Assembly (NCBI GenBank): GCA_002067745.1
Contig: MVRU01000003.1
Span: 1 to 64,000, forward strand
Direction of reading: 5' to 3'
From: Syntrophus sp. PtaU1.Bin005
Lineage (GTDB): Bacteria > Desulfobacterota > Syntrophia > Syntrophales > Syntrophaceae
Length of the DNA: 64,000 nucleotides
The position numbers and the translations under genes were made by a program. The notes under the pieces were generated by a model, which ran no database searches, had not been told where the DNA came from, and worked only from the letters and a program-made list of their open reading frames with translations. Shown here in pieces: positions 1 through 64,000 of the stretch (the stretch's first letter is position 1; every line of letters begins with the position of its first letter).

Positions 1-30
1 TCTTCTTAGCAGGTCTCTGGTGCTCTGGGG

Positions 31-87
31 TGGTCAATTTTCGGTTAGCACAAGGCCCTTTCCCTGATCAATTTTAGGTTAGCACAA
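31..87. repeat. Pair of IS21-like terminal repeats
   Basis: Two near-identical 23-bp direct repeats (31-53 and 65-87) share the core ATTTTxGGTTAGCACAA and differ at two positions. Multiple tandem copies of a motif of this style are typical of IS21-family insertion sequence ends. No transposase gene is visible, so this would be the edge of an element lying mostly left of the window, or a remnant. The family assignment is from memory of end motifs only. Confidence 0.3.
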
Positions 88-113
88 CCACTTGGAGCAG
101 GGGAGAGGAGTGA

Positions 114-156
114 GCGATAACAAATTGTATTTCAAAAAAACAAAATTTGTTATCGC
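114..156. repeat. 13-bp perfect inverted repeat
   Basis: GCGATAACAAATT (114-126) is the exact reverse complement of 144-156, with a 17-nt AT-rich loop. There is no clear T-tract outside the stem, so it could be an operator, a weak terminator or a cruciform. The rest of 1-340 shows no convincing gene. Confidence 0.5.
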
Positions 157-270
157 CTTACTTATTTGGAGCAAAAGATAGGACTCGAATATTGGCTGTA
201 CTTTTTCCGAAATACTGTATGCAGTTTTTCTGCATTGGTTCTGATGGATTTTCATAGGGAATGGTAGGGC

Positions 271-296
271 GTCAATGTAGTCAACGGTAGTCAACG
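271..296. repeat. Putative arm-type integrase sites of a third element
   Basis: TAGTCAACG occurs at 278-286 and 288-296, with a related GTCAATG at 271-277. The pair ends 44 bp left of the tRNA-Lys fragment at 341. This matches the position (46 bp) of the repeat pairs at the right ends of elements E1 and E2, so it is read as the right arm of another integrated element whose body lies left of the window. Spacing here is 10 bp rather than 11. The role in integrase binding is inferred. Confidence 0.4.
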
Positions 297-310
297 AAAG
301 GCAAAAAAGA

Positions 311-333
311 GGGGTTACGAGATTCGTAACCCC
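311..333. terminator. Hairpin just left of the first att copy
   Basis: A perfect 10-bp stem, GGGGTTACGA with TCGTAACCCC, encloses a 3-nt loop and ends 7 bp before the tRNA-Lys fragment. A hairpin in the same place precedes the att copies at 2373 and 12549, where the last one follows the integrase gene. It is probably the integrase terminator of the element to the left. There is no strong T-run. Confidence 0.45.
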
Positions 334-340
334 TTGATAT

Positions 341-386
341 TTGGTGAGCCCTGTCGGGATCGAACCGACAACCTACTGATTAAGAG
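341..386 (-). repeat. att copy 1: 3' half of tRNA-Lys
   Basis: These 46 bp match the 3' half of the tRNA-Lys gene at 12550-12625 exactly (anticodon loop part, T arm, acceptor 3' strand and CCA), then diverge. It is not a tRNA gene because the 5' half is missing. It marks the left junction of element E1 and the right junction of an element further left. The identity with copy 2 continues three bases further. Confidence 0.85.
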
Positions 387-506
387 ACTTTCTAAGCCGT
401 TTTTTGCAAGTTGATGATTATGCGTTATATTATTGAAGTCATTAAATATTTAGCCGGATTATTTGGGAACATTTGGGAGCTTAAAAGAACACTTTTTAAT
501 ATTTTC

Positions 507-524
507 TTTAGCGAAATTTTAGCG
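507..524. repeat. Left arm-type site pair of E1
   Basis: TTTAGCG occurs at 507-513 and again at 518-524, an 11-bp period. The pair starts 121 bp inside att copy 1. In E2 a pair with a different word starts 119 bp inside att copy 2. Binding by the integrase is inferred from geometry only. Positions 387-557 otherwise hold no gene. Confidence 0.45.
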
Positions 525-557
525 GAAAAGAATGCTTTTTAAATTCCCTGTCTAAAA

Positions 558-794
558 TTACCACTGCATGAATGAACCAGCGGCAACAAGGCCCAGCCCT
601 GTATAAAATAATTTTTTGTCGATGTAAGTATATGTTGGGACAAATGCTCCATCCTTTCTCGCCCTCTGAACACAATCTTCCATGAATTCATCGCCAGAAT
701 ATTGCGTGTTTGATTTAACAGAAATAGCAAGACAGACTGTACCGGCTATCGTAAGCAGTATTCCGATATGCGGAGTTGTAAATATTGAGCACAT
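558..794 (-). CDS. Small two-helix membrane protein next to TIR-like gene
   Basis: 78 aa starting at an ATG preceded by GGGG at 801-804. An in-frame TTG at 806 is a weaker alternative. The protein has two hydrophobic segments, roughly residues 6-23 and 60-76, separated by a short polar stretch, and ends in MQW. No family is recognised. It lies 18 nt downstream of the TIR-like gene on the same strand, so the two are very probably co-transcribed. A small membrane protein beside a TIR-like effector suggests a defence role, but that is inference from context; it could also be an unrelated cargo protein. Confidence 0.55.
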   Translation of the reverse strand: MCSIFTTPHIGILLTIAGTVCLAISVKSNTQYSGDEFMEDCVQRARKDGAFVPTYTYIDKKLFYTGLGLVAAGSFMQW

Positions 795-812
795 GAAATT
801 CCCCAAGCTGAT

Positions 813-1580
813 TTATGAGGCTGCTTTTGAAATATTTTCAGGATTTAAAACAAACCCAGCTGCTCTAAGTCTATCAACCAATTTTGGGACTGTTTCCTTC
901 ACGTGATCGTTAAAAGGAATGTAGAGAATACCTTGCGCATCGGAGGGAACCTCCAAATGCCCTTTTTTAAGTATAGCTACGTTTGATCGACCTAGGGATG
1001 AGATTAACATACCCATTTCAAGCACTACATTCTGACGAGCCCTTGGTTGCGCTTCTGATTCTCCTGCTGTTTTAGAATAACCAATATCATCTGGAGTGAG
1101 AAGCACAATGCCGAATCGAGCCGCAGTCTTTGTATGACAAATTTCTTGCTCAAGTGCTTCTATGATTGTAAGCCCAGCACCTGCTGTATTTTGAAGAACA
1201 AATGGATTAAGGCCAAGTCGGTGCAAAATCAGTTCTAGTTGTTCTCTTGTTGTCGCATCATGACCATGAACAACAAATACTTTCTTGCTATATGTTGTAT
1301 CAAATGGCGGAGAATCTTGTACGCCTGATGATGCCCCGTTAGTGGCTACTGCCACAATTTCAGCATTACCTGTATATGTAGCAATTGCATTCTCCAGTTT
1401 ATCTCTTGGAATTTTTTTACCCTGAAATTGTAAAGTCCCTGTAGATTCAAAAAAATTAACAATAGCGCCATCGCGTGTCTTAATTTGTTTGCAGTTTCCT
1501 GTGTCACTACACTCTTCGATAATAAAACCAACTGCCTTAACGATCGCCTGCAAATCCTCAAAAGAGCCTGAGTGTTTCAT
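813..1580 (-). CDS. TIR-like predicted nucleotide-binding protein (Cap12/PycTIR-type domain)
   Basis: 255 aa; start supported by GGAGG five bases upstream of the ATG. Residues 100-222 match the TIR-like domain of Cap12 and Pycsar effectors (PF10137 type): VFVVHGHD (101-108), TIIEALEQ (138-145), VLLTPDD (159-165), RARQNVVLEMG (180-190) and PSDAQGILYIPF (212-223). TIR-like domains of this kind degrade NAD or bind nucleotides in anti-phage immunity. The first 65 residues form a small domain containing AIVNFFESTGTLQFQG that I recall from similar proteins but cannot name. There is no cyclase gene nearby, so this is not a standard CBASS or Pycsar locus. It heads a two-gene operon with the small membrane protein. 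Confidence 0.8.
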   Translation of the reverse strand: MKHSGSFEDLQAIVKAVGFIIEECSDTGNCKQIKTRDGAIVNFFESTGTLQFQGKKIPRDKLENAIATYTGNAEIVAVATNGASSGVQDSPPFDTTYSKKVFVVHGHDATTREQLELILHRLGLNPFVLQNTAGAGLTIIEALEQEICHTKTAARFGIVLLTPDDIGYSKTAGESEAQPRARQNVVLEMGMLISSLGRSNVAILKKGHLEVPSDAQGILYIPFNDHVKETVPKLVDRLRAAGFVLNPENISKAAS

Positions 1581-1672
1581 GGAACCTCCAATATAGAACT
1601 GATATTAAAAGTTATCCACATTGACAGATTTGGCATATACGCTAAAATGATAATAGAATCAATAAAATAATT

Positions 1673-1746
1673 AACTATCCAAACAAAAATCCCGAGTTGA
1701 ATTGGTTTTCTGGATAGTTGACCAATGGAAATCGGGATTTTTGTTT
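1673..1746 (+). promoter_or_regulatory. Structured leader with two competing hairpins
   Basis: A perfect 15-bp inverted repeat, AAACAAAAATCCCGA (1681-1695) with 1732-1746, ends in a T-rich arm like a rho-independent terminator. A second inner pair (ATTGGT 1701-1706 with ACCAAT 1721-1726) extends it. AACTATCC (1673-1680) can instead pair with GGATAGTT (1712-1719). The two pairings cross, so they are mutually exclusive or form a pseudoknot. The structure sits directly upstream of the gene at 1756 and could act as an attenuator. It might also be a bidirectional terminator or a small repeat element. Confidence 0.5.
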
Positions 1747-1755
1747 AAAAAACGT

Positions 1756-2223
1756 ATGGCTTATGGAAATTGGGGCGCTTTTGTCTATAAAAATGGCGAA
1801 AGACAAAAAAACAGAGAAGATAATACTCCCTACTATGAAGATGAGTTAGAGCCTGGCTATTATCAGGCTTTTGGTGGTAATGATGAAAGTGGATTAAGAC
1901 AATCCACAAAGAAAGATTTTCATTGTGTTCACGCTTCTCTTGGAGACGGAGATTTTCGATTATGTGGTTACAAAAGTTGGCCAGAAATATATTATAAGAA
2001 AAATAACGTCGATATAGCAGATTATAGAATAGAAAAAGAAACTCCCAAAGAAAAATGGGATTGGTATGATAGTGACGGCATCGAAGGAGAAATGGGCGGC
2101 TACAAATTTAAGGCTTGGCCGAGCGATGGGCCAGAGGCGGTTAATCTTGAATTAATCGAACCAGACGGTACCCAATGGACGGGCAAGTCAGGGATGTACA
2201 TGGGTGCAGGATACGAAGATTAA
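1756..2223 (+). CDS. Hypothetical protein in E1
   Basis: 155 aa from ATG 1756. An in-frame TTG at 1702 would put the start inside the leader hairpin and is less likely. No clear Shine-Dalgarno is seen. The protein is hydrophilic and rich in Gly, Trp, Tyr and acidic residues, with no signal peptide or membrane segment. I recognise no family. It is divergent from the TIR-like operon and is followed by a good terminator at 2247, so it is its own unit. Its role in the element is unknown: it could be a partner or regulator of the TIR-like gene, or unrelated cargo. Confidence 0.6.
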   Translation: MAYGNWGAFVYKNGERQKNREDNTPYYEDELEPGYYQAFGGNDESGLRQSTKKDFHCVHASLGDGDFRLCGYKSWPEIYYKKNNVDIADYRIEKETPKEKWDWYDSDGIEGEMGGYKFKAWPSDGPEAVNLELIEPDGTQWTGKSGMYMGAGYED

Positions 2224-2246
2224 ACAATGCCCTGCCAAAAACTTTC

Positions 2247-2276
2247 GCCAGCTACCTTACGGTATCTGGCTTTTTT
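2247..2276 (+). terminator. Rho-independent terminator
   Basis: Stem GCCAG-TACC paired with GGTA-CTGGC (one mismatched pair), 4-nt loop, followed by six T. It ends the gene at 1756-2223. Confidence 0.8.
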
Positions 2277-2278
2277 GT

Positions 2279-2350
2279 TGGGGAAAAACCGACCTACTGA
2301 CCTTTTTCTTTAGCCATTCTTTAGCCAAAGAAAAAGGGCTAGACCTATAG
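2279..2350 (+). pseudogene. Possible integrase C-terminal remnant
   Basis: This short frame ends SHSLAKEKGLDL-stop. The E2 integrase ends GHNLVTNEKKELTVNG-stop, aligning as HxL followed by EK. In both elements the paired arm repeats fall in the codons for these residues, and the att core follows the stop closely. This suggests that E1 lost its integrase gene except for the last codons, perhaps because that DNA doubles as a recombination site. The match is short, so confidence is low. Confidence 0.3.
2309..2326. repeat. Right arm-type site pair of E1
   Basis: TTTAGCC occurs at 2309-2315 and 2320-2326 (11-bp period). It ends 46 bp before att copy 2, the same distance as the E2 right pair to the tRNA. 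The word is shared with the E1 left pair at 507-524 and differs from E2. Confidence 0.5.
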
Positions 2351-2362
2351 TGTGTCTAACCC
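2336..2362. terminator. Hairpin just left of att copy 2
   Basis: GGGCTAGAC (2336-2344) pairs with GTCTAACCC (2354-2362) with one mismatch. The position corresponds to the hairpins before att copy 1 and the tRNA. It is probably a relic integrase terminator. Confidence 0.45.
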
Positions 2363-2372
2363 ATTGATTTTA

Positions 2373-2418
2373 TTGGTGAGCCCTGTCGGGATCGAACCGA
2401 CAACCTACTGATTAAGAG
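2373..2418 (-). repeat. att copy 2: 3' half of tRNA-Lys
   Basis: Exact 46-bp match to att copy 1 and to the tRNA-Lys 3' half. It is the junction between E1 and E2. Like copy 1 it lacks the tRNA 5' half and is not functional as a tRNA. Confidence 0.85.
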
Positions 2419-2536
2419 ACTGCTTGAAATCATTAAGGATTTAAACATATATCAACCAACACAAAGAAATAAAAAGGATTTCTTGACGATCATTTTGTGC
2501 TGTCTTACCATGTTTGAAACTATTTTTCAAAGGTTT

Positions 2537-2554
2537 GGTCACAATTTGGTCACA
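2537..2554. repeat. Left arm-type site pair of E2
   Basis: GGTCACA occurs at 2537-2543 and 2548-2554, 11 bp apart. The identical 18-bp sequence lies at 12485-12502 near the other end. The pair starts 119 bp inside att copy 2. Inferred binding site for the E2 integrase. Confidence 0.55.
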
Positions 2555-2571
2555 GGAATTTGGAGGGTAAA

Positions 2572-3222
2572 ATGGTGAAAAAGAAGGATGATCCGTTCCG
2601 GATAGAGCATGTCTATGATGATCTTCTCACAGACGAAAGCATCCTGGAAGATGTTCGGGGAAAGGTAGGTCAAAATCTTGCGGCGCTAAAAGATGCAAAT
2701 TTCCCTGATGAGTTATTGTCAAGATGCTACCTGCTACCAGACAGCTTTAAACTCAGCACAAAAGCGAAACTTGACCAGACTGAAAGCAGTGACGTTGAAA
2801 GCGTCAAAGCCTGTAGACTGGCATTGAATGAAATTGATCAGCTTAAAAAAATGTTGATGAAGGACGGTATTATTGACCGTGACGCAGCAACGATTTATTT
2901 TCATTCCCTGCGATTGTGCCTCAATCTCTTTCGGGCTGGCACCTTAGCGGAAACTGTTCAAAGAGAGGAAAAAAGACGCGACGCATATAGGACCGGACCG
3001 GGAGCCCGGAGCCGAGAAGAAGGCGAGCTTGCCCTGCAAAGGGCAAAGGGAATCTTATTCAAGATCGGCGGAATTGCCGGATATGATGCCCTTCCACGCG
3101 GGGAGAAGACACCAATAATAAATCAAATTGCAAAGGCAATTAATCCGAACAGGGAAATCCCTAGTACACGAAATGTTAACAACCTGTTGAAAAAGCTAAG
3201 GAATGAAGAAATTAAAAACTGA
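2572..3222 (+). CDS. Hypothetical protein, first gene of E2
   Basis: 216 aa. ATG 2572 is preceded by GGAGGG at 2562-2567, which decides the start over an in-frame TTG at 2560. The protein is hydrophilic and mostly helical by composition; the last 50 residues are basic and could bind DNA. There is no signal peptide or membrane segment and no family I recognise. It lies next to the left end of the satellite, separated from the AlpA-like gene by a tandem repeat and a terminator, so it is probably its own transcription unit. The position would suit a regulator or interference gene, but this is only a guess from layout. Confidence 0.65.
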   Translation: MVKKKDDPFRIEHVYDDLLTDESILEDVRGKVGQNLAALKDANFPDELLSRCYLLPDSFKLSTKAKLDQTESSDVESVKACRLALNEIDQLKKMLMKDGIIDRDAATIYFHSLRLCLNLFRAGTLAETVQREEKRRDAYRTGPGARSREEGELALQRAKGILFKIGGIAGYDALPRGEKTPIINQIAKAINPNREIPSTRNVNNLLKKLRNEEIKN

Positions 3223-3261
3223 AATCTAATTTGGGTTTCATGAAATCTAATTTGGGTTTCA
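3220..3261. repeat. Two perfect 21-bp tandem repeats
   Basis: TGAAATCTAATTTGGGTTTCA is present twice without a gap. Each unit is an imperfect palindrome (TGAAA/TTTCA ends), as expected for a dimer operator spaced by two helical turns. The first copy overlaps the stop of the preceding gene. It is a possible operator controlling the AlpA-like gene. Confidence 0.6.
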
Positions 3262-3290
3262 TTGTAATAGTTTAATATTGCTATATTTTA

Positions 3291-3318
3291 GCCGTGGTTA
3301 ATCAATCACGGCTTTTGT
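3291..3318 (+). terminator. Terminator-like hairpin
   Basis: GCCGTG (3291-3296) pairs with CACGGC (3307-3312) across a 10-nt loop and is followed by TTTTGTT. It would separate the first gene from the AlpA-like gene. Confidence 0.6.
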
Positions 3319-3342
3319 TATTTTTGAAAGGAGAGAATTGGG

Positions 3343-3528
3343 ATGGACGAACTTCTGACAGTCGAGGAAATCGCCGAAAGGCTGAAGGTGCCAAAGTCTT
3401 TTTTTTATGCACCCTGCAGGCGTAAAGGGCCGGATGCTGTTCCGTGTATCCGGGTGGGGAAATACCTCCGCTATCACGAGCCCACGGTACGAGCCCACTT
3501 TGCAAAACAGAATGAGGCGCAAGGGTAA
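3343..3528 (+). CDS. AlpA/excisionase-type HTH protein
   Basis: 61 aa, strong GGAGAG site 8 bases upstream of the ATG. It is a winged HTH of the MerR-like/AlpA type: LTVEEIAERLKV (residues 5-16) is helix-turn, followed by a recognition segment and the IRVGKYLRY wing (36-44). Proteins of this family act as excisionases or as satellite master activators (AlpA in PICIs). Its place before the replication and packaging genes fits a role in induction and excision. Which of the two functions it has cannot be told from sequence. Confidence 0.75.
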   Translation: MDELLTVEEIAERLKVPKSFFYAPCRRKGPDAVPCIRVGKYLRYHEPTVRAHFAKQNEAQG

Positions 3529-3636
3529 TGTTCAGGCCATGGCATAACATGAAAAATGGAAGAGATAGGCACCGTGAGCCGATAAACAGGGAACCCCACG
3601 CCCGGCTTCTCTTCCATACTTTTTTGACTGTGGGAA

Positions 3637-4197
3637 ATGATGGCGGTGGGGGCCATGTCTCCAGAGAAGAACAATAAATATCATCGCCTGCGCCGGGATG
3701 CCTATGTTGATTGGGAAATACTTGAATCCGAAGCCTTTCAAAGTCTAAACGCGACGGCTATCAGGGTATTTCTTCGCTTCCTTCAAAAACGGACATTCAC
3801 GAAGGCCGGGAAGAAGGGGAACAAGTCACGGAAGCAGATTTTTAATAATCATGGTTTGATTTTCACCTATGCAGAGGCGCTGGCATGGGGCATACCAGGA
3901 AGCACATTCTTAAGCGCTATCAAGAAGTTAATCGAGGTTGGTTTGGTTGATTTGGAACATCAAGGCGGACCCCATAGAAATGAAATCTCCCTATATGCCA
4001 TTTCCGAGAGATGGATAGATTACGGAACCGATGCTTTTAAGCACAAAGAGAAAAGTCGCGTTTTACAGCAAGGATGTGACGTTCATTCACGGTTGAAGAA
4101 AATAAAAGATGCTGCAGAAACTTGCAGTGAACCACTGCAGAAAGCTGCAGTTATTGACAGCAAACAGATGGTGCCAGGCATCAGAAACCTGCAGTGA
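3637..4197 (+). CDS. Rep-like winged-helix protein
   Basis: 186 aa if the first ATG (3637, after GTGGGAA) is used; ATG 3655 is an alternative. Residues 20-130 look like a winged-helix domain of phage or plasmid replication initiators: DWEILESEAFQSLNATAIRVF, then AEALAWGIPGSTFLSAIKKL as helix-turn-helix, then LVDLEHQGGPHRNEISLYA as wing. The last 50 residues are encoded by DNA that holds three of the four iterons described below, an arrangement common for Rep genes with their own origin. It probably starts autonomous replication of the excised element. The family call is by pattern, not by strong motif. Confidence 0.5.
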   Translation: MMAVGAMSPEKNNKYHRLRRDAYVDWEILESEAFQSLNATAIRVFLRFLQKRTFTKAGKKGNKSRKQIFNNHGLIFTYAEALAWGIPGSTFLSAIKKLIEVGLVDLEHQGGPHRNEISLYAISERWIDYGTDAFKHKEKSRVLQQGCDVHSRLKKIKDAAETCSEPLQKAAVIDSKQMVPGIRNLQ

Positions 4198-4320
4198 TGA
4201 ACGGTGGAGGAAATTCATTCTTTGCCTTACTGGACAAGGGATAGCGGGCGTTTCTCACCTGCTCATAAAGTGACCCGTTCATACCACAGAAACCTGCAGT
4301 AAGTATATAATTATACCATG
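4116..4320 (+). other. Candidate iteron replication origin of E2
   Basis: Four direct copies of the 13-mer AGAAASYTGCAGT lie at 4116-4128, 4139-4151, 4183-4195 and 4288-4300. The starts are 23, 44 and 105 bp apart, so the first three are near multiples of two helical turns. The last copy is followed by an AT-rich stretch at 4301-4318 that could be an unwinding element. Iterons in and after a Rep-like gene are the layout of many plasmid and PICI origins. The stretch 4198-4472 has no gene. Confidence 0.5.
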
Positions 4321-4357
4321 CCTGTATGGTTTGAGAGAGGTTTCGAAAGGGATTTTC

Positions 4358-4387
4358 AGAGAGGGTTTAAGAGAGGGTTTAAGAGAG
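4358..4387. repeat. 12-bp direct repeats
   Basis: AGAGAGGGTTTA occurs twice in tandem (4358-4369, 4370-4381) and is followed by half a unit. A degenerate copy precedes it near 4333. It lies just after the iterons and may belong to the origin or to a regulatory leader. Confidence 0.45.
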
Positions 4388-4472
4388 AAAAACGCGGGTG
4401 CCCCAAGATCGACATCAATCATTGCACTCACAGACGAAACAGAAACAGAAGTCAAAATTAAAGGAGATCACA

Positions 4473-4661
4473 ATGTCAGAACAGAAGGAAGCAAAAGGAA
4501 ATTTCATATTCGATCAGGATTCAAAAAGATTTCACCGGTTCAGGATTGAAGGTGACAGCGGAATTGTGGGGACCATCTATGTTCCGAAAGACTGCGGGGG
4601 CATTCCTGGAAAGATTACCTTGGACTATCAGAAGAAAAGCACTGTGAACGCAGAGGATTGA
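4473..4661 (+). CDS. Small hypothetical satellite protein
   Basis: 62 aa. ATG 4473 with AAAGGAG 7 bases upstream gives the best start; upstream in-frame ATG 4398 lacks a site. The protein contains RFRIEGDSGIVGTIYVPK and seems a small soluble beta-rich protein. I know no function. Its stop codon overlaps the TTG start of the HNH gene, so the two are translationally coupled. Confidence 0.6.
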   Translation: MSEQKEAKGNFIFDQDSKRFHRFRIEGDSGIVGTIYVPKDCGGIPGKITLDYQKKSTVNAED

Positions 4662-5026
4662 ACCAAGTGGCGAACAAGGCGCGTAAATACTGCTCATCAT
4701 TTCCCTGCTCGAACCTTGCCGAGCCTGGATCATCTTATTGCCGGGAACATCAGCCAGCGGCACCCGTGAAGGAGACGGACCCCTTCTACCTGTCGGTGGC
4801 ATGGCGGCGATTCAGGACATGGTACCTGGGGCAGCATCCATTGTGTGAGGAATGCGAGCGTCGAGGCAGGATGACACCGGCGGCAATGGTGGATCACATC
4901 AAAGAAATCAAGGACGGCGGCGCAAGGTTGGATGAATCAAACGTAATGGCTATGTGCTGGAAATGCCACGGAATCAAAACAGCGACCGAGAAGAACAGAA
5001 GAAAAATCATCAGCAATCCTAGGTAG
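4658..5026 (+). CDS. HNH endonuclease
   Basis: 122 aa from TTG 4658, which overlaps the preceding stop; GTG 4667 is an alternative. Four cysteines form two zinc pairs (CEEC at 67-70, CWKC at 99-102) around the HNH core with AMVDHIKEIKDGG and ESNVMAMC. HNH proteins beside terminase genes are required for DNA packaging and terminase activity in HK97-type phages and cf-PICIs. An N-terminal cysteine cluster (C12, C17, C28) and H31 may bind another zinc. The position directly before TerS supports the packaging role. Confidence 0.85.
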   Translation: MNQVANKARKYCSSFPCSNLAEPGSSYCREHQPAAPVKETDPFYLSVAWRRFRTWYLGQHPLCEECERRGRMTPAAMVDHIKEIKDGGARLDESNVMAMCWKCHGIKTATEKNRRKIISNPR

Positions 5027-5083
5027 ATAACCGCGTGGGTAGCTTCGCGCACATTTTTTAGGTATTTTGCTATTAGGGGCAAT

Positions 5084-5551
5084 ATGTCAAGGATTAAGCC
5101 AACATCCGTGTTGGAGCTTGAAAAAGGAAAATTGTACTCCGACCAGAGGGACCGGGCAGCACTCGAACCGAAACCGACAAAGGACATGATCCCACGGTGC
5201 CCTTCCCGCTTCTCCAGAGAAGAGCGAAAAGCCTGGAAGGATATCGCAGCCGTTCTGAAAAACTATGGATTATTCACAGCGGCGAACTCCCTGCAGCTGG
5301 AACTCCTAGCAACGGCCTGGGTGCAATATCTGGATTGTTGCCGACAGATGGCCGATTCCGGGCAAATTATCATCCAGGGACCGCAAGGCGGCGCCATGTA
5401 CAATCCCTATTTCAACGCGCAGCATAAACTCGGTGCCCTCGTGGACAAATACAGCCAAAACCTAGGGCTGTCCTCTCTTGGCCTTGCAAAGATCGGAACC
5501 TTGATGCTGAAGAGCAAAAAGAAATCAGAAATGGAGGAACTCCTTGACTGA
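5084..5551 (+). CDS. Phage terminase small subunit, P27 family
   Basis: 155 aa. It matches the P27-type small terminase (PF05119): IPRCPSRFSREERKAWKDI near residue 36, a central helical segment LFTAANSLQLELLATAW, and a GGAMYNPYFNAQHKL region near 105. It would recognise the satellite's pac or cos site and recruit the large subunit. The end overlaps the TerL start by 8 nt, so the two are coupled. It has its own protein lineage within the element, so packaging is probably specific for E2 DNA. Confidence 0.85.
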   Translation: MSRIKPTSVLELEKGKLYSDQRDRAALEPKPTKDMIPRCPSRFSREERKAWKDIAAVLKNYGLFTAANSLQLELLATAWVQYLDCCRQMADSGQIIIQGPQGGAMYNPYFNAQHKLGALVDKYSQNLGLSSLGLAKIGTLMLKSKKKSEMEELLD

Positions 5552-7115
5552 TTCAGGAATGCAAAAGGCTCTCAGAGTCAAAACATTCATTCAAAACCTC
5601 TCTTTCTCGAAAGGGCAGTGGGCTGGACAGCCGTTTAATCTCTTGCCGTGGCAGTGGGAAAAGTTGGTCCTCCCTGCATTCGGGACCATCAAGAGCGATG
5701 GTTCAAGACAATATCGTTTCGTTTACTGCGAAATCCCGAAAAAGAATGGAAAAACCGAATTAGGCGGGGCGCTTGCCCTGTATATGCTGTGTGCAGATCG
5801 GGAAGGGAAACCGGAGGTCTATTCTGCTTCGGGCGATAAAGAGCAGGCGGGGCTTTGCTTCAGTGCTGCAGCTGAAATGGTGAAAAGCAGTCCTATCCTA
5901 TCAAAGAACCTAAAGATATTGGAAAGCCGTAAGAGAATCGTAAACCCTCGAAACAGTGGCTTTTATCAAGTCCTTTCCAGTGAATCAGAGCTGCAGCATG
6001 GGCTTTCACCGTCGGCAATATTCTTTGATGAGCTTCATGCACAGCCAACAGACCGCTTATGGAATGTACTGACGGCTGGAACTGACTACGCGAGGAAACA
6101 ACAGCTTGTAATGGTTTTAACCACGGCGGGGATTTACGATAAAAACTCTATATGGTGGAAGATCCGGACCCGTGCGCAACAAATCGAAAAAGGAATCCTC
6201 GAACAGTCGAATTTTCTCCCCGTGCTCTATATTGCAGATCCAGATGAAGATCCGGAGAATGAGGAATTATGGAAACGGGTTAATCCTTCCCTGGGACAGA
6301 TTTTCACCACTGACAAGATCCGGGAAGATTTTGAAACGGCAAAGAATGATCCGGTTGATTTGCAGAACTTTCTCCGTTTTCGCCTCAACATTCCCATTAA
6401 GAGCCTTTCCCGCTGGATGCCGATGAATGAGTGGGACCAGTGCTCCGCGAAACCCGACCTTGAATCTCTCAGAGGCCGGACATGTTACGGCGGACTTGAC
6501 CTTGCCTCTAAGATCGACCTTGCCTCTTTCGTGATGGTCTTTCCGCCTCTTTGGGAGGGTGAAGCCTGGGACGTTATTGTAAAATTCTATTGTCCTGAAG
6601 ATGGCATTTTGAAGCGTTCACGGGTTGATCGGGTGAACTACGACATATGGGCAAAACAGGGCTTCATAACCTCTACTCCGGGCAATGTGATTGATTACGA
6701 TTTCATTGAAAAAGACATATTCCAGGCGGCTGAAGATTACAGCATGCGAGTGATTGGATTTGATTCATGGAATGCTACAGCGACAGCTACCAGAGTCATG
6801 AATAAATTGAACCCGACCGGCAACGACAACGGATTTCAGATGATCGAATGCAGGCAGGGACCACGAACCTTTAACGAACCGGCAAAGGATCTACTCGTCA
6901 AGGTAAAGAGCAAACAGATCCGCCACGGCGGGAATCCTGTTTTAAGATGGTGTGCTGACAACCTCGTGATGAGATCAGACGCAAACGGGAATGTAGCGCC
7001 GGATAAACAGCGGGCGCAAGAGAAGATTGACGGCATGGTTGCCCTATTAATGGCCTTCGATGTGGCATTACGAAACCAGACCAAGGAGGTTGCACCCTCA
7101 ATAATGTGGATTTGA
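5544..7115 (+). CDS. Phage terminase large subunit
   Basis: 523 aa from TTG 5544, with GGAGG five bases upstream; ATG 5559 is an alternative. The ATPase has PKKNGKT (65-71) as the Walker A variant and AIFFDELHAQ (158-167) as Walker B, as in the HK97-type TerL family (PF03354). The C-terminal half has a nuclease domain starting at CYGGLDLASKIDLASF. It pumps DNA into the capsid and cuts it. The length is normal for the family and nothing looks broken. Confidence 0.92.
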   Translation: MTDSGMQKALRVKTFIQNLSFSKGQWAGQPFNLLPWQWEKLVLPAFGTIKSDGSRQYRFVYCEIPKKNGKTELGGALALYMLCADREGKPEVYSASGDKEQAGLCFSAAAEMVKSSPILSKNLKILESRKRIVNPRNSGFYQVLSSESELQHGLSPSAIFFDELHAQPTDRLWNVLTAGTDYARKQQLVMVLTTAGIYDKNSIWWKIRTRAQQIEKGILEQSNFLPVLYIADPDEDPENEELWKRVNPSLGQIFTTDKIREDFETAKNDPVDLQNFLRFRLNIPIKSLSRWMPMNEWDQCSAKPDLESLRGRTCYGGLDLASKIDLASFVMVFPPLWEGEAWDVIVKFYCPEDGILKRSRVDRVNYDIWAKQGFITSTPGNVIDYDFIEKDIFQAAEDYSMRVIGFDSWNATATATRVMNKLNPTGNDNGFQMIECRQGPRTFNEPAKDLLVKVKSKQIRHGGNPVLRWCADNLVMRSDANGNVAPDKQRAQEKIDGMVALLMAFDVALRNQTKEVAPSIMWI

Positions 7116-7224
7116 TGCTGTAGAGCATCTTTTAAAATCAGGCGGGCGACGGTCTAGCTAACCGGACCCCATACAAATTAAGGGCAATTACGGTGCCGTA
7201 ATCATCGTGGTTTGCCCTTTTTTT
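7116..7224 (+). promoter_or_regulatory. Structured leader with terminator before the capsid gene
   Basis: AGGGCAA (7181-7187) pairs with TTGCCCT around 7212-7218 and is followed by seven T. Inside it TTACGG/CCGTAA forms a second perfect hairpin with a 2-nt loop. Upstream, 7150-7170 holds further short complementary words (GGTC/GACC). The result is a full terminator between TerL and the capsid gene, about 37 bp before the capsid start. It may be read through or attenuated to set capsid expression, or it may simply end the packaging transcript. Confidence 0.6.
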
Positions 7225-7260
7225 GTGCCTGAAATCAAAAGCAACAAGGAGTCAAACGGA

Positions 7261-8970
7261 ATGGAGAAACGAAACTTTGAAATTGATGTTGGAAGCATCA
7301 GAGCGGAATCACGGACCGTATCGGCAAGTCTATCGAGTGAATTTCCAGTGCAGCGTTATGACGGCGAGGAAATCTTGAGCCACAAGCCGGGGGCCGTGGA
7401 CCTGAGCAGGGCACCCCTTCCCCTTCTGAGGGCACACGACAACAGCAGCTTGCCCGTGGGCGTCGTTGAAAAGTTGGCAGTAGAGGGCGCCAAGTTGCGG
7501 GGCACCATCAGGCTATCAGCGAACCAGGACGCTTTATGGACTGATATCACGGACGGGATTCTCCGCAATCTGTCAATCGGGTACCAGATTTTAGAGAAGC
7601 AGAAAACGAAACGCGGAATTATTGCAACGAAATGGATGCCTTACGAGGTGTCCCTTGTTGCAGCACCGGCGGATAACACTGTCGGAATTAATCGGGGCAT
7701 TTCCCCACAAGGAGAAAAGAAAAAAATGGATAGGAATGACATTTTGAAGGCAAAAAAAGCGGCAATCGATGAAATGGCTGAACTGGCAAAGAGCGGCGAG
7801 AATGCCGAACGTCTGGCCGAACTCAAGGGCGAAATCCGGGCCTTTGATGCACGGCTTGAGGCATTCGAGATGGCCGAGTCCGGAAGGAAGGATGTGAAAG
7901 GCTTTACCCCTGAGGTAAAGAAAACTGACCGTTCGATCATCGAGTTTACCGGCGGATCCGCGACGAATCGGACCTTTGCCGGAATGTTCAACCAGGGGCG
8001 GGCTCTCGAAGTGAATGAAGAAGCAATCCGAGCTTTCAGGGCGTCGATGGTGGAAGGCGTGCCCTCATCGGGCGGGCTGTCCGTGCCGGAACCCTTGGCG
8101 GCTAAGTGGTTGGATGACTCCATCGAGAGCGAAATCATTCGACCCCGGGCGACCGTGTGGCCGATGGAATCCGCGACGCGCAAAGTGCCGGGTTGGGATG
8201 CAAACACGCAGACCGGCGGAAGCATGTTCGGCGGGTTTGCAATGGAATTTCTGGCCGAAGAAGGCACGGGAAACAAGCAGACCGGAAAACTTCGCTGCAT
8301 CGAACTTGCAGCCAAAAAGGGCGCAATTTTTGTTGATGCCAGCAATGAGCTCGTTGAAGATGGCCTGGGCTTTGATGCGCAGCTTGACAGGGCCATGAGA
8401 TCTTCCATCGGATACGGCCTTGACAAATATTTCATCTCCGGGACTGGTGCCGGGCAGCCTTTGGGGATTAGAAACGATCCGGCAAAGGTCCAAGTTGCGA
8501 AGGAAACCGGGCAGATGGCTGATTCGGTGGTATGGGAAAACGTCGCGAAAATGTATGCCCGTATGTACCCCGCAGGGCAGCGTCGGGCCGTGTGGATTTG
8601 CAACAACAACGCCATTGTGCAGCTTTTGACCCTCTCTATGTCAATCGGTACAGGCGGCGAGGTAATACCCGTCATGAACGAGGAATCCGGGCAGTTTAAG
8701 ATCCTGGGACGCCCTGTTATTTTCACGAGTCACATGCCGACCGTTGGCGATGCCGATGACATAATGTTTTGTGACCTTAGTCAATACGCTATCGGAATGC
8801 GGCGCGAACTTCGGCTTGAAAAGAGCAATATTCCCGGTTGGACGTCCGATTTGATGAGCTACCGGGCACTGCTCCGCTTCGACGGAATGGGCACCTGGAA
8901 TGCTCCTATCACTCCGGAAAATGGTGATACCTTGTCATGGTGCGTCGGGTTAGCAGAAAGAGCGGCCTAA
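7261..8970 (+). CDS. HK97-type prohead protease fused to major capsid protein
   Basis: 569 aa from ATG 7261, with AAGGAG upstream. Residues 1-145 are a prohead protease: LLRAHD with H59, and RNLSIGY with S105 as likely catalytic residues, then YEVSLVAAPAD. Residues 156-215 are a helical delta/scaffold-like segment, and about 225-569 are an HK97-fold major capsid protein (PF05065). A second start, ATG 7726 (residue 156), has AAGGAG 11 bases upstream, so free capsid protein could also be made by internal initiation. Such fusions are known in HK97-type phages. It would build the satellite's own capsid. Confidence 0.92.
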   Translation: MEKRNFEIDVGSIRAESRTVSASLSSEFPVQRYDGEEILSHKPGAVDLSRAPLPLLRAHDNSSLPVGVVEKLAVEGAKLRGTIRLSANQDALWTDITDGILRNLSIGYQILEKQKTKRGIIATKWMPYEVSLVAAPADNTVGINRGISPQGEKKKMDRNDILKAKKAAIDEMAELAKSGENAERLAELKGEIRAFDARLEAFEMAESGRKDVKGFTPEVKKTDRSIIEFTGGSATNRTFAGMFNQGRALEVNEEAIRAFRASMVEGVPSSGGLSVPEPLAAKWLDDSIESEIIRPRATVWPMESATRKVPGWDANTQTGGSMFGGFAMEFLAEEGTGNKQTGKLRCIELAAKKGAIFVDASNELVEDGLGFDAQLDRAMRSSIGYGLDKYFISGTGAGQPLGIRNDPAKVQVAKETGQMADSVVWENVAKMYARMYPAGQRRAVWICNNNAIVQLLTLSMSIGTGGEVIPVMNEESGQFKILGRPVIFTSHMPTVGDADDIMFCDLSQYAIGMRRELRLEKSNIPGWTSDLMSYRALLRFDGMGTWNAPITPENGDTLSWCVGLAERAA

Positions 8971-8994
8971 TCATTTAAACTAGAGGGCGGTCGG

Positions 8995-9087
8995 GTGCCT
9001 TATATTCGTCGGGATCCGGAAGCGGAAAAACTGGTTGGTATCCAGGGTGATGAAGTGAGACTTTTTGTCTGGATCGGTACAGTATGA
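8995..9087 (+). CDS. Possible 30-aa protein
   Basis: A GTG-started frame preceded by GAGGG encodes 30 aa, beginning MPYIRRDPEAEK and ending VWIGTV. Its stop overlaps the ATG of the next short frame (ATGA). It could be a tiny virion protein or only a coupling leader; no family is recognised. Confidence 0.35.
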   Translation: MPYIRRDPEAEKLVGIQGDEVRLFVWIGTV

Positions 9088-9125
9088 GCCACCAGACCGC
9101 CACACACAATGAGGATAAAAAATGA
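9084..9125 (+). CDS. 13-codon coupling frame before portal
   Basis: A short frame starting ATG 9084 encodes 13 aa (MSHQTATHNEDKK). Both ends use ATGA overlaps: its start overlaps the previous stop and its stop overlaps the portal start at 9122. This would pass ribosomes along to the portal gene. GAGGA at 9111-9115 is also the portal's ribosome site. Confidence 0.35.
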   Translation: MSHQTATHNEDKK

Positions 9126-10261
9126 ACTTTCCATTTTTCAAAAAGAGATCCGCGTCATGGGCAAATCTTGATGCCTTCGAGGGCCGGGAATCATCCGCCG
9201 GCATACACATAAACGAAAATGTTGCCCTGGGCATTCCTGCAGTTTTTGCCTGTGTCCGGGTATTGACTGAAGCAATCGCAAGTCTACCCCTGCTTACCTA
9301 TGAACGATTTGACAACGGCGATAAGGACCGGGCGAGAAGCTTCTCCCTTTTCCGCCTTCTCCATGATTCACCCAATCCCTTGATGACTTCCTTTGAACTT
9401 CGGGAACTGCTTGTAGGGCACCTCTGCCTTAGAGGAAACGCCTATTGCTACATCGAGAGAGACCAGGGCGAGGTTGTGGCGCTCTGGCCTTTGCACCCTG
9501 ACAAGGTGAATGTGGAACTGTCGGGGCGGGCGCTGGTCTATAAGCATCAGGCCGATGGAGTTGAAAAGGTCTATCCCATGGAGGACATTCTGCACATCAG
9601 AGGCTTGTCTGCAGACGGAATCATCGGATATTCACCCTTGACCCTGCTCCGGGACTGCTTCGGATACAGCAAGGCCGTGCAGGAATATTCATCAAGCTAT
9701 TTTCGGAATGATGCCTCCCCGGGCGGTATCCTGACCACGCCAAATGCCTTGAACTCGCAAAGTCACGCGAACCTTCGGGACGCATGGACCGGGGGACATG
9801 CCGGGAAGGGCAAGCATCATAAGGTTGCCGTCCTGGATAATGGCCTTCAATGGCAATCTGTGGGGGTAAGTCCTCAAGATTCACAGTTGATTGAATCGCA
9901 AAAGTTTTCCGTCGTGGAGATTGCCCGGGTGTTCCGGGTGCCTCTGAATTTGGTGATGGATTACGAGAGATCCACTTACTCGAACGTCACCGAACAGAAC
10001 CGAAGTTTCCTGACCCATACCCTGCAGCCGTGGTTGACCAGGATCGAGCAGGCCATGATGAAAAGCCTTCTGACTGAGGCGGAGAAGGAAAAATATTTCA
10101 TCGAACATCTTACACAAGGTTTTCTCCGCTCTGATACCAAAACCCGATATGAGTCCTATAAAATCGCCATAGAAAGCGGCTTTATGACCGTGGATGAAGT
10201 TAGACAGCTTGAGAATATGAACTCATTGCCTGAGCCCGGAACGAGGGTTTACGCTTTTTAA
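9122..10261 (+). CDS. Phage portal protein, HK97 family
   Basis: 379 aa; GAGGA 6 bases before the ATG. Family features (PF04860): AVFACVRVLTEAIASLPL near residue 40, LLVGHLCLRGNAYCYIERDQ, DILHIRG, and the C-terminal VVEIARVFRVPLNLVMDYERSTYSNVTEQNRSF. It forms the dodecameric vertex through which DNA enters. In most HK97-type modules the portal precedes protease and capsid; here it follows them. No head-tail connector genes follow. Confidence 0.93.
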   Translation: MNFPFFKKRSASWANLDAFEGRESSAGIHINENVALGIPAVFACVRVLTEAIASLPLLTYERFDNGDKDRARSFSLFRLLHDSPNPLMTSFELRELLVGHLCLRGNAYCYIERDQGEVVALWPLHPDKVNVELSGRALVYKHQADGVEKVYPMEDILHIRGLSADGIIGYSPLTLLRDCFGYSKAVQEYSSSYFRNDASPGGILTTPNALNSQSHANLRDAWTGGHAGKGKHHKVAVLDNGLQWQSVGVSPQDSQLIESQKFSVVEIARVFRVPLNLVMDYERSTYSNVTEQNRSFLTHTLQPWLTRIEQAMMKSLLTEAEKEKYFIEHLTQGFLRSDTKTRYESYKIAIESGFMTVDEVRQLENMNSLPEPGTRVYAF

Positions 10262-10273
10262 GGGAGGCCGAAA

Positions 10274-10846
10274 ATGACCTGTGGCGAGTGTTCAGACCGT
10301 GAGACATGTAAAACCCCGTGCAAGGACGTGAACAAAATCCTATGGGCCGGGAATCACGTTATGGAACGGCATTATCAGGATAACATCGTTGTCTATCCTG
10401 GAAGCGGGAGAGAGGTCCACTTTTGCGAACTCACGGATAAGCAGCTTGATGAGATTTCCGATGGCGACATTGTTACATGGGCAAGCGAGGATTGGAGTTT
10501 AAGAAAGACCAAGGTCTTTATTGAGCATTTCTTCAACCGGACGCCATATCGGGATCTTGCCAGGATCTTCGGGGTCAAGGAAAATACGGTTGTCACCATG
10601 TATAAGCAGGCTTCAGAGCAGATTCAAACACTTGTCAAAGCCATGGATGCAAGGGCTGAAGGAATCAAGGCCGTTCAAACAGATAGATTTAACGACGATG
10701 AGAAGATGTTTTTACTCGTCTATGTCTTCGGATTCAATCAGACCGAAGTGGGCCGGATGTTCGGAAAGGATAATCGGGTTGTATCTGCCAGGCTGAAACC
10801 GATGGCGGACAAATACGAGAAGCAGATCCGGGGAAATTCCGCTTGA
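10274..10846 (+). CDS. Zinc-binding protein with two HTH segments
   Basis: 190 aa. The N-terminus has C3, C6, C12 and C16, a likely zinc site. Two sigma-region-4-like helix-turn-helix segments follow: YRDLARIFGVKENTVVTMY (about 96-114) and FNQTEVGRMFGKDNRVVSAR (about 154-173). There is no membrane segment. It may be a late-gene activator or a DNA-binding packaging factor. It sits 12 bp after the portal gene, so it is probably in the same transcript. I do not recognise a named family. Confidence 0.6.
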   Translation: MTCGECSDRETCKTPCKDVNKILWAGNHVMERHYQDNIVVYPGSGREVHFCELTDKQLDEISDGDIVTWASEDWSLRKTKVFIEHFFNRTPYRDLARIFGVKENTVVTMYKQASEQIQTLVKAMDARAEGIKAVQTDRFNDDEKMFLLVYVFGFNQTEVGRMFGKDNRVVSARLKPMADKYEKQIRGNSA

Positions 10847-10874
10847 CTTCAGGGAAAATTTCTTTATCCTGAAG
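10847..10874. other. 7-bp stem-loop after the HTH gene
   Basis: CTTCAGG (10847-10853) pairs with CCTGAAG (10868-10874) across a 14-nt loop. There is no T-tract, so it may be an mRNA end or processing structure. Confidence 0.3.
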
Positions 10875-10947
10875 GAACTAAAACAATCTGTAACCGGAAG
10901 GACACCCGAAAGTTGTCTATTTTTGTTTGTGCCAACAATTTAAATTT

Positions 10948-11023
10948 GCTCGTAGAGTCCGGTAACGGTGACGTCCGGGGGGTGTGTTACAGCATCCTAG
11001 TAGCTCTACGGGCATTTTTATTT
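10948..11023 (+). promoter_or_regulatory. Long structured leader ending in a terminator-like stem
   Basis: GCTCGTAGAG (10948-10957) pairs with CTCTACGGGC (11004-11013) with one wobble pair and is followed by ATTTTTATTT. The 46-nt interior has its own repeats (GTCCGG twice) and complementary words (GGTAAC and GTTAC). It ends 14 bp before the next gene's start, so it would govern that gene. This is the second such structure in E2. Confidence 0.5.
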
Positions 11024-11037
11024 ATGGAGGTTGCACC

Positions 11038-11352
11038 ATGGTTAATGTTTACGATGAAAACGGTAAGGTTGTCGGGCGAGTCAATTATAATTCAAATTTG
11101 GACCACTGGGACGGTCACAACCACACATGCGGCAGCACTGGGCGTCACCTGGGGATCACAAAGTTGAAAAGCGGCGCTTATGTCCTCATCCACGGCACAC
11201 AATGGCAGGGCGAGCAAGACACCGCCGAAGTGGTGACGGCTGAAGAGGCGCTTCAGGCAATCTTGAGCTCAGGCAATGAGGAACTGCTTGAGGAGGCGAA
11301 ATTCAGCGAACTGAAAAAGCTGAATGATGAGATCATGGCAGAAGAGGCATAA
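11038..11352 (+). CDS. Small hypothetical satellite protein
   Basis: 104 aa; GGAGG 8 bases before ATG 11038. The N-terminal half reads like a small beta domain (VYDENGKVVGRV at residues 3-14, then several His and Gly), and the last 40 residues are acidic and helical. No family is recognised. It lies between the portal-HTH group and the integrase, preceded by the structured leader and followed by a strong terminator, so it is a separately controlled single gene. Satellites often keep helper-interference genes in this position, but nothing in the sequence proves such a role. Confidence 0.6.
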   Translation: MVNVYDENGKVVGRVNYNSNLDHWDGHNHTCGSTGRHLGITKLKSGAYVLIHGTQWQGEQDTAEVVTAEEALQAILSSGNEELLEEAKFSELKKLNDEIMAEEA

Positions 11353-11360
11353 CGACCAGG

Positions 11361-11387
11361 GGGCGGGCTTCGGTCCGCCCTTTTTTT
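11361..11387 (+). terminator. Strong rho-independent terminator
   Basis: GGGCGGGC, a TTCG tetraloop and GTCCGCCC (one G-T pair) are followed by seven T. It separates the small gene from the integrase. Confidence 0.9.
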
Positions 11388-11407
11388 AACAGAAAGGGGG
11401 CTTTGAT

Positions 11408-12535
11408 ATGGCCTGCATAACAAAACGCCGGGATCGATGGGTTATTGATGCCTATGATCAGCACGGCAAAAGATACAGAAAGACCTTACCCGATGGGACC
11501 ACAAAGGGGAAGGCGCGGGAAATTCTTAGAGAAGTTGAGGAAAAAATTGAACGGCGGACGTTCGCCCATGAAAAGAAAATCCCGACCTTCTCAGAGGTTG
11601 CCGGACAGTGGCTTGAACACAAAAAATCTAATCTTCGAGAAACTACATGGGAAATGTACGCTTATTTATTAAAGTGTCACTTTAAGGAACTTGAGAAAAC
11701 ACGAATTGACATGGTCACTATCGCGACCGTTGAAAAATTCATTTCAACACGACAGAAAGGCCATATGAATCTTTCGACACTGCGGAAGATCCTTGTTACT
11801 TTCAATCAAATCATGGCTTATGCAGTAAGGCACCGGCATATCGATTTTAATCCTGTGAGGGATGCAGAAAAGCCACGAAACCAAGGTAAAGAGGTTGTGA
11901 CGGAAACGATCAAGGTATTGAACCCGGAACAAATAAAGGCCTTCCTGGAAGAGGTGACAAACCAGAAATATCATACCCTCTTTCTGACGGCAATCATGAC
12001 CGGGGCGAGACAGGGGGAACTCTTAGGGCTGAAATGGGAAGATGTGGATTTCAGCAGGAAACAGATTCACATCCAGAGGACGTTCAATCATGGGAGATTC
12101 TTTGCCCCTAAGACAAAAGGATCAAACCGCAAGATTGACCTTGCCCCCGTGGTTATCAAGGCGCTGGCGCAGTGGAAGCTTTCAGACGGGAAAAATGATC
12201 TTATCTTTCCGAGTGATGCCGGAACACCGATGGATTGCATGAATATGGTTCACAATCAGTTTCATCCGGCGCTGAATAGGGCAGGGTGCCCACGAATAAG
12301 ATTTCATGACCTGAGACACACCACGGCAAGTTTACTTCTGGACCAGGGAGAAAACATCAAATATATATCTTCACAATTAGGACATGCGAACCCGACAACG
12401 ACATTGAATATTTACGCGCATTTAATGAAAACTGAGAATCAAGCGGCTGTCTGCAGGCTGGAAAATACCATTTTTGAGGGAACCGGTCACAATTTGGTCA
12501 CAAACGAAAAAAAGGAGCTAACCGTTAATGGCTAA
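11408..12535 (+). CDS. Tyrosine recombinase/integrase of E2
   Basis: 375 aa. It has an N-terminal arm-binding domain (about 1-55), a SAM-like core-binding domain (about 60-145) and a catalytic domain. Catalytic residues are visible: R201 (TGARQGELLGL), K235 or K237 (PKTKGSNRK), H300 and R303 (HDLRHT), H326 (QLGHANP) and Y336 (NIYAHL). It integrates E2 into the tRNA-Lys 3' end and lies against that site. Its last codons (GHNLVT) contain the right arm pair GGTCACA. GAAAGGGGG about 10 bases upstream supports the start. Confidence 0.95.
   Translation: MACITKRRDRWVIDAYDQHGKRYRKTLPDGTTKGKAREILREVEEKIERRTFAHEKKIPTFSEVAGQWLEHKKSNLRETTWEMYAYLLKCHFKELEKTRIDMVTIATVEKFISTRQKGHMNLSTLRKILVTFNQIMAYAVRHRHIDFNPVRDAEKPRNQGKEVVTETIKVLNPEQIKAFLEEVTNQKYHTLFLTAIMTGARQGELLGLKWEDVDFSRKQIHIQRTFNHGRFFAPKTKGSNRKIDLAPVVIKALAQWKLSDGKNDLIFPSDAGTPMDCMNMVHNQFHPALNRAGCPRIRFHDLRHTTASLLLDQGENIKYISSQLGHANPTTTLNIYAHLMKTENQAAVCRLENTIFEGTGHNLVTNEKKELTVNG
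12485..12502. repeat. Right arm-type site pair of E2
   Basis: Exact copy of the 18 bp at 2537-2554 (GGTCACA twice, 11 bp apart). It lies inside the integrase 3' end and 46 bp from the att core, as in E1. Confidence 0.55.
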
Positions 12536-12541
12536 CTCCTT
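12512..12541 (+). terminator. Hairpin after the integrase, before the tRNA
   Basis: AAGGAGCTAACC pairs with GGCTAACTCCTT (two mismatches, 6-nt loop). It spans the integrase stop and ends 7 bp before the att core. No long T-run. Confidence 0.5.
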
Positions 12542-12549
12542 GATTATAT

Positions 12550-12625
12550 TGGTGAGCCCTGTCGGGATCGAACCGACAACCTACTGATTAAGAGTCAGTT
12601 GCTCTACCAGCTGAGCTAAGGGCCC
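12550..12625 (-). tRNA. tRNA-Lys(CTT)
   Basis: 76 nt with encoded CCA. The acceptor 5' GGGCCCU pairs with 3' AGGGCUC. The D arm is AGCUCAGCUGGUAGAGC, the anticodon loop is CUCUUAA (anticodon CUU), and the T arm is GUCGG-UUCGAUC-CCGAC. Its 3' 46 bp (12549-12594) are the attachment core used by E2 and by the older elements. Integration restored the complete tRNA on this side. Confidence 0.97.
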
Positions 12626-12690
12626 ATAATACGAATTGTAACTTAATATTGCGGCATCCGTTCAAGACCGAAGTCGCTTTGAGATGCAGT

Positions 12691-12719
12691 CATATATAGG
12701 CATTTTTTTTTGTTGTCAA
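12691..12719 (-). promoter_or_regulatory. tRNA-Lys promoter
   Basis: On the minus strand TTGACA (12714-12719) is followed by a 17-nt spacer with an A-tract and TATATG (12691-12696). It lies about 65 bp upstream of the tRNA 5' end. Confidence 0.7.
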
Positions 12720-12812
12720 CTGATTTTAGCAGGAATTGAAGTTGGAGAAAATACTTGATGGCTGTTTTTATAATTGCTAACATGCGACCCCATCAGAAAT
12801 TAAGGGTGCTTT

Positions 12813-13262
12813 ATGCGGGTTGTCGTTCAGCGAGTCGAGAAGGCCAGCGTGAGAGTAAACCATCGACTTGTTTCTGAAATTTCAAAGGGTCTGCTGTTAT
12901 TTCTTGGTGTTGAGAAAGGCGACGGCTATCCCGACGCGAACTACCTTGTGGACAAAGTCATCCATTTGAGGATCTTTGAAGATGATGCAGGCAAGATGAA
13001 CCGTTCTCTTATGGATGTTTCCGGAGAAATGCTCATCGTTTCACAGTTTACGCTCCTGGGAGATTGCCGCAAGGGCAGGAGGCCTGCTTTTACATGTGCT
13101 GAGGAACCAGATCGTTCAAATATGCTTTATAATTATTTTATCAGTTCAGCCAAGGAGAAGATTCCTGTCGTCAAGTCCGGAATTTTTCAGGCAATGATGA
13201 AGGTCGAGCTTATTAATGACGGGCCGGTTACACTGCTGGTTGACAGCAAAAAGCTTTTTTAA
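12813..13262 (+). CDS. dtd: D-aminoacyl-tRNA deacylase
   Basis: 149 aa, standard length. Family motifs are SQFTLLGD (about residues 77-84) and INDGPVTLLVD near the C-terminus (GPVT carries the cis-proline gate). It hydrolyses D-amino acids, and glycine from tRNA-Ala, off tRNA and so protects translation. AAGGGTG lies just before the start. It is the first core gene after the tRNA and is 15 bp from the DUF1285 gene, probably in one transcript. Confidence 0.95.
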   Translation: MRVVVQRVEKASVRVNHRLVSEISKGLLLFLGVEKGDGYPDANYLVDKVIHLRIFEDDAGKMNRSLMDVSGEMLIVSQFTLLGDCRKGRRPAFTCAEEPDRSNMLYNYFISSAKEKIPVVKSGIFQAMMKVELINDGPVTLLVDSKKLF

Positions 13263-13277
13263 GGCAAGGAGAGGTGC

Positions 13278-13760
13278 ATGACTGAAAATGAAAAATACGA
13301 GATTCCCTCCATCGACATCCGGATAGATAAAGAAGGTGTCTGGTATTACGAAGGGAATGAAATGTTCCGCAAGGATATTCTTTCCACGTTCTTTGAGGAA
13401 CTGGAGAGGGACTCAACGGGAAGATATGTCATTCGGCACAATGAACAGATCTTTGCCATCACGGTTGAAGATGTCCCCTTTGCGGTCAAGTCCATCGAGC
13501 CTTCGCAGGATGAGCAGGGCAGGGAAGGGCATTTCAATATTCTGCTGACGGATGACAGTGTGGAAACATTGGATCCTGCGACACTGCGGATGGGAGATGA
13601 CAATGTCCTGTACTGCGCTGTAAAAGATAAACGCTTTGAAGCCCGATTTACGAGAAATAGTTATTATCAGTTTGCCGAACACATCCAATATGATTCGGAC
13701 AAAAATATGTATTATATAAAACTCAACGACACCATTTATGAAATTTCACCTAAAGGTTAG
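13278..13760 (+). CDS. DUF1285 protein
   Basis: 160 aa; GGAGAGG close to the ATG. The N-terminal pattern IDIRIDKEGVWYYEGNEM, followed by FFEELERDSTGRYVI and TVEDVPFAVKSI, is that of DUF1285. The family is structurally known but has no agreed function. It probably shares a transcript with dtd; the gap to guaB is 143 bp. Confidence 0.75.
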   Translation: MTENEKYEIPSIDIRIDKEGVWYYEGNEMFRKDILSTFFEELERDSTGRYVIRHNEQIFAITVEDVPFAVKSIEPSQDEQGREGHFNILLTDDSVETLDPATLRMGDDNVLYCAVKDKRFEARFTRNSYYQFAEHIQYDSDKNMYYIKLNDTIYEISPKG

Positions 13761-13864
13761 TCAGCATTGGCAATTCCTGCATCTTCCGCCATGACATTTT
13801 CAGTTAGATACCTAGAAAAGAAGTGATGCCCGCGTCCAGGGCTACTGATTTTAAATAGATTTAA

Positions 13865-15364
<1,500 letters not shown>

Positions 15365-15391
15365 AGGTATTTCAAATAGCGTATATCCATC

Positions 15392-18300
15392 ATGTCCATT
15401 GATCAGTTTGTACACCTTCATGTCCATACCCAGTACAGTCTTCTGGATGGCACCATCCGGATACGTGACCTGATTGCCAAGGCAAAGGAATTCGGCATGC
15501 CGGCTGTTGCCATGACAGACCACGGCAACATGTTCGGAACCATCGATTTCTACCAGACGGCCATGAAAGAGGGAATCAAGCCCATCATCGGCTGTGAACT
15601 GTATGTGGCCCCGAGCACGCGTTTCGACAAAACGGGCGGCGGAATCAGCGACATCTCCAGGCATCTCCTGGTTCTGGCCAAGGACGAACAGGGTTATGCC
15701 AATCTCATGAAGCTGTCCTCGTTGGGATACCTGGAAGGATTTTACTATCGGCCGCGGATTGATAAAGACATTTTACAGAAATATCACGAGGGTCTCATCG
15801 GGTTAAGCGCCTGTCTCCACGGAGAGATTGCTGATCTGATCTTAAAAAATCAGATGAACAACGCCATGCAATCAGCCGAGATCTATAGGAATATCTTCGG
15901 AGATGGAAACTTCTATCTCGAGATTATGGAGAACGGCTTGCCTGAACAGAAAAAGGCAAACGAGGGTCTTCTGGAGATTTCCAGACAGCTTTCGATCCCC
16001 TTGGTCGCAACAAACGACTGCCATTACCTGAATCGCGAGGATGCCGAATCCCATGAAGTCCTGTTGTGCATCCAGACAGGCAAAACGCTTGATGATAAAG
16101 ACCGGATGCGATTTTCCACCGATGCCTTCTATTTCCGGTCTCCCGGTGAGATGAAGCAATTGTTTAACTATTGCCCTGAGGCGATTGATAATACGATAGA
16201 TATCGCAAATGAATGCAATCTGTCTTTCCAATTTGGTCAGTTTTACCTGCCCAAATTCGAGATCCGCAGCGATGAAACCCTGGAAGATCGCTTGGAGAGC
16301 GTTGCCATCCAGGGGCTTGCGGAGCGTATGCCCCTCATCATCAAAGAGCAGGGAAAGGACGTTCAGGAGATTTACGAAAAACGGCTTGCCGAGGAGCTGA
16401 AAATCATTAAATCCATGGGATTTGCCGGCTACTTCCTGATCGTTTCCGATTTTGTGGCCTACGCCAAGAAAAAGAACATCCCTGTCGGACCGGGGCGCGG
16501 TTCCGCCGCCGGCAGCTTGGTTGCCTTTGCCCTGACCATCACGGACATCGATCCGATCCGGTATGACCTCTTTTTTGAACGATTTCTCAATCCGGATCGA
16601 ATCAGTATGCCCGATATCGACATCGATTTCTGCCCCGAAGGCCGAAACGAGATTATCCGCTATGTGACCGAAAAATACGGTGAGGATAAGGTTTCCCAGA
16701 TCATCACCTTCGGTAAGATGCAGGCCAGGGCTGTGATCCGTGATGTCGGAAGAGCACTGAACATACCCTACGGCGAAGTTGACGCCATCGCGAAGCTGGT
16801 TCCCAACATCCTGAACATCTCGCTCGCGGATGCCATGAACATGGAGCCGCGACTCCAGGAAGTCTCGAAACGGGACGAAAAGATCCGCCGGTTGCTCACC
16901 CTTTCCAGATCGCTTGAGGGATTGAATCGACATGCCTCCGTGCATGCCGCTGGAGTCGTGATCTCGGACGTGCCTCTCGTAGAGAGAGTGCCACTGTACA
17001 AGAGCCCAAAGGATGATGTTACGACCCAGTTTTCCATGAACGACCTTTCCACGGCGGGCTTGACCAAGTTTGATTTTCTCGGGCTGAAAACACTGACCGT
17101 CATCAAGAACGCCCTTGAATTCATCAACAACGGCCGAGATGTCCCTCTGGATCTGAAAAGTCTCCCCTTGAACGATGAGGGGACCTACAAGCTTCTCAGC
17201 AAGGGCGAAACGGACGGAGTCTTTCAGCTTGAAAGCGAAGGGATGAAGGACATCCTCGTGCGCATGAAGCCGGACTGTATCGAAGACCTCATCGCCCTTA
17301 TCGCCCTCTATCGCCCCGGACCAATGAAAATGGTTCCGGAATTCATCGATCGAAAACAGGGGAAGACCCCGATCGTATACGAAGTTCAGCAGCTTGCTAA
17401 GATTTTGAAGGAAACCTATGGCGTGATCCTCTATCAGGAGCAGGTCATGCAGATTGCCAGCGTCATCGGTCAATATTCCATGTCTGAAGCGGATACGCTT
17501 CGGAAGGTGATGAGTAAAAAAGACACCGCGAAAATGGAAAAAGAAAGGCCGAAGTTTCTCGAAGGCGCAAAAAAGAACGGCATTCCGGAACAGAAGGCCG
17601 CAAAAATCTGGGAGCAGATGGAAACCTTCGCTGAGTACGGTTTCAACAAGTCGCACAGTACCGCATACGCGATGATTACCTACCAGACGGCCTATCTCAA
17701 AGCGCATTATCCAGTGGAGTTTATGGCCGCCCTGCTGACCAGTGAAAAAGACAACAGGGACAAGATCATCAAATACATCCATGTCTGCAAGGAAATGGGG
17801 ATACCGATTCTTCCCCCGGACATCAATGAATCCCTCCGCGATTTCAGCGTAGCCGGAGACACGATTCGATTCGGTCTGGCCGCCATAAAAAATGTCGGGG
17901 TAGGGGCCATCGAAGCCATGATATCGGCCCGGCAGGAGGGGGGGCCTTTCTTCTCCCTTGAGGATTTCTGCAACCGGGCCGACCTCAGGAAGATCAACAA
18001 AAGGGTCCTTGAAAGTCTGATCAAATGCGGCGCCTTTGACTCGACGGGACAAACGCGCCGGCAGCTCCTATCGGACTTCGAAACGATCATCGAACGGTCG
18101 CAGAAGCGTCTTCGGGATAAGGCAAGCAGGCAGACCAGTTTCTTTGATGACCTTGAAGATCAGGGAGGGGTTGAACAGGATACTTCCCGAAAATCGGCCC
18201 GTTCAGATATTGCGGAATGGGATCCCAAAGAGCTGCTGGCCTATGAAAAGGAATTTCTTGGATTTTATATTACCGGCCATCCCCTTGAAGGTTTTGCATC

Positions 18301-18856
18301 GAAAATCAGCATGGTGACCAGTGGGGATTCCCTTTCCATTCTTGAGAAGGCAGACAAGGAATCGGTGGCCATTGCGGGAATCGTTGCCGGCATCCGCGAG
18401 GTTTTCACCAAGAAAAAGGAAATCATGGCCTACGTCAGCCTCGAGGATCTCAAGGGGGCCACGGACGTGATCTTCTTTCCCGAGATTTACAAAAAGGTCC
18501 GCGATATCCTCCATGGAGAGGCGCCGGTTTTTGTGAAGGGGGTCCTGGATGTGGCGGAGGAAAACGTTAAGGTCCTGGCTGAAGAGGCCTCTCTGTTGTC
18601 GGAAACGGAATACAATCCCTTCTCAAGCGTCCATTTCTCGATTGACGCCCGGAAAAAAGGTTCGGAAAACCTGATCGACGCACTCCATCGATTAGGCGAA
18701 ACCTATAAGGGGAAGTATGATGCCTACCTCCACATCCTGAATTCATCCTGTGAAACCCTGGTCTATCTCGGCGATCAGGCGAAATTTACCATTTCTCCTG
18801 AATTGAAGAGGGAGGCGGATCGAATTCTCGGGGAAGGGGTCATGACGTTCATGTGA
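15392..18856 (+). CDS. dnaE: DNA polymerase III alpha subunit
   Basis: 1154 aa, close to the usual 1160. The PHP domain opens the protein (HLHVHTQYSLLDG). Catalytic acidic residues are seen in GPGRGSAAGSLVAF and MPDIDIDFCPEGRNEII (about 400-420). A helix-hairpin-helix region and the OB domain follow. It is the replicative polymerase of type DnaE1. No Shine-Dalgarno is obvious. The stop overlaps the start of the UPF0280 gene. Confidence 0.97.
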   Translation: MSIDQFVHLHVHTQYSLLDGTIRIRDLIAKAKEFGMPAVAMTDHGNMFGTIDFYQTAMKEGIKPIIGCELYVAPSTRFDKTGGGISDISRHLLVLAKDEQGYANLMKLSSLGYLEGFYYRPRIDKDILQKYHEGLIGLSACLHGEIADLILKNQMNNAMQSAEIYRNIFGDGNFYLEIMENGLPEQKKANEGLLEISRQLSIPLVATNDCHYLNREDAESHEVLLCIQTGKTLDDKDRMRFSTDAFYFRSPGEMKQLFNYCPEAIDNTIDIANECNLSFQFGQFYLPKFEIRSDETLEDRLESVAIQGLAERMPLIIKEQGKDVQEIYEKRLAEELKIIKSMGFAGYFLIVSDFVAYAKKKNIPVGPGRGSAAGSLVAFALTITDIDPIRYDLFFERFLNPDRISMPDIDIDFCPEGRNEIIRYVTEKYGEDKVSQIITFGKMQARAVIRDVGRALNIPYGEVDAIAKLVPNILNISLADAMNMEPRLQEVSKRDEKIRRLLTLSRSLEGLNRHASVHAAGVVISDVPLVERVPLYKSPKDDVTTQFSMNDLSTAGLTKFDFLGLKTLTVIKNALEFINNGRDVPLDLKSLPLNDEGTYKLLSKGETDGVFQLESEGMKDILVRMKPDCIEDLIALIALYRPGPMKMVPEFIDRKQGKTPIVYEVQQLAKILKETYGVILYQEQVMQIASVIGQYSMSEADTLRKVMSKKDTAKMEKERPKFLEGAKKNGIPEQKAAKIWEQMETFAEYGFNKSHSTAYAMITYQTAYLKAHYPVEFMAALLTSEKDNRDKIIKYIHVCKEMGIPILPPDINESLRDFSVAGDTIRFGLAAIKNVGVGAIEAMISARQEGGPFFSLEDFCNRADLRKINKRVLESLIKCGAFDSTGQTRRQLLSDFETIIERSQKRLRDKASRQTSFFDDLEDQGGVEQDTSRKSARSDIAEWDPKELLAYEKEFLGFYITGHPLEGFASKISMVTSGDSLSILEKADKESVAIAGIVAGIREVFTKKKEIMAYVSLEDLKGATDVIFFPEIYKKVRDILHGEAPVFVKGVLDVAEENVKVLAEEASLLSETEYNPFSSVHFSIDARKKGSENLIDALHRLGETYKGKYDAYLHILNSSCETLVYLGDQAKFTISPELKREADRILGEGVMTFM

Positions 18857-19575
18857 TGGAGTATGTTCAAAGAACCTACCGCAATCTTGTCCAGGACAAT
18901 TTCCTGAAGAGCTTTCATGTCTGCGAAGAGCAGACAGACCTCTTCATCCAGGCGGATCACGATTTAACGGGACCGGCCAACTCTTCCGTTCATCTGCACC
19001 GGGTTTCCCTTAAAAATTATATTTTAACCCACCCCCGATTCCTGACCTCCCTGAATCCACTCCCCGACGATCCTCTTGCCCCCCCCATTGTTAAAGCGAT
19101 GCTTCAAGCAAGCCGTCTCGCAGGTGTCGGCCCCATGGCCGCCGTGGCCGGCGCCATGGCCGAGTTTGTGGGAAAGAATTTATTAAAGCATTCCTTGAAT
19201 GTCATCATTGAAAACGGCGGGGACCTTTATCTCAAGGCAACCCGGGCATTGAACATCGCCGTCTTCGCCGGCAAATCCCCCTTGAGTTACCGCGTCGCCC
19301 TGAAAATCCGTCCGGAGGACACCCCGCTTGGCATTTGCACTTCTTCGGCAACGGTGGGGCATTCCCTGAGCCTGGGCATTGCGGATGCGGTGTGTGTCAA
19401 GGCAAAGTCAGCCGCTCTTGCGGATGCCGCAGCTACGGCCATCGGCAACACCGTTCAAAATCAGCGTGAAATAAAAAAGGCCCTGGAGGCGGGCAGGAAG
19501 ATTCAAGGCGTTCTGGGCGTTCTGATCATTGTGGAAAAGTCGATGGGGGTCATTGGGAATATGGAGCTGAATTGA
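18856..19575 (+). CDS. UPF0280 family protein (ApbE-like fold)
   Basis: 239 aa from ATG 18856; GTG 18853 is equally possible. It contains LAGVGPMAAVAGAMAEFVG, NVIIENGGDLYL and GICTSSATVGHS, the signature of UPF0280, related in fold to the ApbE/FMN-transferase group. Function is unknown. It overlaps dnaE by one base and is translationally coupled. The family is found mainly in anaerobes and methanogens. Confidence 0.85.
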   Translation: MEYVQRTYRNLVQDNFLKSFHVCEEQTDLFIQADHDLTGPANSSVHLHRVSLKNYILTHPRFLTSLNPLPDDPLAPPIVKAMLQASRLAGVGPMAAVAGAMAEFVGKNLLKHSLNVIIENGGDLYLKATRALNIAVFAGKSPLSYRVALKIRPEDTPLGICTSSATVGHSLSLGIADAVCVKAKSAALADAAATAIGNTVQNQREIKKALEAGRKIQGVLGVLIIVEKSMGVIGNMELN

Positions 19576-19631
19576 AGACAGGATCGCTTGGTTTACATAA
19601 TATATCTTATAAGACGTACAGAATCAGATTT

Positions 19632-20588
19632 CTACAGGCCTTCTTCTGCAAGGGACCGAATTAAGTTCGCCTGAGCCTCTGAAAGTTTCTTGGGAATACT
19701 CACCGAAATCTTGACGTACTGATCTCCCTTTGTACCTCCCTTGAGGCCGGGAACGCCATAACCCTTCATTCGAATTCGCGTGTTGTTTTGAGTTCCCGGG
19801 GGAACCTTGATCCGCTTGGTAGAACCGTCGATCGTGGCGACTTCAATGGTGGTTCCCAGAACCGCCTGAGTGTAATTGATCGTTTTTTCGATATAGATAT
19901 CGTTTCCCTCCCGCGCAAAGAGAGGATGCGGCAATACGGTGATGTTCAAATACAGGTCGCCCGGAGGCCCGCCGTCGATTCCTGGATTTCCCTTTCCAGT
20001 CACTCGGAGTTTCTTTCCCGTGCTGATTCCTTTGGGAATTTTTATATTGATTTCATCGATTTTATCGGCTTTTTGCAGAGCAATTTTCTTTTCGGTGCCA
20101 AAGACCGACTCTTCAAGGCTGATAGAAAGATTGTACTGAAGATCCTGACCCTTTTGAGGGATTTTCGCGTATTGCGATGATCCTCCGAAGAGTTCGGCAA
20201 AGGGGTCATATCCTCCCTGCGTGGCATAGGGCCCGGTTCTTCTTCCGGCAGTCGTTCGATAGGTACGGGCACCAGCCGAACGGCCCCCCATACCTCCAAA
20301 TCCAAATTCACGGAGAATCGAATTCAGGTCCACATTTCTGAAGATGTCTTCCTGCGAATACCGCTGGCTGAAGGTATCGGAGCCGAAGCTGTCGTACTGT
20401 TTGCGCTTTTCCGCATCGCTCAGAACGGCGTAAGCCTCGCTTATTTTTTTGAACTGCTCTTCAGCTTCCTTGTTGTTCGGATTTTTGTCCGGATGATATT
20501 TCAAGGCGAGCTTTCGGTAAGCTTTTTTGATCTCATCACTGCTTGCAGTTTTTTCCAATCCCAGAATTTTATAATAGTCTTCCGCCAT
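19632..20588 (-). CDS. DnaJ/CbpA-type co-chaperone
   Basis: 318 aa. J domain at residues 4-70 with the HPD motif (KYHPDKNP), a Gly-rich linker (about 92-130), then the two beta-barrel C-terminal substrate domains (about 140-310). There is no CxxCxGxG zinc domain, so it is the type II CbpA-like form, not DnaJ. It would stimulate DnaK on client proteins. It is a single gene on the minus strand. Confidence 0.9.
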
Positions 20589-20721
20589 AGGCCCGAATCG
20601 TAATCATCCTGCTAACGTATTTCTTTTGAATCAGGGTTAAATACTGTCATTACCCTAAAAATAGAAACGAGATTGCCATTGTCAAGGTTGCAGATAAAAA
20701 AGAGTCCCTATGATAAGGCAC

Positions 20722-21396
20722 TTAAGAAAGAAGCGCTATTTTCCGCTTGATGAACATCGTAAATGTCGGATCCGCCGACTGCTCCAGGGCTTTTTGATAA
20801 CTTTTCAGGGCTTCTTTTGAATTGCCCATCTTTTCGTAGATTCTTCCCATATCCCGATAAACAAAAGTTTCCAGGCTTCTCACAGCTTCGATTTTTTCTG
20901 CCTGCTGCAAGGCCTGCAGGGCTTTTTGAAAATCTTTCTTCGCCTCATGGCAGTAAGAGAGCCCGCTGTAGGCAAGCACTTTCAGTTCATTTTGATCTGA
21001 AGCGTTCGCCAGAAAGGTCTCGTAGGAAGAAATCGACGCGTCGAGATCGTTCTGATCGAAATAGAGATTTCCCAGCCGATAATAGCTGAGATTGGCAGCC
21101 TGGCTGTCGGGGTAATTCGAAATGACACGTTTGTAGTTTTTGATCAGTTCATTCGCCGTGTTGGATGAGGATTCCTTAACGGCTGTTCCTTCAATTTTGA
21201 CATACTGCTCCCAAGCATGCTTCTGATAATAATGTCGATAGGTGCCCCACGCAACAACAACAGCCAGGAGCCCCATGACCGCACCGGCCATCAACAGAAC
21301 TTTTTTCCTGTTCAGTGCATAATAGTCAAGAAGCTTATTGAAAAATACTTGAAACTGATCCGGTTTCTTCAGCTCTTCCACGTCTTTTTTACTCAT
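20722..21396 (-). CDS. YfgM-like membrane-anchored TPR protein
   Basis: 224 aa. One membrane helix at about 33-54, then TPR repeats from about 80 (LSYYRLGNLYFDQNDLDASI, AYSGLSYCHEAKKDFQKAL, VYRDMGRIYEKMGNSKEAL). This layout is that of YfgM, which accompanies SecYEG and periplasmic chaperones. Its ATG overlaps the stop of the thioesterase gene (ATGA), so it is the last gene of the hom operon. Confidence 0.7.
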   Translation of the reverse strand: MSKKDVEELKKPDQFQVFFNKLLDYYALNRKKVLLMAGAVMGLLAVVVAWGTYRHYYQKHAWEQYVKIEGTAVKESSSNTANELIKNYKRVISNYPDSQAANLSYYRLGNLYFDQNDLDASISSYETFLANASDQNELKVLAYSGLSYCHEAKKDFQKALQALQQAEKIEAVRSLETFVYRDMGRIYEKMGNSKEALKSYQKALEQSADPTFTMFIKRKIALLS

Positions 21397-21827
21397 GAAT
21401 TTCTCCTGGCTCCTTCTTCGGGCGGCGCATGAACCCTCAGTATTTCTAGAATATGCTTCGGGAGTCGAACGATCTTCTTTTCCCGTGTCGTGCAGGCGTG
21501 GATCGTGTAGCCTTCAACGAAGGCCTTCTCTCCCTGCTCATCGAGAATACGATAATTAAATCTTAAACTTGCCCTGTTGACATAGGCGATTTCCGTTTCA
21601 ATGCGGAGGATCTGGTCATAAACGGCGGGCAGAAGATATTGGCAGTACACTTCGGTCAGCGGGAGGTTGAATCCCTCCTCTTCCATTCGAGAATACAGGA
21701 CACCGATTTCTCGAAGGAATTCAGACCGGCCGATCTCAAACCATTTGATATAGTTCGTGTGATAAACGATCCCCATAGCGTCCGTATCCGCGTACATGAC
21801 ACGAACTTTAGCTATGTTTTTTTTCAA
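21393..21827 (-). CDS. ybgC: YbgC-type acyl-CoA thioesterase
   Basis: 144 aa hotdog-fold thioesterase. It has YADTDAMGIVYHTNYIKWFE, with the catalytic Asp of the 4-hydroxybenzoyl-CoA thioesterase/YbgC group, followed by GRSEFLRE. It hydrolyses acyl-CoAs, often short-chain or linked to envelope lipid metabolism. It overlaps the apgM 3' end by 20 nt and the TPR gene by 4 nt. Confidence 0.85.
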   Translation of the reverse strand: MKKNIAKVRVMYADTDAMGIVYHTNYIKWFEIGRSEFLREIGVLYSRMEEEGFNLPLTEVYCQYLLPAVYDQILRIETEIAYVNRASLRFNYRILDEQGEKAFVEGYTIHACTTREKKIVRLPKHILEILRVHAPPEEGARRNS

Positions 21828-23037
21828 CGAAAGCCCCCCAGCTCCTCATGAACAATTCCATCAAGTGATACCCAGGCGAGATCAGCAAGCCGCTTTTTTG
21901 GGCCGAAGATTCGCAGAAAGACAGACCCTGGCAAAGATTTTCTTCTTTTTTCGACGAGAAAACGGCAAAGGGGCTTGGATCCGCTGCGTGGGTTCGAAGG
22001 CTTATCGGCGTAGGGTGATCACTGAGGATCATGACCCGGTAATCATGAAAATCCCGGATCCCCTGGAGGATCGTGCCCAGGACCTTTTCGTCGATATCCT
22101 CGATCGCGCGAATCTTTCCTGCAACAGAGCCTTCGTGCCCCATTTCATCCGGCGCTTCGACGTGTATAAATACGAAATCCAGTTCCTTTAATGCGGCCAG
22201 GGCCTTGCTGGCCTTCCCGAGGTAATTGGTATCTGTGTAGCCAGTGGCGCCTTCAACAGGAATGATTTCAAGGCCGGCGTAGATGCCGATTCCATTGAGC
22301 AGGTCAACGGCGGAGATCATGCCGCCCTTTATTGAATACTGGTCCGTGAGCGGAACAATGTTCGGCGCCCTTCCCTGCCCCCACAGCCAGATGGAATTTG
22401 CCGGTTTCAAGCCGGACTCCACGCGCCTCCGATTTACAGGATGGCTTTTCAGAACCTGCCGGGAACGCTGTATCAGTTCGAGGATCTTCCCGGCTGCTTC
22501 GCCCTCCGGAAGATAGCCTTGAACCGATCTGCCGGTAATATCGTGAGGGGGGGTCAGCTTGACGGCATTCCTGCCTGACCGCCAGATCATCAAATTCCTG
22601 TAACCCACACCGGGGAAGAACCGTATGTTCTCACTGCCCAGTTCGCGATTAAGATCGGCGAGAATTTCCTTTGACTCTGCCGAACTGATATGCCCCGAGG
22701 TAAAATCCACCATGACCGGGTCTTCCCCCGGTCCGAGAGTCACAAGATTGCAGCGGAAGGCTACATCATCGGGACCCAGAACCAGCCCCATGCTCGCGGC
22801 CTCCAGAGGCCCCCTTCCTGAATAGGTCTTTTCCGGATCATAGCCCAGAACGGAGAGATTGGCCACATCGCTTCCCGGCAACAGGCCTTGCGGAATCGTA
22901 TCGACCAGCCCCAGGGTCCCCTCTGAAGCCATTCGATCCATAAAAGGGGTGACGGCGGCGTCCAGGGGCGTTCTGCCGTCCAGTTCAGCTATGGGATAAT
23001 CCGCCATTCCATCCCCTAAAATAATGACGTATTTCAT
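21808..23037 (-). CDS. apgM: ApgM-type phosphoglycerate mutase or alternative homoserine kinase
   Basis: 409 aa of the archaeal-type cofactor-independent mutase family (alkaline phosphatase superfamily): IILGDGMADYPI at the start, LLPGSDVANLSVLGYDP with the nucleophile serine, and HVEAPDEMGHEG and LSDHPTPI for metal binding. In bacteria this family is often next to homoserine dehydrogenase and is thought to supply homoserine kinase activity. That fits here, with a 4-nt overlap to hom and no thrB in the window. It could still be a glycolytic mutase. Confidence 0.8.
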   Translation of the reverse strand: MKYVIILGDGMADYPIAELDGRTPLDAAVTPFMDRMASEGTLGLVDTIPQGLLPGSDVANLSVLGYDPEKTYSGRGPLEAASMGLVLGPDDVAFRCNLVTLGPGEDPVMVDFTSGHISSAESKEILADLNRELGSENIRFFPGVGYRNLMIWRSGRNAVKLTPPHDITGRSVQGYLPEGEAAGKILELIQRSRQVLKSHPVNRRRVESGLKPANSIWLWGQGRAPNIVPLTDQYSIKGGMISAVDLLNGIGIYAGLEIIPVEGATGYTDTNYLGKASKALAALKELDFVFIHVEAPDEMGHEGSVAGKIRAIEDIDEKVLGTILQGIRDFHDYRVMILSDHPTPISLRTHAADPSPFAVFSSKKEENLCQGLSFCESSAQKSGLLISPGYHLMELFMRSWGAFVEKKHS

Positions 23038-24347
23038 GGCAGCCTGTCGTCCTCGATCCGGATCAATACGGTTTGTCCCTGAACAATATCCAGACGGTCA
23101 ATCTGTTCGAGTGCCCTGCGGACATTCTGTTCAGTGGATTTGTGCGTTGTCATGACAATGGGTACAGCCTGCCCTTTTTTTCTCCCTTTTTGGATGACCG
23201 TGGCGATGCTGATGTTTTCCTCGGCAAGAATGCCGGCTATCCGCGAGAGAACCCCAGGTCGATCCAATGCCGAAAAACGGAAATAATAATGGGTCATGAT
23301 ATTCTCAACGGGCATCAGGTTGATATCCTCAATGGTCTCTTCCTGAAAGGATCTTGCCGGTACGCGCCACGAAACACCCTTCAGGATATCACGGGAAATG
23401 TCGATCACATCGCTGATGACGGCGCTGGCCGTCGGCATCATGCCCGCCCCCTGGCCGTAGAGAAAGACGGAGTCCGAAGCATCGCCGATGATGTGAAAGG
23501 CGTTGTAATTTCCATTGACATTGGCCAGGAGGTGATGAAAGGGAACCATCGTCGGATGAATCCGCGCCTCAATAAGCTCATCGTGCTGCCTTGCAATAGC
23601 CAGCAGCTTGATGTGATACCCCAGCTCCCCGGCGAATTCGACATCCTGCTGACTGATGCCTGAAATTCCCTCCCGGTAGAGATCGTCAAGGGGAACTCTC
23701 CTGCCATAGGCCAGCGTCAGAACCAGCGCCAGTTTATGCGCCGCGTCCACTCCCTCGACATCAAAGGTCGGATCCGCTTCAGCAAAACCCAGTTCCTGCG
23801 CCTCTTTCAGAACGGTTTCAAAATCCTCCCGATCTGTGGTCATTTTCGTCAGGATGTAATTGGACGTGCCGTTCATGATGCCCAGCACAGACCTGATCCG
23901 GTTGGCCACCAGACCTTCCCGGATCGTTTTGATAATCGGTATTGTCCCCCCGACACTGGCCTCAAAGCAGATGTTCCGCTGCTTTTTCGCCGCCAGTTGA
24001 AAGAGGTCGTTCCCATAGGTCGCCAGCAGCGCCTTGTTGGCCGTAACCACGTGCTTCCCGTTGTTCAGCGCGTCCGAGATGAATTTCAGAGCCGGTTGAT
24101 AGCCCCCCACAAGCTCAATGACAATATCGATCTCTGGATCATTGAGGATCGCGTCGGCGTCTGTTGACAGAAGCTGCGGTTCCACGGCAGTCAGACGCGG
24201 CGATTCGATATCGATATCCACGATTTTTTTCAGAACAAGCTTTGTTCCCAGGCGTTTTTCCAGGATATCGGCATTGTCTCTCAACAGCTTCACAACACCG
24301 GTTCCAATATTCCCGAAGCCGATCAGCCCCAAGTGAATATGTCTCAT
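23034..24347 (-). CDS. hom: Homoserine dehydrogenase
   Basis: 437 aa. The N-terminal NAD(P) fold starts IGFGNIGTGVVKLL; the substrate domain has NKALLATYG, GGTIPIIKTIREGL and GIMNGTSNYILTKM; an ACT domain for feedback by threonine lies at about 355-430. It reduces aspartate semialdehyde to homoserine. It is the first gene of the operon hom-apgM-ybgC-yfgM-like; 261 bp separate it from purM on the other strand. Confidence 0.96.
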   Translation of the reverse strand: MRHIHLGLIGFGNIGTGVVKLLRDNADILEKRLGTKLVLKKIVDIDIESPRLTAVEPQLLSTDADAILNDPEIDIVIELVGGYQPALKFISDALNNGKHVVTANKALLATYGNDLFQLAAKKQRNICFEASVGGTIPIIKTIREGLVANRIRSVLGIMNGTSNYILTKMTTDREDFETVLKEAQELGFAEADPTFDVEGVDAAHKLALVLTLAYGRRVPLDDLYREGISGISQQDVEFAGELGYHIKLLAIARQHDELIEARIHPTMVPFHHLLANVNGNYNAFHIIGDASDSVFLYGQGAGMMPTASAVISDVIDISRDILKGVSWRVPARSFQEETIEDINLMPVENIMTHYYFRFSALDRPGVLSRIAGILAEENISIATVIQKGRKKGQAVPIVMTTHKSTEQNVRRALEQIDRLDIVQGQTVLIRIEDDRLP

Positions 24348-24524
24348 CTACAAAAGTCTCCTTCTACTTCGAGGATTCCAGGCGGCAGGATGTCAAGCCT
24401 CATCGAAAAGGAATCCTTCGAACCAATACGTTTTCACCGATAAAACACGTTGATTCTGCGATATAATTGTAAATCCGGAGAAACGTATTGCTAACAAATA
24501 TTCAGGATTAGCGCAAGGAAAGAT

Positions 24525-24553
24525 TTGACTTTTGGAACGATGTAAAATAAAGG
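24525..24553 (+). promoter_or_regulatory. Possible purM promoter
   Basis: TTGACT (24525-24530), 17-nt spacer, TAAAGG (24548-24553), about 55 bp before purM. The -10 is poor. No purine riboswitch is seen in 24348-24608. Confidence 0.3.
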
Positions 24554-24608
24554 ATGAAGATTACGACGGCTGTTTACAAGATCATTACATTCCGGTCAGG
24601 GAGCCTCT

Positions 24609-25652
24609 ATGGACGAAAAGGCATCATATAAAGATGCGGGTGTTGACATCGATCAAGCCAACCTCTTTATAACGAAGATTCTTCCTCTCATTAAACAGAC
24701 CTCAAGAAAAGAGGTCATGAACAGTATTGGAGGATTTGGCGGACTTTTTCATCTGGATCTGAAAAAAATCAAGGATCCCGTGCTGGTTGCCTCGACCGAT
24801 GGCGTCGGAACAAAGATCAAAATCGCCCAGATGATGGACAAGCACGATACGGTGGGCATCGACCTCGTCGCCATGTCGGTCAACGACATTGTTGTTCAGG
24901 GTGCCGAACCTCTTTTTTTCCTGGATTACATCGCCATTGGCCGGATGGATGTCGAACGCAATGTGAAACTGATTGAAGGGGTCGTGGCAGGCTGCCAGGA
25001 AGCCGGCTGCTCCCTGATCGGCGGCGAAACAGCCGAAATGCCGGGAATATACGGTGAGAACGAATACGATCTGGCGGGCTTCTGCGTTGGCGTTGTGGAA
25101 AATGGCAGGATTATCGACGGATCGGACATCAGTGTCGGCGATACGGTCATCGGGATCGCCTCAAACGGGATTCACAGCAACGGCTATTCCCTGGTTCGCA
25201 ACGTGTTATTTGAAAAAGCCGGGCTGACGGTTCAGGACCAGCTGGACGGATTGGAGCAATCTCTTGGAGAAGAACTCCTTCGACCCACTCGAATCTATGT
25301 CAAACCCGTCTTAAATTTACTCAAGAATTTCAGCATTAGGGGAATTGTTCACATCACAGGCGGCGGTTTTTTTGACAACATACCCAGGATTGTTCCCCGC
25401 CAGTGCTGCACGCTAATCAAGAGAGACAGCTGGCCGGTCCCGGAGATTTTCCGCAGGATTCAGGAAATCGGCCATGTCGACCTGGATGAAATGTTCCGTG
25501 TCTTTAACATGGGTATCGGCATGATGCTCGTTGTTTCCGAAAAGGAGGCCGCCGATATTCTGGAACGCCTGAATATCCTGGGAGAAAAGGCCTATATGAT
25601 CGGTTCAATTGAAAAAGCAGCCTCGGATCAACCTTCCGTCTCCTTTATCTAA
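24609..25652 (+). CDS. purM: Phosphoribosylformylglycinamidine cyclo-ligase
   Basis: 347 aa. Standard motifs: SIGGFGGLFHLDLK, STDGVGTKIKIAQ, MSVNDIVVQGAEPLFFLDY and GGETAEMPGIY. It closes FGAM to AIR in purine synthesis. It is followed 21 bp later by purN and the two are co-transcribed. Length is normal. Confidence 0.97.
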   Translation: MDEKASYKDAGVDIDQANLFITKILPLIKQTSRKEVMNSIGGFGGLFHLDLKKIKDPVLVASTDGVGTKIKIAQMMDKHDTVGIDLVAMSVNDIVVQGAEPLFFLDYIAIGRMDVERNVKLIEGVVAGCQEAGCSLIGGETAEMPGIYGENEYDLAGFCVGVVENGRIIDGSDISVGDTVIGIASNGIHSNGYSLVRNVLFEKAGLTVQDQLDGLEQSLGEELLRPTRIYVKPVLNLLKNFSIRGIVHITGGGFFDNIPRIVPRQCCTLIKRDSWPVPEIFRRIQEIGHVDLDEMFRVFNMGIGMMLVVSEKEAADILERLNILGEKAYMIGSIEKAASDQPSVSFI

Positions 25653-25673
25653 TCCGTTTAGCTTTAGCTCCCT

Positions 25674-26339
25674 ATGAAAAAAAAACTGCCCATTGGAGTT
25701 CTTGTCTCGGGAAGCGGTTCCAATCTTCAAGCCATCATCGATTCGATTGACCGGGGCCGGCTGAATGCAGACATCAAGGCCGTGATCAGCAACGTTCCGG
25801 ACGCCTACGCCTTGACGCGTGCCCGGAACCACTCCCTTCCGACGTTTGTCATTCCTCACGAGAAGTTTCAGAAGCGCGAAGCCTTTGATGAAGAAGTCGT
25901 TCATATCTTAAACGAGAGCGGCGTGGAACTTGTCGTCATGGCCGGCTTCATGCGCATTATTACCGCTGTTCTACTCGACGCCTATCCCGGCAGGATTGTG
26001 AACATCCATCCCGCGCTGCTTCCGTCGTTTCGCGGGATGCATGCCCAGCGCCAGGCTGTCGATTACGGCGTGAAATTTTCCGGTTGCACCGTTCATATCG
26101 TCGATTCCGGAGTTGACTCCGGTCCCATCATCATCCAAGCCGTGGTTCCTGTTCTAGAGAGCGATACGGAAGAGACTCTTTCTGCCCGGATATTACAAGA
26201 GGAACACCGGATATACCCCCAGGCCATCCAGTTTTTCGCCTCAGAAAGAATCCATCTCAAAAACCGTAAAGTGATCATTTCTGAAGGACTCTGTGAGGAG
26301 CATTCATCTCTTCACAACCCAAACCTTTCCGGCTTTTAA
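25674..26339 (+). CDS. purN: Phosphoribosylglycinamide formyltransferase
   Basis: 221 aa. LVSGSGSNLQAIID opens the nucleotide site; NIHPALLPSFRGMHAQRQAV carries the catalytic Asn and His; DSGVDSGPIIIQ carries the catalytic Asp. It formylates GAR with 10-formyl-THF. It follows purM in the same transcript and may also be co-transcribed with the PFK gene 52 bp later. Confidence 0.96.
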   Translation: MKKKLPIGVLVSGSGSNLQAIIDSIDRGRLNADIKAVISNVPDAYALTRARNHSLPTFVIPHEKFQKREAFDEEVVHILNESGVELVVMAGFMRIITAVLLDAYPGRIVNIHPALLPSFRGMHAQRQAVDYGVKFSGCTVHIVDSGVDSGPIIIQAVVPVLESDTEETLSARILQEEHRIYPQAIQFFASERIHLKNRKVIISEGLCEEHSSLHNPNLSGF

Positions 26340-26391
26340 GTCAGACAGGAGTGCATATTAACGCCCGACTGGCAGGAGGAAACAAAAGGCC

Positions 26392-27726
26392 ATGAATAAG
26401 GATTCCGTTACGGATTACACCATACAGACCCTGGGCAGATGCAACATACAGACTCCCGTATTGGTGAATTACTATACATCGGACAATAAGCGTCTTCTGC
26501 TTCAGAATTATCTGGATGATCAGGCCCCGGCAAAGGCAAAAACGACCAGGGGCAGAAGGGAGTGCTCATCTTCAGTGGAGTTGGCAGGGCCTCGGGAAAA
26601 ACTATTCTTCGATCCCCCCAAGACCAAAGCGGCCATTGTCACCTGCGGAGGCTTATGCCCCGGCATCAATGATGTGATCCGAGCCATTGTGATGGAATCG
26701 CATCACCGCTATGGAGTTCGCAATATTATCGGCATCAAGTACGGGTTTCAGGGGCTCATCCCGTCTTTTGGCCATGAGATTGCCGAGCTGACCCCTGAAG
26801 TCGTAGAGAACATTCATCGTGAAGGAGGAAGCATTCTATCCTCCTCTCGTGGTCAGCAGAACATCGGGGAAATGGTGGACGCCCTTGTCCGGATGAATGT
26901 CTCCATTCTTTTCTGCATCGGCGGTGATGGAACCATGAGGGCGGCCGAACGTATCACGGAGGAGATCACCAGGCGGCAATTGAGCATCAGTGTGGTTGGA
27001 ATCCCGAAGACGATTGACAATGACCTGAATTTTGTTCAAAAGACGTTCGGTTTTGACACGGCAATCGCTGAATCCGTAAAGGCGATCGCCTGCGCCCATA
27101 CCGAAGCCAGGGGTGCACCCATGGGAGTCGGCCTCGTGAAGATCATGGGCCGACTGTCCGGACAAATTGCCGTCGGCGCCGCACTGGCACAAAACGACGT
27201 CAATTTTGTCCTTGTCCCGGAGGTCCCCTTCTGCCTGGAAGGGGAACATGGCCTGCTCAAGTCTCTGGAAGCCCGGCTGAAAGCAAGGAAACACTGCGTG
27301 ATTCTTGTTGCGGAAGGCGCAGGCCAGGAATTGATGCGCAACGACAAGATGGTTCAGGAAACCGATGCTTCCGGAAATGTCCGCCTGCTGGATATCGGAT
27401 TTTTCCTGAAAGTCCGGATTGAAGAATATTTCAAAAAAACCGGCCTTGAGATCAACCTCAAGTACATAGACCCCAGTTACATGATCCGCAGTGTCCCTGC
27501 AAACGCAAGCGACTGCATCTATTGCTCCGCCCTGGGACAATACGCCGTTCATGCCGGCATGGCAGGCAAAACCGGAATGTTGGTCGCCCTGATGAAAGAT
27601 GAATATGTCCACCTGCCCATCAGGGTTGTCACCTCCGGAAAACAGATCGATCCGGAGGGAAATCTTTGGATGCGGGTTCTTGAATCAACGGGGCAGCCCA
27701 CCACCATGATGGATGATCCATGCTGA
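26392..27726 (+). CDS. 6-phosphofructokinase, ATP-type of the plant/TP0108 group
   Basis: 444 aa; AGGAGG about 8 bases before the ATG. It has CGGLCPGINDVIRAIV, IGGDGTMRAAERI and PKTIDNDL. Gly after Asp in GGDGT corresponds to residue 104 of the E. coli enzyme and is the ATP-type residue; Lys in PKTIDND marks the plant-like group, where G-K enzymes use ATP. An N-terminal extension of about 80 aa precedes the catalytic fold, as in that group. It is convergent with the PPi-type enzyme, 2 bp apart. Confidence 0.88.
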   Translation: MNKDSVTDYTIQTLGRCNIQTPVLVNYYTSDNKRLLLQNYLDDQAPAKAKTTRGRRECSSSVELAGPREKLFFDPPKTKAAIVTCGGLCPGINDVIRAIVMESHHRYGVRNIIGIKYGFQGLIPSFGHEIAELTPEVVENIHREGGSILSSSRGQQNIGEMVDALVRMNVSILFCIGGDGTMRAAERITEEITRRQLSISVVGIPKTIDNDLNFVQKTFGFDTAIAESVKAIACAHTEARGAPMGVGLVKIMGRLSGQIAVGAALAQNDVNFVLVPEVPFCLEGEHGLLKSLEARLKARKHCVILVAEGAGQELMRNDKMVQETDASGNVRLLDIGFFLKVRIEEYFKKTGLEINLKYIDPSYMIRSVPANASDCIYCSALGQYAVHAGMAGKTGMLVALMKDEYVHLPIRVVTSGKQIDPEGNLWMRVLESTGQPTTMMDDPC

Positions 27727-27728
27727 CG

Positions 27729-28835
27729 TCAGCCGATGATGGAACGCCTTCCGTTGTACCGATCTTTGTCGTAATTTTTTTCAATATCGACAAGTTTTAA
27801 TTTACCGATACATTCCTTCAGGGGGGCGCTGGTGATTTCTCCCCTCTGGAGGCTGGCCATCCGTCCGAAATCTTCATTAATGATCATGTCCACGGCGGCA
27901 ATGCCGTACCATCTCGCCATCAAACGATCGTGGGCTGATGGTGTTCCTCCCCGCTGCAAATGGCTCAGAGTCAAATGGCGGGTTTCAAAGCTTGTTCTGG
28001 CTTCAATTTCCTCCGCAACATACTTGGCGATTCCTCCAAGAGCGACATGCCCGAATTCGTCCATCTTGCCACTCTGGATGAATTCGTCCCGGCCCGCCAC
28101 CTTGGCGCCCTCGGCCACGACGATAATGGCGTAGCGGATCTCCCTGCCTTTCCTCTCCTGCAGCAGATGGGCGACTTCATCCAGATTGAAGGGATATTCG
28201 GGAATGAGGATAATGTAAGCGCCACTGCATTCCCCTCCATGGAGAGCCAGCCATCCGGCATGACGTCCCATGGTCTCCACAACGAAGATACGGCTGTGGG
28301 AACCTGCCGTTGTCCGCAACCGGTCAATTTCTTCCATGATCACGTTGACGGCCGTATCGAATCCCAGCGAATAATCGGTCCCCATCAGGTCGTTATCAAT
28401 GGTCTTGGGGATGCCGACCGTTTTAACGCCCAGTTTGTGAAGGCGGTAGGCCGCGCCCAGGGTATCCTCCCCTCCGATGGCCACCACCACATCGACCCCG
28501 AGTTTCTTGATGTTGTCAAGCAGGATTTCCGACCGGTCATTTTTCGGATTGAAAGGATTGGTCCGCGAGGTCCCGAGATTCGTTCCGCCGTAGCGGTCCC
28601 ACGTTCGCACGGTTTCCTCATCCAAGGGCCTTATGTATTTTTCCAGGCTTTTCGGGTCCTCCGGATTCACATCAACAAGACCCCGCCATCCCTCTGTAAC
28701 CCCTATTACTTCAAAGTTTATGGAGCGCTTTGAACTCAACCATGAGTCCATGGCACTTTTAGTGACCCACTTAACGGCACCATTGAGACCCGGACAGTCA
28801 CCACCACCCGTCAACACGGCAAGTTTCATCTTCAT
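27729..28835 (-). CDS. 6-phosphofructokinase, PPi-type
   Basis: 368 aa from the ATG at 28835 (GGTGGAG upstream). An in-frame ATG at 28901 adds 22 unlikely residues. LTGGGDCPGLNGAVKWV, IGGEDTLGAAYRL and PKTIDNDLMGTDYSLGFDTA are seen. Asp at the 104 position (GGEDT) together with Lys at 124 is the pattern of PPi-dependent enzymes, which act reversibly. It is the opposite substrate type to its convergent neighbour. A PPi enzyme would spare ATP in a syntroph. Confidence 0.85.
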   Translation of the reverse strand: MKMKLAVLTGGGDCPGLNGAVKWVTKSAMDSWLSSKRSINFEVIGVTEGWRGLVDVNPEDPKSLEKYIRPLDEETVRTWDRYGGTNLGTSRTNPFNPKNDRSEILLDNIKKLGVDVVVAIGGEDTLGAAYRLHKLGVKTVGIPKTIDNDLMGTDYSLGFDTAVNVIMEEIDRLRTTAGSHSRIFVVETMGRHAGWLALHGGECSGAYIILIPEYPFNLDEVAHLLQERKGREIRYAIIVVAEGAKVAGRDEFIQSGKMDEFGHVALGGIAKYVAEEIEARTSFETRHLTLSHLQRGGTPSAHDRLMARWYGIAAVDMIINEDFGRMASLQRGEITSAPLKECIGKLKLVDIEKNYDKDRYNGRRSIIG

Positions 28836-28923
28836 TTTTCTTCTCCACCCTGGGAAATTTAACGTATCTCTTAGAAATATGATACCATATTCGATAAGCA
28901 AATTGTATACATGGTAATGCGCT

Positions 28924-28951
28924 TTGACATAAATAAAGCTTGCAAAATGAT
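28924..28951 (+). promoter_or_regulatory. Likely rpmB promoter
   Basis: Consensus TTGACA (28924-28929), a 16-nt spacer and AATGAT (28946-28951, 4 of 6). It lies 47 bp before rpmB, which also has AGGGAGAAG as ribosome site. Confidence 0.45.
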
Positions 28952-28998
28952 CCGTTCTGGTTTAGTAACCAACGCATTCTTTTGAAGGGAGAAGAGAC

Positions 28999-29196
28999 AT
29001 GTCTAGAATTTGTGACGTTTGTGGCAAAGGGCCCGTCGTTGGAAACAATGTCAGCCACGCGAACAATAAAACGAAAAAAGTATGGTACCCGAATCTTCAG
29101 AAGATCCGGTGCATAGACAGCAAGACGGGCACTGTCAAGAGGGTGAAGGTCTGTACCCGTTGCCTGCGTTCCGGATTTGTGAAGAAGGCCTTATAA
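28999..29196 (+). CDS. rpmB: 50S ribosomal protein L28
   Basis: 65 aa, basic. The [19 protein letters not shown] start has a zinc-type CxxC, matched by CTRCL near the end, as in the zinc form of bL28. It ends in the same few bases as the convergent gene at 29191. Confidence 0.97.
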
Positions 29197-29976
29197 AAAG
29201 CAGGGGATACTTGAATTTTTTATTGCGCAAAGGGTAGGGCTCAGAAACGCGTCAAAATCGTCAACCAGGCGCATCGCCTGAAGCAGAAGCGCCCTGGTTC
29301 CTTCCCAAGCGGCATCGTTATCGCGATCCAGGCCGAACCGGTCGATATAAAAGCCGATTCGGCCTTCAATATCCTTGAGGCTCTTGATTCTTTCCAAGGT
29401 GCCTGAACTCAATCCTTTCTCAAGTGCCTGCCGAATCACCGCCGCTTCCACACCAAAAAACCAGTCAAGGGTTTCGCAGAGCTCATCCATTTTTTTGTCT
29501 ACCGTATGATCGACCGCCTCACTGAACAATTCGTATAACCTCACCTCCCCCGCTTCCTGTACAAGCCGCAGATCAAAGGTCAGTTCAATGATGGTGTGGG
29601 CTCGATAAGCGGCCGTCCTGCGATCGACGTCCATTCCCATCCTCTGCTGAAATTCCAGAATCGGCTCTATCAGCGATTGGCCGCGCCGGTAGGCATACCC
29701 CTGGGAGTTTGGATTAAAACCGCAGACAGGATCGGTATGAATCTGACCATGGTGGGCCATGTCATCCACCAGGAGATGAAAAAGCACATAGGCGGCCTTC
29801 TGATGTTGCGGGGGGTAGAAAAAACGCCGTGGAATTCCATGGGTAAATTCAGCGGTAATGCCCTTTTGGATCGGCAGCAGATCCGGACAGACATTATAAA
29901 CGTAGAGATCCAGAGACTCTCGGAAATTCGAACCGAGAAACTCTTTAAGGATCCAGGTATGAGTCATCATGAACAT
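29191..29976 (-). CDS. Unknown histidine-rich protein, possibly phospholipase C-like
   Basis: 261 aa, starting at the ATG 29976 with AGAGG eight bases upstream; two in-frame ATGs follow at once. The start [12 protein letters not shown] and [14 protein letters not shown] near residue 66 place several His and Asp in helices, which recalls zinc-dependent phospholipase C/S1-P1-type folds. This is only a resemblance; I cannot assign a family. No signal peptide. It probably ends the pyc operon, 64 nt after the DUF4911 gene. Confidence 0.5.
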
Positions 29977-30040
29977 TGTTGGGCCTCTGGAAAACGAAAG
30001 AAAGATCGCCTTTTTTCTGCGTTCTTAAAGGAGCGCTTTG

Positions 30041-30259
30041 TCAGTTCCCTGGAAGCAATGGCTCATGAAATTCAATTTCTGTTTTCAGCCGGCAAAGGAT
30101 CTCCGAGACCGTGTCTTCAAAACCCGGCATCGCCGAGATTTGAAGCAGTGCAATCCGCGGATCTATCGTAGAGACGGAGCAGACGCCTTCATACCCTTCA
30201 AGCAGAAATTGAAGACAGGCGATATCCCGTCTGTTTATACGGAGGATGATTCTCTTGAT
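30041..30259 (-). CDS. DUF4911-like protein with a non-canonical start
   Basis: 72 aa. The frame reads IKRIILRINRRDI, then LLEGYEGVCSVSTIDPR, IALLQISAMPGFEDTVSEIL, and ends EPLLPGN. This matches the pattern I know for DUF4911 (LEGYEGL..V.TxDPR). The frame is closed by a TGA just upstream, and no ATG, GTG or TTG lies between. The best start is ATC at 30259, preceded by AAGGA and AAGG. It begins 4 nt after the carboxyltransferase stop, so coupling is likely. A frameshift or sequence error near the start is the alternative. Function unknown. Confidence 0.55.
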   Translation of the reverse strand: MKRIILRINRRDIACLQFLLEGYEGVCSVSTIDPRIALLQISAMPGFEDTVSEILCRLKTEIEFHEPLLPGN

Positions 30260-30263
30260 CGCC

Positions 30264-32204
30264 TTATTCCTTCTTGATCATGAGCAGGGGAGTGCCAACC
30301 TCGACCTTGTCTCCCGGCCCGACAAAGATTTCTGACACCTGGCCGTTCAGGTCGGAAACGACATTGTTCAGCATCTTCATCGCCTCCAGGATGACGAGAA
30401 TTTGCCCCGTGGAAACTTCATCTCCTTCCGAGACGGGAATTTCATTCACAGTCCCCGTAATGTGCGAACGAATATCACCGGACAAGGCCAAGGCGTCAAT
30501 CTCCTTCGGAGTCAACTGCAATTTTCTTTCCTTCGCCGTGCCCTCGATTTCCATTTCCGTCAAAATGGGTTGCGAATGGTGATCGATGAGCATATAGGTC
30601 ACGGCATCGCCCGTTTTGGTCTTCCGCTGTGTCCCGATTTCGATGATGTGCAGTTTTCCGAAGACATCGAGGATTTCAAACTTTTCTCCCAGGTTGAAGC
30701 CGCCCTTTTTAAACCAGATCCGGGGCGGCAGGACCCAGGTTTTTCCAAATTTTGCTTCAAACTTGAAAAAATCCACCGCATCGTTGGGATGCTGCAGATA
30801 AAGGACCAGTTCATCCTCCGAAGCTTCGCGCCCCAGGCGATGCTCCAGCACTTTTTTCTCAACGCCCAGATCGATATCGTCCACTTTTTGAATTCCGTAT
30901 TCCTCATCCACCATCCGTTTCCAATCCGGCCCGAAAACGGACTCGTAGATGTCATCGGAGGGCCGATAGAAGGGAAACTCTCCATAGCGCCCCAGCATGA
31001 GATTTTTCAGATCGTCCGTAGCGTCCTTATAGCGCTTCCCTTTCAGGACATTGTTTGCCGCGGTCGTCCAGAGGATCTGGGAACCGGGCGTAACGCTCCA
31101 CCAGTTTCCCAGTTCGACGTGCACCCGCGGCAGTTCCGTCTGAAGAATTTCCGGCATACGATGCAGAAAACCGCCTTTCAGGGCCTGTTCGAAGCTTGAT
31201 CCGGTGGCCCCGCCGGGAAGTTTGTGAGTCTGGACGGTTGGGTCAAAGCCGAGAAACTGCGATTCAAAATCGCGATAGTATTCCCTCTCAGGCCGGAGTT
31301 TATTGGAAGTCTCTATCACAGCCTGACGATCGAGCCCCGCTGCGTGGTATCCCAGGTCATCCAGGATGTCGATCACGGAAAGGAGTGGCGGCGGGCCGTA
31401 AAAACCGGTGAAGGCGTGATCTCCGGCATTCACGATTTTCGCCCCGTTCTGAACGGCTTCCACAATCCGTCCGATATCCGCCCCATCGGTGTTGTGGCCG
31501 TGGTAATGGACAATAAGCTCCGGATGGGCATTCAATATGGCCTTTACCAGCCTTCCGATGCGCCTCGGGGTTCCCAGGCCCCCGTGGTTCTTGATTCCCA
31601 GCAAAATTTCCGGGCCGGTCACCTCAAGAATTTCGCCTACCTTCTTCACATAGAAGTCATCGGTATGCTCCGGACCCGTGGAAAAGCAGATGGCCGGTTC
31701 CAGGAGGCATCCCGCCTTTTGGACCTCTTCGAAGATGGGCACCATGTTCGGAACGAAATTCAGGAAGTCAAAAACCCGCCATACATGGACATATCGGGCA
31801 AAGGACCGAACCGTCAAGCGGATCACATTCTCCGGGTATGGTCTGTAGCCAAAAAGGTTGATTCCCCGGCAAAGGGTCTGAAAAAGCGTATCGGGCATGT
31901 TTGCGCTCAACACTTCCAGTTTCTCAAGGGGATTCATCTGCTTGCGCAGCATATCCACATGAATGGAAGCCCCTCCGGTGATCTCGATGGAAAAATAGCC
32001 CGCGTCGTTTCTTTCCTTGGCCACAAGAAGCTGGGTGTGGGGCATGACCCGGTTCTTGAAATCGGACTGGGAAAGATCCCGTTCGGTGTTGGTTAGGTAG
32101 TAGCCGGCAGTCCGCCGGATCTTCTCAAGGACAAAGGACACCCCCCTTTCCTTCAGATCTCTCGGCGATATTCTCTCTTCAAGCAGTTTTTCGGGTATCT
32201 TCAT
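30264..32204 (-). CDS. pycB: Pyruvate carboxylase subunit B type (carboxyltransferase plus biotin carrier)
   Basis: 646 aa. The N-terminal barrel (about 25-300) has GYFSIEITGGASIHVDML, GIKNHGGLGTPR and HYHGHNTDGAD; a conserved carboxyltransferase C-terminal region with LPGGATGSS follows. The biotinyl domain closes the protein with LEAMKMLN, the lysine being biotinylated. With the biotin carboxylase upstream it forms a two-subunit pyruvate carboxylase, or possibly an oxaloacetate decarboxylase or related enzyme. No membrane subunits are present, which favours carboxylation. Confidence 0.88.
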   Translation of the reverse strand: MKIPEKLLEERISPRDLKERGVSFVLEKIRRTAGYYLTNTERDLSQSDFKNRVMPHTQLLVAKERNDAGYFSIEITGGASIHVDMLRKQMNPLEKLEVLSANMPDTLFQTLCRGINLFGYRPYPENVIRLTVRSFARYVHVWRVFDFLNFVPNMVPIFEEVQKAGCLLEPAICFSTGPEHTDDFYVKKVGEILEVTGPEILLGIKNHGGLGTPRRIGRLVKAILNAHPELIVHYHGHNTDGADIGRIVEAVQNGAKIVNAGDHAFTGFYGPPPLLSVIDILDDLGYHAAGLDRQAVIETSNKLRPEREYYRDFESQFLGFDPTVQTHKLPGGATGSSFEQALKGGFLHRMPEILQTELPRVHVELGNWWSVTPGSQILWTTAANNVLKGKRYKDATDDLKNLMLGRYGEFPFYRPSDDIYESVFGPDWKRMVDEEYGIQKVDDIDLGVEKKVLEHRLGREASEDELVLYLQHPNDAVDFFKFEAKFGKTWVLPPRIWFKKGGFNLGEKFEILDVFGKLHIIEIGTQRKTKTGDAVTYMLIDHHSQPILTEMEIEGTAKERKLQLTPKEIDALALSGDIRSHITGTVNEIPVSEGDEVSTGQILVILEAMKMLNNVVSDLNGQVSEIFVGPGDKVEVGTPLLMIKKE

Positions 32205-32219
32205 AAGTTGCTTCTTCTT

Positions 32220-33680
32220 TCAATAAGCATACGGATTGATCTTCTTTGCGTGCGTCTCCGCGATCAACCTGGATAGTTTTGCAATCTCCCGCTCACCTTC
32301 CGGATAATTGAAGATCTCTGGATGGGTTTCGAGGTAGCCGGTATCGAAAGTTCCCGCCAGGAAATCCGGTTCGTCACAAATCGCCATATAGAACGGGATC
32401 GTACTTTTCGGGCCAACGATGAGAAATCCCTGAAGGGCCCTTTTCAACCGCTGGATTGTCTGCTCCCAGTTAAACCCCCGGATGGTCATCTTCACCATCA
32501 GCGAATCGTACTCCGTGGGAATTTTATAACCCTGGTAAACCAGACCATCCAGGCGGACTCCCGGCCCGCCGGGAGACTGGTAAACTTCGAGGCGCTTGCC
32601 GCCTTCCGGGAGAAAATTGTTTTTCGGATCTTCCGCATTGATCCGGACCTGAACGGCTTTGCCCAGCAGATGAATCCTTTCCATGGGGATCCTCAGGTGT
32701 TCCCCTTCGGCAATTCTGATCTGTTCGCGGACTATGTCCACCCCTGTCAGTTCCTCCGTGACGGTATGTTCCACCTGGAGCCGGGTGTTCATCTCCATAA
32801 ACCAGAATTCATTGGTCTTTGAATCCACGAGAAATTCCACGGTTCCGGCATTTACATAACCCGCCACACGGGCCGCTTCAATGGCGGCCTGGTACATGGC
32901 GTTCATGACCTCCGCAGGCAGGTCGGCAGGGGCAATTTCCAGGAGTTTCTGATGGCGCCGCTGAATGGAACAGTCCCGGGATCCCAGGTGGATAATATGG
33001 CCGTATTGATCGGCCAGAATCTGTATTTCGATATGCCGCGGCGCTTCGATGCATTTTTCAACATAGACGCTTTCATCGCCGAAGGCGGAAAGGGCCTCGG
33101 CCCGAGCCAGGGGAAGCTGAACCTCAAGATCCGCCTCTCCCGTCACCTTTCGTATGCCCCGGCCGCCTCCACCTGAAGAAGCCTTCAGCATGACGGGGTA
33201 GCCATATTTTCGCCCGAAGGCAATGGCCTCGCGAAGTCCGGCATCACCGCGGTACAGATCCTTCGTTCCCGGTATAAAGGGAATATTGGCCTTCTGCATG
33301 ATGTCCCGGGCGATAACTTTATTGCCAAGACTCCGGATGACATCCGGCGGCGGGCCAATGAACACAATTCCGGCCCGTTCGCATTCCGCAGAAAATTCGG
33401 GAATTTCCGATAAAAATCCGTAACCTGGATGAATGGCATCGGAACCGCTTTTCCGGGCCGCCCAGAGAATTTTTTCGATATCCAGATAATCCTTTCGGGG
33501 ACCATCACCGATCATGATGGCATCGTCCGCCAGTCGGATGTAATAAGCTTCACTGTCCTGTTTCTCGTAGATCACGACGCTATCCATGGAAAGCTCCTTC
33601 ACGGTGCGCAGGATGCGCAGCGCGATCTCGCCCCTGTTGGCGATGAGAACCTTCCGGATCTTTTTCTTCTGGTTACCCAT
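32220..33680 (-). CDS. pycA: Biotin carboxylase subunit (pyruvate carboxylase subunit A type)
   Basis: 486 aa ATP-grasp biotin carboxylase. Motifs: KVLIANRGEIALRILRT, GYGFLSEIPEFSAEC, the glycine-rich SSGGGGRGIRKV and EMNTRLQVEHTVTE. It carboxylates the biotin of the carrier domain in the next gene with ATP and bicarbonate. It is the first gene of the operon; 15 bp separate it from pycB. AccC of acetyl-CoA carboxylase is the alternative, but the partner gene argues for pyruvate. Confidence 0.9.
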   Translation of the reverse strand: MGNQKKKIRKVLIANRGEIALRILRTVKELSMDSVVIYEKQDSEAYYIRLADDAIMIGDGPRKDYLDIEKILWAARKSGSDAIHPGYGFLSEIPEFSAECERAGIVFIGPPPDVIRSLGNKVIARDIMQKANIPFIPGTKDLYRGDAGLREAIAFGRKYGYPVMLKASSGGGGRGIRKVTGEADLEVQLPLARAEALSAFGDESVYVEKCIEAPRHIEIQILADQYGHIIHLGSRDCSIQRRHQKLLEIAPADLPAEVMNAMYQAAIEAARVAGYVNAGTVEFLVDSKTNEFWFMEMNTRLQVEHTVTEELTGVDIVREQIRIAEGEHLRIPMERIHLLGKAVQVRINAEDPKNNFLPEGGKRLEVYQSPGGPGVRLDGLVYQGYKIPTEYDSLMVKMTIRGFNWEQTIQRLKRALQGFLIVGPKSTIPFYMAICDEPDFLAGTFDTGYLETHPEIFNYPEGEREIAKLSRLIAETHAKKINPYAY

Positions 33681-34036
33681 GTTTGTTCTTCCTCATTTAG
33701 TGTTCAGCTACCCTGCCTGTGCGGATGGTCAAACCGCCCGCGCGCTGGCCCTTCATCCCTTAGATATTTGGAATATGCGACGGATGTGTGCAACAGGAGG
33801 GTATCTATTGAGAGCGTGATGATTCTTCAGAATGAGAATTTATATCGGGTTCCCGGGATGCTGTCAATCAGATTGTGACGTTCCGGAGCCTGCCGGGAAT
33901 ATCTCCGCGGAATCCAGGACAGATTGTTTGTAAGAGCCAAATTTGACTTGACTTTAAAGGAAATAATACGCTAAACAGCCGCTGCATCATAGAGCGTCTT
34001 CAAGACAGGAATGGATATCTACGGAAAGGAGTTTTC
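33681..34036. promoter_or_regulatory. 356-bp divergent intergenic region, pycA and EF-G2
   Basis: No gene is seen. Overlapping TTGACT words at 33943 and 33948 with TAATAC (33964-33969) or TAAACA (33972-33977) are weak promoter candidates for the EF-G gene; GGAAAGGAG precedes its ATG. No structured RNA was recognised. Confidence 0.3.
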
Positions 34037-36112
34037 ATGGCAAAATACGAATCAAAAAATTTGAGAAATGTCGTAATCGTAGGGCATGGTGGCACCGGAA
34101 AAACCACGCTCTGCGAATCCTTTCTCTTTGTCAGCGGAAAAAATGAAAGAGCCGGCCGGGTGGATGAAGGCACTTCCTCTTTCGACTACGAGCCTGAAGA
34201 ACAGAGGAAGCACATCTCGATTTCTTCTGCGACCAATTTTGTTGACTGGGACAAGCACAAAGTGAATATCGTGGACACTCCCGGGGATTCAAATTTTGCC
34301 TATGATACGAGAAGCTGTCTTCGCGCCGCCGATGCAGCGGTGATTCTGGTCGACGCCGTGAGCGGCGTTGAGTTCCAGACGGAGAAAGTCTGGGAATATG
34401 CCGACAGATATAAACTTCCCCGTGTGGTATTCATTAATCGAATGGATCGGGAACGGGCTCACTTTTTTAATGCCGTGGAGAGCGTTAAATCCAGGATTAA
34501 AAAAATTACGCCGATTTTTCTTCCCATCGGTTCCGAAGACGCCTTCAAGGGCGTGATCGATCTTCTTGCCATGAAGGCCTATGTCTTTGATGACCCCAAA
34601 GGCGGATACAAAACCGTCGATGTCCCGGAGGACATGAAAAATGAGGCGGAAGGCATGCGGGAAACGATGATGGAGGACATCGCCGAATCTGACGAGAACC
34701 TGATGGAAAAGTACCTGGAGGATGGGGAAATCAGTGCGGAAGACATGAAGGCGGGCTTGCGGGCCGGCGTGATCTCCGGATCCATCGTTCCGGCGATGTG
34801 CGGCTCTGCGTTGAAGCACATCGGAATCGGTCCCCTGATGGACGTGATTGTCCGTTACCTCCCATCTCCCCTGGACCGCGGCCCTGCTGTCGGCACTAAG
34901 CCGGGCACCGACGAGGTGGAAGAGCGTCTCCCCGATGAAAGCGCCCCTTTCTCAGCCTATGTTTTCAAGACCATTGCGGATCCCTATGCCGGCCGCCTGA
35001 CTCTCTTCCGCGTCTATTCAGGAACGTTGAAATCCGATACGCTCGTCTACAACCCGTCACACAAATCAAGCGAGCGCTTCGGAAACGTTTTCTACCTGGA
35101 AGGCAAGAGTCAGAAGCCTGCCGAACTCCTCGTTCCCGGAGACATCGCCGCCGTCGCCAAACTCAAGGAAGCGGTGACCGGCGACACGTTCTGCGCCGAG
35201 AAGTTCCCTATTGCTTTCGAGAAGGTAGAGCCCCCGCCCACGGTCATGTCCTTTGCCATCGAGCCGAAGACGAGGGGCGACGAAGAGAAGATCGTGTCAT
35301 CCATCCTTCGCCTCAGCGAAGAGGATCCAACCCTCACCTTCAGCCGCAACGAGGAAACCAAAGAGATGATCCTCTCGGGAATGGGACAGGTTCACATTGA
35401 AGTCAATGTGGAAAAAATGAAGCGGAAATTCGGCGTGGATGTTCTGCTCAAGCAGCCCAAAGTTCCTTACCGGGAAACTATCAAGAGCAAAACAAACATT
35501 CAGGGCCGCTACAAGAAACAGTCCGGCGGTCGGGGGCAGTTCGGTGACTGCTGGATCGATATCGAACCCATGCCTCGTGGGAACGGGTTTGAATTCGCAG
35601 ACAAGATTGTCGGCGGCGTGATTCCCCAGCAGTATCGGCCCGCGGTGGAAAAGGGCATCGTCGAGGCCATGGCGGACGGCGTCATTGCCGGTTATCCCGT
35701 CGTCGACCTCAAGGTTTCTCTTGTTGACGGTTCCTACCACACCGTGGACTCCTCTGAAATGGCCTTTAAAATTGCCGGCTCCATGGCCTTTAAAAAGGGC
35801 GTCATGCTCTGCCAGCCGATCCTGCTGGAACCGATCGTCAACATCGAGATCGAGATTCCCGATGAATACATGGGGGACGTCATTGGCGATCTGAACAGTC
35901 GCCGCGGAAAGGTCCTGGGCATGGACAGTAAAGGCCATCACCAGATTGTCAAGGCGCAGGTTCCCCTTGCGGAAATCCTAAAGTATGCGCCGGATCTTAC
36001 TTCCATGACGAGCGGCCGCGGGACATTCACCTATTCGCATTCCCACTATGAAGAGGTGCCGGCCCACCTGGCTGAAAAAATCATTGCGGAATCCAAAAAG
36101 GAAGAGGCCTGA
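34037..36112 (+). CDS. fusA2: Elongation factor G, EF-G2 type
   Basis: 691 aa GTPase with all five EF-G domains. The P-loop is GHGGTGKTTL instead of the AHIDAGKTT of EF-G1; NIVDTPGD and NRMD complete the GTP site. This P-loop is typical of the second, EF-G2 paralogue group, whose role differs among species (translocation or recycling under certain conditions). It is followed 6 bp later by the mog gene. Confidence 0.88.
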   Translation: MAKYESKNLRNVVIVGHGGTGKTTLCESFLFVSGKNERAGRVDEGTSSFDYEPEEQRKHISISSATNFVDWDKHKVNIVDTPGDSNFAYDTRSCLRAADAAVILVDAVSGVEFQTEKVWEYADRYKLPRVVFINRMDRERAHFFNAVESVKSRIKKITPIFLPIGSEDAFKGVIDLLAMKAYVFDDPKGGYKTVDVPEDMKNEAEGMRETMMEDIAESDENLMEKYLEDGEISAEDMKAGLRAGVISGSIVPAMCGSALKHIGIGPLMDVIVRYLPSPLDRGPAVGTKPGTDEVEERLPDESAPFSAYVFKTIADPYAGRLTLFRVYSGTLKSDTLVYNPSHKSSERFGNVFYLEGKSQKPAELLVPGDIAAVAKLKEAVTGDTFCAEKFPIAFEKVEPPPTVMSFAIEPKTRGDEEKIVSSILRLSEEDPTLTFSRNEETKEMILSGMGQVHIEVNVEKMKRKFGVDVLLKQPKVPYRETIKSKTNIQGRYKKQSGGRGQFGDCWIDIEPMPRGNGFEFADKIVGGVIPQQYRPAVEKGIVEAMADGVIAGYPVVDLKVSLVDGSYHTVDSSEMAFKIAGSMAFKKGVMLCQPILLEPIVNIEIEIPDEYMGDVIGDLNSRRGKVLGMDSKGHHQIVKAQVPLAEILKYAPDLTSMTSGRGTFTYSHSHYEEVPAHLAEKIIAESKKEEA

Positions 36113-36118
36113 TAACTG

Positions 36119-36613
36119 ATGGAATTTCGAGCGGGGGTTGTGACCGTCAGCGACAAGGGCTCCCGGGGTGAGCGGGAAGATCTGAGCGGAAAAGAGGTCA
36201 TTCGAATGCTTCAGGAGCTTTCCATACTGGTCACTGAAAAGGTTATCATCCCCGATGAAAAGGATCGGATCCGCCAGACCCTGACGGATCTTTCCGACGA
36301 GAAGGCATTGGATCTGATTGTTACAACGGGCGGAACGGGCGTCACCCCACGGGATCTGACGCCCGACGCCACGCTGGAAGTGATTGACAGGGCCCTCCCG
36401 GGAATGGCCGAAGCCATGCGGCAGGAAAGCCTGAAAATCACCCCACATGCCATGATCTCCCGGGCGGTTGCCGGCATTCGAGGCCGGACCTTGATTATCA
36501 ATCTCCCCGGAAGCCCCAGGGGCGTGCGGGAAAATCTGGCTGTCGTCCTTCCTGCCCTGAAGCATGCCATGGAAAAGATCAAAGGCGACGAAACGGAATG
36601 CGCAGTGCCCTGA
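36119..36613 (+). CDS. mog: Molybdopterin adenylyltransferase/MoaB-like protein
   Basis: 164 aa. VVTVSDKGSRGEREDLSG, IVTTGGTGVTPRDLTPDAT and INLPGSPRGVRENL are the MogA/MoaB MPT-binding motifs. It activates molybdopterin by AMP transfer for Mo or W cofactor synthesis. It is probably co-transcribed with EF-G2 and overlaps the convergent Mut7-C gene by 35 bp. Confidence 0.92.
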   Translation: MEFRAGVVTVSDKGSRGEREDLSGKEVIRMLQELSILVTEKVIIPDEKDRIRQTLTDLSDEKALDLIVTTGGTGVTPRDLTPDATLEVIDRALPGMAEAMRQESLKITPHAMISRAVAGIRGRTLIINLPGSPRGVRENLAVVLPALKHAMEKIKGDETECAVP

Positions 36614-37067
36614 TCCGATTCCGGATGTTTTCGCTGTGCGTTCCCGGCCAGAAGACCCCTCCGCACGCCGGGCAGGTCATGAACCGGGCGTGGTGCTCGA
36701 ACACATAAGGAGACACCCGATCCTGAACCTCCTGCCTGGAGACCTCTTTCAGCGGGACATTACATCTCAGGCACCGGCTGAAGCACCGGTCCGGCGAGAG
36801 CTCCAGGCCAAGTTTTTCGAAGACCTCTTCCACCTGCCTTTCCACCCGATCGTTTTCGATGACGATGAGCATTCCCGGGAACGCCCGCTTTGCCAGATCC
36901 CCTTTCCGCGTCAAGACGACCCGGTTTTCTCCCTTTGCCTTTCTTAAAAAGGCGTGATCCGCCCTTCCCCGATACAGAACTGCGTCATAGCCGAGGATTC
37001 TCAGCCATTTGGAAAGGCGCCCGAGGTTTATATCGGCCAGAAATGTTGCGTCCTCTTCAATCGTCAT
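36579..37067 (-). CDS. Mut7-C RNase-domain protein
   Basis: 162 aa. ADINLGRLSKWLRILGYDA at the start is the Mut7-C PIN-like motif, followed by VLTRKGDLAKR. The C-terminal third has a zinc ribbon (CLRCNVPL and CPACGGVFWPG). It is a predicted RNase of unknown target. It overlaps mog at the 3' end. Confidence 0.9.
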   Translation of the reverse strand: MTIEEDATFLADINLGRLSKWLRILGYDAVLYRGRADHAFLRKAKGENRVVLTRKGDLAKRAFPGMLIVIENDRVERQVEEVFEKLGLELSPDRCFSRCLRCNVPLKEVSRQEVQDRVSPYVFEHHARFMTCPACGGVFWPGTHSENIRNRIRALRIPFRRL

Positions 37068-37132
37068 CCCAACCGGTTGTGCCTCAGTGCCGTTTCAGGG
37101 ATGTCCCGGCGGCGGAAGTCATCATCGGGCGA

Positions 37133-37453
37133 TCAGACCGGCCGCTCCGATTCGGTTGTTTTTGTCTCATCGAGAACGACGGGAGGTTCATTCTCCCGCA
37201 CATCCCTCTTCAAATCCCTCACCATGCGATTCAGGCGATTAATGGTTCGATTCAGCCGATAGCGTTCCACAATGCCCATCAATCCGGCAAAGACCAATCC
37301 TATGATGAACACGATAAAGATCAGCATGTAAACAGGCAGCACAACATCCAGCACATCATAGTATACCAGGTGCACAGAAAGGGTATTCTGCAGGGAAAAG
37401 GTCACCACGAAGAGAATTAAGGCAACGATAATAACGGTATAAATAATTTTCAT
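37133..37453 (-). CDS. LapA/DUF1049-type membrane protein
   Basis: 106 aa with two membrane helices (about 2-24 and 39-62) and a coiled, basic cytoplasmic tail. Layout matches the LapA domain (DUF1049) proteins involved in LPS assembly control. One base separates it from the HIT gene upstream. Confidence 0.75.
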   Translation of the reverse strand: MKIIYTVIIVALILFVVTFSLQNTLSVHLVYYDVLDVVLPVYMLIFIVFIIGLVFAGLMGIVERYRLNRTINRLNRMVRDLKRDVRENEPPVVLDETKTTESERPV

Positions 37454-37454
37454 T

Positions 37455-37940
37455 TCATTCCTCCTGCCGGTATTTGCTGAAATATCCCTTGAGTTCTTCG
37501 CAGCTTTTCAAGATATCATCTGGAATGACGCGGATGTCTCCCACAACGCTCATGAAATTTGTATCGCCGTTCCATCTCGGGACAACATGAATGTGAAGAT
37601 GATCATCGATCCCTGCCCCCGCCGCCCTTCCAAGGTTGATTCCGATATTGAAGCCGTCGGGGTTCAGAGCCTCCTTTAAAACCCGGACGGAAAAATCCAG
37701 GAGAGAAAAAATCTCCAGTCTCTCCTCCTGATCCAGGTCTTCCAGTCTGCTGAGGTGGCGAAAGGGAATGATCATCAAATGACCGTTCGTATAGGGATAG
37801 GCATTCATCATGACAAAGGCCGTTTTTCCATCCAGGAGAACGTAGGATTCATCACGGAGCGATTCCCTGCAGAACACGCATCCCGCCGCTTTCCCGCTTT
37901 TTATATAGGCCATGCGCCAAGGGGCATAGATTGATTTCAT
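37455..37940 (-). CDS. HIT family hydrolase
   Basis: 161 aa from the ATG at 37940, chosen over the upstream in-frame ATG at 37982 by the AAAGG site and by the conserved start YAPWRMAYI. A zinc pair CVFC precedes the fold, and the catalytic HLHIHVVPRW holds the His triad. It acts on nucleoside phosphoramidates or dinucleoside polyphosphates, such as Ap4A. Confidence 0.9.
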   Translation of the reverse strand: MKSIYAPWRMAYIKSGKAAGCVFCRESLRDESYVLLDGKTAFVMMNAYPYTNGHLMIIPFRHLSRLEDLDQEERLEIFSLLDFSVRVLKEALNPDGFNIGINLGRAAGAGIDDHLHIHVVPRWNGDTNFMSVVGDIRVIPDDILKSCEELKGYFSKYRQEE

Positions 37941-38022
37941 AACCTTTTGTCCTTTCCCGTCCTGATGAGGATGGCTGCTCATGCTTCTTCCCTCGTGAAG
38001 CCTCCATTATCTCTTACGGTAT

Positions 38023-38517
38023 TCATGGCTCTTTTTCAATTTCAATTTTAAGGATCTGCCCTGTGATGGTGTCTCCCACGTCCCGAATTCCAACGGTGGT
38101 GTCCGTGGCAAAGCGTTTGTCCAAGGCGGAACCGGGATTGAAAAAGAGCACACCATTCCTTCTCCAATTGGCCGGATAATGCGTATGGCCATAGATGACG
38201 CAGTCCACTGGCCCCAGGAGCGCGAGGATTTTCTCTTCAAGATGCCCGGCGCTTCCCCATCCGTGCATCACTCCCAGACGGAATCCCTGGATTTCAAGAA
38301 TGAAACGATCCGGCAGCATCCTTCTGACGGAGGCCGGATCCATGTTCCCGCATACGGCCTGAAAGGGCTTGCTTCCAAACGCCTCCAGAACGTCGAGATT
38401 CACGAGATCCCCCGCATGGACAATCAAGTCCGCATCGAGGAAATATCGGTCAACGATCTTCCTCAACGTTTCATTGCAGGCCGGCAGATGGGTATCCGAA
38501 ATGACGCCGATGCGCAC
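38023..38517 (-). CDS. YfcE-type metallophosphoesterase
   Basis: 164 aa from GTG 38517, chosen for AAGGAGGG seven bases upstream; an ATG at 38550 lies before it. Metal motifs: GVISDTHLP, HAGD, CGNMD, MHGWG and YGHTHYPA. It is a phosphodiesterase of the YfcE/MJ0936 group with broad activity. Confidence 0.9.
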   Translation of the reverse strand: MRIGVISDTHLPACNETLRKIVDRYFLDADLIVHAGDLVNLDVLEAFGSKPFQAVCGNMDPASVRRMLPDRFILEIQGFRLGVMHGWGSAGHLEEKILALLGPVDCVIYGHTHYPANWRRNGVLFFNPGSALDKRFATDTTVGIRDVGDTITGQILKIEIEKEP

Positions 38518-38718
38518 AGGCGAACCCTCCTTGATTCGTGAAAGCAGCACCCGGCTTATATCCGATATACGTCAGCCAAATACAAGCATTATATGCCGGG
38601 AAACGATCAAGGCCGATTCTGAGGGCTTGAAGAAAACAGACGTAGAGACTCTTTAAAATTGACAATCCGTTTCCGTCTGTTTTACATTAAGGACAAAGAC
38701 GCTTCCTGGAGATTGATC

Positions 38719-41015
<2,297 letters not shown>

Positions 41016-41018
41016 ATC

Positions 41019-41294
41019 ATGAAGCGTGTCCGCGTCTTTGTCAAAGGGAGGGTTCAGGGGGTTTTCTTTCGTGCCCACACCCGAGGGGCAGCCCTCGGAT
41101 TTCATGTCCATGGCTGGGTTCGCAATCTGCCCAACGGACAGGTCGAGGCGCTCTTCGAGGGAAAGCGGCAGAATGTGGACGTTTTGGTCGACTGGTGCCG
41201 CCACGGCCCTCCCCATGCCGTCGTGGAGGAGCTCAGCGTTCTCGATGAACCCTACACCGGAGAATTCAGCGATTTCAGTATCCGTTACGAATAA
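41019..41294 (+). CDS. acyP: Acylphosphatase
   Basis: 91 aa. FVKGRVQGVFFRAHTRGAA has the catalytic Arg, and VHGWVRNLPNGQVEALFEG the catalytic Asn. It hydrolyses acyl phosphates. It is the last gene of the ligA transcript. Confidence 0.95.
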   Translation: MKRVRVFVKGRVQGVFFRAHTRGAALGFHVHGWVRNLPNGQVEALFEGKRQNVDVLVDWCRHGPPHAVVEELSVLDEPYTGEFSDFSIRYE

Positions 41295-41333
41295 CCGCCA
41301 TCCCGAAAGCGGAAGGCGCCGGCGTCAACGGGG

Positions 41334-42521
41334 CTAGCGTCCTCCGGATTCCATCATCGTTTCCGCAAAGCCCGGCAGGGCGTTGCGGATCGTGGCATCA
41401 TCAACACAATAGGCGATGCGGAAATAGCCCGGCCCCCCGAATCCGACCCCGGGCGTTGTGAGAATTCCGCGCTTTTGAAGTGCGCGGACATACGCCACAT
41501 CGTCGTCCACAGGCGATCGGACAAAGAGATAGAAAGTGCCCTCCGGCTTGGCAAAGGAGTACCCGCAAGATCTTAATCCCTCGCAGAGCAGATCCCTCTT
41601 CCGCTGATACTCGCCAACGTTGACCTGCACCCCCTGAATCCGTGAGATAACCCGCTGCATCAGGGCCGGGGCATTGATAAACCCCAGAATCCGGTTGCAG
41701 AAGATCATTCCGCCAAGGACATCCTTCAATTCGGCAAGCTCCGGATGAAGGGCGAGGTACCCGATGCGCTCACCCGGCACCGACAGGCATTTGGAATAGG
41801 AATAGGCAATGATGCTGTTCCTGCAGAACTCCATGATGCTGGGAAGCTCGACGCCGTCGTAGACGATTTCGTTATAGGGCTCATCGGAAACCAGATAGAC
41901 GGCCCGGTTGTAGAGCCTCTCCTTTTCCTCGAGAATGGCGGCGAGTCCGCGGATGGTTTCCGCGTCATAGACCCGTCCCGTGGGGTTGTTCGGCGAATTG
42001 ATCAGCACGGCCCTGGTTCTCTCAGTAAAGGCCGATCGAATCGCCTCCAGGTCCAGGCCGAAATCCTCCTTCGTGGGGACCAGGCGGGCGACTCCCCCGG
42101 CATTGTCCACATAAAACCCGTATTCGACAAAATACGGCGTCGGGATAATGACTTCGTCTCCCGGATCGAGAATCGTTTTCATGGTCACATTCAATGCGCC
42201 CGCCGCGCCGCAGGTCATGATGATGTGCTCAAAGGTGAGGGGCACCTTGAATTTACGGCCCAGATAGCCGGCGATCGCCTCACGCGTTTCAGGGTAGCCG
42301 GCGTTCGGCATGTACCCATGCTGGCCGGGAAGAGTCTGGCCGGCCACGTCCCTCAAGGCGGAATCAAACTCGGTCGGTGGCGGCACGTTGGGATTCCCGA
42401 GACTGAAATCGAACACGTTCTCAGGCCCAAGTTTCTGTCTAAGAAGCAGACCCTCCTCAAACATCTTTCGAATCCAAGATGAACGCGAAAGCATTCCCTG
42501 AATCTTCTTCGAAACCGGCAT
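41334..42521 (-). CDS. Aspartate-type aminotransferase (class I/II)
   Basis: 395 aa from ATG 42521, with GGGAGGGAAGGGG just before it; an in-frame ATG at 42602 lies before this site. PLP-enzyme motifs: FSLGNPNVPPP, INSPNNPTGRVY, SDEPYNEIVYDG and the Schiff-base lysine in YSYSKCLSVPGERIGY. It transfers amino groups between amino and keto acids; the exact substrate is not clear from sequence. A single gene. Confidence 0.85.
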   Translation of the reverse strand: MPVSKKIQGMLSRSSWIRKMFEEGLLLRQKLGPENVFDFSLGNPNVPPPTEFDSALRDVAGQTLPGQHGYMPNAGYPETREAIAGYLGRKFKVPLTFEHIIMTCGAAGALNVTMKTILDPGDEVIIPTPYFVEYGFYVDNAGGVARLVPTKEDFGLDLEAIRSAFTERTRAVLINSPNNPTGRVYDAETIRGLAAILEEKERLYNRAVYLVSDEPYNEIVYDGVELPSIMEFCRNSIIAYSYSKCLSVPGERIGYLALHPELAELKDVLGGMIFCNRILGFINAPALMQRVISRIQGVQVNVGEYQRKRDLLCEGLRSCGYSFAKPEGTFYLFVRSPVDDDVAYVRALQKRGILTTPGVGFGGPGYFRIAYCVDDATIRNALPGFAETMMESGGR

Positions 42522-42662
42522 ATCCCCTTCCCTCCCAAGGCTCTCAGCGATAATTTGTATTTTGAGGAAACATATCTCTACGGCTGACGATGTAGTTAAC
42601 ACAGCCCCTGGATGTCGTCAACAGGACATTCATCGGCCTCCCGAAGGATTGGCCGGATTGTC

Positions 42663-42692
42663 TTGACAAAGGGACAACAGGTTATTTATAGA
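42663..42692 (+). promoter_or_regulatory. Promoter for the FmdB gene
   Basis: TTGACA (42663-42668) and TTATAG or TATAGA (42686-42692) with a 17-18 nt spacer, about 85 bp before the FmdB start. Confidence 0.5.
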
Positions 42693-42777
42693 ATTGAGAA
42701 GCATTTTCAGGCGGCCTTTGCGCGGGACGGTGGTGGAAATCCTGACCCGTGTCTTTTTTGTTTCCGGAGGAATTTTT

Positions 42778-42981
42778 ATGCCGATTTATGAATTTCGCTG
42801 CAAATCTTGCGGGAAGGACTTTGAAGTCCTCTTTTTCTCCATTTCAGAAAAACGGGAAGTCCTTTGTCCGGACTGCAACTCGGACGAGGTTGAAAAACTC
42901 ATGTCCGTCTTCGGAGGAACTTCCGGGAGCACCTCCTCCTCCAGCTGCTCCACATGCTCCTCTTCTTCCTGCTCGACGTGA
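42778..42981 (+). CDS. FmdB-type zinc ribbon protein
   Basis: 67 aa from ATG 42778. MPIYEFRCKSCGKDFEVLF and VLCPDCNSDEVEKLMSVFGG are the FmdB/CxxC_CxxC_SSSS family pattern; the Ser/Cys-rich tail is typical too. It is a putative regulator of unknown target. Confidence 0.93.
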   Translation: MPIYEFRCKSCGKDFEVLFFSISEKREVLCPDCNSDEVEKLMSVFGGTSGSTSSSSCSTCSSSSCST

Positions 42982-43151
42982 TCGACCTGACGGATGCGGC
43001 AGGCTGCCGCAGCTTCTCGTGGGCCCTCTTTCAACGGGGGATCATGACCCGGATCTTTTCATCCCCGGGCGGTCTGCCATCGGAGCGCCCGCCTTCATCC
43101 AATCGTGTCCGGCAGCCCCTCAGGGCCGTGATCGCCGGAAATTTCGAGCCC

Positions 43152-44246
43152 ATGAAGAAAATCCTCTTCGTCATCCTTTTTTTTCTTTCGGGATGTTCAA
43201 TGCCCGTTCAGGAGAACCGTTCCTGGACGCCATTCTGGAATGAGGATTCAACACTGATGGGATTTAAGGATTCTGAGGATCGCATAAGAATCGCCCCCAG
43301 ATATGCGCACTTTTCAACGGCCCGAACATTCGAAAAGATTCTCGCCGTCATGGAGCAGAAAAACGGCGGGTTCGAGACATCCTATCTGACGAAATCCGGA
43401 AAAGTCGTCGGACGGGGCAATGTCTATATGATCGACAACGGACCGGACTGCGAAAGTGAAGGCTTTATCCGATTCCGGGATCGCACAACGGGCAAGGCGG
43501 GTCTCTATGACAGCCAGGGAAATGTGGCGATCCCCGCGGAATATGACGATCTTACCAATGTCCGGAATGGACTGGTCGCGGCCCTGAAAGGCGCAGAGAA
43601 GAAATACTGGGATGGCGACGACATCCGTGGGTGTGGTCACTACAGCTGGGCTGGAGGAAAAGAAATTCTTGTCAATACACATGATCACATCCTGATCGAT
43701 CCCTTCAACCTTGATCCGCACCTGGACTTTTTCTCATTGAGAATCACAGATCATCCTCTCGAGGACCCCAATCAACGAACCTTCCTTGGTGTGGACGGCC
43801 GATATTACTCCTTTCTCGACTACAAGAAGGAATTTTCTTCATGGCTCAACGATTTGATACGAAACGGCCTTTCCAGAAAGGCGCTCCTGGATTGTTCATA
43901 CGGAACCATTTATTTCTGGAAAGAACCGGATGGCTGGACATCTGAAAGGAGCCCCCAATTTGTCGAAAGAAACTTCGAGCTCATCAGGGGCCGACTTTCG
44001 GACATTCTTCGTGAAAAGGCCGATTATTTCATTTCAATGGACGGCCTGAATCCCTTTATTTTTGAAGGGTCTGAATTTGCAGGTTACTTCAACAACTGCG
44101 GGGAACCGAAGCCGTGGCGGTATCCGGTGATGAGTGTCGTCATCAATCGCAACAGGGAAGGGCATTTCCGGCAGGACCATTTTGATTTCTTAAGGACGGA
44201 AAAGGGGTACAAACTGATCAGCGTGTCGCTGGGAAATGAACAATGA
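43152..44246 (+). CDS. WG-repeat lipoprotein
   Basis: 364 aa from ATG 43152. A lipoprotein signal (MKKILFVILFFLSGC) has the lipobox LSGC, so it is anchored to a membrane. GKAGLYDSQGNVAIPAEYDD (about 115-134) is a WG repeat, and a weaker one precedes it near MGFKDSEDRIRIAPRYAHF. The rest (about 200-364) looks like a DUF3298-like or secreted domain but is not identified. Function unknown. Confidence 0.7.
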   Translation: MKKILFVILFFLSGCSMPVQENRSWTPFWNEDSTLMGFKDSEDRIRIAPRYAHFSTARTFEKILAVMEQKNGGFETSYLTKSGKVVGRGNVYMIDNGPDCESEGFIRFRDRTTGKAGLYDSQGNVAIPAEYDDLTNVRNGLVAALKGAEKKYWDGDDIRGCGHYSWAGGKEILVNTHDHILIDPFNLDPHLDFFSLRITDHPLEDPNQRTFLGVDGRYYSFLDYKKEFSSWLNDLIRNGLSRKALLDCSYGTIYFWKEPDGWTSERSPQFVERNFELIRGRLSDILREKADYFISMDGLNPFIFEGSEFAGYFNNCGEPKPWRYPVMSVVINRNREGHFRQDHFDFLRTEKGYKLISVSLGNEQ

Positions 44247-44397
44247 CCACGATGCCGGAAAATCGGCACGCCGGAGTCCTTCCCGCCAATCCGGCCCCGT
44301 ATTCTAACCGATTCCTCTTAAGGTTCCTGTCCGGGAAAGAACTGGACGTCCCCCTACGTCATTACGCACCGCATTGAGGCGGATCATGATTTTATCG

Positions 44398-44426
44398 TTG
44401 CCAAAAGAAATTTTATCCATTATAAG
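44398..44426 (+). promoter_or_regulatory. adk promoter
   Basis: TTGCCA (44398-44403), a 17-nt spacer and TATAAG (44421-44426), 51 bp before the adk start. AAAGGAG precedes the ATG. Confidence 0.65.
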
Positions 44427-44477
44427 GGGGCAGTTTTCTGACAAATTGCATTTTCACATGAAAGGAGCTTCAGGGGC

Positions 44478-45152
44478 ATGAATATTCTCATTTTTGGACC
44501 CAATGGGAGTGGTAAAGGAACGCAGGGCGCGATCGTACAGAAGAAATTTAATGTTCCCCATATTGAAACCGGGGTTATTTTCAGGGAAAACATCTCCAAG
44601 GGAACGGACTTGGGAAAAGAGGCCAAGGCCTATATCGACCGCGGGGATCTGGTTCCAGACAGCATCACCATCCCCATGATCCTCAACCGGATCAAACAGG
44701 ACGACTGCAAGAGCGGCTGGCTGCTTGACGGTTTCCCCCGCAACCTGGCCCAGGCCGAAGCCATGTGGGATGCCATGCAGAAGGAAGGAATCAATCTGGA
44801 CAATGTCATTGAAATCGTTCTCGACCGGCAGACATCGAAGAACAGGATCATGGGACGAAGGCTCTGCGCCGTTGACAACAACCATCCCAACAACATCTTC
44901 ATCGACGCCATCAAGCCGGTTGAAAAAGACGGTAAAATGGTCTGCCGGGTCTGCGGCAGCGACAAGTTGACGACCCGCGCCGACGATCAGGACGAGGAAG
45001 CCATCGGCAAACGGCATGACATTTATTATGACCCCAAAACGGGCACCCTGGCTGCGGTGAATTTCTTCAAGGAGAGGGTCAAGGTCATCGAAGTTGACGG
45101 TCTTCCTGGAGTGAAGGAAGTATCCGAGGATCTGCTCAGTAAACTTTCCTGA
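44478..45152 (+). CDS. adk: Adenylate kinase, divergent form
   Basis: 224 aa. The P-loop is FGPNGSGKGTQ instead of the common GPPGAGKGTQ, and the NMP-binding GFPRNLAQAEA is kept. The LID region (about 128-172) is altered: one Cys (RRLC), an Asn-rich segment and then CRVCG, so the usual four-Cys zinc site is not complete as normally spaced. DDQDEEAIGKR closes it. It should convert ATP and AMP to ADP, but a changed LID may alter stability or substrate. It is a single gene with its own promoter and terminator. Confidence 0.85.
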   Translation: MNILIFGPNGSGKGTQGAIVQKKFNVPHIETGVIFRENISKGTDLGKEAKAYIDRGDLVPDSITIPMILNRIKQDDCKSGWLLDGFPRNLAQAEAMWDAMQKEGINLDNVIEIVLDRQTSKNRIMGRRLCAVDNNHPNNIFIDAIKPVEKDGKMVCRVCGSDKLTTRADDQDEEAIGKRHDIYYDPKTGTLAAVNFFKERVKVIEVDGLPGVKEVSEDLLSKLS

Positions 45153-45184
45153 GGTTCATCTTCTCTCTTTTTTGCTAAAAAAAA

Positions 45185-45213
45185 GCCTTCCAGATATTCC
45201 GGAAGGCTTTTTT
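45185..45213 (+). terminator. adk terminator
   Basis: GCCTTCC (45185-45191) pairs with GGAAGGC (45201-45207) and is followed by six T. A-run before the stem makes it usable on both strands. Confidence 0.93.
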
Positions 45214-45298
45214 ATCTGAAGCCGGCGCAAAAGGCTATCGGACAGGATTGTTAAGCGTTATACGTAAATCAACCTTCAAGGACGAATCAGAATTAGAG

Positions 45299-47095
45299 AT
45301 GGATTATATACGCAATTTCAGCATCATAGCCCATATCGATCACGGAAAGTCCACGCTGGCAGACCGTTTGATCCAGTTTACCGGCGTCTCCGACGAACGG
45401 ACCTTCAAGGACCAGATGCTCGACAATATGGACATAGAACGGGAACGGGGAATCACGATCAAGAGCCAGGCCATTACCCTCCCCTATAAGGCAAGGGACG
45501 GCAGAACCTACAGCCTGAACCTCATTGATACGCCGGGGCATGTGGATTTTTCCTACGAGGTTTCCCGTGCCCTGGCCTCCTGCGAAGGCGTCCTGCTGCT
45601 TATTGACGCGGCCCAGGGGGTTCAGGCTCAGACGGTGGCCAATCTCTATCTTGCCATGGAACACGATCTGGAAATCATCCCGGTAATCAACAAGATCGAT
45701 CTGCCCTCGGCCGATGTGGAGCGGGTGATCGAGCAGATTGACGATGAACTCGGGCTGGATTCCGAAGGGCATCTGAAATGTTCCGCCAAGGCGGGAACCG
45801 GCATTGAGGAAATCCTGGAAGCCATCGTTCATCGCATTCCGCCGCCGAAAGGAAATCCTGAAGCCCCCTTGGCGGCTTTGATCTTCGATGCCCATTACGA
45901 TGCCTTCCGCGGGACGATCATCCACTGCCGGATCATGGACGGCACGGTGAAAAGCGGCGACACCATCCGCTTTATGTCCAACTCGGCCACCTATCGGGTG
46001 GAGGAAACGGGTCATTTCCTGCTTCAGAGAGAAAAACGACAGGCCCTGTGCGCCGGTGAAGTGGGATACATCATTGCCGGGGTCAAGACCGTCTCCGATG
46101 TTCGCACGGGGGACACGATTACCCTGGATGAAAATCCCTGCTCCCATCCTCTTCCGGGTTTCCGCGAGGTCAAGCCGGTGGTTTTCGCCTCCATCTATCC
46201 CATTGCCTCCGACGACTATGAAGATCTCAAGACCGCCCTGGAAAAATACCAGCTGAACGACGCCTCATTCATCTACACGAAGGATTCTTCCGCCGCTCTT
46301 GGGCAGGGATTCCGCTGCGGGTTCCTCGGCCTTCTTCATCTCGAAGTGGTCCAGGAAAGGCTGGAACGGGAATACGACCAGTCGATCATTCTTTCCGTCC
46401 CCAGTGTCCGCTATCGATTTACCCTGAAGGACGGGTCCGTCTTCTATGTAGACAATCCGGCCCACTATCCGGGAAGCTCTTCCATCGAGCTGTCCGAAGA
46501 ACCCTATATCCGCGCCACCTTGATGCTGCCGGAACGGTACCTCGGTGCGGTGATGAAATTATGCATGGAAAAACGGGGGACGAACTCGACGCTGAACTAT
46601 CCAAGCCCCGGCCGGGTCGAACTGATTTACGAACTGCCTCTTGCCGAGGTGATCTACGATTTTTATGACCGCTTCAAATCCGTTACCCAGGGATACGGCT
46701 CCTTCGACTATGAAGTGATCGACTACCGGGAAGGCCAACTGGTCCTGCTGGATATCCTGGTCAACGGGGAACGGGTGGATGCCCTGTCGCAGATTGTCCA
46801 CCGGGACCGCGCCCGCGCCCGCGGTCTGCAGGCCTGCGAACGGCTCAGGGAGGAGATCCCGCGCCAGATGTTCAAGATCGCCATCCAGGGGGCCATCGGG
46901 GGGGAAATCATTTCCCGGACCACCATCTCAGCTTTTCGCAAGGACGTCATCGCCAAATGTTACGGGGGAGATATCTCCCGGAAGCGCAAGCTTCTGGAAA
47001 AGCAGAAAAAAGGCAAGAAGCGCATGAAGATGATCGGACAGGTCAGCATTCCCCAGAGCGCCTTTCTCTCCGTATTGAAGTCGGACGCCGACTGA
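45299..47095 (+). CDS. lepA: Elongation factor 4
   Basis: 598 aa from ATG 45299, where homologues begin (MDYIRNFSIIAHIDHGKST); a frame extension to 45248 is not conserved. GTPase motifs AHIDHGKST, DTPGHVDF and NKIDLPSAD, then the EF-4-specific C-terminal domain. It back-translocates or rescues stalled ribosomes. hemW follows 26 bp later. Confidence 0.97.
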   Translation: MDYIRNFSIIAHIDHGKSTLADRLIQFTGVSDERTFKDQMLDNMDIERERGITIKSQAITLPYKARDGRTYSLNLIDTPGHVDFSYEVSRALASCEGVLLLIDAAQGVQAQTVANLYLAMEHDLEIIPVINKIDLPSADVERVIEQIDDELGLDSEGHLKCSAKAGTGIEEILEAIVHRIPPPKGNPEAPLAALIFDAHYDAFRGTIIHCRIMDGTVKSGDTIRFMSNSATYRVEETGHFLLQREKRQALCAGEVGYIIAGVKTVSDVRTGDTITLDENPCSHPLPGFREVKPVVFASIYPIASDDYEDLKTALEKYQLNDASFIYTKDSSAALGQGFRCGFLGLLHLEVVQERLEREYDQSIILSVPSVRYRFTLKDGSVFYVDNPAHYPGSSSIELSEEPYIRATLMLPERYLGAVMKLCMEKRGTNSTLNYPSPGRVELIYELPLAEVIYDFYDRFKSVTQGYGSFDYEVIDYREGQLVLLDILVNGERVDALSQIVHRDRARARGLQACERLREEIPRQMFKIAIQGAIGGEIISRTTISAFRKDVIAKCYGGDISRKRKLLEKQKKGKKRMKMIGQVSIPQSAFLSVLKSDAD

Positions 47096-47121
47096 GAGCC
47101 CATCAGGAAGGTAAACGCACC

Positions 47122-48324
47122 ATGCAGAAACGGGTCCTGAGATCGCCGCCGGTGCAGGCTGGGAAAATCAAGGAGGGAAATGCCCATCGCGGACGCACAG
47201 AGGAGCAGCGCCCCGGCCTTTATCTGCACATCCCCTTCTGCACAGCCAAGTGCCGTTACTGCAACTTCTTTTCCGTCACGAAGGTCTCCGAGATCCCCCG
47301 CTTCCTGAAGGCGCTGTTCAAAGAAGCCCTCCTCCAGGGGGGGGGGATCGGCTCCTTCGACACCCTTTATATCGGCGGCGGCACCCCCTCCCTTCTTGCC
47401 CCCTTCCAGCTGTCCGAACTTTTTTCCCATCTGCGGAAGACCTATGACATCTGTGAAGACGCCGAAGTGACCATGGAAGTCAATCCAGCGGATGTGGGGT
47501 TGCCTGTGCTCGCGCAGATGCGCGCCCTGGGAATCAACCGACTGAACATCGGGGTGCAGTCCTTCGACGATACCCTTCTTGCCTTCCTCGGACGAAGGCA
47601 CGACGGCAACCAGGCGATTCAGTCCATCATGGCGGCCCGGCAGGCCGGGTTCGATCATGTCGGCATCGACCTGATCTATGGAATACCGGGACAGACGCGT
47701 CAGGCCTGGAAGAAGGCTTTGGAGTATGCGGCATCCCTGAACATTCCCCATCTTTCCTGCTACCAGCTCACCCTGGAGCAGGACACGCCCCTCGGCAAAA
47801 GCTGCGCTCAGGGCCTGTTCAAAATTCCCGATGACGATGAACTCTTTGAATTTTTCATGGACACCTCCGAATTTCTCGAATCATCGGGATACACCCACTA
47901 TGAGGTTTCCAACTTCGCCCTCGGTGAGTCCTTCGTTTCCCGCCATAATTCAAAATACTGGCGGCACATCCCCTATCTCGGGCTGGGCCCGGCGGCCCAC
48001 TCCTTTGACGGGTGTAAACGTTGGGAAAATGTCCGCTCCCTGGAATGCTACCTCCAGCGACTGGAGAGAGGCGAGCTTCCCGTTGAAAGCTGCGAGGAGC
48101 TGACGAACGAGGAGCTGCAGCTTGAGACCCTTTTTCTGGGCTTTCGAACCAAGGCGGGCATCGACCTTGGAGCCTTTTCCGAGAGGTTCGGGGTTGATCT
48201 TCGGGCGAGCAAAAAAGATTTTTTGAAGCCGCTTCTTTCTGCGGGTCATCTTCGAATCGCCGATGGCCGGCTGCAGCCGACTCGGACAGGCATGGCCCTG
48301 GCCGATGCCCTTGCACTGCTTTAA
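47122..48324 (+). CDS. hemW: HemW-type radical SAM heme chaperone
   Basis: 400 aa from ATG 47122 (AGGAAGG upstream). LYLHIPFCTAKCRYCNFFS has CxxxCxxC followed by Asn-Phe, so the fourth Cys of HemN is missing; this is the HemW group, which carries heme rather than oxidising coproporphyrinogen. YIGGGTPSLL and GVQSFDDTLLAFLGRRHD follow. Likely co-transcribed with lepA, a common pairing. Confidence 0.92.
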   Translation: MQKRVLRSPPVQAGKIKEGNAHRGRTEEQRPGLYLHIPFCTAKCRYCNFFSVTKVSEIPRFLKALFKEALLQGGGIGSFDTLYIGGGTPSLLAPFQLSELFSHLRKTYDICEDAEVTMEVNPADVGLPVLAQMRALGINRLNIGVQSFDDTLLAFLGRRHDGNQAIQSIMAARQAGFDHVGIDLIYGIPGQTRQAWKKALEYAASLNIPHLSCYQLTLEQDTPLGKSCAQGLFKIPDDDELFEFFMDTSEFLESSGYTHYEVSNFALGESFVSRHNSKYWRHIPYLGLGPAAHSFDGCKRWENVRSLECYLQRLERGELPVESCEELTNEELQLETLFLGFRTKAGIDLGAFSERFGVDLRASKKDFLKPLLSAGHLRIADGRLQPTRTGMALADALALL

Positions 48325-48356
48325 ACGATACCCCTACCCTGAAAGGCGGGGGGCCT

Positions 48357-49250
48357 TCATGCGGACACCGAAGAATCGGCAATGCGAAACGGTTTCCTGC
48401 CGCTCTTCTTGGCGGTATGCATGGCCTCTTCAGCCCGCTTGATCAGTGCCTCCATTTCGGCGCCGTCATCCGGATACAGGGAGATCCCGATACTGGCGCC
48501 TCCGACGATGGTCCTGTTCCTCTTGAAAAGGATTGGCTGGGAGATGAGGGCATGGACTCGCTCAACAATCTTCTCCGCATTCCCGAGGTCATGAATCCCC
48601 GAAGCAATAATGAGAAATTCGTCCCCCCCGACGCGGGCCACCGTATCGCTTTCGCGAACACAGGCAAGGAGCCTCTGCCCCGTTCTGATCAGGATGTAAT
48701 CTCCCGCTTCATGGCCGAGGCTCTCGTTGATGGCCTTGAATCCATCAAGATCTAAAAACATCACCGCAACGGCTGTTTTATTCCGCCGAGCCAGGCTGAT
48801 GGCCATTCCAAGACGATCCCTGGCCAGCAGGAGTGTCGGAAGATCCGTCAAGGCATCATGGGTCGCCAGGTGCGCTATCTCTTCCTCCGCCCGTTTCCGC
48901 TCGATGACCAGCCCCAGGTAATTGGCCGCGATATCGAGCATCTTGACTTCTTCCTGCAGAAAAGGAGCATCGCCGTCTTCCGGGGGTTCCTGCCGGTAAT
49001 TCACCTCGATGATCCCCGATACGTTGTCCTTCACCTTGATGTCAGCTTCCAGGCGCCATTTGCTCTCCTGATAATCCGCCGTCTCGTAAGGATGACCCTC
49101 AAGGAGAATTCGCGCACAGGCCATGGAAGGATACCGCAAAGCGGAAGGCAGGAGTTGAACCGTTTCCTGGAGAATCTCCTCCATGAAAATGCCCGGCGTA
49201 TCGATCAGGTTACAGATGCCATAGATGCAATTCAATTCTTTTCCAGCCAC
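48357..49250 (-). CDS. GAF-like sensor plus GGDEF diguanylate cyclase
   Basis: 297 aa. A short GAF-like sensory domain (about 15-115) and a GGDEF domain (about 125-295) with VMFLDLDGFKAINESLGHE, and RESDTVARVGGDEF holding both the I-site RxxD and the active GGDEF. It should make cyclic di-GMP with product inhibition. No membrane helix, so cytoplasmic. Confidence 0.9.
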   Translation of the reverse strand: MAGKELNCIYGICNLIDTPGIFMEEILQETVQLLPSALRYPSMACARILLEGHPYETADYQESKWRLEADIKVKDNVSGIIEVNYRQEPPEDGDAPFLQEEVKMLDIAANYLGLVIERKRAEEEIAHLATHDALTDLPTLLLARDRLGMAISLARRNKTAVAVMFLDLDGFKAINESLGHEAGDYILIRTGQRLLACVRESDTVARVGGDEFLIIASGIHDLGNAEKIVERVHALISQPILFKRNRTIVGGASIGISLYPDDGAEMEALIKRAEEAMHTAKKSGRKPFRIADSSVSA

Positions 49251-49370
49251 CTGCGGGTTCCTCCTCCATCCAAACGCTGCGGATTGATTCTTCTTCGAAG
49301 AATTCTGTCGTCATTCCATCCCTCATCGGACGGCCTCTTCGGCAGATACGTTTCAACGCCGCTGAAGTGG

Positions 49371-49985
49371 TCATCCGATCATCGAACTAATTTCCCGGAG
49401 CGTCTGGATCGGCAGATCGATACGATATTTTTCCTTCATGCTCCGCCTCAGATGCTCCTCATCGCAGATGCCCCCGGCTTTGAGCTTTTTAATGAGCTCC
49501 GTCAGATCTTCCCGGGTATGCCAAGGGAAAATGACCCATCGCCACTTTATGATTTTTCTGAGATAGTAATGGGGAATCACCGTGGAGCAGGTCTTGTGTA
49601 TCAGGACAGCGGTCCGTATCTCCCGCGGCTGAAGAGCTTCCAGGTGCTGGAGTGATACCCGGAGGGTGTCGCCGGTGTCCGTCACGTCATCGACCAGCAG
49701 GACCTTCATGCCCCGAATCTCGGCGCAGAGCGGATACTTGACGAAGGCCTTTTCGTTCATGACCGCGGTTCCCCAATGTTCGACCTTTATCGACGCAAGG
49801 TCATGAACGAGGAGGCAGTCGCAGAGAATCCGGGCAGGAACATAGCCGCCTCTGCCGATGGCGACGACGATCTCGGGACAATATCCCGAATCCCTTATGA
49901 TACGCGAGAGCTTCTGTGAATCCTTGATGATCCTACCCCACGAGAGGAGATCGCATCGAAATTTTTCTTCAGCAGGCAACGGCAT
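49371..49985 (-). CDS. Phosphoribosyltransferase, Gpt/xanthine type
   Basis: 204 aa from ATG 49985, preceded by GAGGAAAACG; an in-frame ATG at 50048 is an alternative. The PRPP motif VLLVDDVTDTGDTLRVS is clear, and VAIGRGGYVPARILCDCL is typical of the Gpt group. It salvages a purine base, perhaps xanthine or guanine. The C-terminal 50 residues, ending REISSMIG, extend beyond the core fold. Confidence 0.8.
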   Translation of the reverse strand: MPLPAEEKFRCDLLSWGRIIKDSQKLSRIIRDSGYCPEIVVAIGRGGYVPARILCDCLLVHDLASIKVEHWGTAVMNEKAFVKYPLCAEIRGMKVLLVDDVTDTGDTLRVSLQHLEALQPREIRTAVLIHKTCSTVIPHYYLRKIIKWRWVIFPWHTREDLTELIKKLKAGGICDEEHLRRSMKEKYRIDLPIQTLREISSMIG

Positions 49986-50186
49986 CGTTTTCCTCACCGC
50001 CTGTATCCCTTTACTTATCCAAAGGGAGCAGGTCATTTGCCGGCGCAAATTCTACGGGCGTACCGGAAGAAATATTTTCCCCGTCCAGAGGGACAGTCGG
50101 AATGGTGACGGCCTTCTTGGCCAATCAGGGCGAACCGCTGCCTTCACCGACGAACGAAGGGGGCCTGCCGGGACGGGCCTCCTGAG

Positions 50187-50900
50187 TCACCGACGGCGCC
50201 TTGGCGAACTTCCCGCAGCATCTTCCGTATCCGCCAGTATTCCGTCAAGGATTTCACCCACATCCCGGAAATTCTCATAGGCGATGCAGGCCTTCCCCCT
50301 CTTCCTGCATTTCTCTGAGAGGATCGGTTTTGCAAAGACCAGGTCGGCCTTCTGGCACGGGCATACATCGGAATAACCGTCGCCTACGTAAATGATCAAA
50401 TCGTAGGCCTCCCGATGGGCTTCGAGTATCGTGCTCTTGCAGGTCCCGCAAAGATCGCATCCGTTTCGGGGTGACGGAAACTCGATGGATACGGTGGCAT
50501 CGTCCCGGAAGACAACCCTGTTCGAGTAAAATTCTATCTCCTGCAATCCGTGCTTTTGAAGAATGGAGGAAATATAAAAGTCCAGGCCGTCCGAAAGGAT
50601 CTTCAGATCGATGCCCTTTTCTCTGCAGGAAGCATAGAAGGACAGAAAATAGGGGTCCAGCTTCTCCTCCCCCAGGGCGTAATCGACCATCTCCCTTTTT
50701 GTCCCCTTGAACAGCGGCTGAATCTGCAGGTAGGCAAGCCGTGAACCGATGACATTGGTGTAATAGGACCGGTCAATCTCCCGCCATCCCTCGGCAAAGC
50801 GGTTCATGATCGTATTGCCCATGTCATTGCTGCACGTTGTTCCATCAAAATCACACAAGATCAGGATCCGGTTTCTGTCCATTCCTGAGGCACCGTTCAC
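50187..50900 (-). CDS. MtnX-like HAD phosphatase
   Basis: 237 aa from GTG 50900 (GGGAAGAGA before it); ATG 50882 is an alternative. LILCDFDGTTCSNDMGN is the HAD nucleophile motif, then KILSDGLDFYI and YVGDGYSDVCPCQKAD. The Cys-rich NGCDLCGTCK insertion is typical of the MtnX group. It dephosphorylates a small substrate, perhaps from methionine salvage, but no other mtn genes are near. The polybasic C-terminus (RRRR) is odd. Confidence 0.8.
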   Translation of the reverse strand: MNGASGMDRNRILILCDFDGTTCSNDMGNTIMNRFAEGWREIDRSYYTNVIGSRLAYLQIQPLFKGTKREMVDYALGEEKLDPYFLSFYASCREKGIDLKILSDGLDFYISSILQKHGLQEIEFYSNRVVFRDDATVSIEFPSPRNGCDLCGTCKSTILEAHREAYDLIIYVGDGYSDVCPCQKADLVFAKPILSEKCRKRGKACIAYENFRDVGEILDGILADTEDAAGSSPRRRR

Positions 50901-50911
50901 TCTCTTCCCTT

Positions 50912-51655
50912 TTATTCCTTTTCCTTTATAAAATGGCTGAACATTTCAATGGGAACCGGGAAAACCGTCGTCGAGTTGTTCTCCGAGGCGATCTGACTGA
51001 GGGTCTGAAGATAACGCAGCTGGACGGAGATCGGTTGGGTCCTCATCAGAGCCGCCGCCTCAATGAGCTTCTGGGCCGCCTGAAATTCTCCTTCCGCGGA
51101 GATGATCTTTGCCCGCCGCTCTCGTTCCGCTTCAGCCTGCTTGGCCATGGCCCGTTTCATCTCTTCAGGCAGATCGATATGCTTGACCTCCACAAGGGAG
51201 ACCTTGATTCCCCAGGGGTCCGTGCTGCGGTCCAGAAATTCCTGCAGCTGAAGATTGATCTTTTCCCTCTCCGACAGCAGCTCATCCAGTTCGACCTGTC
51301 CGCAGACGCTCCGAAGGGTGGTCTGTGAAAGCTGAGAGGTGGCATAGAGGTAGTTCTCCACCTGAATAACCGCGGAGTTGGCGTCCATCACCCGGAAATA
51401 AACGACGGCATTCACCTTGATCGATACATTGTCCCGCGTAATGACGTCCTGCGGCGGCACGTCCATGGTGATAGTCCGCATGTCAACCTTGACCATCCGG
51501 TCGATAACGGGAATGAGAATAATAAGCCCCGGACCCTTGACGTTGAGAATCCGCCCAAGCCGGAAGATCACTCCCCGTTCGTATTCATTGAGAACACGAA
51601 TGGCCGATGCCAGAAACATCACCACCAGAACGACAAGAACGATTGGCACGTACAT
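50912..51655 (-). CDS. Slipin/stomatin-like SPFH protein
   Basis: 247 aa. One N-terminal membrane helix (about 2-20), then the SPFH domain beginning [15 protein letters not shown] and including [21 protein letters not shown] helical C-terminal part follows. It is a membrane scaffold that pairs with NfeD, which is encoded directly upstream in the same operon (22 bp), the classical arrangement. Confidence 0.93.
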
Positions 51656-51677
51656 GATTCACCCTCCCTTTTTTTGG

Positions 51678-52970
51678 TTATATTTCCCTGACCTGCATCT
51701 TCATCCCTTCAATGCCCTCTACCGTGACTTTTTTCCCTTTCGCCACAGGCTTCTCACTCCATGCGTCCCAGTATTCCCCCCTTATAAAGGTCTTGCCGGC
51801 ATGGTGAATGTCCGTCACAGCAACGCCCTCCGCACCGATCAGTTCTTCGTAACCGGTGTGCTTTTTCCCCATCTGTGCCTTGACAACCAGACTGACAACA
51901 AAGACAAAAAAAGCGGAAACAATCACCAGAGTGGGGATCATGACCTTGAAGGATACCCGCAAGGCCGGTTCAGGAGAGTCAAAAAGCAGAAGCGAACCCA
52001 GCAGCAGGGAAATGACGCCGCCCACCGACAGGAGCCCGTGACTGATGATCTTTATTTCCGCGATAAAGAGAATCAGGGCAAAAAGGATCAGGGCAATGCC
52101 CGCATAATTCACAGGAAGGGTCTGCATGGCGAAAAAAGACATGATCAGGGAGATGCCGCCGATCACGCCAGGAAGAATCGCCCCTGGTTGCGCCAGTTCA
52201 AAGTAAAGGCCGGCGACACCGAGAAGAAACAGGAGATAGGCGATATTGGGATCACTGAGGGTCGTGAGGACCTTTTGCCGAAGGTTCATCGGAATTTCCC
52301 GGAGCATGGCCCCTTTTGTTTCCAGAACCCGCACATTTTCGCCAACCCGGACTTCTCGGCCGGAAAGCTGCTCGAGCAGCTCGGTCAAATCCTTGGCAAC
52401 CAGATCAACGACCCGCGCCTGGAGAGCCTGATCGGCTGGAATCGATTCGCTCTTGCGCACCGCCCTTTCCACCCATTCCTCGTTTCTCCCCTTCTGCCTG
52501 GCAATGCTGATCGCATAGGCAACGGCATCGTTTTCCACCTTTTCCATCATGACCTTGTCGCCTCCCCCCCCGATGCCGATGCCGACAGGATGCGCCGCGC
52601 CGATGTTGGTACCAGGGGCCATGGCCGACACATGGGCCGCCATCGTGATGATCATCCCCGCTGATGCGGCCCTGGCTCCCGAGGGTGAAACATACACAAT
52701 GACGGGGATCGGCGCCCCCAGAAGGCCTTTTACAATGTCCCGCATCGCGAGGTCCAGTCCGCCGGGAGTATCCAGAAGAACAACCAGTCCATTTGATCCG
52801 GATTTTGCCGCCCCGTCGATGCCCTGCAGAATGTAATCGGCAACAGGAGGCGTAATGGCGGAATCGATGCGAATAACGTCATAGACAGGCTGCCTTTCCG
52901 CGGCAGACAGGAAACCCGTCCCTCCCAGGATCAGCCACAGGATCAAAAAAAACCGTGCTTTATGTTTCAC
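51678..52970 (-). CDS. nfeD: NfeD-type membrane serine protease
   Basis: 430 aa. Signal peptide (about 1-23), a ClpP-like protease domain with VVLLDTPGGLDLAMRD and the catalytic Ser in PSGARAASAG, four membrane helices (about 230-345) and an OB-fold C-terminal NfeD domain. It cleaves stomatin-like partners. It overlaps the uracil-DNA glycosylase gene by 11 bp. Confidence 0.93.
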   Translation of the reverse strand: MKHKARFFLILWLILGGTGFLSAAERQPVYDVIRIDSAITPPVADYILQGIDGAAKSGSNGLVVLLDTPGGLDLAMRDIVKGLLGAPIPVIVYVSPSGARAASAGMIITMAAHVSAMAPGTNIGAAHPVGIGIGGGGDKVMMEKVENDAVAYAISIARQKGRNEEWVERAVRKSESIPADQALQARVVDLVAKDLTELLEQLSGREVRVGENVRVLETKGAMLREIPMNLRQKVLTTLSDPNIAYLLFLLGVAGLYFELAQPGAILPGVIGGISLIMSFFAMQTLPVNYAGIALILFALILFIAEIKIISHGLLSVGGVISLLLGSLLLFDSPEPALRVSFKVMIPTLVIVSAFFVFVVSLVVKAQMGKKHTGYEELIGAEGVAVTDIHHAGKTFIRGEYWDAWSEKPVAKGKKVTVEGIEGMKMQVREI

Positions 52971-53745
52971 CTGAGTTCTCCTCTCCGAGGACTTTCATGA
53001 TCTTTTGCACATCTTCCCACGCCTGCTTTTTGGCCGCCGGATTCCGCAGAAGATAGGCGGGATGGTAGGTCGGCATCAGTGGGATTCCGTGATAATCATG
53101 GAAGCGACCACGCAGCACGGTAATGGGCGTGCCTTTCTTTTTCAGCAGTGTCTGGGCCGCGAAGGTTCCCAGGGCACAGATAACCCGGGGGCGGATAGCC
53201 TCCAGCTGCTGCACCAGATGGGGCTCACAGGCCGCGATTTCCTCCGGCAGGGGGTTCCGGTTTCCCGGAGGGCGGCATTTCAGGATGTTGCAGATGTAGA
53301 CGTTTTCCCGCTTCAGCCCCATGGCATCGATAATCCGGGTCAGAAGCTTTCCGGCACGTCCGACAAAGGGCCTTCCCTGCAGATCCTCTTCAGCGCCCGG
53401 CGCCTCCCCCACGAAGACCAGCTCCGCGCAGGGACTCCCCTCTCCGAAGACGAGATTCCTTCTTGTTTTTCCCAAAGAACAGAGGGAGCAGTGTTCCACA
53501 TCCCGGAATATCTCATCGAGAGATCGACCGTTTTGAGCTGATCCTTCCCCGATGCTCAATGCACCCGGCACTGCAGACGTTTCTTTTTCGGGAACAGGAG
53601 GCTCTTTCCCGGGCGGCGTCGTTTTCTCTGCCCCCACGGCCAGCCATGACAGGGGGCGATGCAGATCCCGCTCAAGCTCAAGCTGGCTCCTGAGTGAGCG
53701 GACGAGCGTCAACAGCTCCTCTCTTAAACGATCGGTTTCCATCAT
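52960..53745 (-). CDS. udg: Uracil-DNA glycosylase, family 4
   Basis: 261 aa with an N-terminal extension of about 85 aa. The Fe-S cysteines are CSLCSLG and the later [13 protein letters not shown], with C at about 186 of the CEPHL motif. Motif A is [11 protein letters not shown], motif B is [10 protein letters not shown]. It removes uracil and is a usual family 4 enzyme. The extension is predicted to be disordered. Confidence 0.93.
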
Positions 53746-53755
53746 TAAAATGATC

Positions 53756-55027
53756 TTATTGAAGCCTGTTTTTCCCGCCGGCGGTCTTCCAGAGAGACAA
53801 TAAGGACTCCGTCTTCTGTTCGGGTTGACTGCGGCGGCGTTCCCGAATTTCCCGGACTTTGTCCAGGATGACTCCAGCCGCCTCCATCTTATCCATTAGC
53901 GGCAGCTCCTGCATCTCCCCATCCCGGTCCAGAATCGTGATGATATTGGTATCTCCCTGAAAGCCGGCCCCCTCTTTCGTGACGTCATTGGCCACGATGA
54001 AGTCCATGTTCTTGGCCACCATCTTTCCAATGGCGTGTTCAACAAGATGTTCGGACTCCATGGCAAATCCGACCAGGATCCGGTCCTCCTTCTTTGCTCC
54101 GATTTCATGAATGATATCGGGGTTTCGTTCCAGCTTCACGGTCAAGTCTTCATTTTTTTTCTTGATTTTCTGATCCTGCCTGACCGCCGGCCTGTAATCG
54201 GCCACCGCTGCGGCCTTGATCACCACCGTCGCTTCCGGAAGGGCAGCCATTACGGCATCCCGCATTTCCCTTGCCGACGAGACGGAGACATGGAAAACTC
54301 CGGCAGGAATAGGCAGCTGCACCGGGCCGCTGACGAGGGTCACGGTTGCCCCCCTCCGACGGGCCATTGTGGCGACCGCATAGCCCATTTTTCCGGAAGA
54401 GTAGTTGGTAATGAAGCGGACGGGATCAAAAGGTTCCCGGGTAGGCCCTGCCGTGACCAGGACATGCTCATCGACCATATCCTTGACCGTCAACAGAGAT
54501 TCGATTTCCTCCAGGATTTTCGGAATTTCCGGAAGTCTGCCCTTTCCCGATGTGCCGCAGGCCAATTCGCCTGCCGCGGGCTCCAGGACATGATATCCGT
54601 ACCCGGCCAGCTTCCGGACCTGCTCCTGGACGATGGCGTTCTCATACATGTTGACATTCATGGCCGGACAGATCAAGACCGGCGACCTTGTGGCCATGAC
54701 CGTCGTTGTCAGGAGGTCATCGGCGATTCCCGAGGCGATCTTCCCGATCACATTGGCCGTTGCCGGAACGATGACCAAAAGATCCGCATAATCGGCTAGG
54801 GCGATGTGCGCAATCTCATAATCTTTAATGGTATCAAACATATCCAGAAACACGGGGCCTCCCGACAGGGTCTGCATCGTGAGCGGAGTGATGAATTCCC
54901 GGGCATGGCGGGTCATGACAACCTTGACTTCCGCTCCCCCCTTCACCAGCTGCCTGGTCAGCTCCGCAGCTTTATAGGCTGCGATTCCCCCGGTTATTCC
55001 CAGTATGATTTTCCTGTTTTTCAGCAT
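53756..55027 (-). CDS. coaBC: Bifunctional phosphopantothenoylcysteine decarboxylase/synthetase
   Basis: 423 aa. The CoaC half has GGIAAYKAAELTRQL, ICPAMNVNMYEN and LACGTSGKGRLPE (substrate cysteine loop). The CoaB half has VTAGPTREPFDPVRFITN and YSSGKMGYAVA. It makes 4'-phosphopantetheine for coenzyme A. It heads the run coaBC-udg-nfeD-slipin, whose stops and starts are close. Confidence 0.97.
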   Translation of the reverse strand: MLKNRKIILGITGGIAAYKAAELTRQLVKGGAEVKVVMTRHAREFITPLTMQTLSGGPVFLDMFDTIKDYEIAHIALADYADLLVIVPATANVIGKIASGIADDLLTTTVMATRSPVLICPAMNVNMYENAIVQEQVRKLAGYGYHVLEPAAGELACGTSGKGRLPEIPKILEEIESLLTVKDMVDEHVLVTAGPTREPFDPVRFITNYSSGKMGYAVATMARRRGATVTLVSGPVQLPIPAGVFHVSVSSAREMRDAVMAALPEATVVIKAAAVADYRPAVRQDQKIKKKNEDLTVKLERNPDIIHEIGAKKEDRILVGFAMESEHLVEHAIGKMVAKNMDFIVANDVTKEGAGFQGDTNIITILDRDGEMQELPLMDKMEAAGVILDKVREIRERRRSQPEQKTESLLSLWKTAGGKNRLQ

Positions 55028-55434
55028 TTTTGTCGATCCCTCTAATAAGTACCCGTAATTACGTATATTTACAGAAATCAGACTATAGCAGTTCTAGGTG
55101 GCAAGTTCAAGGAATTATTCGCCTGATCACCGACGCGTCTCGTTCTGTAAAGGGATCCGCCGGTTCAACCAATCCGGATCTCGAACCGCCTTCGTTACGT
55201 GAACTCCCTCCTGTAACCGATCGGCTTCGATTCGAACCAGAAGGGACATTTTCATCTTGTCCTCAGGCAGTCGGTTATGCTTAAATCACGCCTTATCTTC
55301 TTCAAGGGATCTGATGGTCATGGGGTGTTCATCCCGGTCTTCCTGAGTTTCGGAACCGGGGTGCGCCGACATCGGGAATAAGACATGAAACAAAAACCGT
55401 CATCTTCTATAACGTTTCCTCCAAAACCGACGTC
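55028..55434. other. 407-bp divergent intergenic region
   Basis: No convincing gene, tRNA or riboswitch is seen between coaBC and the radical SAM gene. Short open frames here lack ribosome sites. It must hold the promoters of both flanking genes. Confidence 0.5.
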
Positions 55435-56817
55435 ATGAGAAACGCAAACGTCCTGCTGATCAACCCCTGGATCTATGACTTTGCCGCCTATGACTTCTGG
55501 AGCAAGCCGCTGGGTCTCTTGTACCTGGCCGGCATCCTGCGGAAAAATTCCATTTCTGTCCAGCTCATCGACTGCCTGAATCCGCTCCATCCAGGATTGA
55601 GTGACGACAGCGGTATCAGGAAACCGAAAAGAAAAGGCTTCGGACAGGGTCAGTATCCCAGGGAGGTCATCGCCAAACCCGACCCCCTGCAGGGCATACC
55701 GCGCAACTATCACCGCTATGGCATTTCACCGCGTCTTTTAAGGCAGGAGCTGCATTCCTGCGCCTCTCCCGATCTGATTCTGGTCTCCTCCATGATGACG
55801 TACTGGTATCCGGGGGTGTTCGATGTCATCAGGATTGTCAAGGAACTTCTTCCCGGAGTTCCCGTTCTCCTCGGTGGCAACTATGCCACCCTCTGTCCGG
55901 AGCATGCGTTGCGTTCGGGTGCCGATCACGTCCTTCCAGGAGAAGGGGAGCAGCATCTTCGATTCATCATTGAGGAACTGCTTCGACAGGAGATCACATT
56001 CCTCCCGGATCCAGCCGACCTGGACACGCTGCCCTATCCCGCTTTCGATTTGCTGCCTTACAAAGGCCAGCTTCCCATCATGACATCCCGGGGATGCCCG
56101 TTCCGCTGCGTGTATTGCGCCTCCCACATCCTGAACAGCGGCTTCCGGCGGCGCTCCCCCGGACGGGTGGCCGAGGAAATCGCTTTCTGGAACCGTCGAT
56201 TCGGGATTTCACACTTTTCCTTTTATGACGACGCCTTTCTGATGGATCCTGAGGAAATGGCCGTTCCCCTGATGGAAGAGCTGATCCGAATGGGGCTGTC
56301 CTGCCAGTTCCATTGCCCGAACGGCCTTCACCTGCGCAGTATCGATGAGAAAATCGGCAGGTTGATGCTCCGCTCGGGTTTCCGCACCCTCCGCTTCGGC
56401 TTCGAAACGTCTGACGCCGGTCAGCAGGTTCGAACCGGGGGGAAAGTATCGAACGCACATCTGGAGAGGGCCGTGTCCTGCCTCAAGCAAGCCGGGTACA
56501 AGGCTTCAGAGATCGGGATGTATCTCCTCTGCGGACTGCCGGGGCAGACAGCCCAGGAGGTGGAGGAAAGCATCCGTTTTGTTCTTTCCTACGGTGCGAA
56601 GCCCATACTGGCTGAATTCTCGCCGATTCCCGGAACCGGTTTATGGAACCGATCCGTTTCCGCCTCGCCTTACGATCTCGTCAACGAACCCCTCTTTCAC
56701 AACAACACCCTTCTTCCCTGCCGCCATGAACACTTTACCTATGACGACTACCGAAGGCTGAAATCCATGATTCGGTCCTACGGGAAGACGGTTTCTCCGC
56801 CTCTTGCCGCCCTGTGA
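55435..56817 (+). CDS. B12-binding-domain radical SAM protein
   Basis: 460 aa. An N-terminal cobalamin-binding-like domain (about 1-190) has VLLINPWIYDFAAYDFWSKP and LLGGNYATLCPEHA. The radical SAM core has TSRGCPFRCVYCAS (CxxxCxxC) and FYDDAFLMD. It probably methylates or rearranges an unknown substrate. There are no biosynthetic neighbours to suggest one. It seems a single gene. Confidence 0.88.
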   Translation: MRNANVLLINPWIYDFAAYDFWSKPLGLLYLAGILRKNSISVQLIDCLNPLHPGLSDDSGIRKPKRKGFGQGQYPREVIAKPDPLQGIPRNYHRYGISPRLLRQELHSCASPDLILVSSMMTYWYPGVFDVIRIVKELLPGVPVLLGGNYATLCPEHALRSGADHVLPGEGEQHLRFIIEELLRQEITFLPDPADLDTLPYPAFDLLPYKGQLPIMTSRGCPFRCVYCASHILNSGFRRRSPGRVAEEIAFWNRRFGISHFSFYDDAFLMDPEEMAVPLMEELIRMGLSCQFHCPNGLHLRSIDEKIGRLMLRSGFRTLRFGFETSDAGQQVRTGGKVSNAHLERAVSCLKQAGYKASEIGMYLLCGLPGQTAQEVEESIRFVLSYGAKPILAEFSPIPGTGLWNRSVSASPYDLVNEPLFHNNTLLPCRHEHFTYDDYRRLKSMIRSYGKTVSPPLAAL

Positions 56818-56996
56818 TCCTTCGCTGAAAGGATTGCTCCTGTTTCCCTTCATTTTTCCTGTTGCTCTTGAACAAAATCCCGGATAGTATACGCGATTTA
56901 TGATATGCGGCAACGAACAACAGGAAGGAGTCCCGCGGAAAAGCATCTCCAAGGGAAAGGGGAGCGTTTACGGGCTATTTTGGAGACAATCGTCCC

Positions 56997-57227
56997 ATGC
57001 TGACCTTTTGGCTGAAAACGGTGTGCGTCGGCTGTGCTTCACTGTTTTTTTTCCTCATGGGAATAGACAATCTGATCCATGCCTATTCGTTGACAAATCC
57101 GCACATGTTTATTGTATACTTTTTCTCGTCGAACCTGATTATCCTGATCAGCTTCACCGGCCTGCTTTTTTCCGTTTTCCGCATTGTCACCTTCATCAAA
57201 AAAAGGGGATCAAACCGTGATGAATAG
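56997..57227 (+). CDS. Small two-helix membrane protein
   Basis: 76 aa with two membrane helices (about 7-27 and 38-62). It overlaps the start of the M16 peptidase gene by 8 nt and is coupled to it. No family recognised; a helper of the periplasmic peptidase pair is possible. Confidence 0.6.
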   Translation: MLTFWLKTVCVGCASLFFFLMGIDNLIHAYSLTNPHMFIVYFFSSNLIILISFTGLLFSVFRIVTFIKKRGSNRDE

Positions 57228-58737
57228 AATCGCCCGAACCCGTCTTTACAGCTTCCTCTTTTCCGCCGTGGTTTGCTGCCCGGCGCTTCTTCTTTGTCTT
57301 TCTGATTCTTCCTGCGCCTACGACCTCGAAAAGCAGGTTAAAACATATACCCTGGAAAACGGCCTGAGGATTTTGATGGTGAAAAGGGATTTCAGCCCCA
57401 CCGTCTCCTTGTACATCCGCCATAAGGTCGGGGCCGCTGACGAGCAGAGCGGAAAGACAGGGACCGCCCATTTCCTGGAGCACATGCTTTTCAAGGGCAC
57501 CCGCACCATAGGCACGAAGAATTACGGGCGCGAAAAACGCATCCTCGATGAAATCGCCCGGACCGGAGACGCCCTGGACCAGGAGAGAAGAAAGGGAGAA
57601 AAGGGGGACCCTTCCAAGATGAACTCTTTTCAGATCCGACTGGACGAGCTTGAGAATGAGCAGCGGACCCTTGTCCTTTCCAACGAGATAGACCGGCTCT
57701 ACTCCGAAAACGGCGCTGAGGCGCTTAATGCTTCGACAAGCCAGGACGTCACGACCTACCAGGTAAGTTTACCGGCCAATAAACTGGAGCTCTGGGCCAG
57801 GATCGAATCGGAACGGATGATGGCGCCGGTGTTTCGGGAGTTCTACGCCGAGCGGAAGGTCATCATGGAAGAGCGCCGGCAGAGCATCGAGTCCGACCCC
57901 GACGGAAAGCTCATGGAGCAGTTTCTCGCAGCAGCCTTTATAGCCCATCCCTATGGGCGTCCGATTCTGGGCTGGCCTTACGACATGAGCTATCTGAGTA
58001 TCAAAGATCTGGATGGTTTCCTGAAACAATACCATACTCCCAGCAACACCGTCATTGCCGTCGTCGGAAATATTCACCATCAGGATGTCCTGCGGCTGAT
58101 TACAAACTATTTCGGGCCGATCCCCGCCGGGGAACCACCCGAATCACGGATTACGGAGGAGCCCCCGCAACTGGGGGAACGAAGAATCGCCGTTTCATTT
58201 GACGCCAATCCAAGACTGGTCATGGGATTTCACAAACCCACCCTTCCGTCGCATGATGATTATGTCTTCGACGTGATCCAGGCACTTCTGACCGATGGAA
58301 GGGTCTCTCGGCTCCACAAGGTCCTGGTGGAGGAAAAGGCTGTGGCGGAAAGTGTCCGTTCGGCAAGCAGCATGCCGGGAACCCGCTATCCGAATCTATT
58401 TACACTGTTCGCCACGCCTCGTCATCCCCATTCCCTCGCTGAACTGGAGGAGGCCTTGATGATCGAACTGGAGCGGCTGAAAAAGGAACCGGTTTCAGAC
58501 CGCGAACTGGAGCGTATTAAAAATTCCCTCAAAGCCTCATTTGTGCGCAGCCTGGATTCGAATGCGGAACTGGCCAGCATGCTCTCCTATTTCGAAACGG
58601 TTGCCGGAGACTATCGCTACATTGTTGAGCACCTGAAGATCATAGACAAAATCACACCGGATGACCTGATGAGAGTGGCCAGGCAGTATTTTACGCAGAA
58701 CAACAAAACCATCGCCTTGCTTTCAAAAACCCCTTAG
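57220..58737 (+). CDS. M16 zinc peptidase (active subunit)
   Basis: 505 aa from ATG 57220 (GTG 57217 possible; AAGGGG upstream). A signal peptide (about 1-33) sends it to the periplasm. The inverted zinc motif HFLEH is at 84-88, and the distal Glu lies in ERKVIMEERR (211-220). The gap is about 50 residues longer than in E. coli-type members, filled by a charged helical insertion (about 105-160). With its inactive partner it should form a heterodimer that degrades peptides. Confidence 0.92.
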   Translation: MNRIARTRLYSFLFSAVVCCPALLLCLSDSSCAYDLEKQVKTYTLENGLRILMVKRDFSPTVSLYIRHKVGAADEQSGKTGTAHFLEHMLFKGTRTIGTKNYGREKRILDEIARTGDALDQERRKGEKGDPSKMNSFQIRLDELENEQRTLVLSNEIDRLYSENGAEALNASTSQDVTTYQVSLPANKLELWARIESERMMAPVFREFYAERKVIMEERRQSIESDPDGKLMEQFLAAAFIAHPYGRPILGWPYDMSYLSIKDLDGFLKQYHTPSNTVIAVVGNIHHQDVLRLITNYFGPIPAGEPPESRITEEPPQLGERRIAVSFDANPRLVMGFHKPTLPSHDDYVFDVIQALLTDGRVSRLHKVLVEEKAVAESVRSASSMPGTRYPNLFTLFATPRHPHSLAELEEALMIELERLKKEPVSDRELERIKNSLKASFVRSLDSNAELASMLSYFETVAGDYRYIVEHLKIIDKITPDDLMRVARQYFTQNNKTIALLSKTP

Positions 58738-58755
58738 AATGAAAAACCTTCAGCC

Positions 58756-60186
58756 ATGAAAACACTCTTACTGATCCTGAACATGATATTCGTAATCACC
58801 TTTACCTGCCATGGCGTCGCCCCGGCCTCGTCCGCCGAGCCCGACACTCTGATTCCCCCGGAGCGTCTGCACTATGCGCCTCTCAAGTTTCAGATTCCCC
58901 GGGCGGAAATAGCGGCGCTGGCCAACGGCATCCCCCTTTACATCGCCGAGGATCATGAGCTGCCTCTCGTAAAACTGACGGCCCTGGTCAGGGCTGGAAT
59001 CGCTCACGATCCGTCGGGGAAGGAAGGTCTTGCCGATCTCGTGGGCGGTGTGCTGCTGACGGGCGGCACACAGCTTCTCTCCGGGGATGAAATCGATGAA
59101 GCGCTTGCCTTTATGGCTGCGGATATTGACTGCGGCGTCTACCTGGAATACACCCTCCTGACCCTCTCCGTCCTGAGGAAGGACTTGGACAGGGCTCTTG
59201 AGATCTTTGCATCGATCCTGAGAAATCCCGTTTTTGAGAAAGAAAAGTTTGCAACGGCCAAAAACCTGGACATCGAGGAACTGAGAAGGATACCTGACGA
59301 TCCTCAGAATCTCGCCTTTCGCACCTATCGCAAGCTCCTGTACAGGGGCGATCCCCGGGGCAGACTTTCAACCCTTCAATCCCTTGAAAGGATTGCCCGA
59401 ACAGATCTCCTGAACTACCACCGGGCTCATTTCACCCCGGGAAACATCCTGCTGTCTGTTTCCGGCGACATCACCGGAAAGGAAGCCTTGTCCCTGCTGA
59501 ATCGCTGTTTGGGCGACTGGCAGGAGATCAATCCCGGCATGACGGCCCTTCCCCCGCCTCGAAGGGAGACCGAGGCATCCTTGACGCTCCTTCCCAAGGA
59601 GACGCCGCAATCCGTCATTATTTATGGCTCTTTCGCCCCCCCGATATCCTCCCCGGACTGTTATCCCTTTACCGTCCTGGATTTCATTCTGGGAAGCGGC
59701 GGCTTTCAATCCCGGATGTTTCAGGAGATTCGAACCAATCGCGGGCTTGCATACAGTTCGGGAAGCTTTTATCAGGCGAGAAGGGATTATGGGATCTTCG
59801 AGGCCTATGTCTTCACGAAGGCGGAATCCACCGCTCAAGTCCTGGGTCTGATAAAGGAGATTATACGAGAGTTCCAGGAAAAAGAGGTCGGCACCGGGGA
59901 ATTGCAATGGGCCAAAAACGCCATTGCCAACAATTTCATTTTTACGTTCAAAACCGCGGATGATGTGGCCCTTCAACAGATGATGCTTGAATACAAAGGT
60001 CTTCCCGGCAGTTTTCTGGAGGAATACCCCGACAGGATTGCAGCCGTCGGAGCCGAAGATGTCAGGCGGGTCGCGGCAGCATATCTTGATCCGCAGAAAT
60101 CGGTGATTCTCGTGCTTGGTCCGGAAAAGGAATTCGATGCCCCCCTTTCCAGGTTCGGAACGGTAAACCGGGAAGACGCCTTTTAG
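58756..60186 (+). CDS. M16 peptidase-like protein (inactive partner)
   Basis: 476 aa. A signal peptide (about 1-27) precedes the M16 fold. Where HxxEH should be it has GLADLVGGVLLTGGT, so the zinc site is missing. SSGSFYQARRDYG and related C-terminal motifs are kept. It starts 18 bp after the active subunit and is its likely structural partner. Confidence 0.9.
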   Translation: MKTLLLILNMIFVITFTCHGVAPASSAEPDTLIPPERLHYAPLKFQIPRAEIAALANGIPLYIAEDHELPLVKLTALVRAGIAHDPSGKEGLADLVGGVLLTGGTQLLSGDEIDEALAFMAADIDCGVYLEYTLLTLSVLRKDLDRALEIFASILRNPVFEKEKFATAKNLDIEELRRIPDDPQNLAFRTYRKLLYRGDPRGRLSTLQSLERIARTDLLNYHRAHFTPGNILLSVSGDITGKEALSLLNRCLGDWQEINPGMTALPPPRRETEASLTLLPKETPQSVIIYGSFAPPISSPDCYPFTVLDFILGSGGFQSRMFQEIRTNRGLAYSSGSFYQARRDYGIFEAYVFTKAESTAQVLGLIKEIIREFQEKEVGTGELQWAKNAIANNFIFTFKTADDVALQQMMLEYKGLPGSFLEEYPDRIAAVGAEDVRRVAAAYLDPQKSVILVLGPEKEFDAPLSRFGTVNREDAF

Positions 60187-60272
60187 CGAGCGGCTGGTTT
60201 CCGACCCGTTACGATGGGCGTTCCTTTTTACCCAGGGGGATATTTATAACACATGAGGGAGATGATGAATAA

Positions 60273-61520
60273 ATGGCAATGATTGATCGGAAGGCGTTCC
60301 AGAAATTATGCCGCAGAATTGATTCCTATGAAGAGGCAATGATTGAAATGCAGCGGTCCTTGACGGCCATTCCAGCCCTGTCCCCTGAGAGCGGGGGGCA
60401 GGGTGAATACGAGAAGGCAGGTTTTCTGAAATCGATCCTTCAGGAATGGGGCTTCAAGAATACCTCTGAGATAAACGCACCCGATCCAAGAGTGGCTTCG
60501 GGCATCCGCTCCAATTTGCTGGTCACGCTCCCGGGCAGGGATACGGAGAAAACAGTCTGGCTTCTGACCCATCTGGACATCGTTCCTCCCGGGGAGTTGA
60601 GCTTCTGGAGCCACGACCCCTATCAGGTCGTCGTCACGGACAGGCTCGTCTTCGGAAGGGGCACGGAAGACAATCAGCAGGACCTCATCGCGTCCCTCTT
60701 CGCGGCCAGATCCCTGGTGGATGAGGGAATAGAACCGGAGTCTTCCATCGGCCTGGCCTTTGTCGCCGACGAAGAAACGGGAAGCCTTTTCGGCCTGGAT
60801 TTTATCCTCAAGGATTCTCGGAATCCCTTCCGGAAGACGGACCTCATTGTCGTGCCCGATGCAGGCAACGAGGAAGGGTCATTGATCGAGATCGCGGAGA
60901 AGAGCATCCTCTGGCTTCGGGTTAAGACAACGGGAAAGCAATGCCACGGAAGCAAGCCTCATTTGGGAAGAAATGCCTTTCTGGCCGCCTCCCATCTCAT
61001 TGTGAAACTGACGGAACTGTACAACCTGTTCAGCAGAAGCGACGCGCTCTTTGAGCCGCCGGTAAGCACCTTTGAACCGACACGAAAGGACGCCAACGTC
61101 CCGAATGTCAACACCATCCCGGGAGAGGACGTCTTTTTCATGGATTGCCGCGTTCTCCCGGATTACAGCCTTGCCGGCGTCTGGCAACAGATCAGGAAGA
61201 CAGCCGACTCCATCGAACAGGATTTCGGGGTGAAGATCGACATAACGGCCGTTCAGGAGACTGAAGCCTCTTTGCCCACGCCGGAAAATGCCCCCGTCGT
61301 TCAAGCATTGAAGAAGGCCATCTCGGAAATCTATTCCCTGGATGCCTTTCCTCGCGGGATAGGAGGCGGAACCGTGGCGGCTCATTTCCGGCGACAGGGT
61401 TACCCTGTCGCCGTGTGGTCAAAAGTGGGGCAAAAAGCCCATCAGCCCAACGAGTGTTGCAGCCTGGACACCATGCTTGGCAATGCAAAAGTCTTTGCCC
61501 ATCTGTTTTTACAGAAATAA
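60273..61520 (+). CDS. M20 family metallopeptidase
   Basis: 415 aa. Metal ligands: LTHLDIVPPG (His-x-Asp), GRGTEDNQQD (bridging Asp) and ADEETGSLFGL (catalytic and ligand Glu), and GGGTVAAHFRRQG near the C-terminus. It is of the ArgE/DapE/CPG2 group; substrate unknown. Spacing to M16 genes is 86 bp, so co-transcription is possible. Confidence 0.9.
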   Translation: MAMIDRKAFQKLCRRIDSYEEAMIEMQRSLTAIPALSPESGGQGEYEKAGFLKSILQEWGFKNTSEINAPDPRVASGIRSNLLVTLPGRDTEKTVWLLTHLDIVPPGELSFWSHDPYQVVVTDRLVFGRGTEDNQQDLIASLFAARSLVDEGIEPESSIGLAFVADEETGSLFGLDFILKDSRNPFRKTDLIVVPDAGNEEGSLIEIAEKSILWLRVKTTGKQCHGSKPHLGRNAFLAASHLIVKLTELYNLFSRSDALFEPPVSTFEPTRKDANVPNVNTIPGEDVFFMDCRVLPDYSLAGVWQQIRKTADSIEQDFGVKIDITAVQETEASLPTPENAPVVQALKKAISEIYSLDAFPRGIGGGTVAAHFRRQGYPVAVWSKVGQKAHQPNECCSLDTMLGNAKVFAHLFLQK

Positions 61521-61607
61521 AAGACCCCTACAAAGACGTTGAAAACGTTTTTGTATAGTGTTAGCGTTTTCACCGTTATTTTGATTATTATTTTTTCAAG
61601 GAAACCC

Positions 61608-62621
61608 ATGGTATCGAAAACCGCACTTGAATCCGATGTCGTTGAAAAACTGACGTTCACGCATAACGACACATTGAAATATCTCCTCGGTGAGCAGGAC
61701 AGGAACATTCATCTCATAGAGAAACTGGAGCCCGTCAAGCTGGCCGCAAGGGGAAACACCGTTTCCGTCTCGGGAGACGCGATTTCCGTCGAGCTGGTGA
61801 AAACCCTTCTGCTGCAGCTTTACAAACTGATCCAGCGGGGCTATCCCGTCTTTCCCTCAGACATCGATTATGCCCATCGCATCCTGGCCGGGGACAAGTC
61901 CCTCTCCCTGGAAAAAATCTTTCTCGACACGGTCTTTATTTCGTCCAAGAAGCGGATCATCACCCCCAAAAGCATCGCCCAGAAAAAATACATCGACGCC
62001 ATACGGACCCACGACATGACCTTCTGCATCGGTCCTGCAGGGACAGGCAAAACATACCTGGCCATGGCCATGGCCGTATCATTTCTGCTGGACAAGAAAG
62101 TGGAGCGGATCGTTCTGGCCCGGCCCGCTGTCGAGGCAGGAGAAAGACTGGGATTCCTTCCGGGCGACCTGGCCGAGAAAGTCAATCCCTACCTGAGACC
62201 CCTGTATGACGCATTGTTCGATATGATGGATTTTGACAGGGCAACGGGCCTTATTACCAAGGGGATTATCGAAGTTGCCCCCCTTGCCTTCATGCGGGGA
62301 AGAACCCTCAATGATGCCTTTGTGATTCTCGACGAAGCCCAGAATACGACCTCGGAACAGATGAAAATGTTTCTCACCCGATTGGGCTTCGGCTCTAAAG
62401 CCGTCATTACGGGTGATATCACGCAGATCGATCTTCCTGCCGACAAAGTCTCCGGCCTTGTTGAGGCCGAACAGATTCTCGGCAGAACACCGGGAATACG
62501 CTTCATCCATTTTACGGAGGTGGATGTGGTCCGGCACTCGTTGGTGCAGGAAGTCATCAAGGCCTACGGCCATTTTCAAAGCTCGAAAGTCAAGGGCTCT
62601 TCAGCTCACCGGGAATCATGA
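61608..62621 (+). CDS. phoH: PhoH-like ATPase
   Basis: 337 aa from ATG 61608 with AAGGAAA before it; an in-frame ATG at 61539 would add a hydrophobic stretch that is not typical. An N-terminal KH-like part (about 20-95) and the PhoH ATPase: Walker A IGPAGTGKTYLA, LARPAVEAGERLGFLPGD, and Walker B FVILDEAQNTTSEQMK. Involved in RNA metabolism. Its stop overlaps the next start; in many genomes PhoH, 7TM-HD and YbeY are adjacent. Confidence 0.93.
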   Translation: MVSKTALESDVVEKLTFTHNDTLKYLLGEQDRNIHLIEKLEPVKLAARGNTVSVSGDAISVELVKTLLLQLYKLIQRGYPVFPSDIDYAHRILAGDKSLSLEKIFLDTVFISSKKRIITPKSIAQKKYIDAIRTHDMTFCIGPAGTGKTYLAMAMAVSFLLDKKVERIVLARPAVEAGERLGFLPGDLAEKVNPYLRPLYDALFDMMDFDRATGLITKGIIEVAPLAFMRGRTLNDAFVILDEAQNTTSEQMKMFLTRLGFGSKAVITGDITQIDLPADKVSGLVEAEQILGRTPGIRFIHFTEVDVVRHSLVQEVIKAYGHFQSSKVKGSSAHRES

Positions 62622-64000
62622 AGATAATCGATCTGACAAAGGATTATTTCCGCAGTTTGTCCCGGGAACTGGCGGCGAAGATACCGGACATGCCGGCGCT
62701 GGCCAAAAACGTAAAGTTCCAGCGGATGGCCGTCCTCGTGATCGTCGCCGTCATTCTTTCCTTTCTGATTACACCGGAATTCTACATCAGCCATCCGCAG
62801 TTCAAGATCGGCTCCATCGCTCCCAAGGACATTAAAGCGGACAAGGATTTGCTCGTTGAAGACAGGGCCTCTACCGAGCAGAAGAAGCGGGAAAGCATCC
62901 AGGGCACGAAATCCGTTTACGACTATGACAATGCCCTGGCGGAACATCTTGTGTCATCTGTTTCCTCAGCTTTTTCCAAAATGCGGATTTTTCTGAAGGA
63001 TCCAGCAAACGAGGGCCTGACCGGACTCCCCTCACCTTTCAGCAATAAGGCCTTCCACGGGGCCATTAACCAATTTCAGCAAAGCCTTGGAATCAAGCTC
63101 TCCGAACAGGAGTTGAGAATTCTCCTTCAGGAAAATTTTTCCGAGAGCCTCGAAGAGAAGATCGTACAGCTTCTTCGTGCCGTCTATATCAATCGATATT
63201 TTGTCAATACCAGATTGCTGGCCCAGGACATGTCCCTGGGAATCACACTTCGAAACGTCCGGACCCAACAGGAACAGAACCTGGCCGACTTGTCAGATCT
63301 TCTTTCTCTGGAAAATGCCTACGATCTTTTGATTCAAGAGGCCGGGGCTCTTCTGCAGGGTCAGAAAAAAGAGGTCCGACAGACGGTTCTTTCCTTCACC
63401 AAGAGGCTGATCCAGCCGAATGTGACGTTCAACCGAAATGCGACGGAGAAAAAGAAGGCGGAAACCCTGGATACCGTCAAACCCGTCTTTTTCCTTGTTC
63501 AGAAAAATGAAATGATCGTCCGTGAGGGCCAGAAAATTTCCGAACTCGACAAGGAAAAGCTGGATGCATTCTACAGCAGAAAGGGACAGGAATCCCTTGC
63601 AGATTTTTCTGTTTTGCTTGGGATTTTCTTGACCATTGTCATTCTCTCTCTCGTTCTTTACTTCTGGCGCACAAGGAACTGGCCCAAGAGGCAGGAGCGA
63701 AGCATCGTCAACAGCCTATTTCTGTCCACGATCTCTGTTTTTTCAATCCTTATGGTCAAGGCGGGAATTTTTATTTCCGATGCCGTCAACCGGGCATTCC
63801 CCACTCTTTCCACCGAGGCCTTCCTCTATGCCATCCCCTTTGCTGCAGGGGCCATGCTCGTCGCCGTGTTGACCAATCGGAATCTGGCTCTCGTGTTGAC
63901 CATTTTCCTCTCGTTTCTCGTTTCCTTCCTGTTTGACTATGACATCAAAATGAGCCTCTTTTGCTTTCTGGGAAGCGTCGCCGCCTCGTACCATGTTGTA
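62618..64000 (+). CDS. 7TM-HD phosphodiesterase (PgpH/YqfF type), partial
   Basis: 461 codons up to the window end; the frame continues past it. The ATG overlaps the phoH stop. One membrane helix (about 36-53) is followed by the extracellular 7TMR-HDED domain (about 60-320) and the first helices of the 7TM region (from about 335). The HD domain that hydrolyses cyclic di-AMP would lie beyond the end. Context (phoH before it) supports the call. Confidence 0.88.
   Translation, partial: MKIIDLTKDYFRSLSRELAAKIPDMPALAKNVKFQRMAVLVIVAVILSFLITPEFYISHPQFKIGSIAPKDIKADKDLLVEDRASTEQKKRESIQGTKSVYDYDNALAEHLVSSVSSAFSKMRIFLKDPANEGLTGLPSPFSNKAFHGAINQFQQSLGIKLSEQELRILLQENFSESLEEKIVQLLRAVYINRYFVNTRLLAQDMSLGITLRNVRTQQEQNLADLSDLLSLENAYDLLIQEAGALLQGQKKEVRQTVLSFTKRLIQPNVTFNRNATEKKKAETLDTVKPVFFLVQKNEMIVREGQKISELDKEKLDAFYSRKGQESLADFSVLLGIFLTIVILSLVLYFWRTRNWPKRQERSIVNSLFLSTISVFSILMVKAGIFISDAVNRAFPTLSTEAFLYAIPFAAGAMLVAVLTNRNLALVLTIFLSFLVSFLFDYDIKMSLFCFLGSVAASYHVV

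Follow-up and report, generated by a model that had tools for sequence, protein, structure and literature searches.

From which codon is a conserved gene translated, if its reading frame holds no ATG, GTG or TTG ahead of the domain that it encodes? This question is raised by a short gene of the DUF4911 family in Syntrophus sp. PtaU1.Bin005, located in a window of 64,000 nucleotides (contig MVRU01000003.1, positions 1 to 64,000, assembly GCA_002067745.1), which is the whole stretch of DNA analysed here. A preliminary description of this DNA, made from its letters, had proposed an ATC codon as the start and termination-reinitiation behind an upstream carboxyltransferase gene as the route to it. 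In the following we describe the gene and its start region, compare them with relatives in the genus, order and phylum, and outline a mechanism of initiation, a possible origin of the unusual start and a tentative function. An AUC start is strongly supported by the comparison of sequences, and we hold it to be very probably real.

The DUF4911 frame and its start region

The gene is encoded on the minus strand, a detail absent from the preliminary description. That account had otherwise named a DUF4911-type frame, a TGA closing it upstream, ATC as the well-placed start in the absence of ATG, GTG or TTG, two AAGG-type sites before this codon and a distance of 4 nt from the carboxyltransferase stop, and on all of these points the analysis bears it out. 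From stop to stop the frame spans 30277..30041 and encodes ...AIKRIILRINRRDIACLQFLLEGYEGV...; upstream it is closed by an in-frame TGA, read from the sequence at 30280..30278. The proposed gene, which would extend from the AUC start through a TGA stop (30041..30259) and encode 72 residues, is supported by its Pfam match, by dN/dS and by an AlphaFold model. Its product matches PF16256 (DUF4911) over the entire profile (1-57 of 57, E 2.2e-17) and passes the gathering cut-off with 63.3 bits versus 29.3.

In this frame, no ATG, GTG or TTG precedes the domain or occurs among the first 43 codons counted from the ATC; the first canonical start is the ATG at residue 44 (the M of MPGFED), which lies in the middle of the domain. 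The proposed start codon ATC occupies 30257..30259, and two more ATC codons follow at +3 and +4 codons. Upstream, the carboxyltransferase gene ends with TAA (30266..30264), and four nucleotides (GGCG) separate this stop from the ATC. A Shine-Dalgarno (SD)-like AAGGA is found 8 nt before the ATC (30268..30272), within the last carboxyltransferase codons. The second AAGG-type site, TAAGG (30262..30266), overlaps the carboxyltransferase stop and ends 2 nt before the ATC, probably too near to serve as the main SD. Nothing unusual was seen in the folding of the RNA around the start (z 0.18 and 0.81).

Selection and fold

The DUF4911 frame is intact at all four Syntrophus loci compared, i.e., in the genome of the window (G000) and in three further members of the genus (G001, G002 and G003). 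Over 62 codons counted from the ATC, G000 and its nearest relative G002 differ with dN 0.25 and dS 1.12 (dN/dS 0.22), and across the six genus pairs dN/dS ranges from 0.16 to 0.39, with bootstrap upper bounds for pN/pS of 0.47-0.81. The gene is under purifying selection in Syntrophus. A decaying copy, which has gone untranslated in these species since it lost its start following a rearrangement, would fit the observation that the loss of ATG goes with a changed neighbourhood; yet the frame preserved in 4/4 loci, the dN/dS values and the retention of most family-core residues all speak against decay, and we regard it as improbable.

The AlphaFold model, built with 12 sequences, has a pLDDT of 89.6 and adopts a ferredoxin-like beta-alpha-beta-beta-alpha fold that is complete from the ATC. 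Its first strand comprises residues 2-8 counted from this codon, and therefore, starts at the later ATC codons would cut the strand. Foldseek returned no match to the model at E 0.001 or better. The best VIA-align match reached Z 8.7 over 59 residues and was followed by many unrelated rows with nearly as high scores (Z 6.5 to 8.1), so that it indicates only a common fold. Sequence searches yielded nothing convincing among solved structures (best E 0.25), no NCBIfam family and no relative in viral contigs. When contigs were scanned with the single protein, no relative was confirmed; 11 loci emerged when the genus alignment served as the query.

Start codons in related genomes

The preliminary description had advised a look at the starts of close relatives, and it is this comparison that speaks for the AUC start. 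In G002 an ATC occupies the homologous column, likewise 4 nt after the carboxyltransferase stop and behind the same AAGGA site, and the neighbouring codons differ from those of G000. G003 carries ATT in this column, 59 nt from the carboxyltransferase stop and 5 nt behind an SD of the sequence AGGAG, and in G001, where the gap to the carboxyltransferase amounts to 85 nt, an ATGATG is found, the second ATG of which lies one codon upstream of the ATC column. A codon of the AUH type (AUA, AUC or AUU) is thus kept at the homologous position in three of four genus members, the fourth having ATG one codon upstream. These data also bear on the prospect, raised in the preliminary description, that a sequencing or assembly error hides a normal ATG. 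While the source genome of 2.9 Mb is an assembly of 165 contigs, separate genomes agree, since the same ATC stands in a different sequence context in G002 and an ATT in G003; an error is therefore scarcely credible.

Of the 155 genomes of the order, 83 yielded a DUF4911 match, and one locus was read per genome. The start was sought in a generous span of -12..+4 codons round the query start (ATC column = +1), in which a canonical ATG, GTG or TTG codon was counted whether or not it was the true start. Such a codon is present at 80 of the 83 loci, and ATG falls exactly in the ATC column at 40 of them. The three loci without a canonical start near the domain all belong to Syntrophus (G000, G002 and G003). 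An ATH triplet alone is no proof of a start, since at 12 of the 80 other order loci an ordinary isoleucine (ATT, ATC or ATA) falls in this column. Canonical codons at or before the domain start are lacking in G000 and G002, while G003 has an in-frame TTG with a weak SD 18 codons upstream of its ATT. G002 harbours a TTG 7 codons past its ATC, inside the first strand, and G000 is the only one of the three without any canonical codon around the domain start.

The phylum outside the order was sampled with 70 loci, comprising the 30 best-scoring and 40 chosen from the matches listed (190 genomes matched), 8 of the latter being selected for long open frames. A canonical codon was found within -12..+3 codons at 68 of these loci, and within -20..+3 codons at all of them. 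Syntrophus shares the domain with its relatives elsewhere but differs from them in this respect, given that a canonical start lies near the domain at 80/83 order loci and 70/70 sampled phylum loci.

Shine-Dalgarno sites

At all three loci the AUH codon is preceded, at a usable distance, by a 5-base SD match (AAGGA at 8 nt, AAGGA at 8 nt and AGGAG at 5 nt). By comparison, 12 of 80 canonical order loci show such a match, even when scored at their best candidate, as do 600 of the 10622 ATH trinucleotides (5.6%) on the same strand of the 83 loci. The corresponding Fisher value of 0.005 overstates the enrichment, since the three AUH loci are related and hence do not represent independent trials. 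In G000 and G002 the SD overlaps carboxyltransferase codons and may exist partly for the sake of that protein's sequence.

Genomic neighbourhood and possible origin of the AUH start

The gene upstream of DUF4911 (30264..32204, minus strand) encodes a pyruvate carboxylase subunit B/OadA-like carboxyltransferase with a biotinyl domain (Pfam PYC_OADA and Biotin_lipoyl). In NCBIfam, models of pyruvate carboxylase score best, but all 25 matches listed stay below their cut-offs (e.g., 297 versus 402 bits). Further upstream on the same strand follows a biotin carboxylase subunit (32220..33680), assigned by Pfam and likewise matched below cut-off by NCBIfam, and downstream of DUF4911 lies a gene for a conserved 261-residue protein (29191..29976, minus strand) that has no Pfam or NCBIfam match. 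Relatives of the latter gene are found near DUF4911 at 3 of 4 genus loci and at least 55 of 79 other order loci. The carboxyltransferase adjoins DUF4911 upstream at all four genus loci but was found at none of the 79 other order loci; conversely, recJ is present in the flanks of at least 51 of these 79 loci, and was found at none of the four genus loci. At least 27 of the 79 loci feature the sequence of a small secreted protein, and at two of them recJ, the small secreted protein and the downstream gene are all absent from the fetched flanks. Since these flanks are short, the neighbour counts are lower bounds.

The AUH state would have arisen in the Syntrophus lineage, where DUF4911 lies behind a biotin-dependent carboxylase operon and not near recJ. 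A rearrangement that placed the gene behind this operon, combined with the loss of its own leader, would have left initiation to what was at hand, and we infer that the relocation of DUF4911 caused the change of start.

In other families, a recurring TTGATCTTT motif was noticed by eye approximately 30-60 nt before DUF4911 (e.g., in L014, L036, L101 and L110). The motif is often followed by something like ATGTTAC, and by eye none was seen in the four Syntrophus leaders; perhaps it is a promoter that was lost in this genus.

The gene arrangement also invites the view that ribosomes undergo a programmed change of frame as they reach the end of the carboxyltransferase gene and make a fusion protein, in which DUF4911 would have no separate start. 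The DUF4911 frame is indeed open across the carboxyltransferase stop at all four genus loci. According to the coordinates, however, the frames of the two genes are offset by +1 in G000, G001 and G002 but by +2 in G003, which renders a fusion unlikely; in addition, no slippery site was recognised by eye, and relatives outside the genus possess DUF4911 as a free-standing gene with a canonical start. Taken together, we consider a frameshift most improbable.

A proposed mechanism of initiation at AUC

We infer from the sequence comparison that DUF4911 translation would begin with the ordinary initiator tRNA reading the AUC (30259..30257) despite a mismatch at the third base, guided by the AAGGA SD in the last carboxyltransferase codons. 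A start of this kind would belong to the infC/pcnB class of weak AUH starts, and from membership in this class it follows that DUF4911 expression should be low and fall as the initiation factor IF3 rises. By analogy with the cases in Escherichia coli, Streptomyces and Staphylococcus aureus described in two reports (PMC5472188, PMC13009471), the DUF4911 start is probably weak and IF3-sensitive.

Ribosomes terminating at the upstream gene may contribute to initiation. In G000 and G002 the start lies 4 nt behind the carboxyltransferase stop, and consequently terminating ribosomes could feed it, whereas the AUU of G003, 59 nt downstream and equipped with its own SD, would initiate independently. 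A stricter proposal is that DUF4911 translation depends on termination-reinitiation, such that ribosomes ending at the carboxyltransferase TAA start at the AUC 4 nt further on for no other reason than that they already occupy the message. The spacing in G000 and G002 suits this proposal, as do results with E. coli reporters, in which re-initiation weakens with growing distance and under IF3 overexpression and is strengthened by an SD (PMC2268962). The gaps of 59 nt in G003 and 85 nt in G001 suggest, however, that tight coupling is not needed for DUF4911 as such. Hence, the suggestion of termination-reinitiation in the preliminary description stands as a possibility for G000 and G002, but is unlikely to be a conserved requirement. 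We regard a dependence on re-initiation as conceivable, if tentative; it would in any case complement the AUC start and not take its place.

infC and other AUH starts

The preliminary description had called AUC starts very rare, which is valid in general but does not extend to infC of this order. The start of infC was inspected in all four Syntrophus genomes and at the 30 best-scoring order loci (146 of 154 genomes matched). At all 34 loci (L117-L120 and L132-L161) the apparent start after a GGAGG is ATA (25 loci) or ATC (9 loci), and none of them has an in-frame canonical codon in the 11 codons upstream. Many infC loci feature an in-frame TGA within or beside the SD and are thereby left without a canonical option, while the infC of G001 has an ATG 12 codons upstream and that of G002 TTG codons further up. 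Judging by these sequences, AUA/AUC initiation of infC appears to be well established in the order, and the Syntrophus DUF4911 gene looks like a second AUH-start gene after infC. In Myxococcus, infC (dsg) also starts with AUC. Hecht in 2017 reportedly measured all 64 codons as starts.

Similar to infC, DUF4911 in Syntrophus combines an AUH start with an SD, and the start is kept among relatives. The two genes differ in that infC has a full GGAGG SD and is autoregulated in E. coli, whereas DUF4911 has a 5-base SD match and is not a translation factor. Furthermore, the apparent AUH start of infC is found at all 34 order loci read, while that of DUF4911 is confined to one genus.

Other genes provide additional points of comparison. 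In both E. coli and Streptomyces, IF3 represses start codons of this kind, and the GTC start of Streptomyces sigR is under IF3 control (PMC5472188). Like DUF4911, sigR is a gene other than infC with a non-canonical start that is conserved within its group; unlike DUF4911, it uses GTC and not ATC, and its repression by IF3 has been demonstrated (PMC5472188). In S. aureus, ccpN (AUA), cvfC1 (AUU) and citZ (AUA) are expressed at approximately 10% of the AUG level in poor medium, and ccpN reaches up to 30% in rich medium (PMC13009471). Conserved AUH starts with strong SD matches in genes other than infC link ccpN and cvfC1 to DUF4911; yet their starts were mapped by ribosome profiling and reporters, that of DUF4911 by comparison alone (PMC13009471 for the S. 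aureus genes). Finally, E. coli pcnB is a chromosomal gene other than infC, whose AUU start limits expression (Binns and Masters 2002, as cited in PMC13009471); it belongs to another phylum, and in place of its AUU two Syntrophus species have AUC in DUF4911 and a third has AUU.

Seen in this context, the AUC of DUF4911 looks like an exception to the start-codon rules, real though precedented. It matters for annotation and as a case of weak-start control, and not as a new mechanism. Gene finders restricted to ATG, GTG and TTG would miss or truncate DUF4911 in at least two species, and a cheap search rule is to look for conserved frames with ATH in a column where relatives carry ATG. To the short list of AUH starts outside infC (pcnB, ccpN, cvfC1 and citZ in the cited reports) DUF4911 adds a comparative and evolutionarily placed case. 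It also suggests how such starts may originate: a rearrangement strips a gene of its leader, and the gene persists by means of a weak start served by a borrowed SD.

A possible function of DUF4911

In three genomes of the phylum (L192, L194 and L195) DUF4911 and a MiaB-like protein are joined in one open frame, with DUF4911 first (L192, 2119-3747; L194 and L195 on the minus strand). Counting these three, 21 of the 70 phylum loci have miaB-like sequence within the flanks retrieved, as detected by one tblastn query, which may also match other methylthiotransferases. With the same query, no miaB-like neighbour was found at the order loci. In all four genus genomes miaB scores above the cut-off, and in G000 it is located on another contig. 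Among the papers searched, none mentions DUF4911 and none joins three of the terms MiaB, DUF4911, methylthiotransferase and Desulfobacterota. That DUF4911 is an accessory protein of MiaB is a reasonable guess, and no more.

A farther-reaching idea casts DUF4911 as a second IF3-gated Syntrophus gene, the product of which would be a MiaB-linked accessory of tRNA modification. The AUC or AUU start would make its dose depend on free IF3, and in two species the dose would also follow the translation of the preceding pyruvate-carboxylase-like gene. Initiation fidelity, anaplerotic carboxylation and tRNA modification would thus be coupled. We consider this idea rather unlikely.

Other late starts in the window

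A crude scan of codon usage yielded 68 coding-like segments in the window, some of which are surely antisense shadows. Eleven segments were flagged for a late start, DUF4911 among them, and four others (7177, 42927, 55387 and 63293..63664) were inspected. Those at 7177 and 55387 have a natural-looking ATG nearby, and 63293..63664 on the minus strand may be the shadow of a frame left incomplete by the edge of the window. By eye, 7177..8970 on the plus strand resembles a phage capsid protein that includes a protease portion, and the left end of the window may therefore be a prophage.
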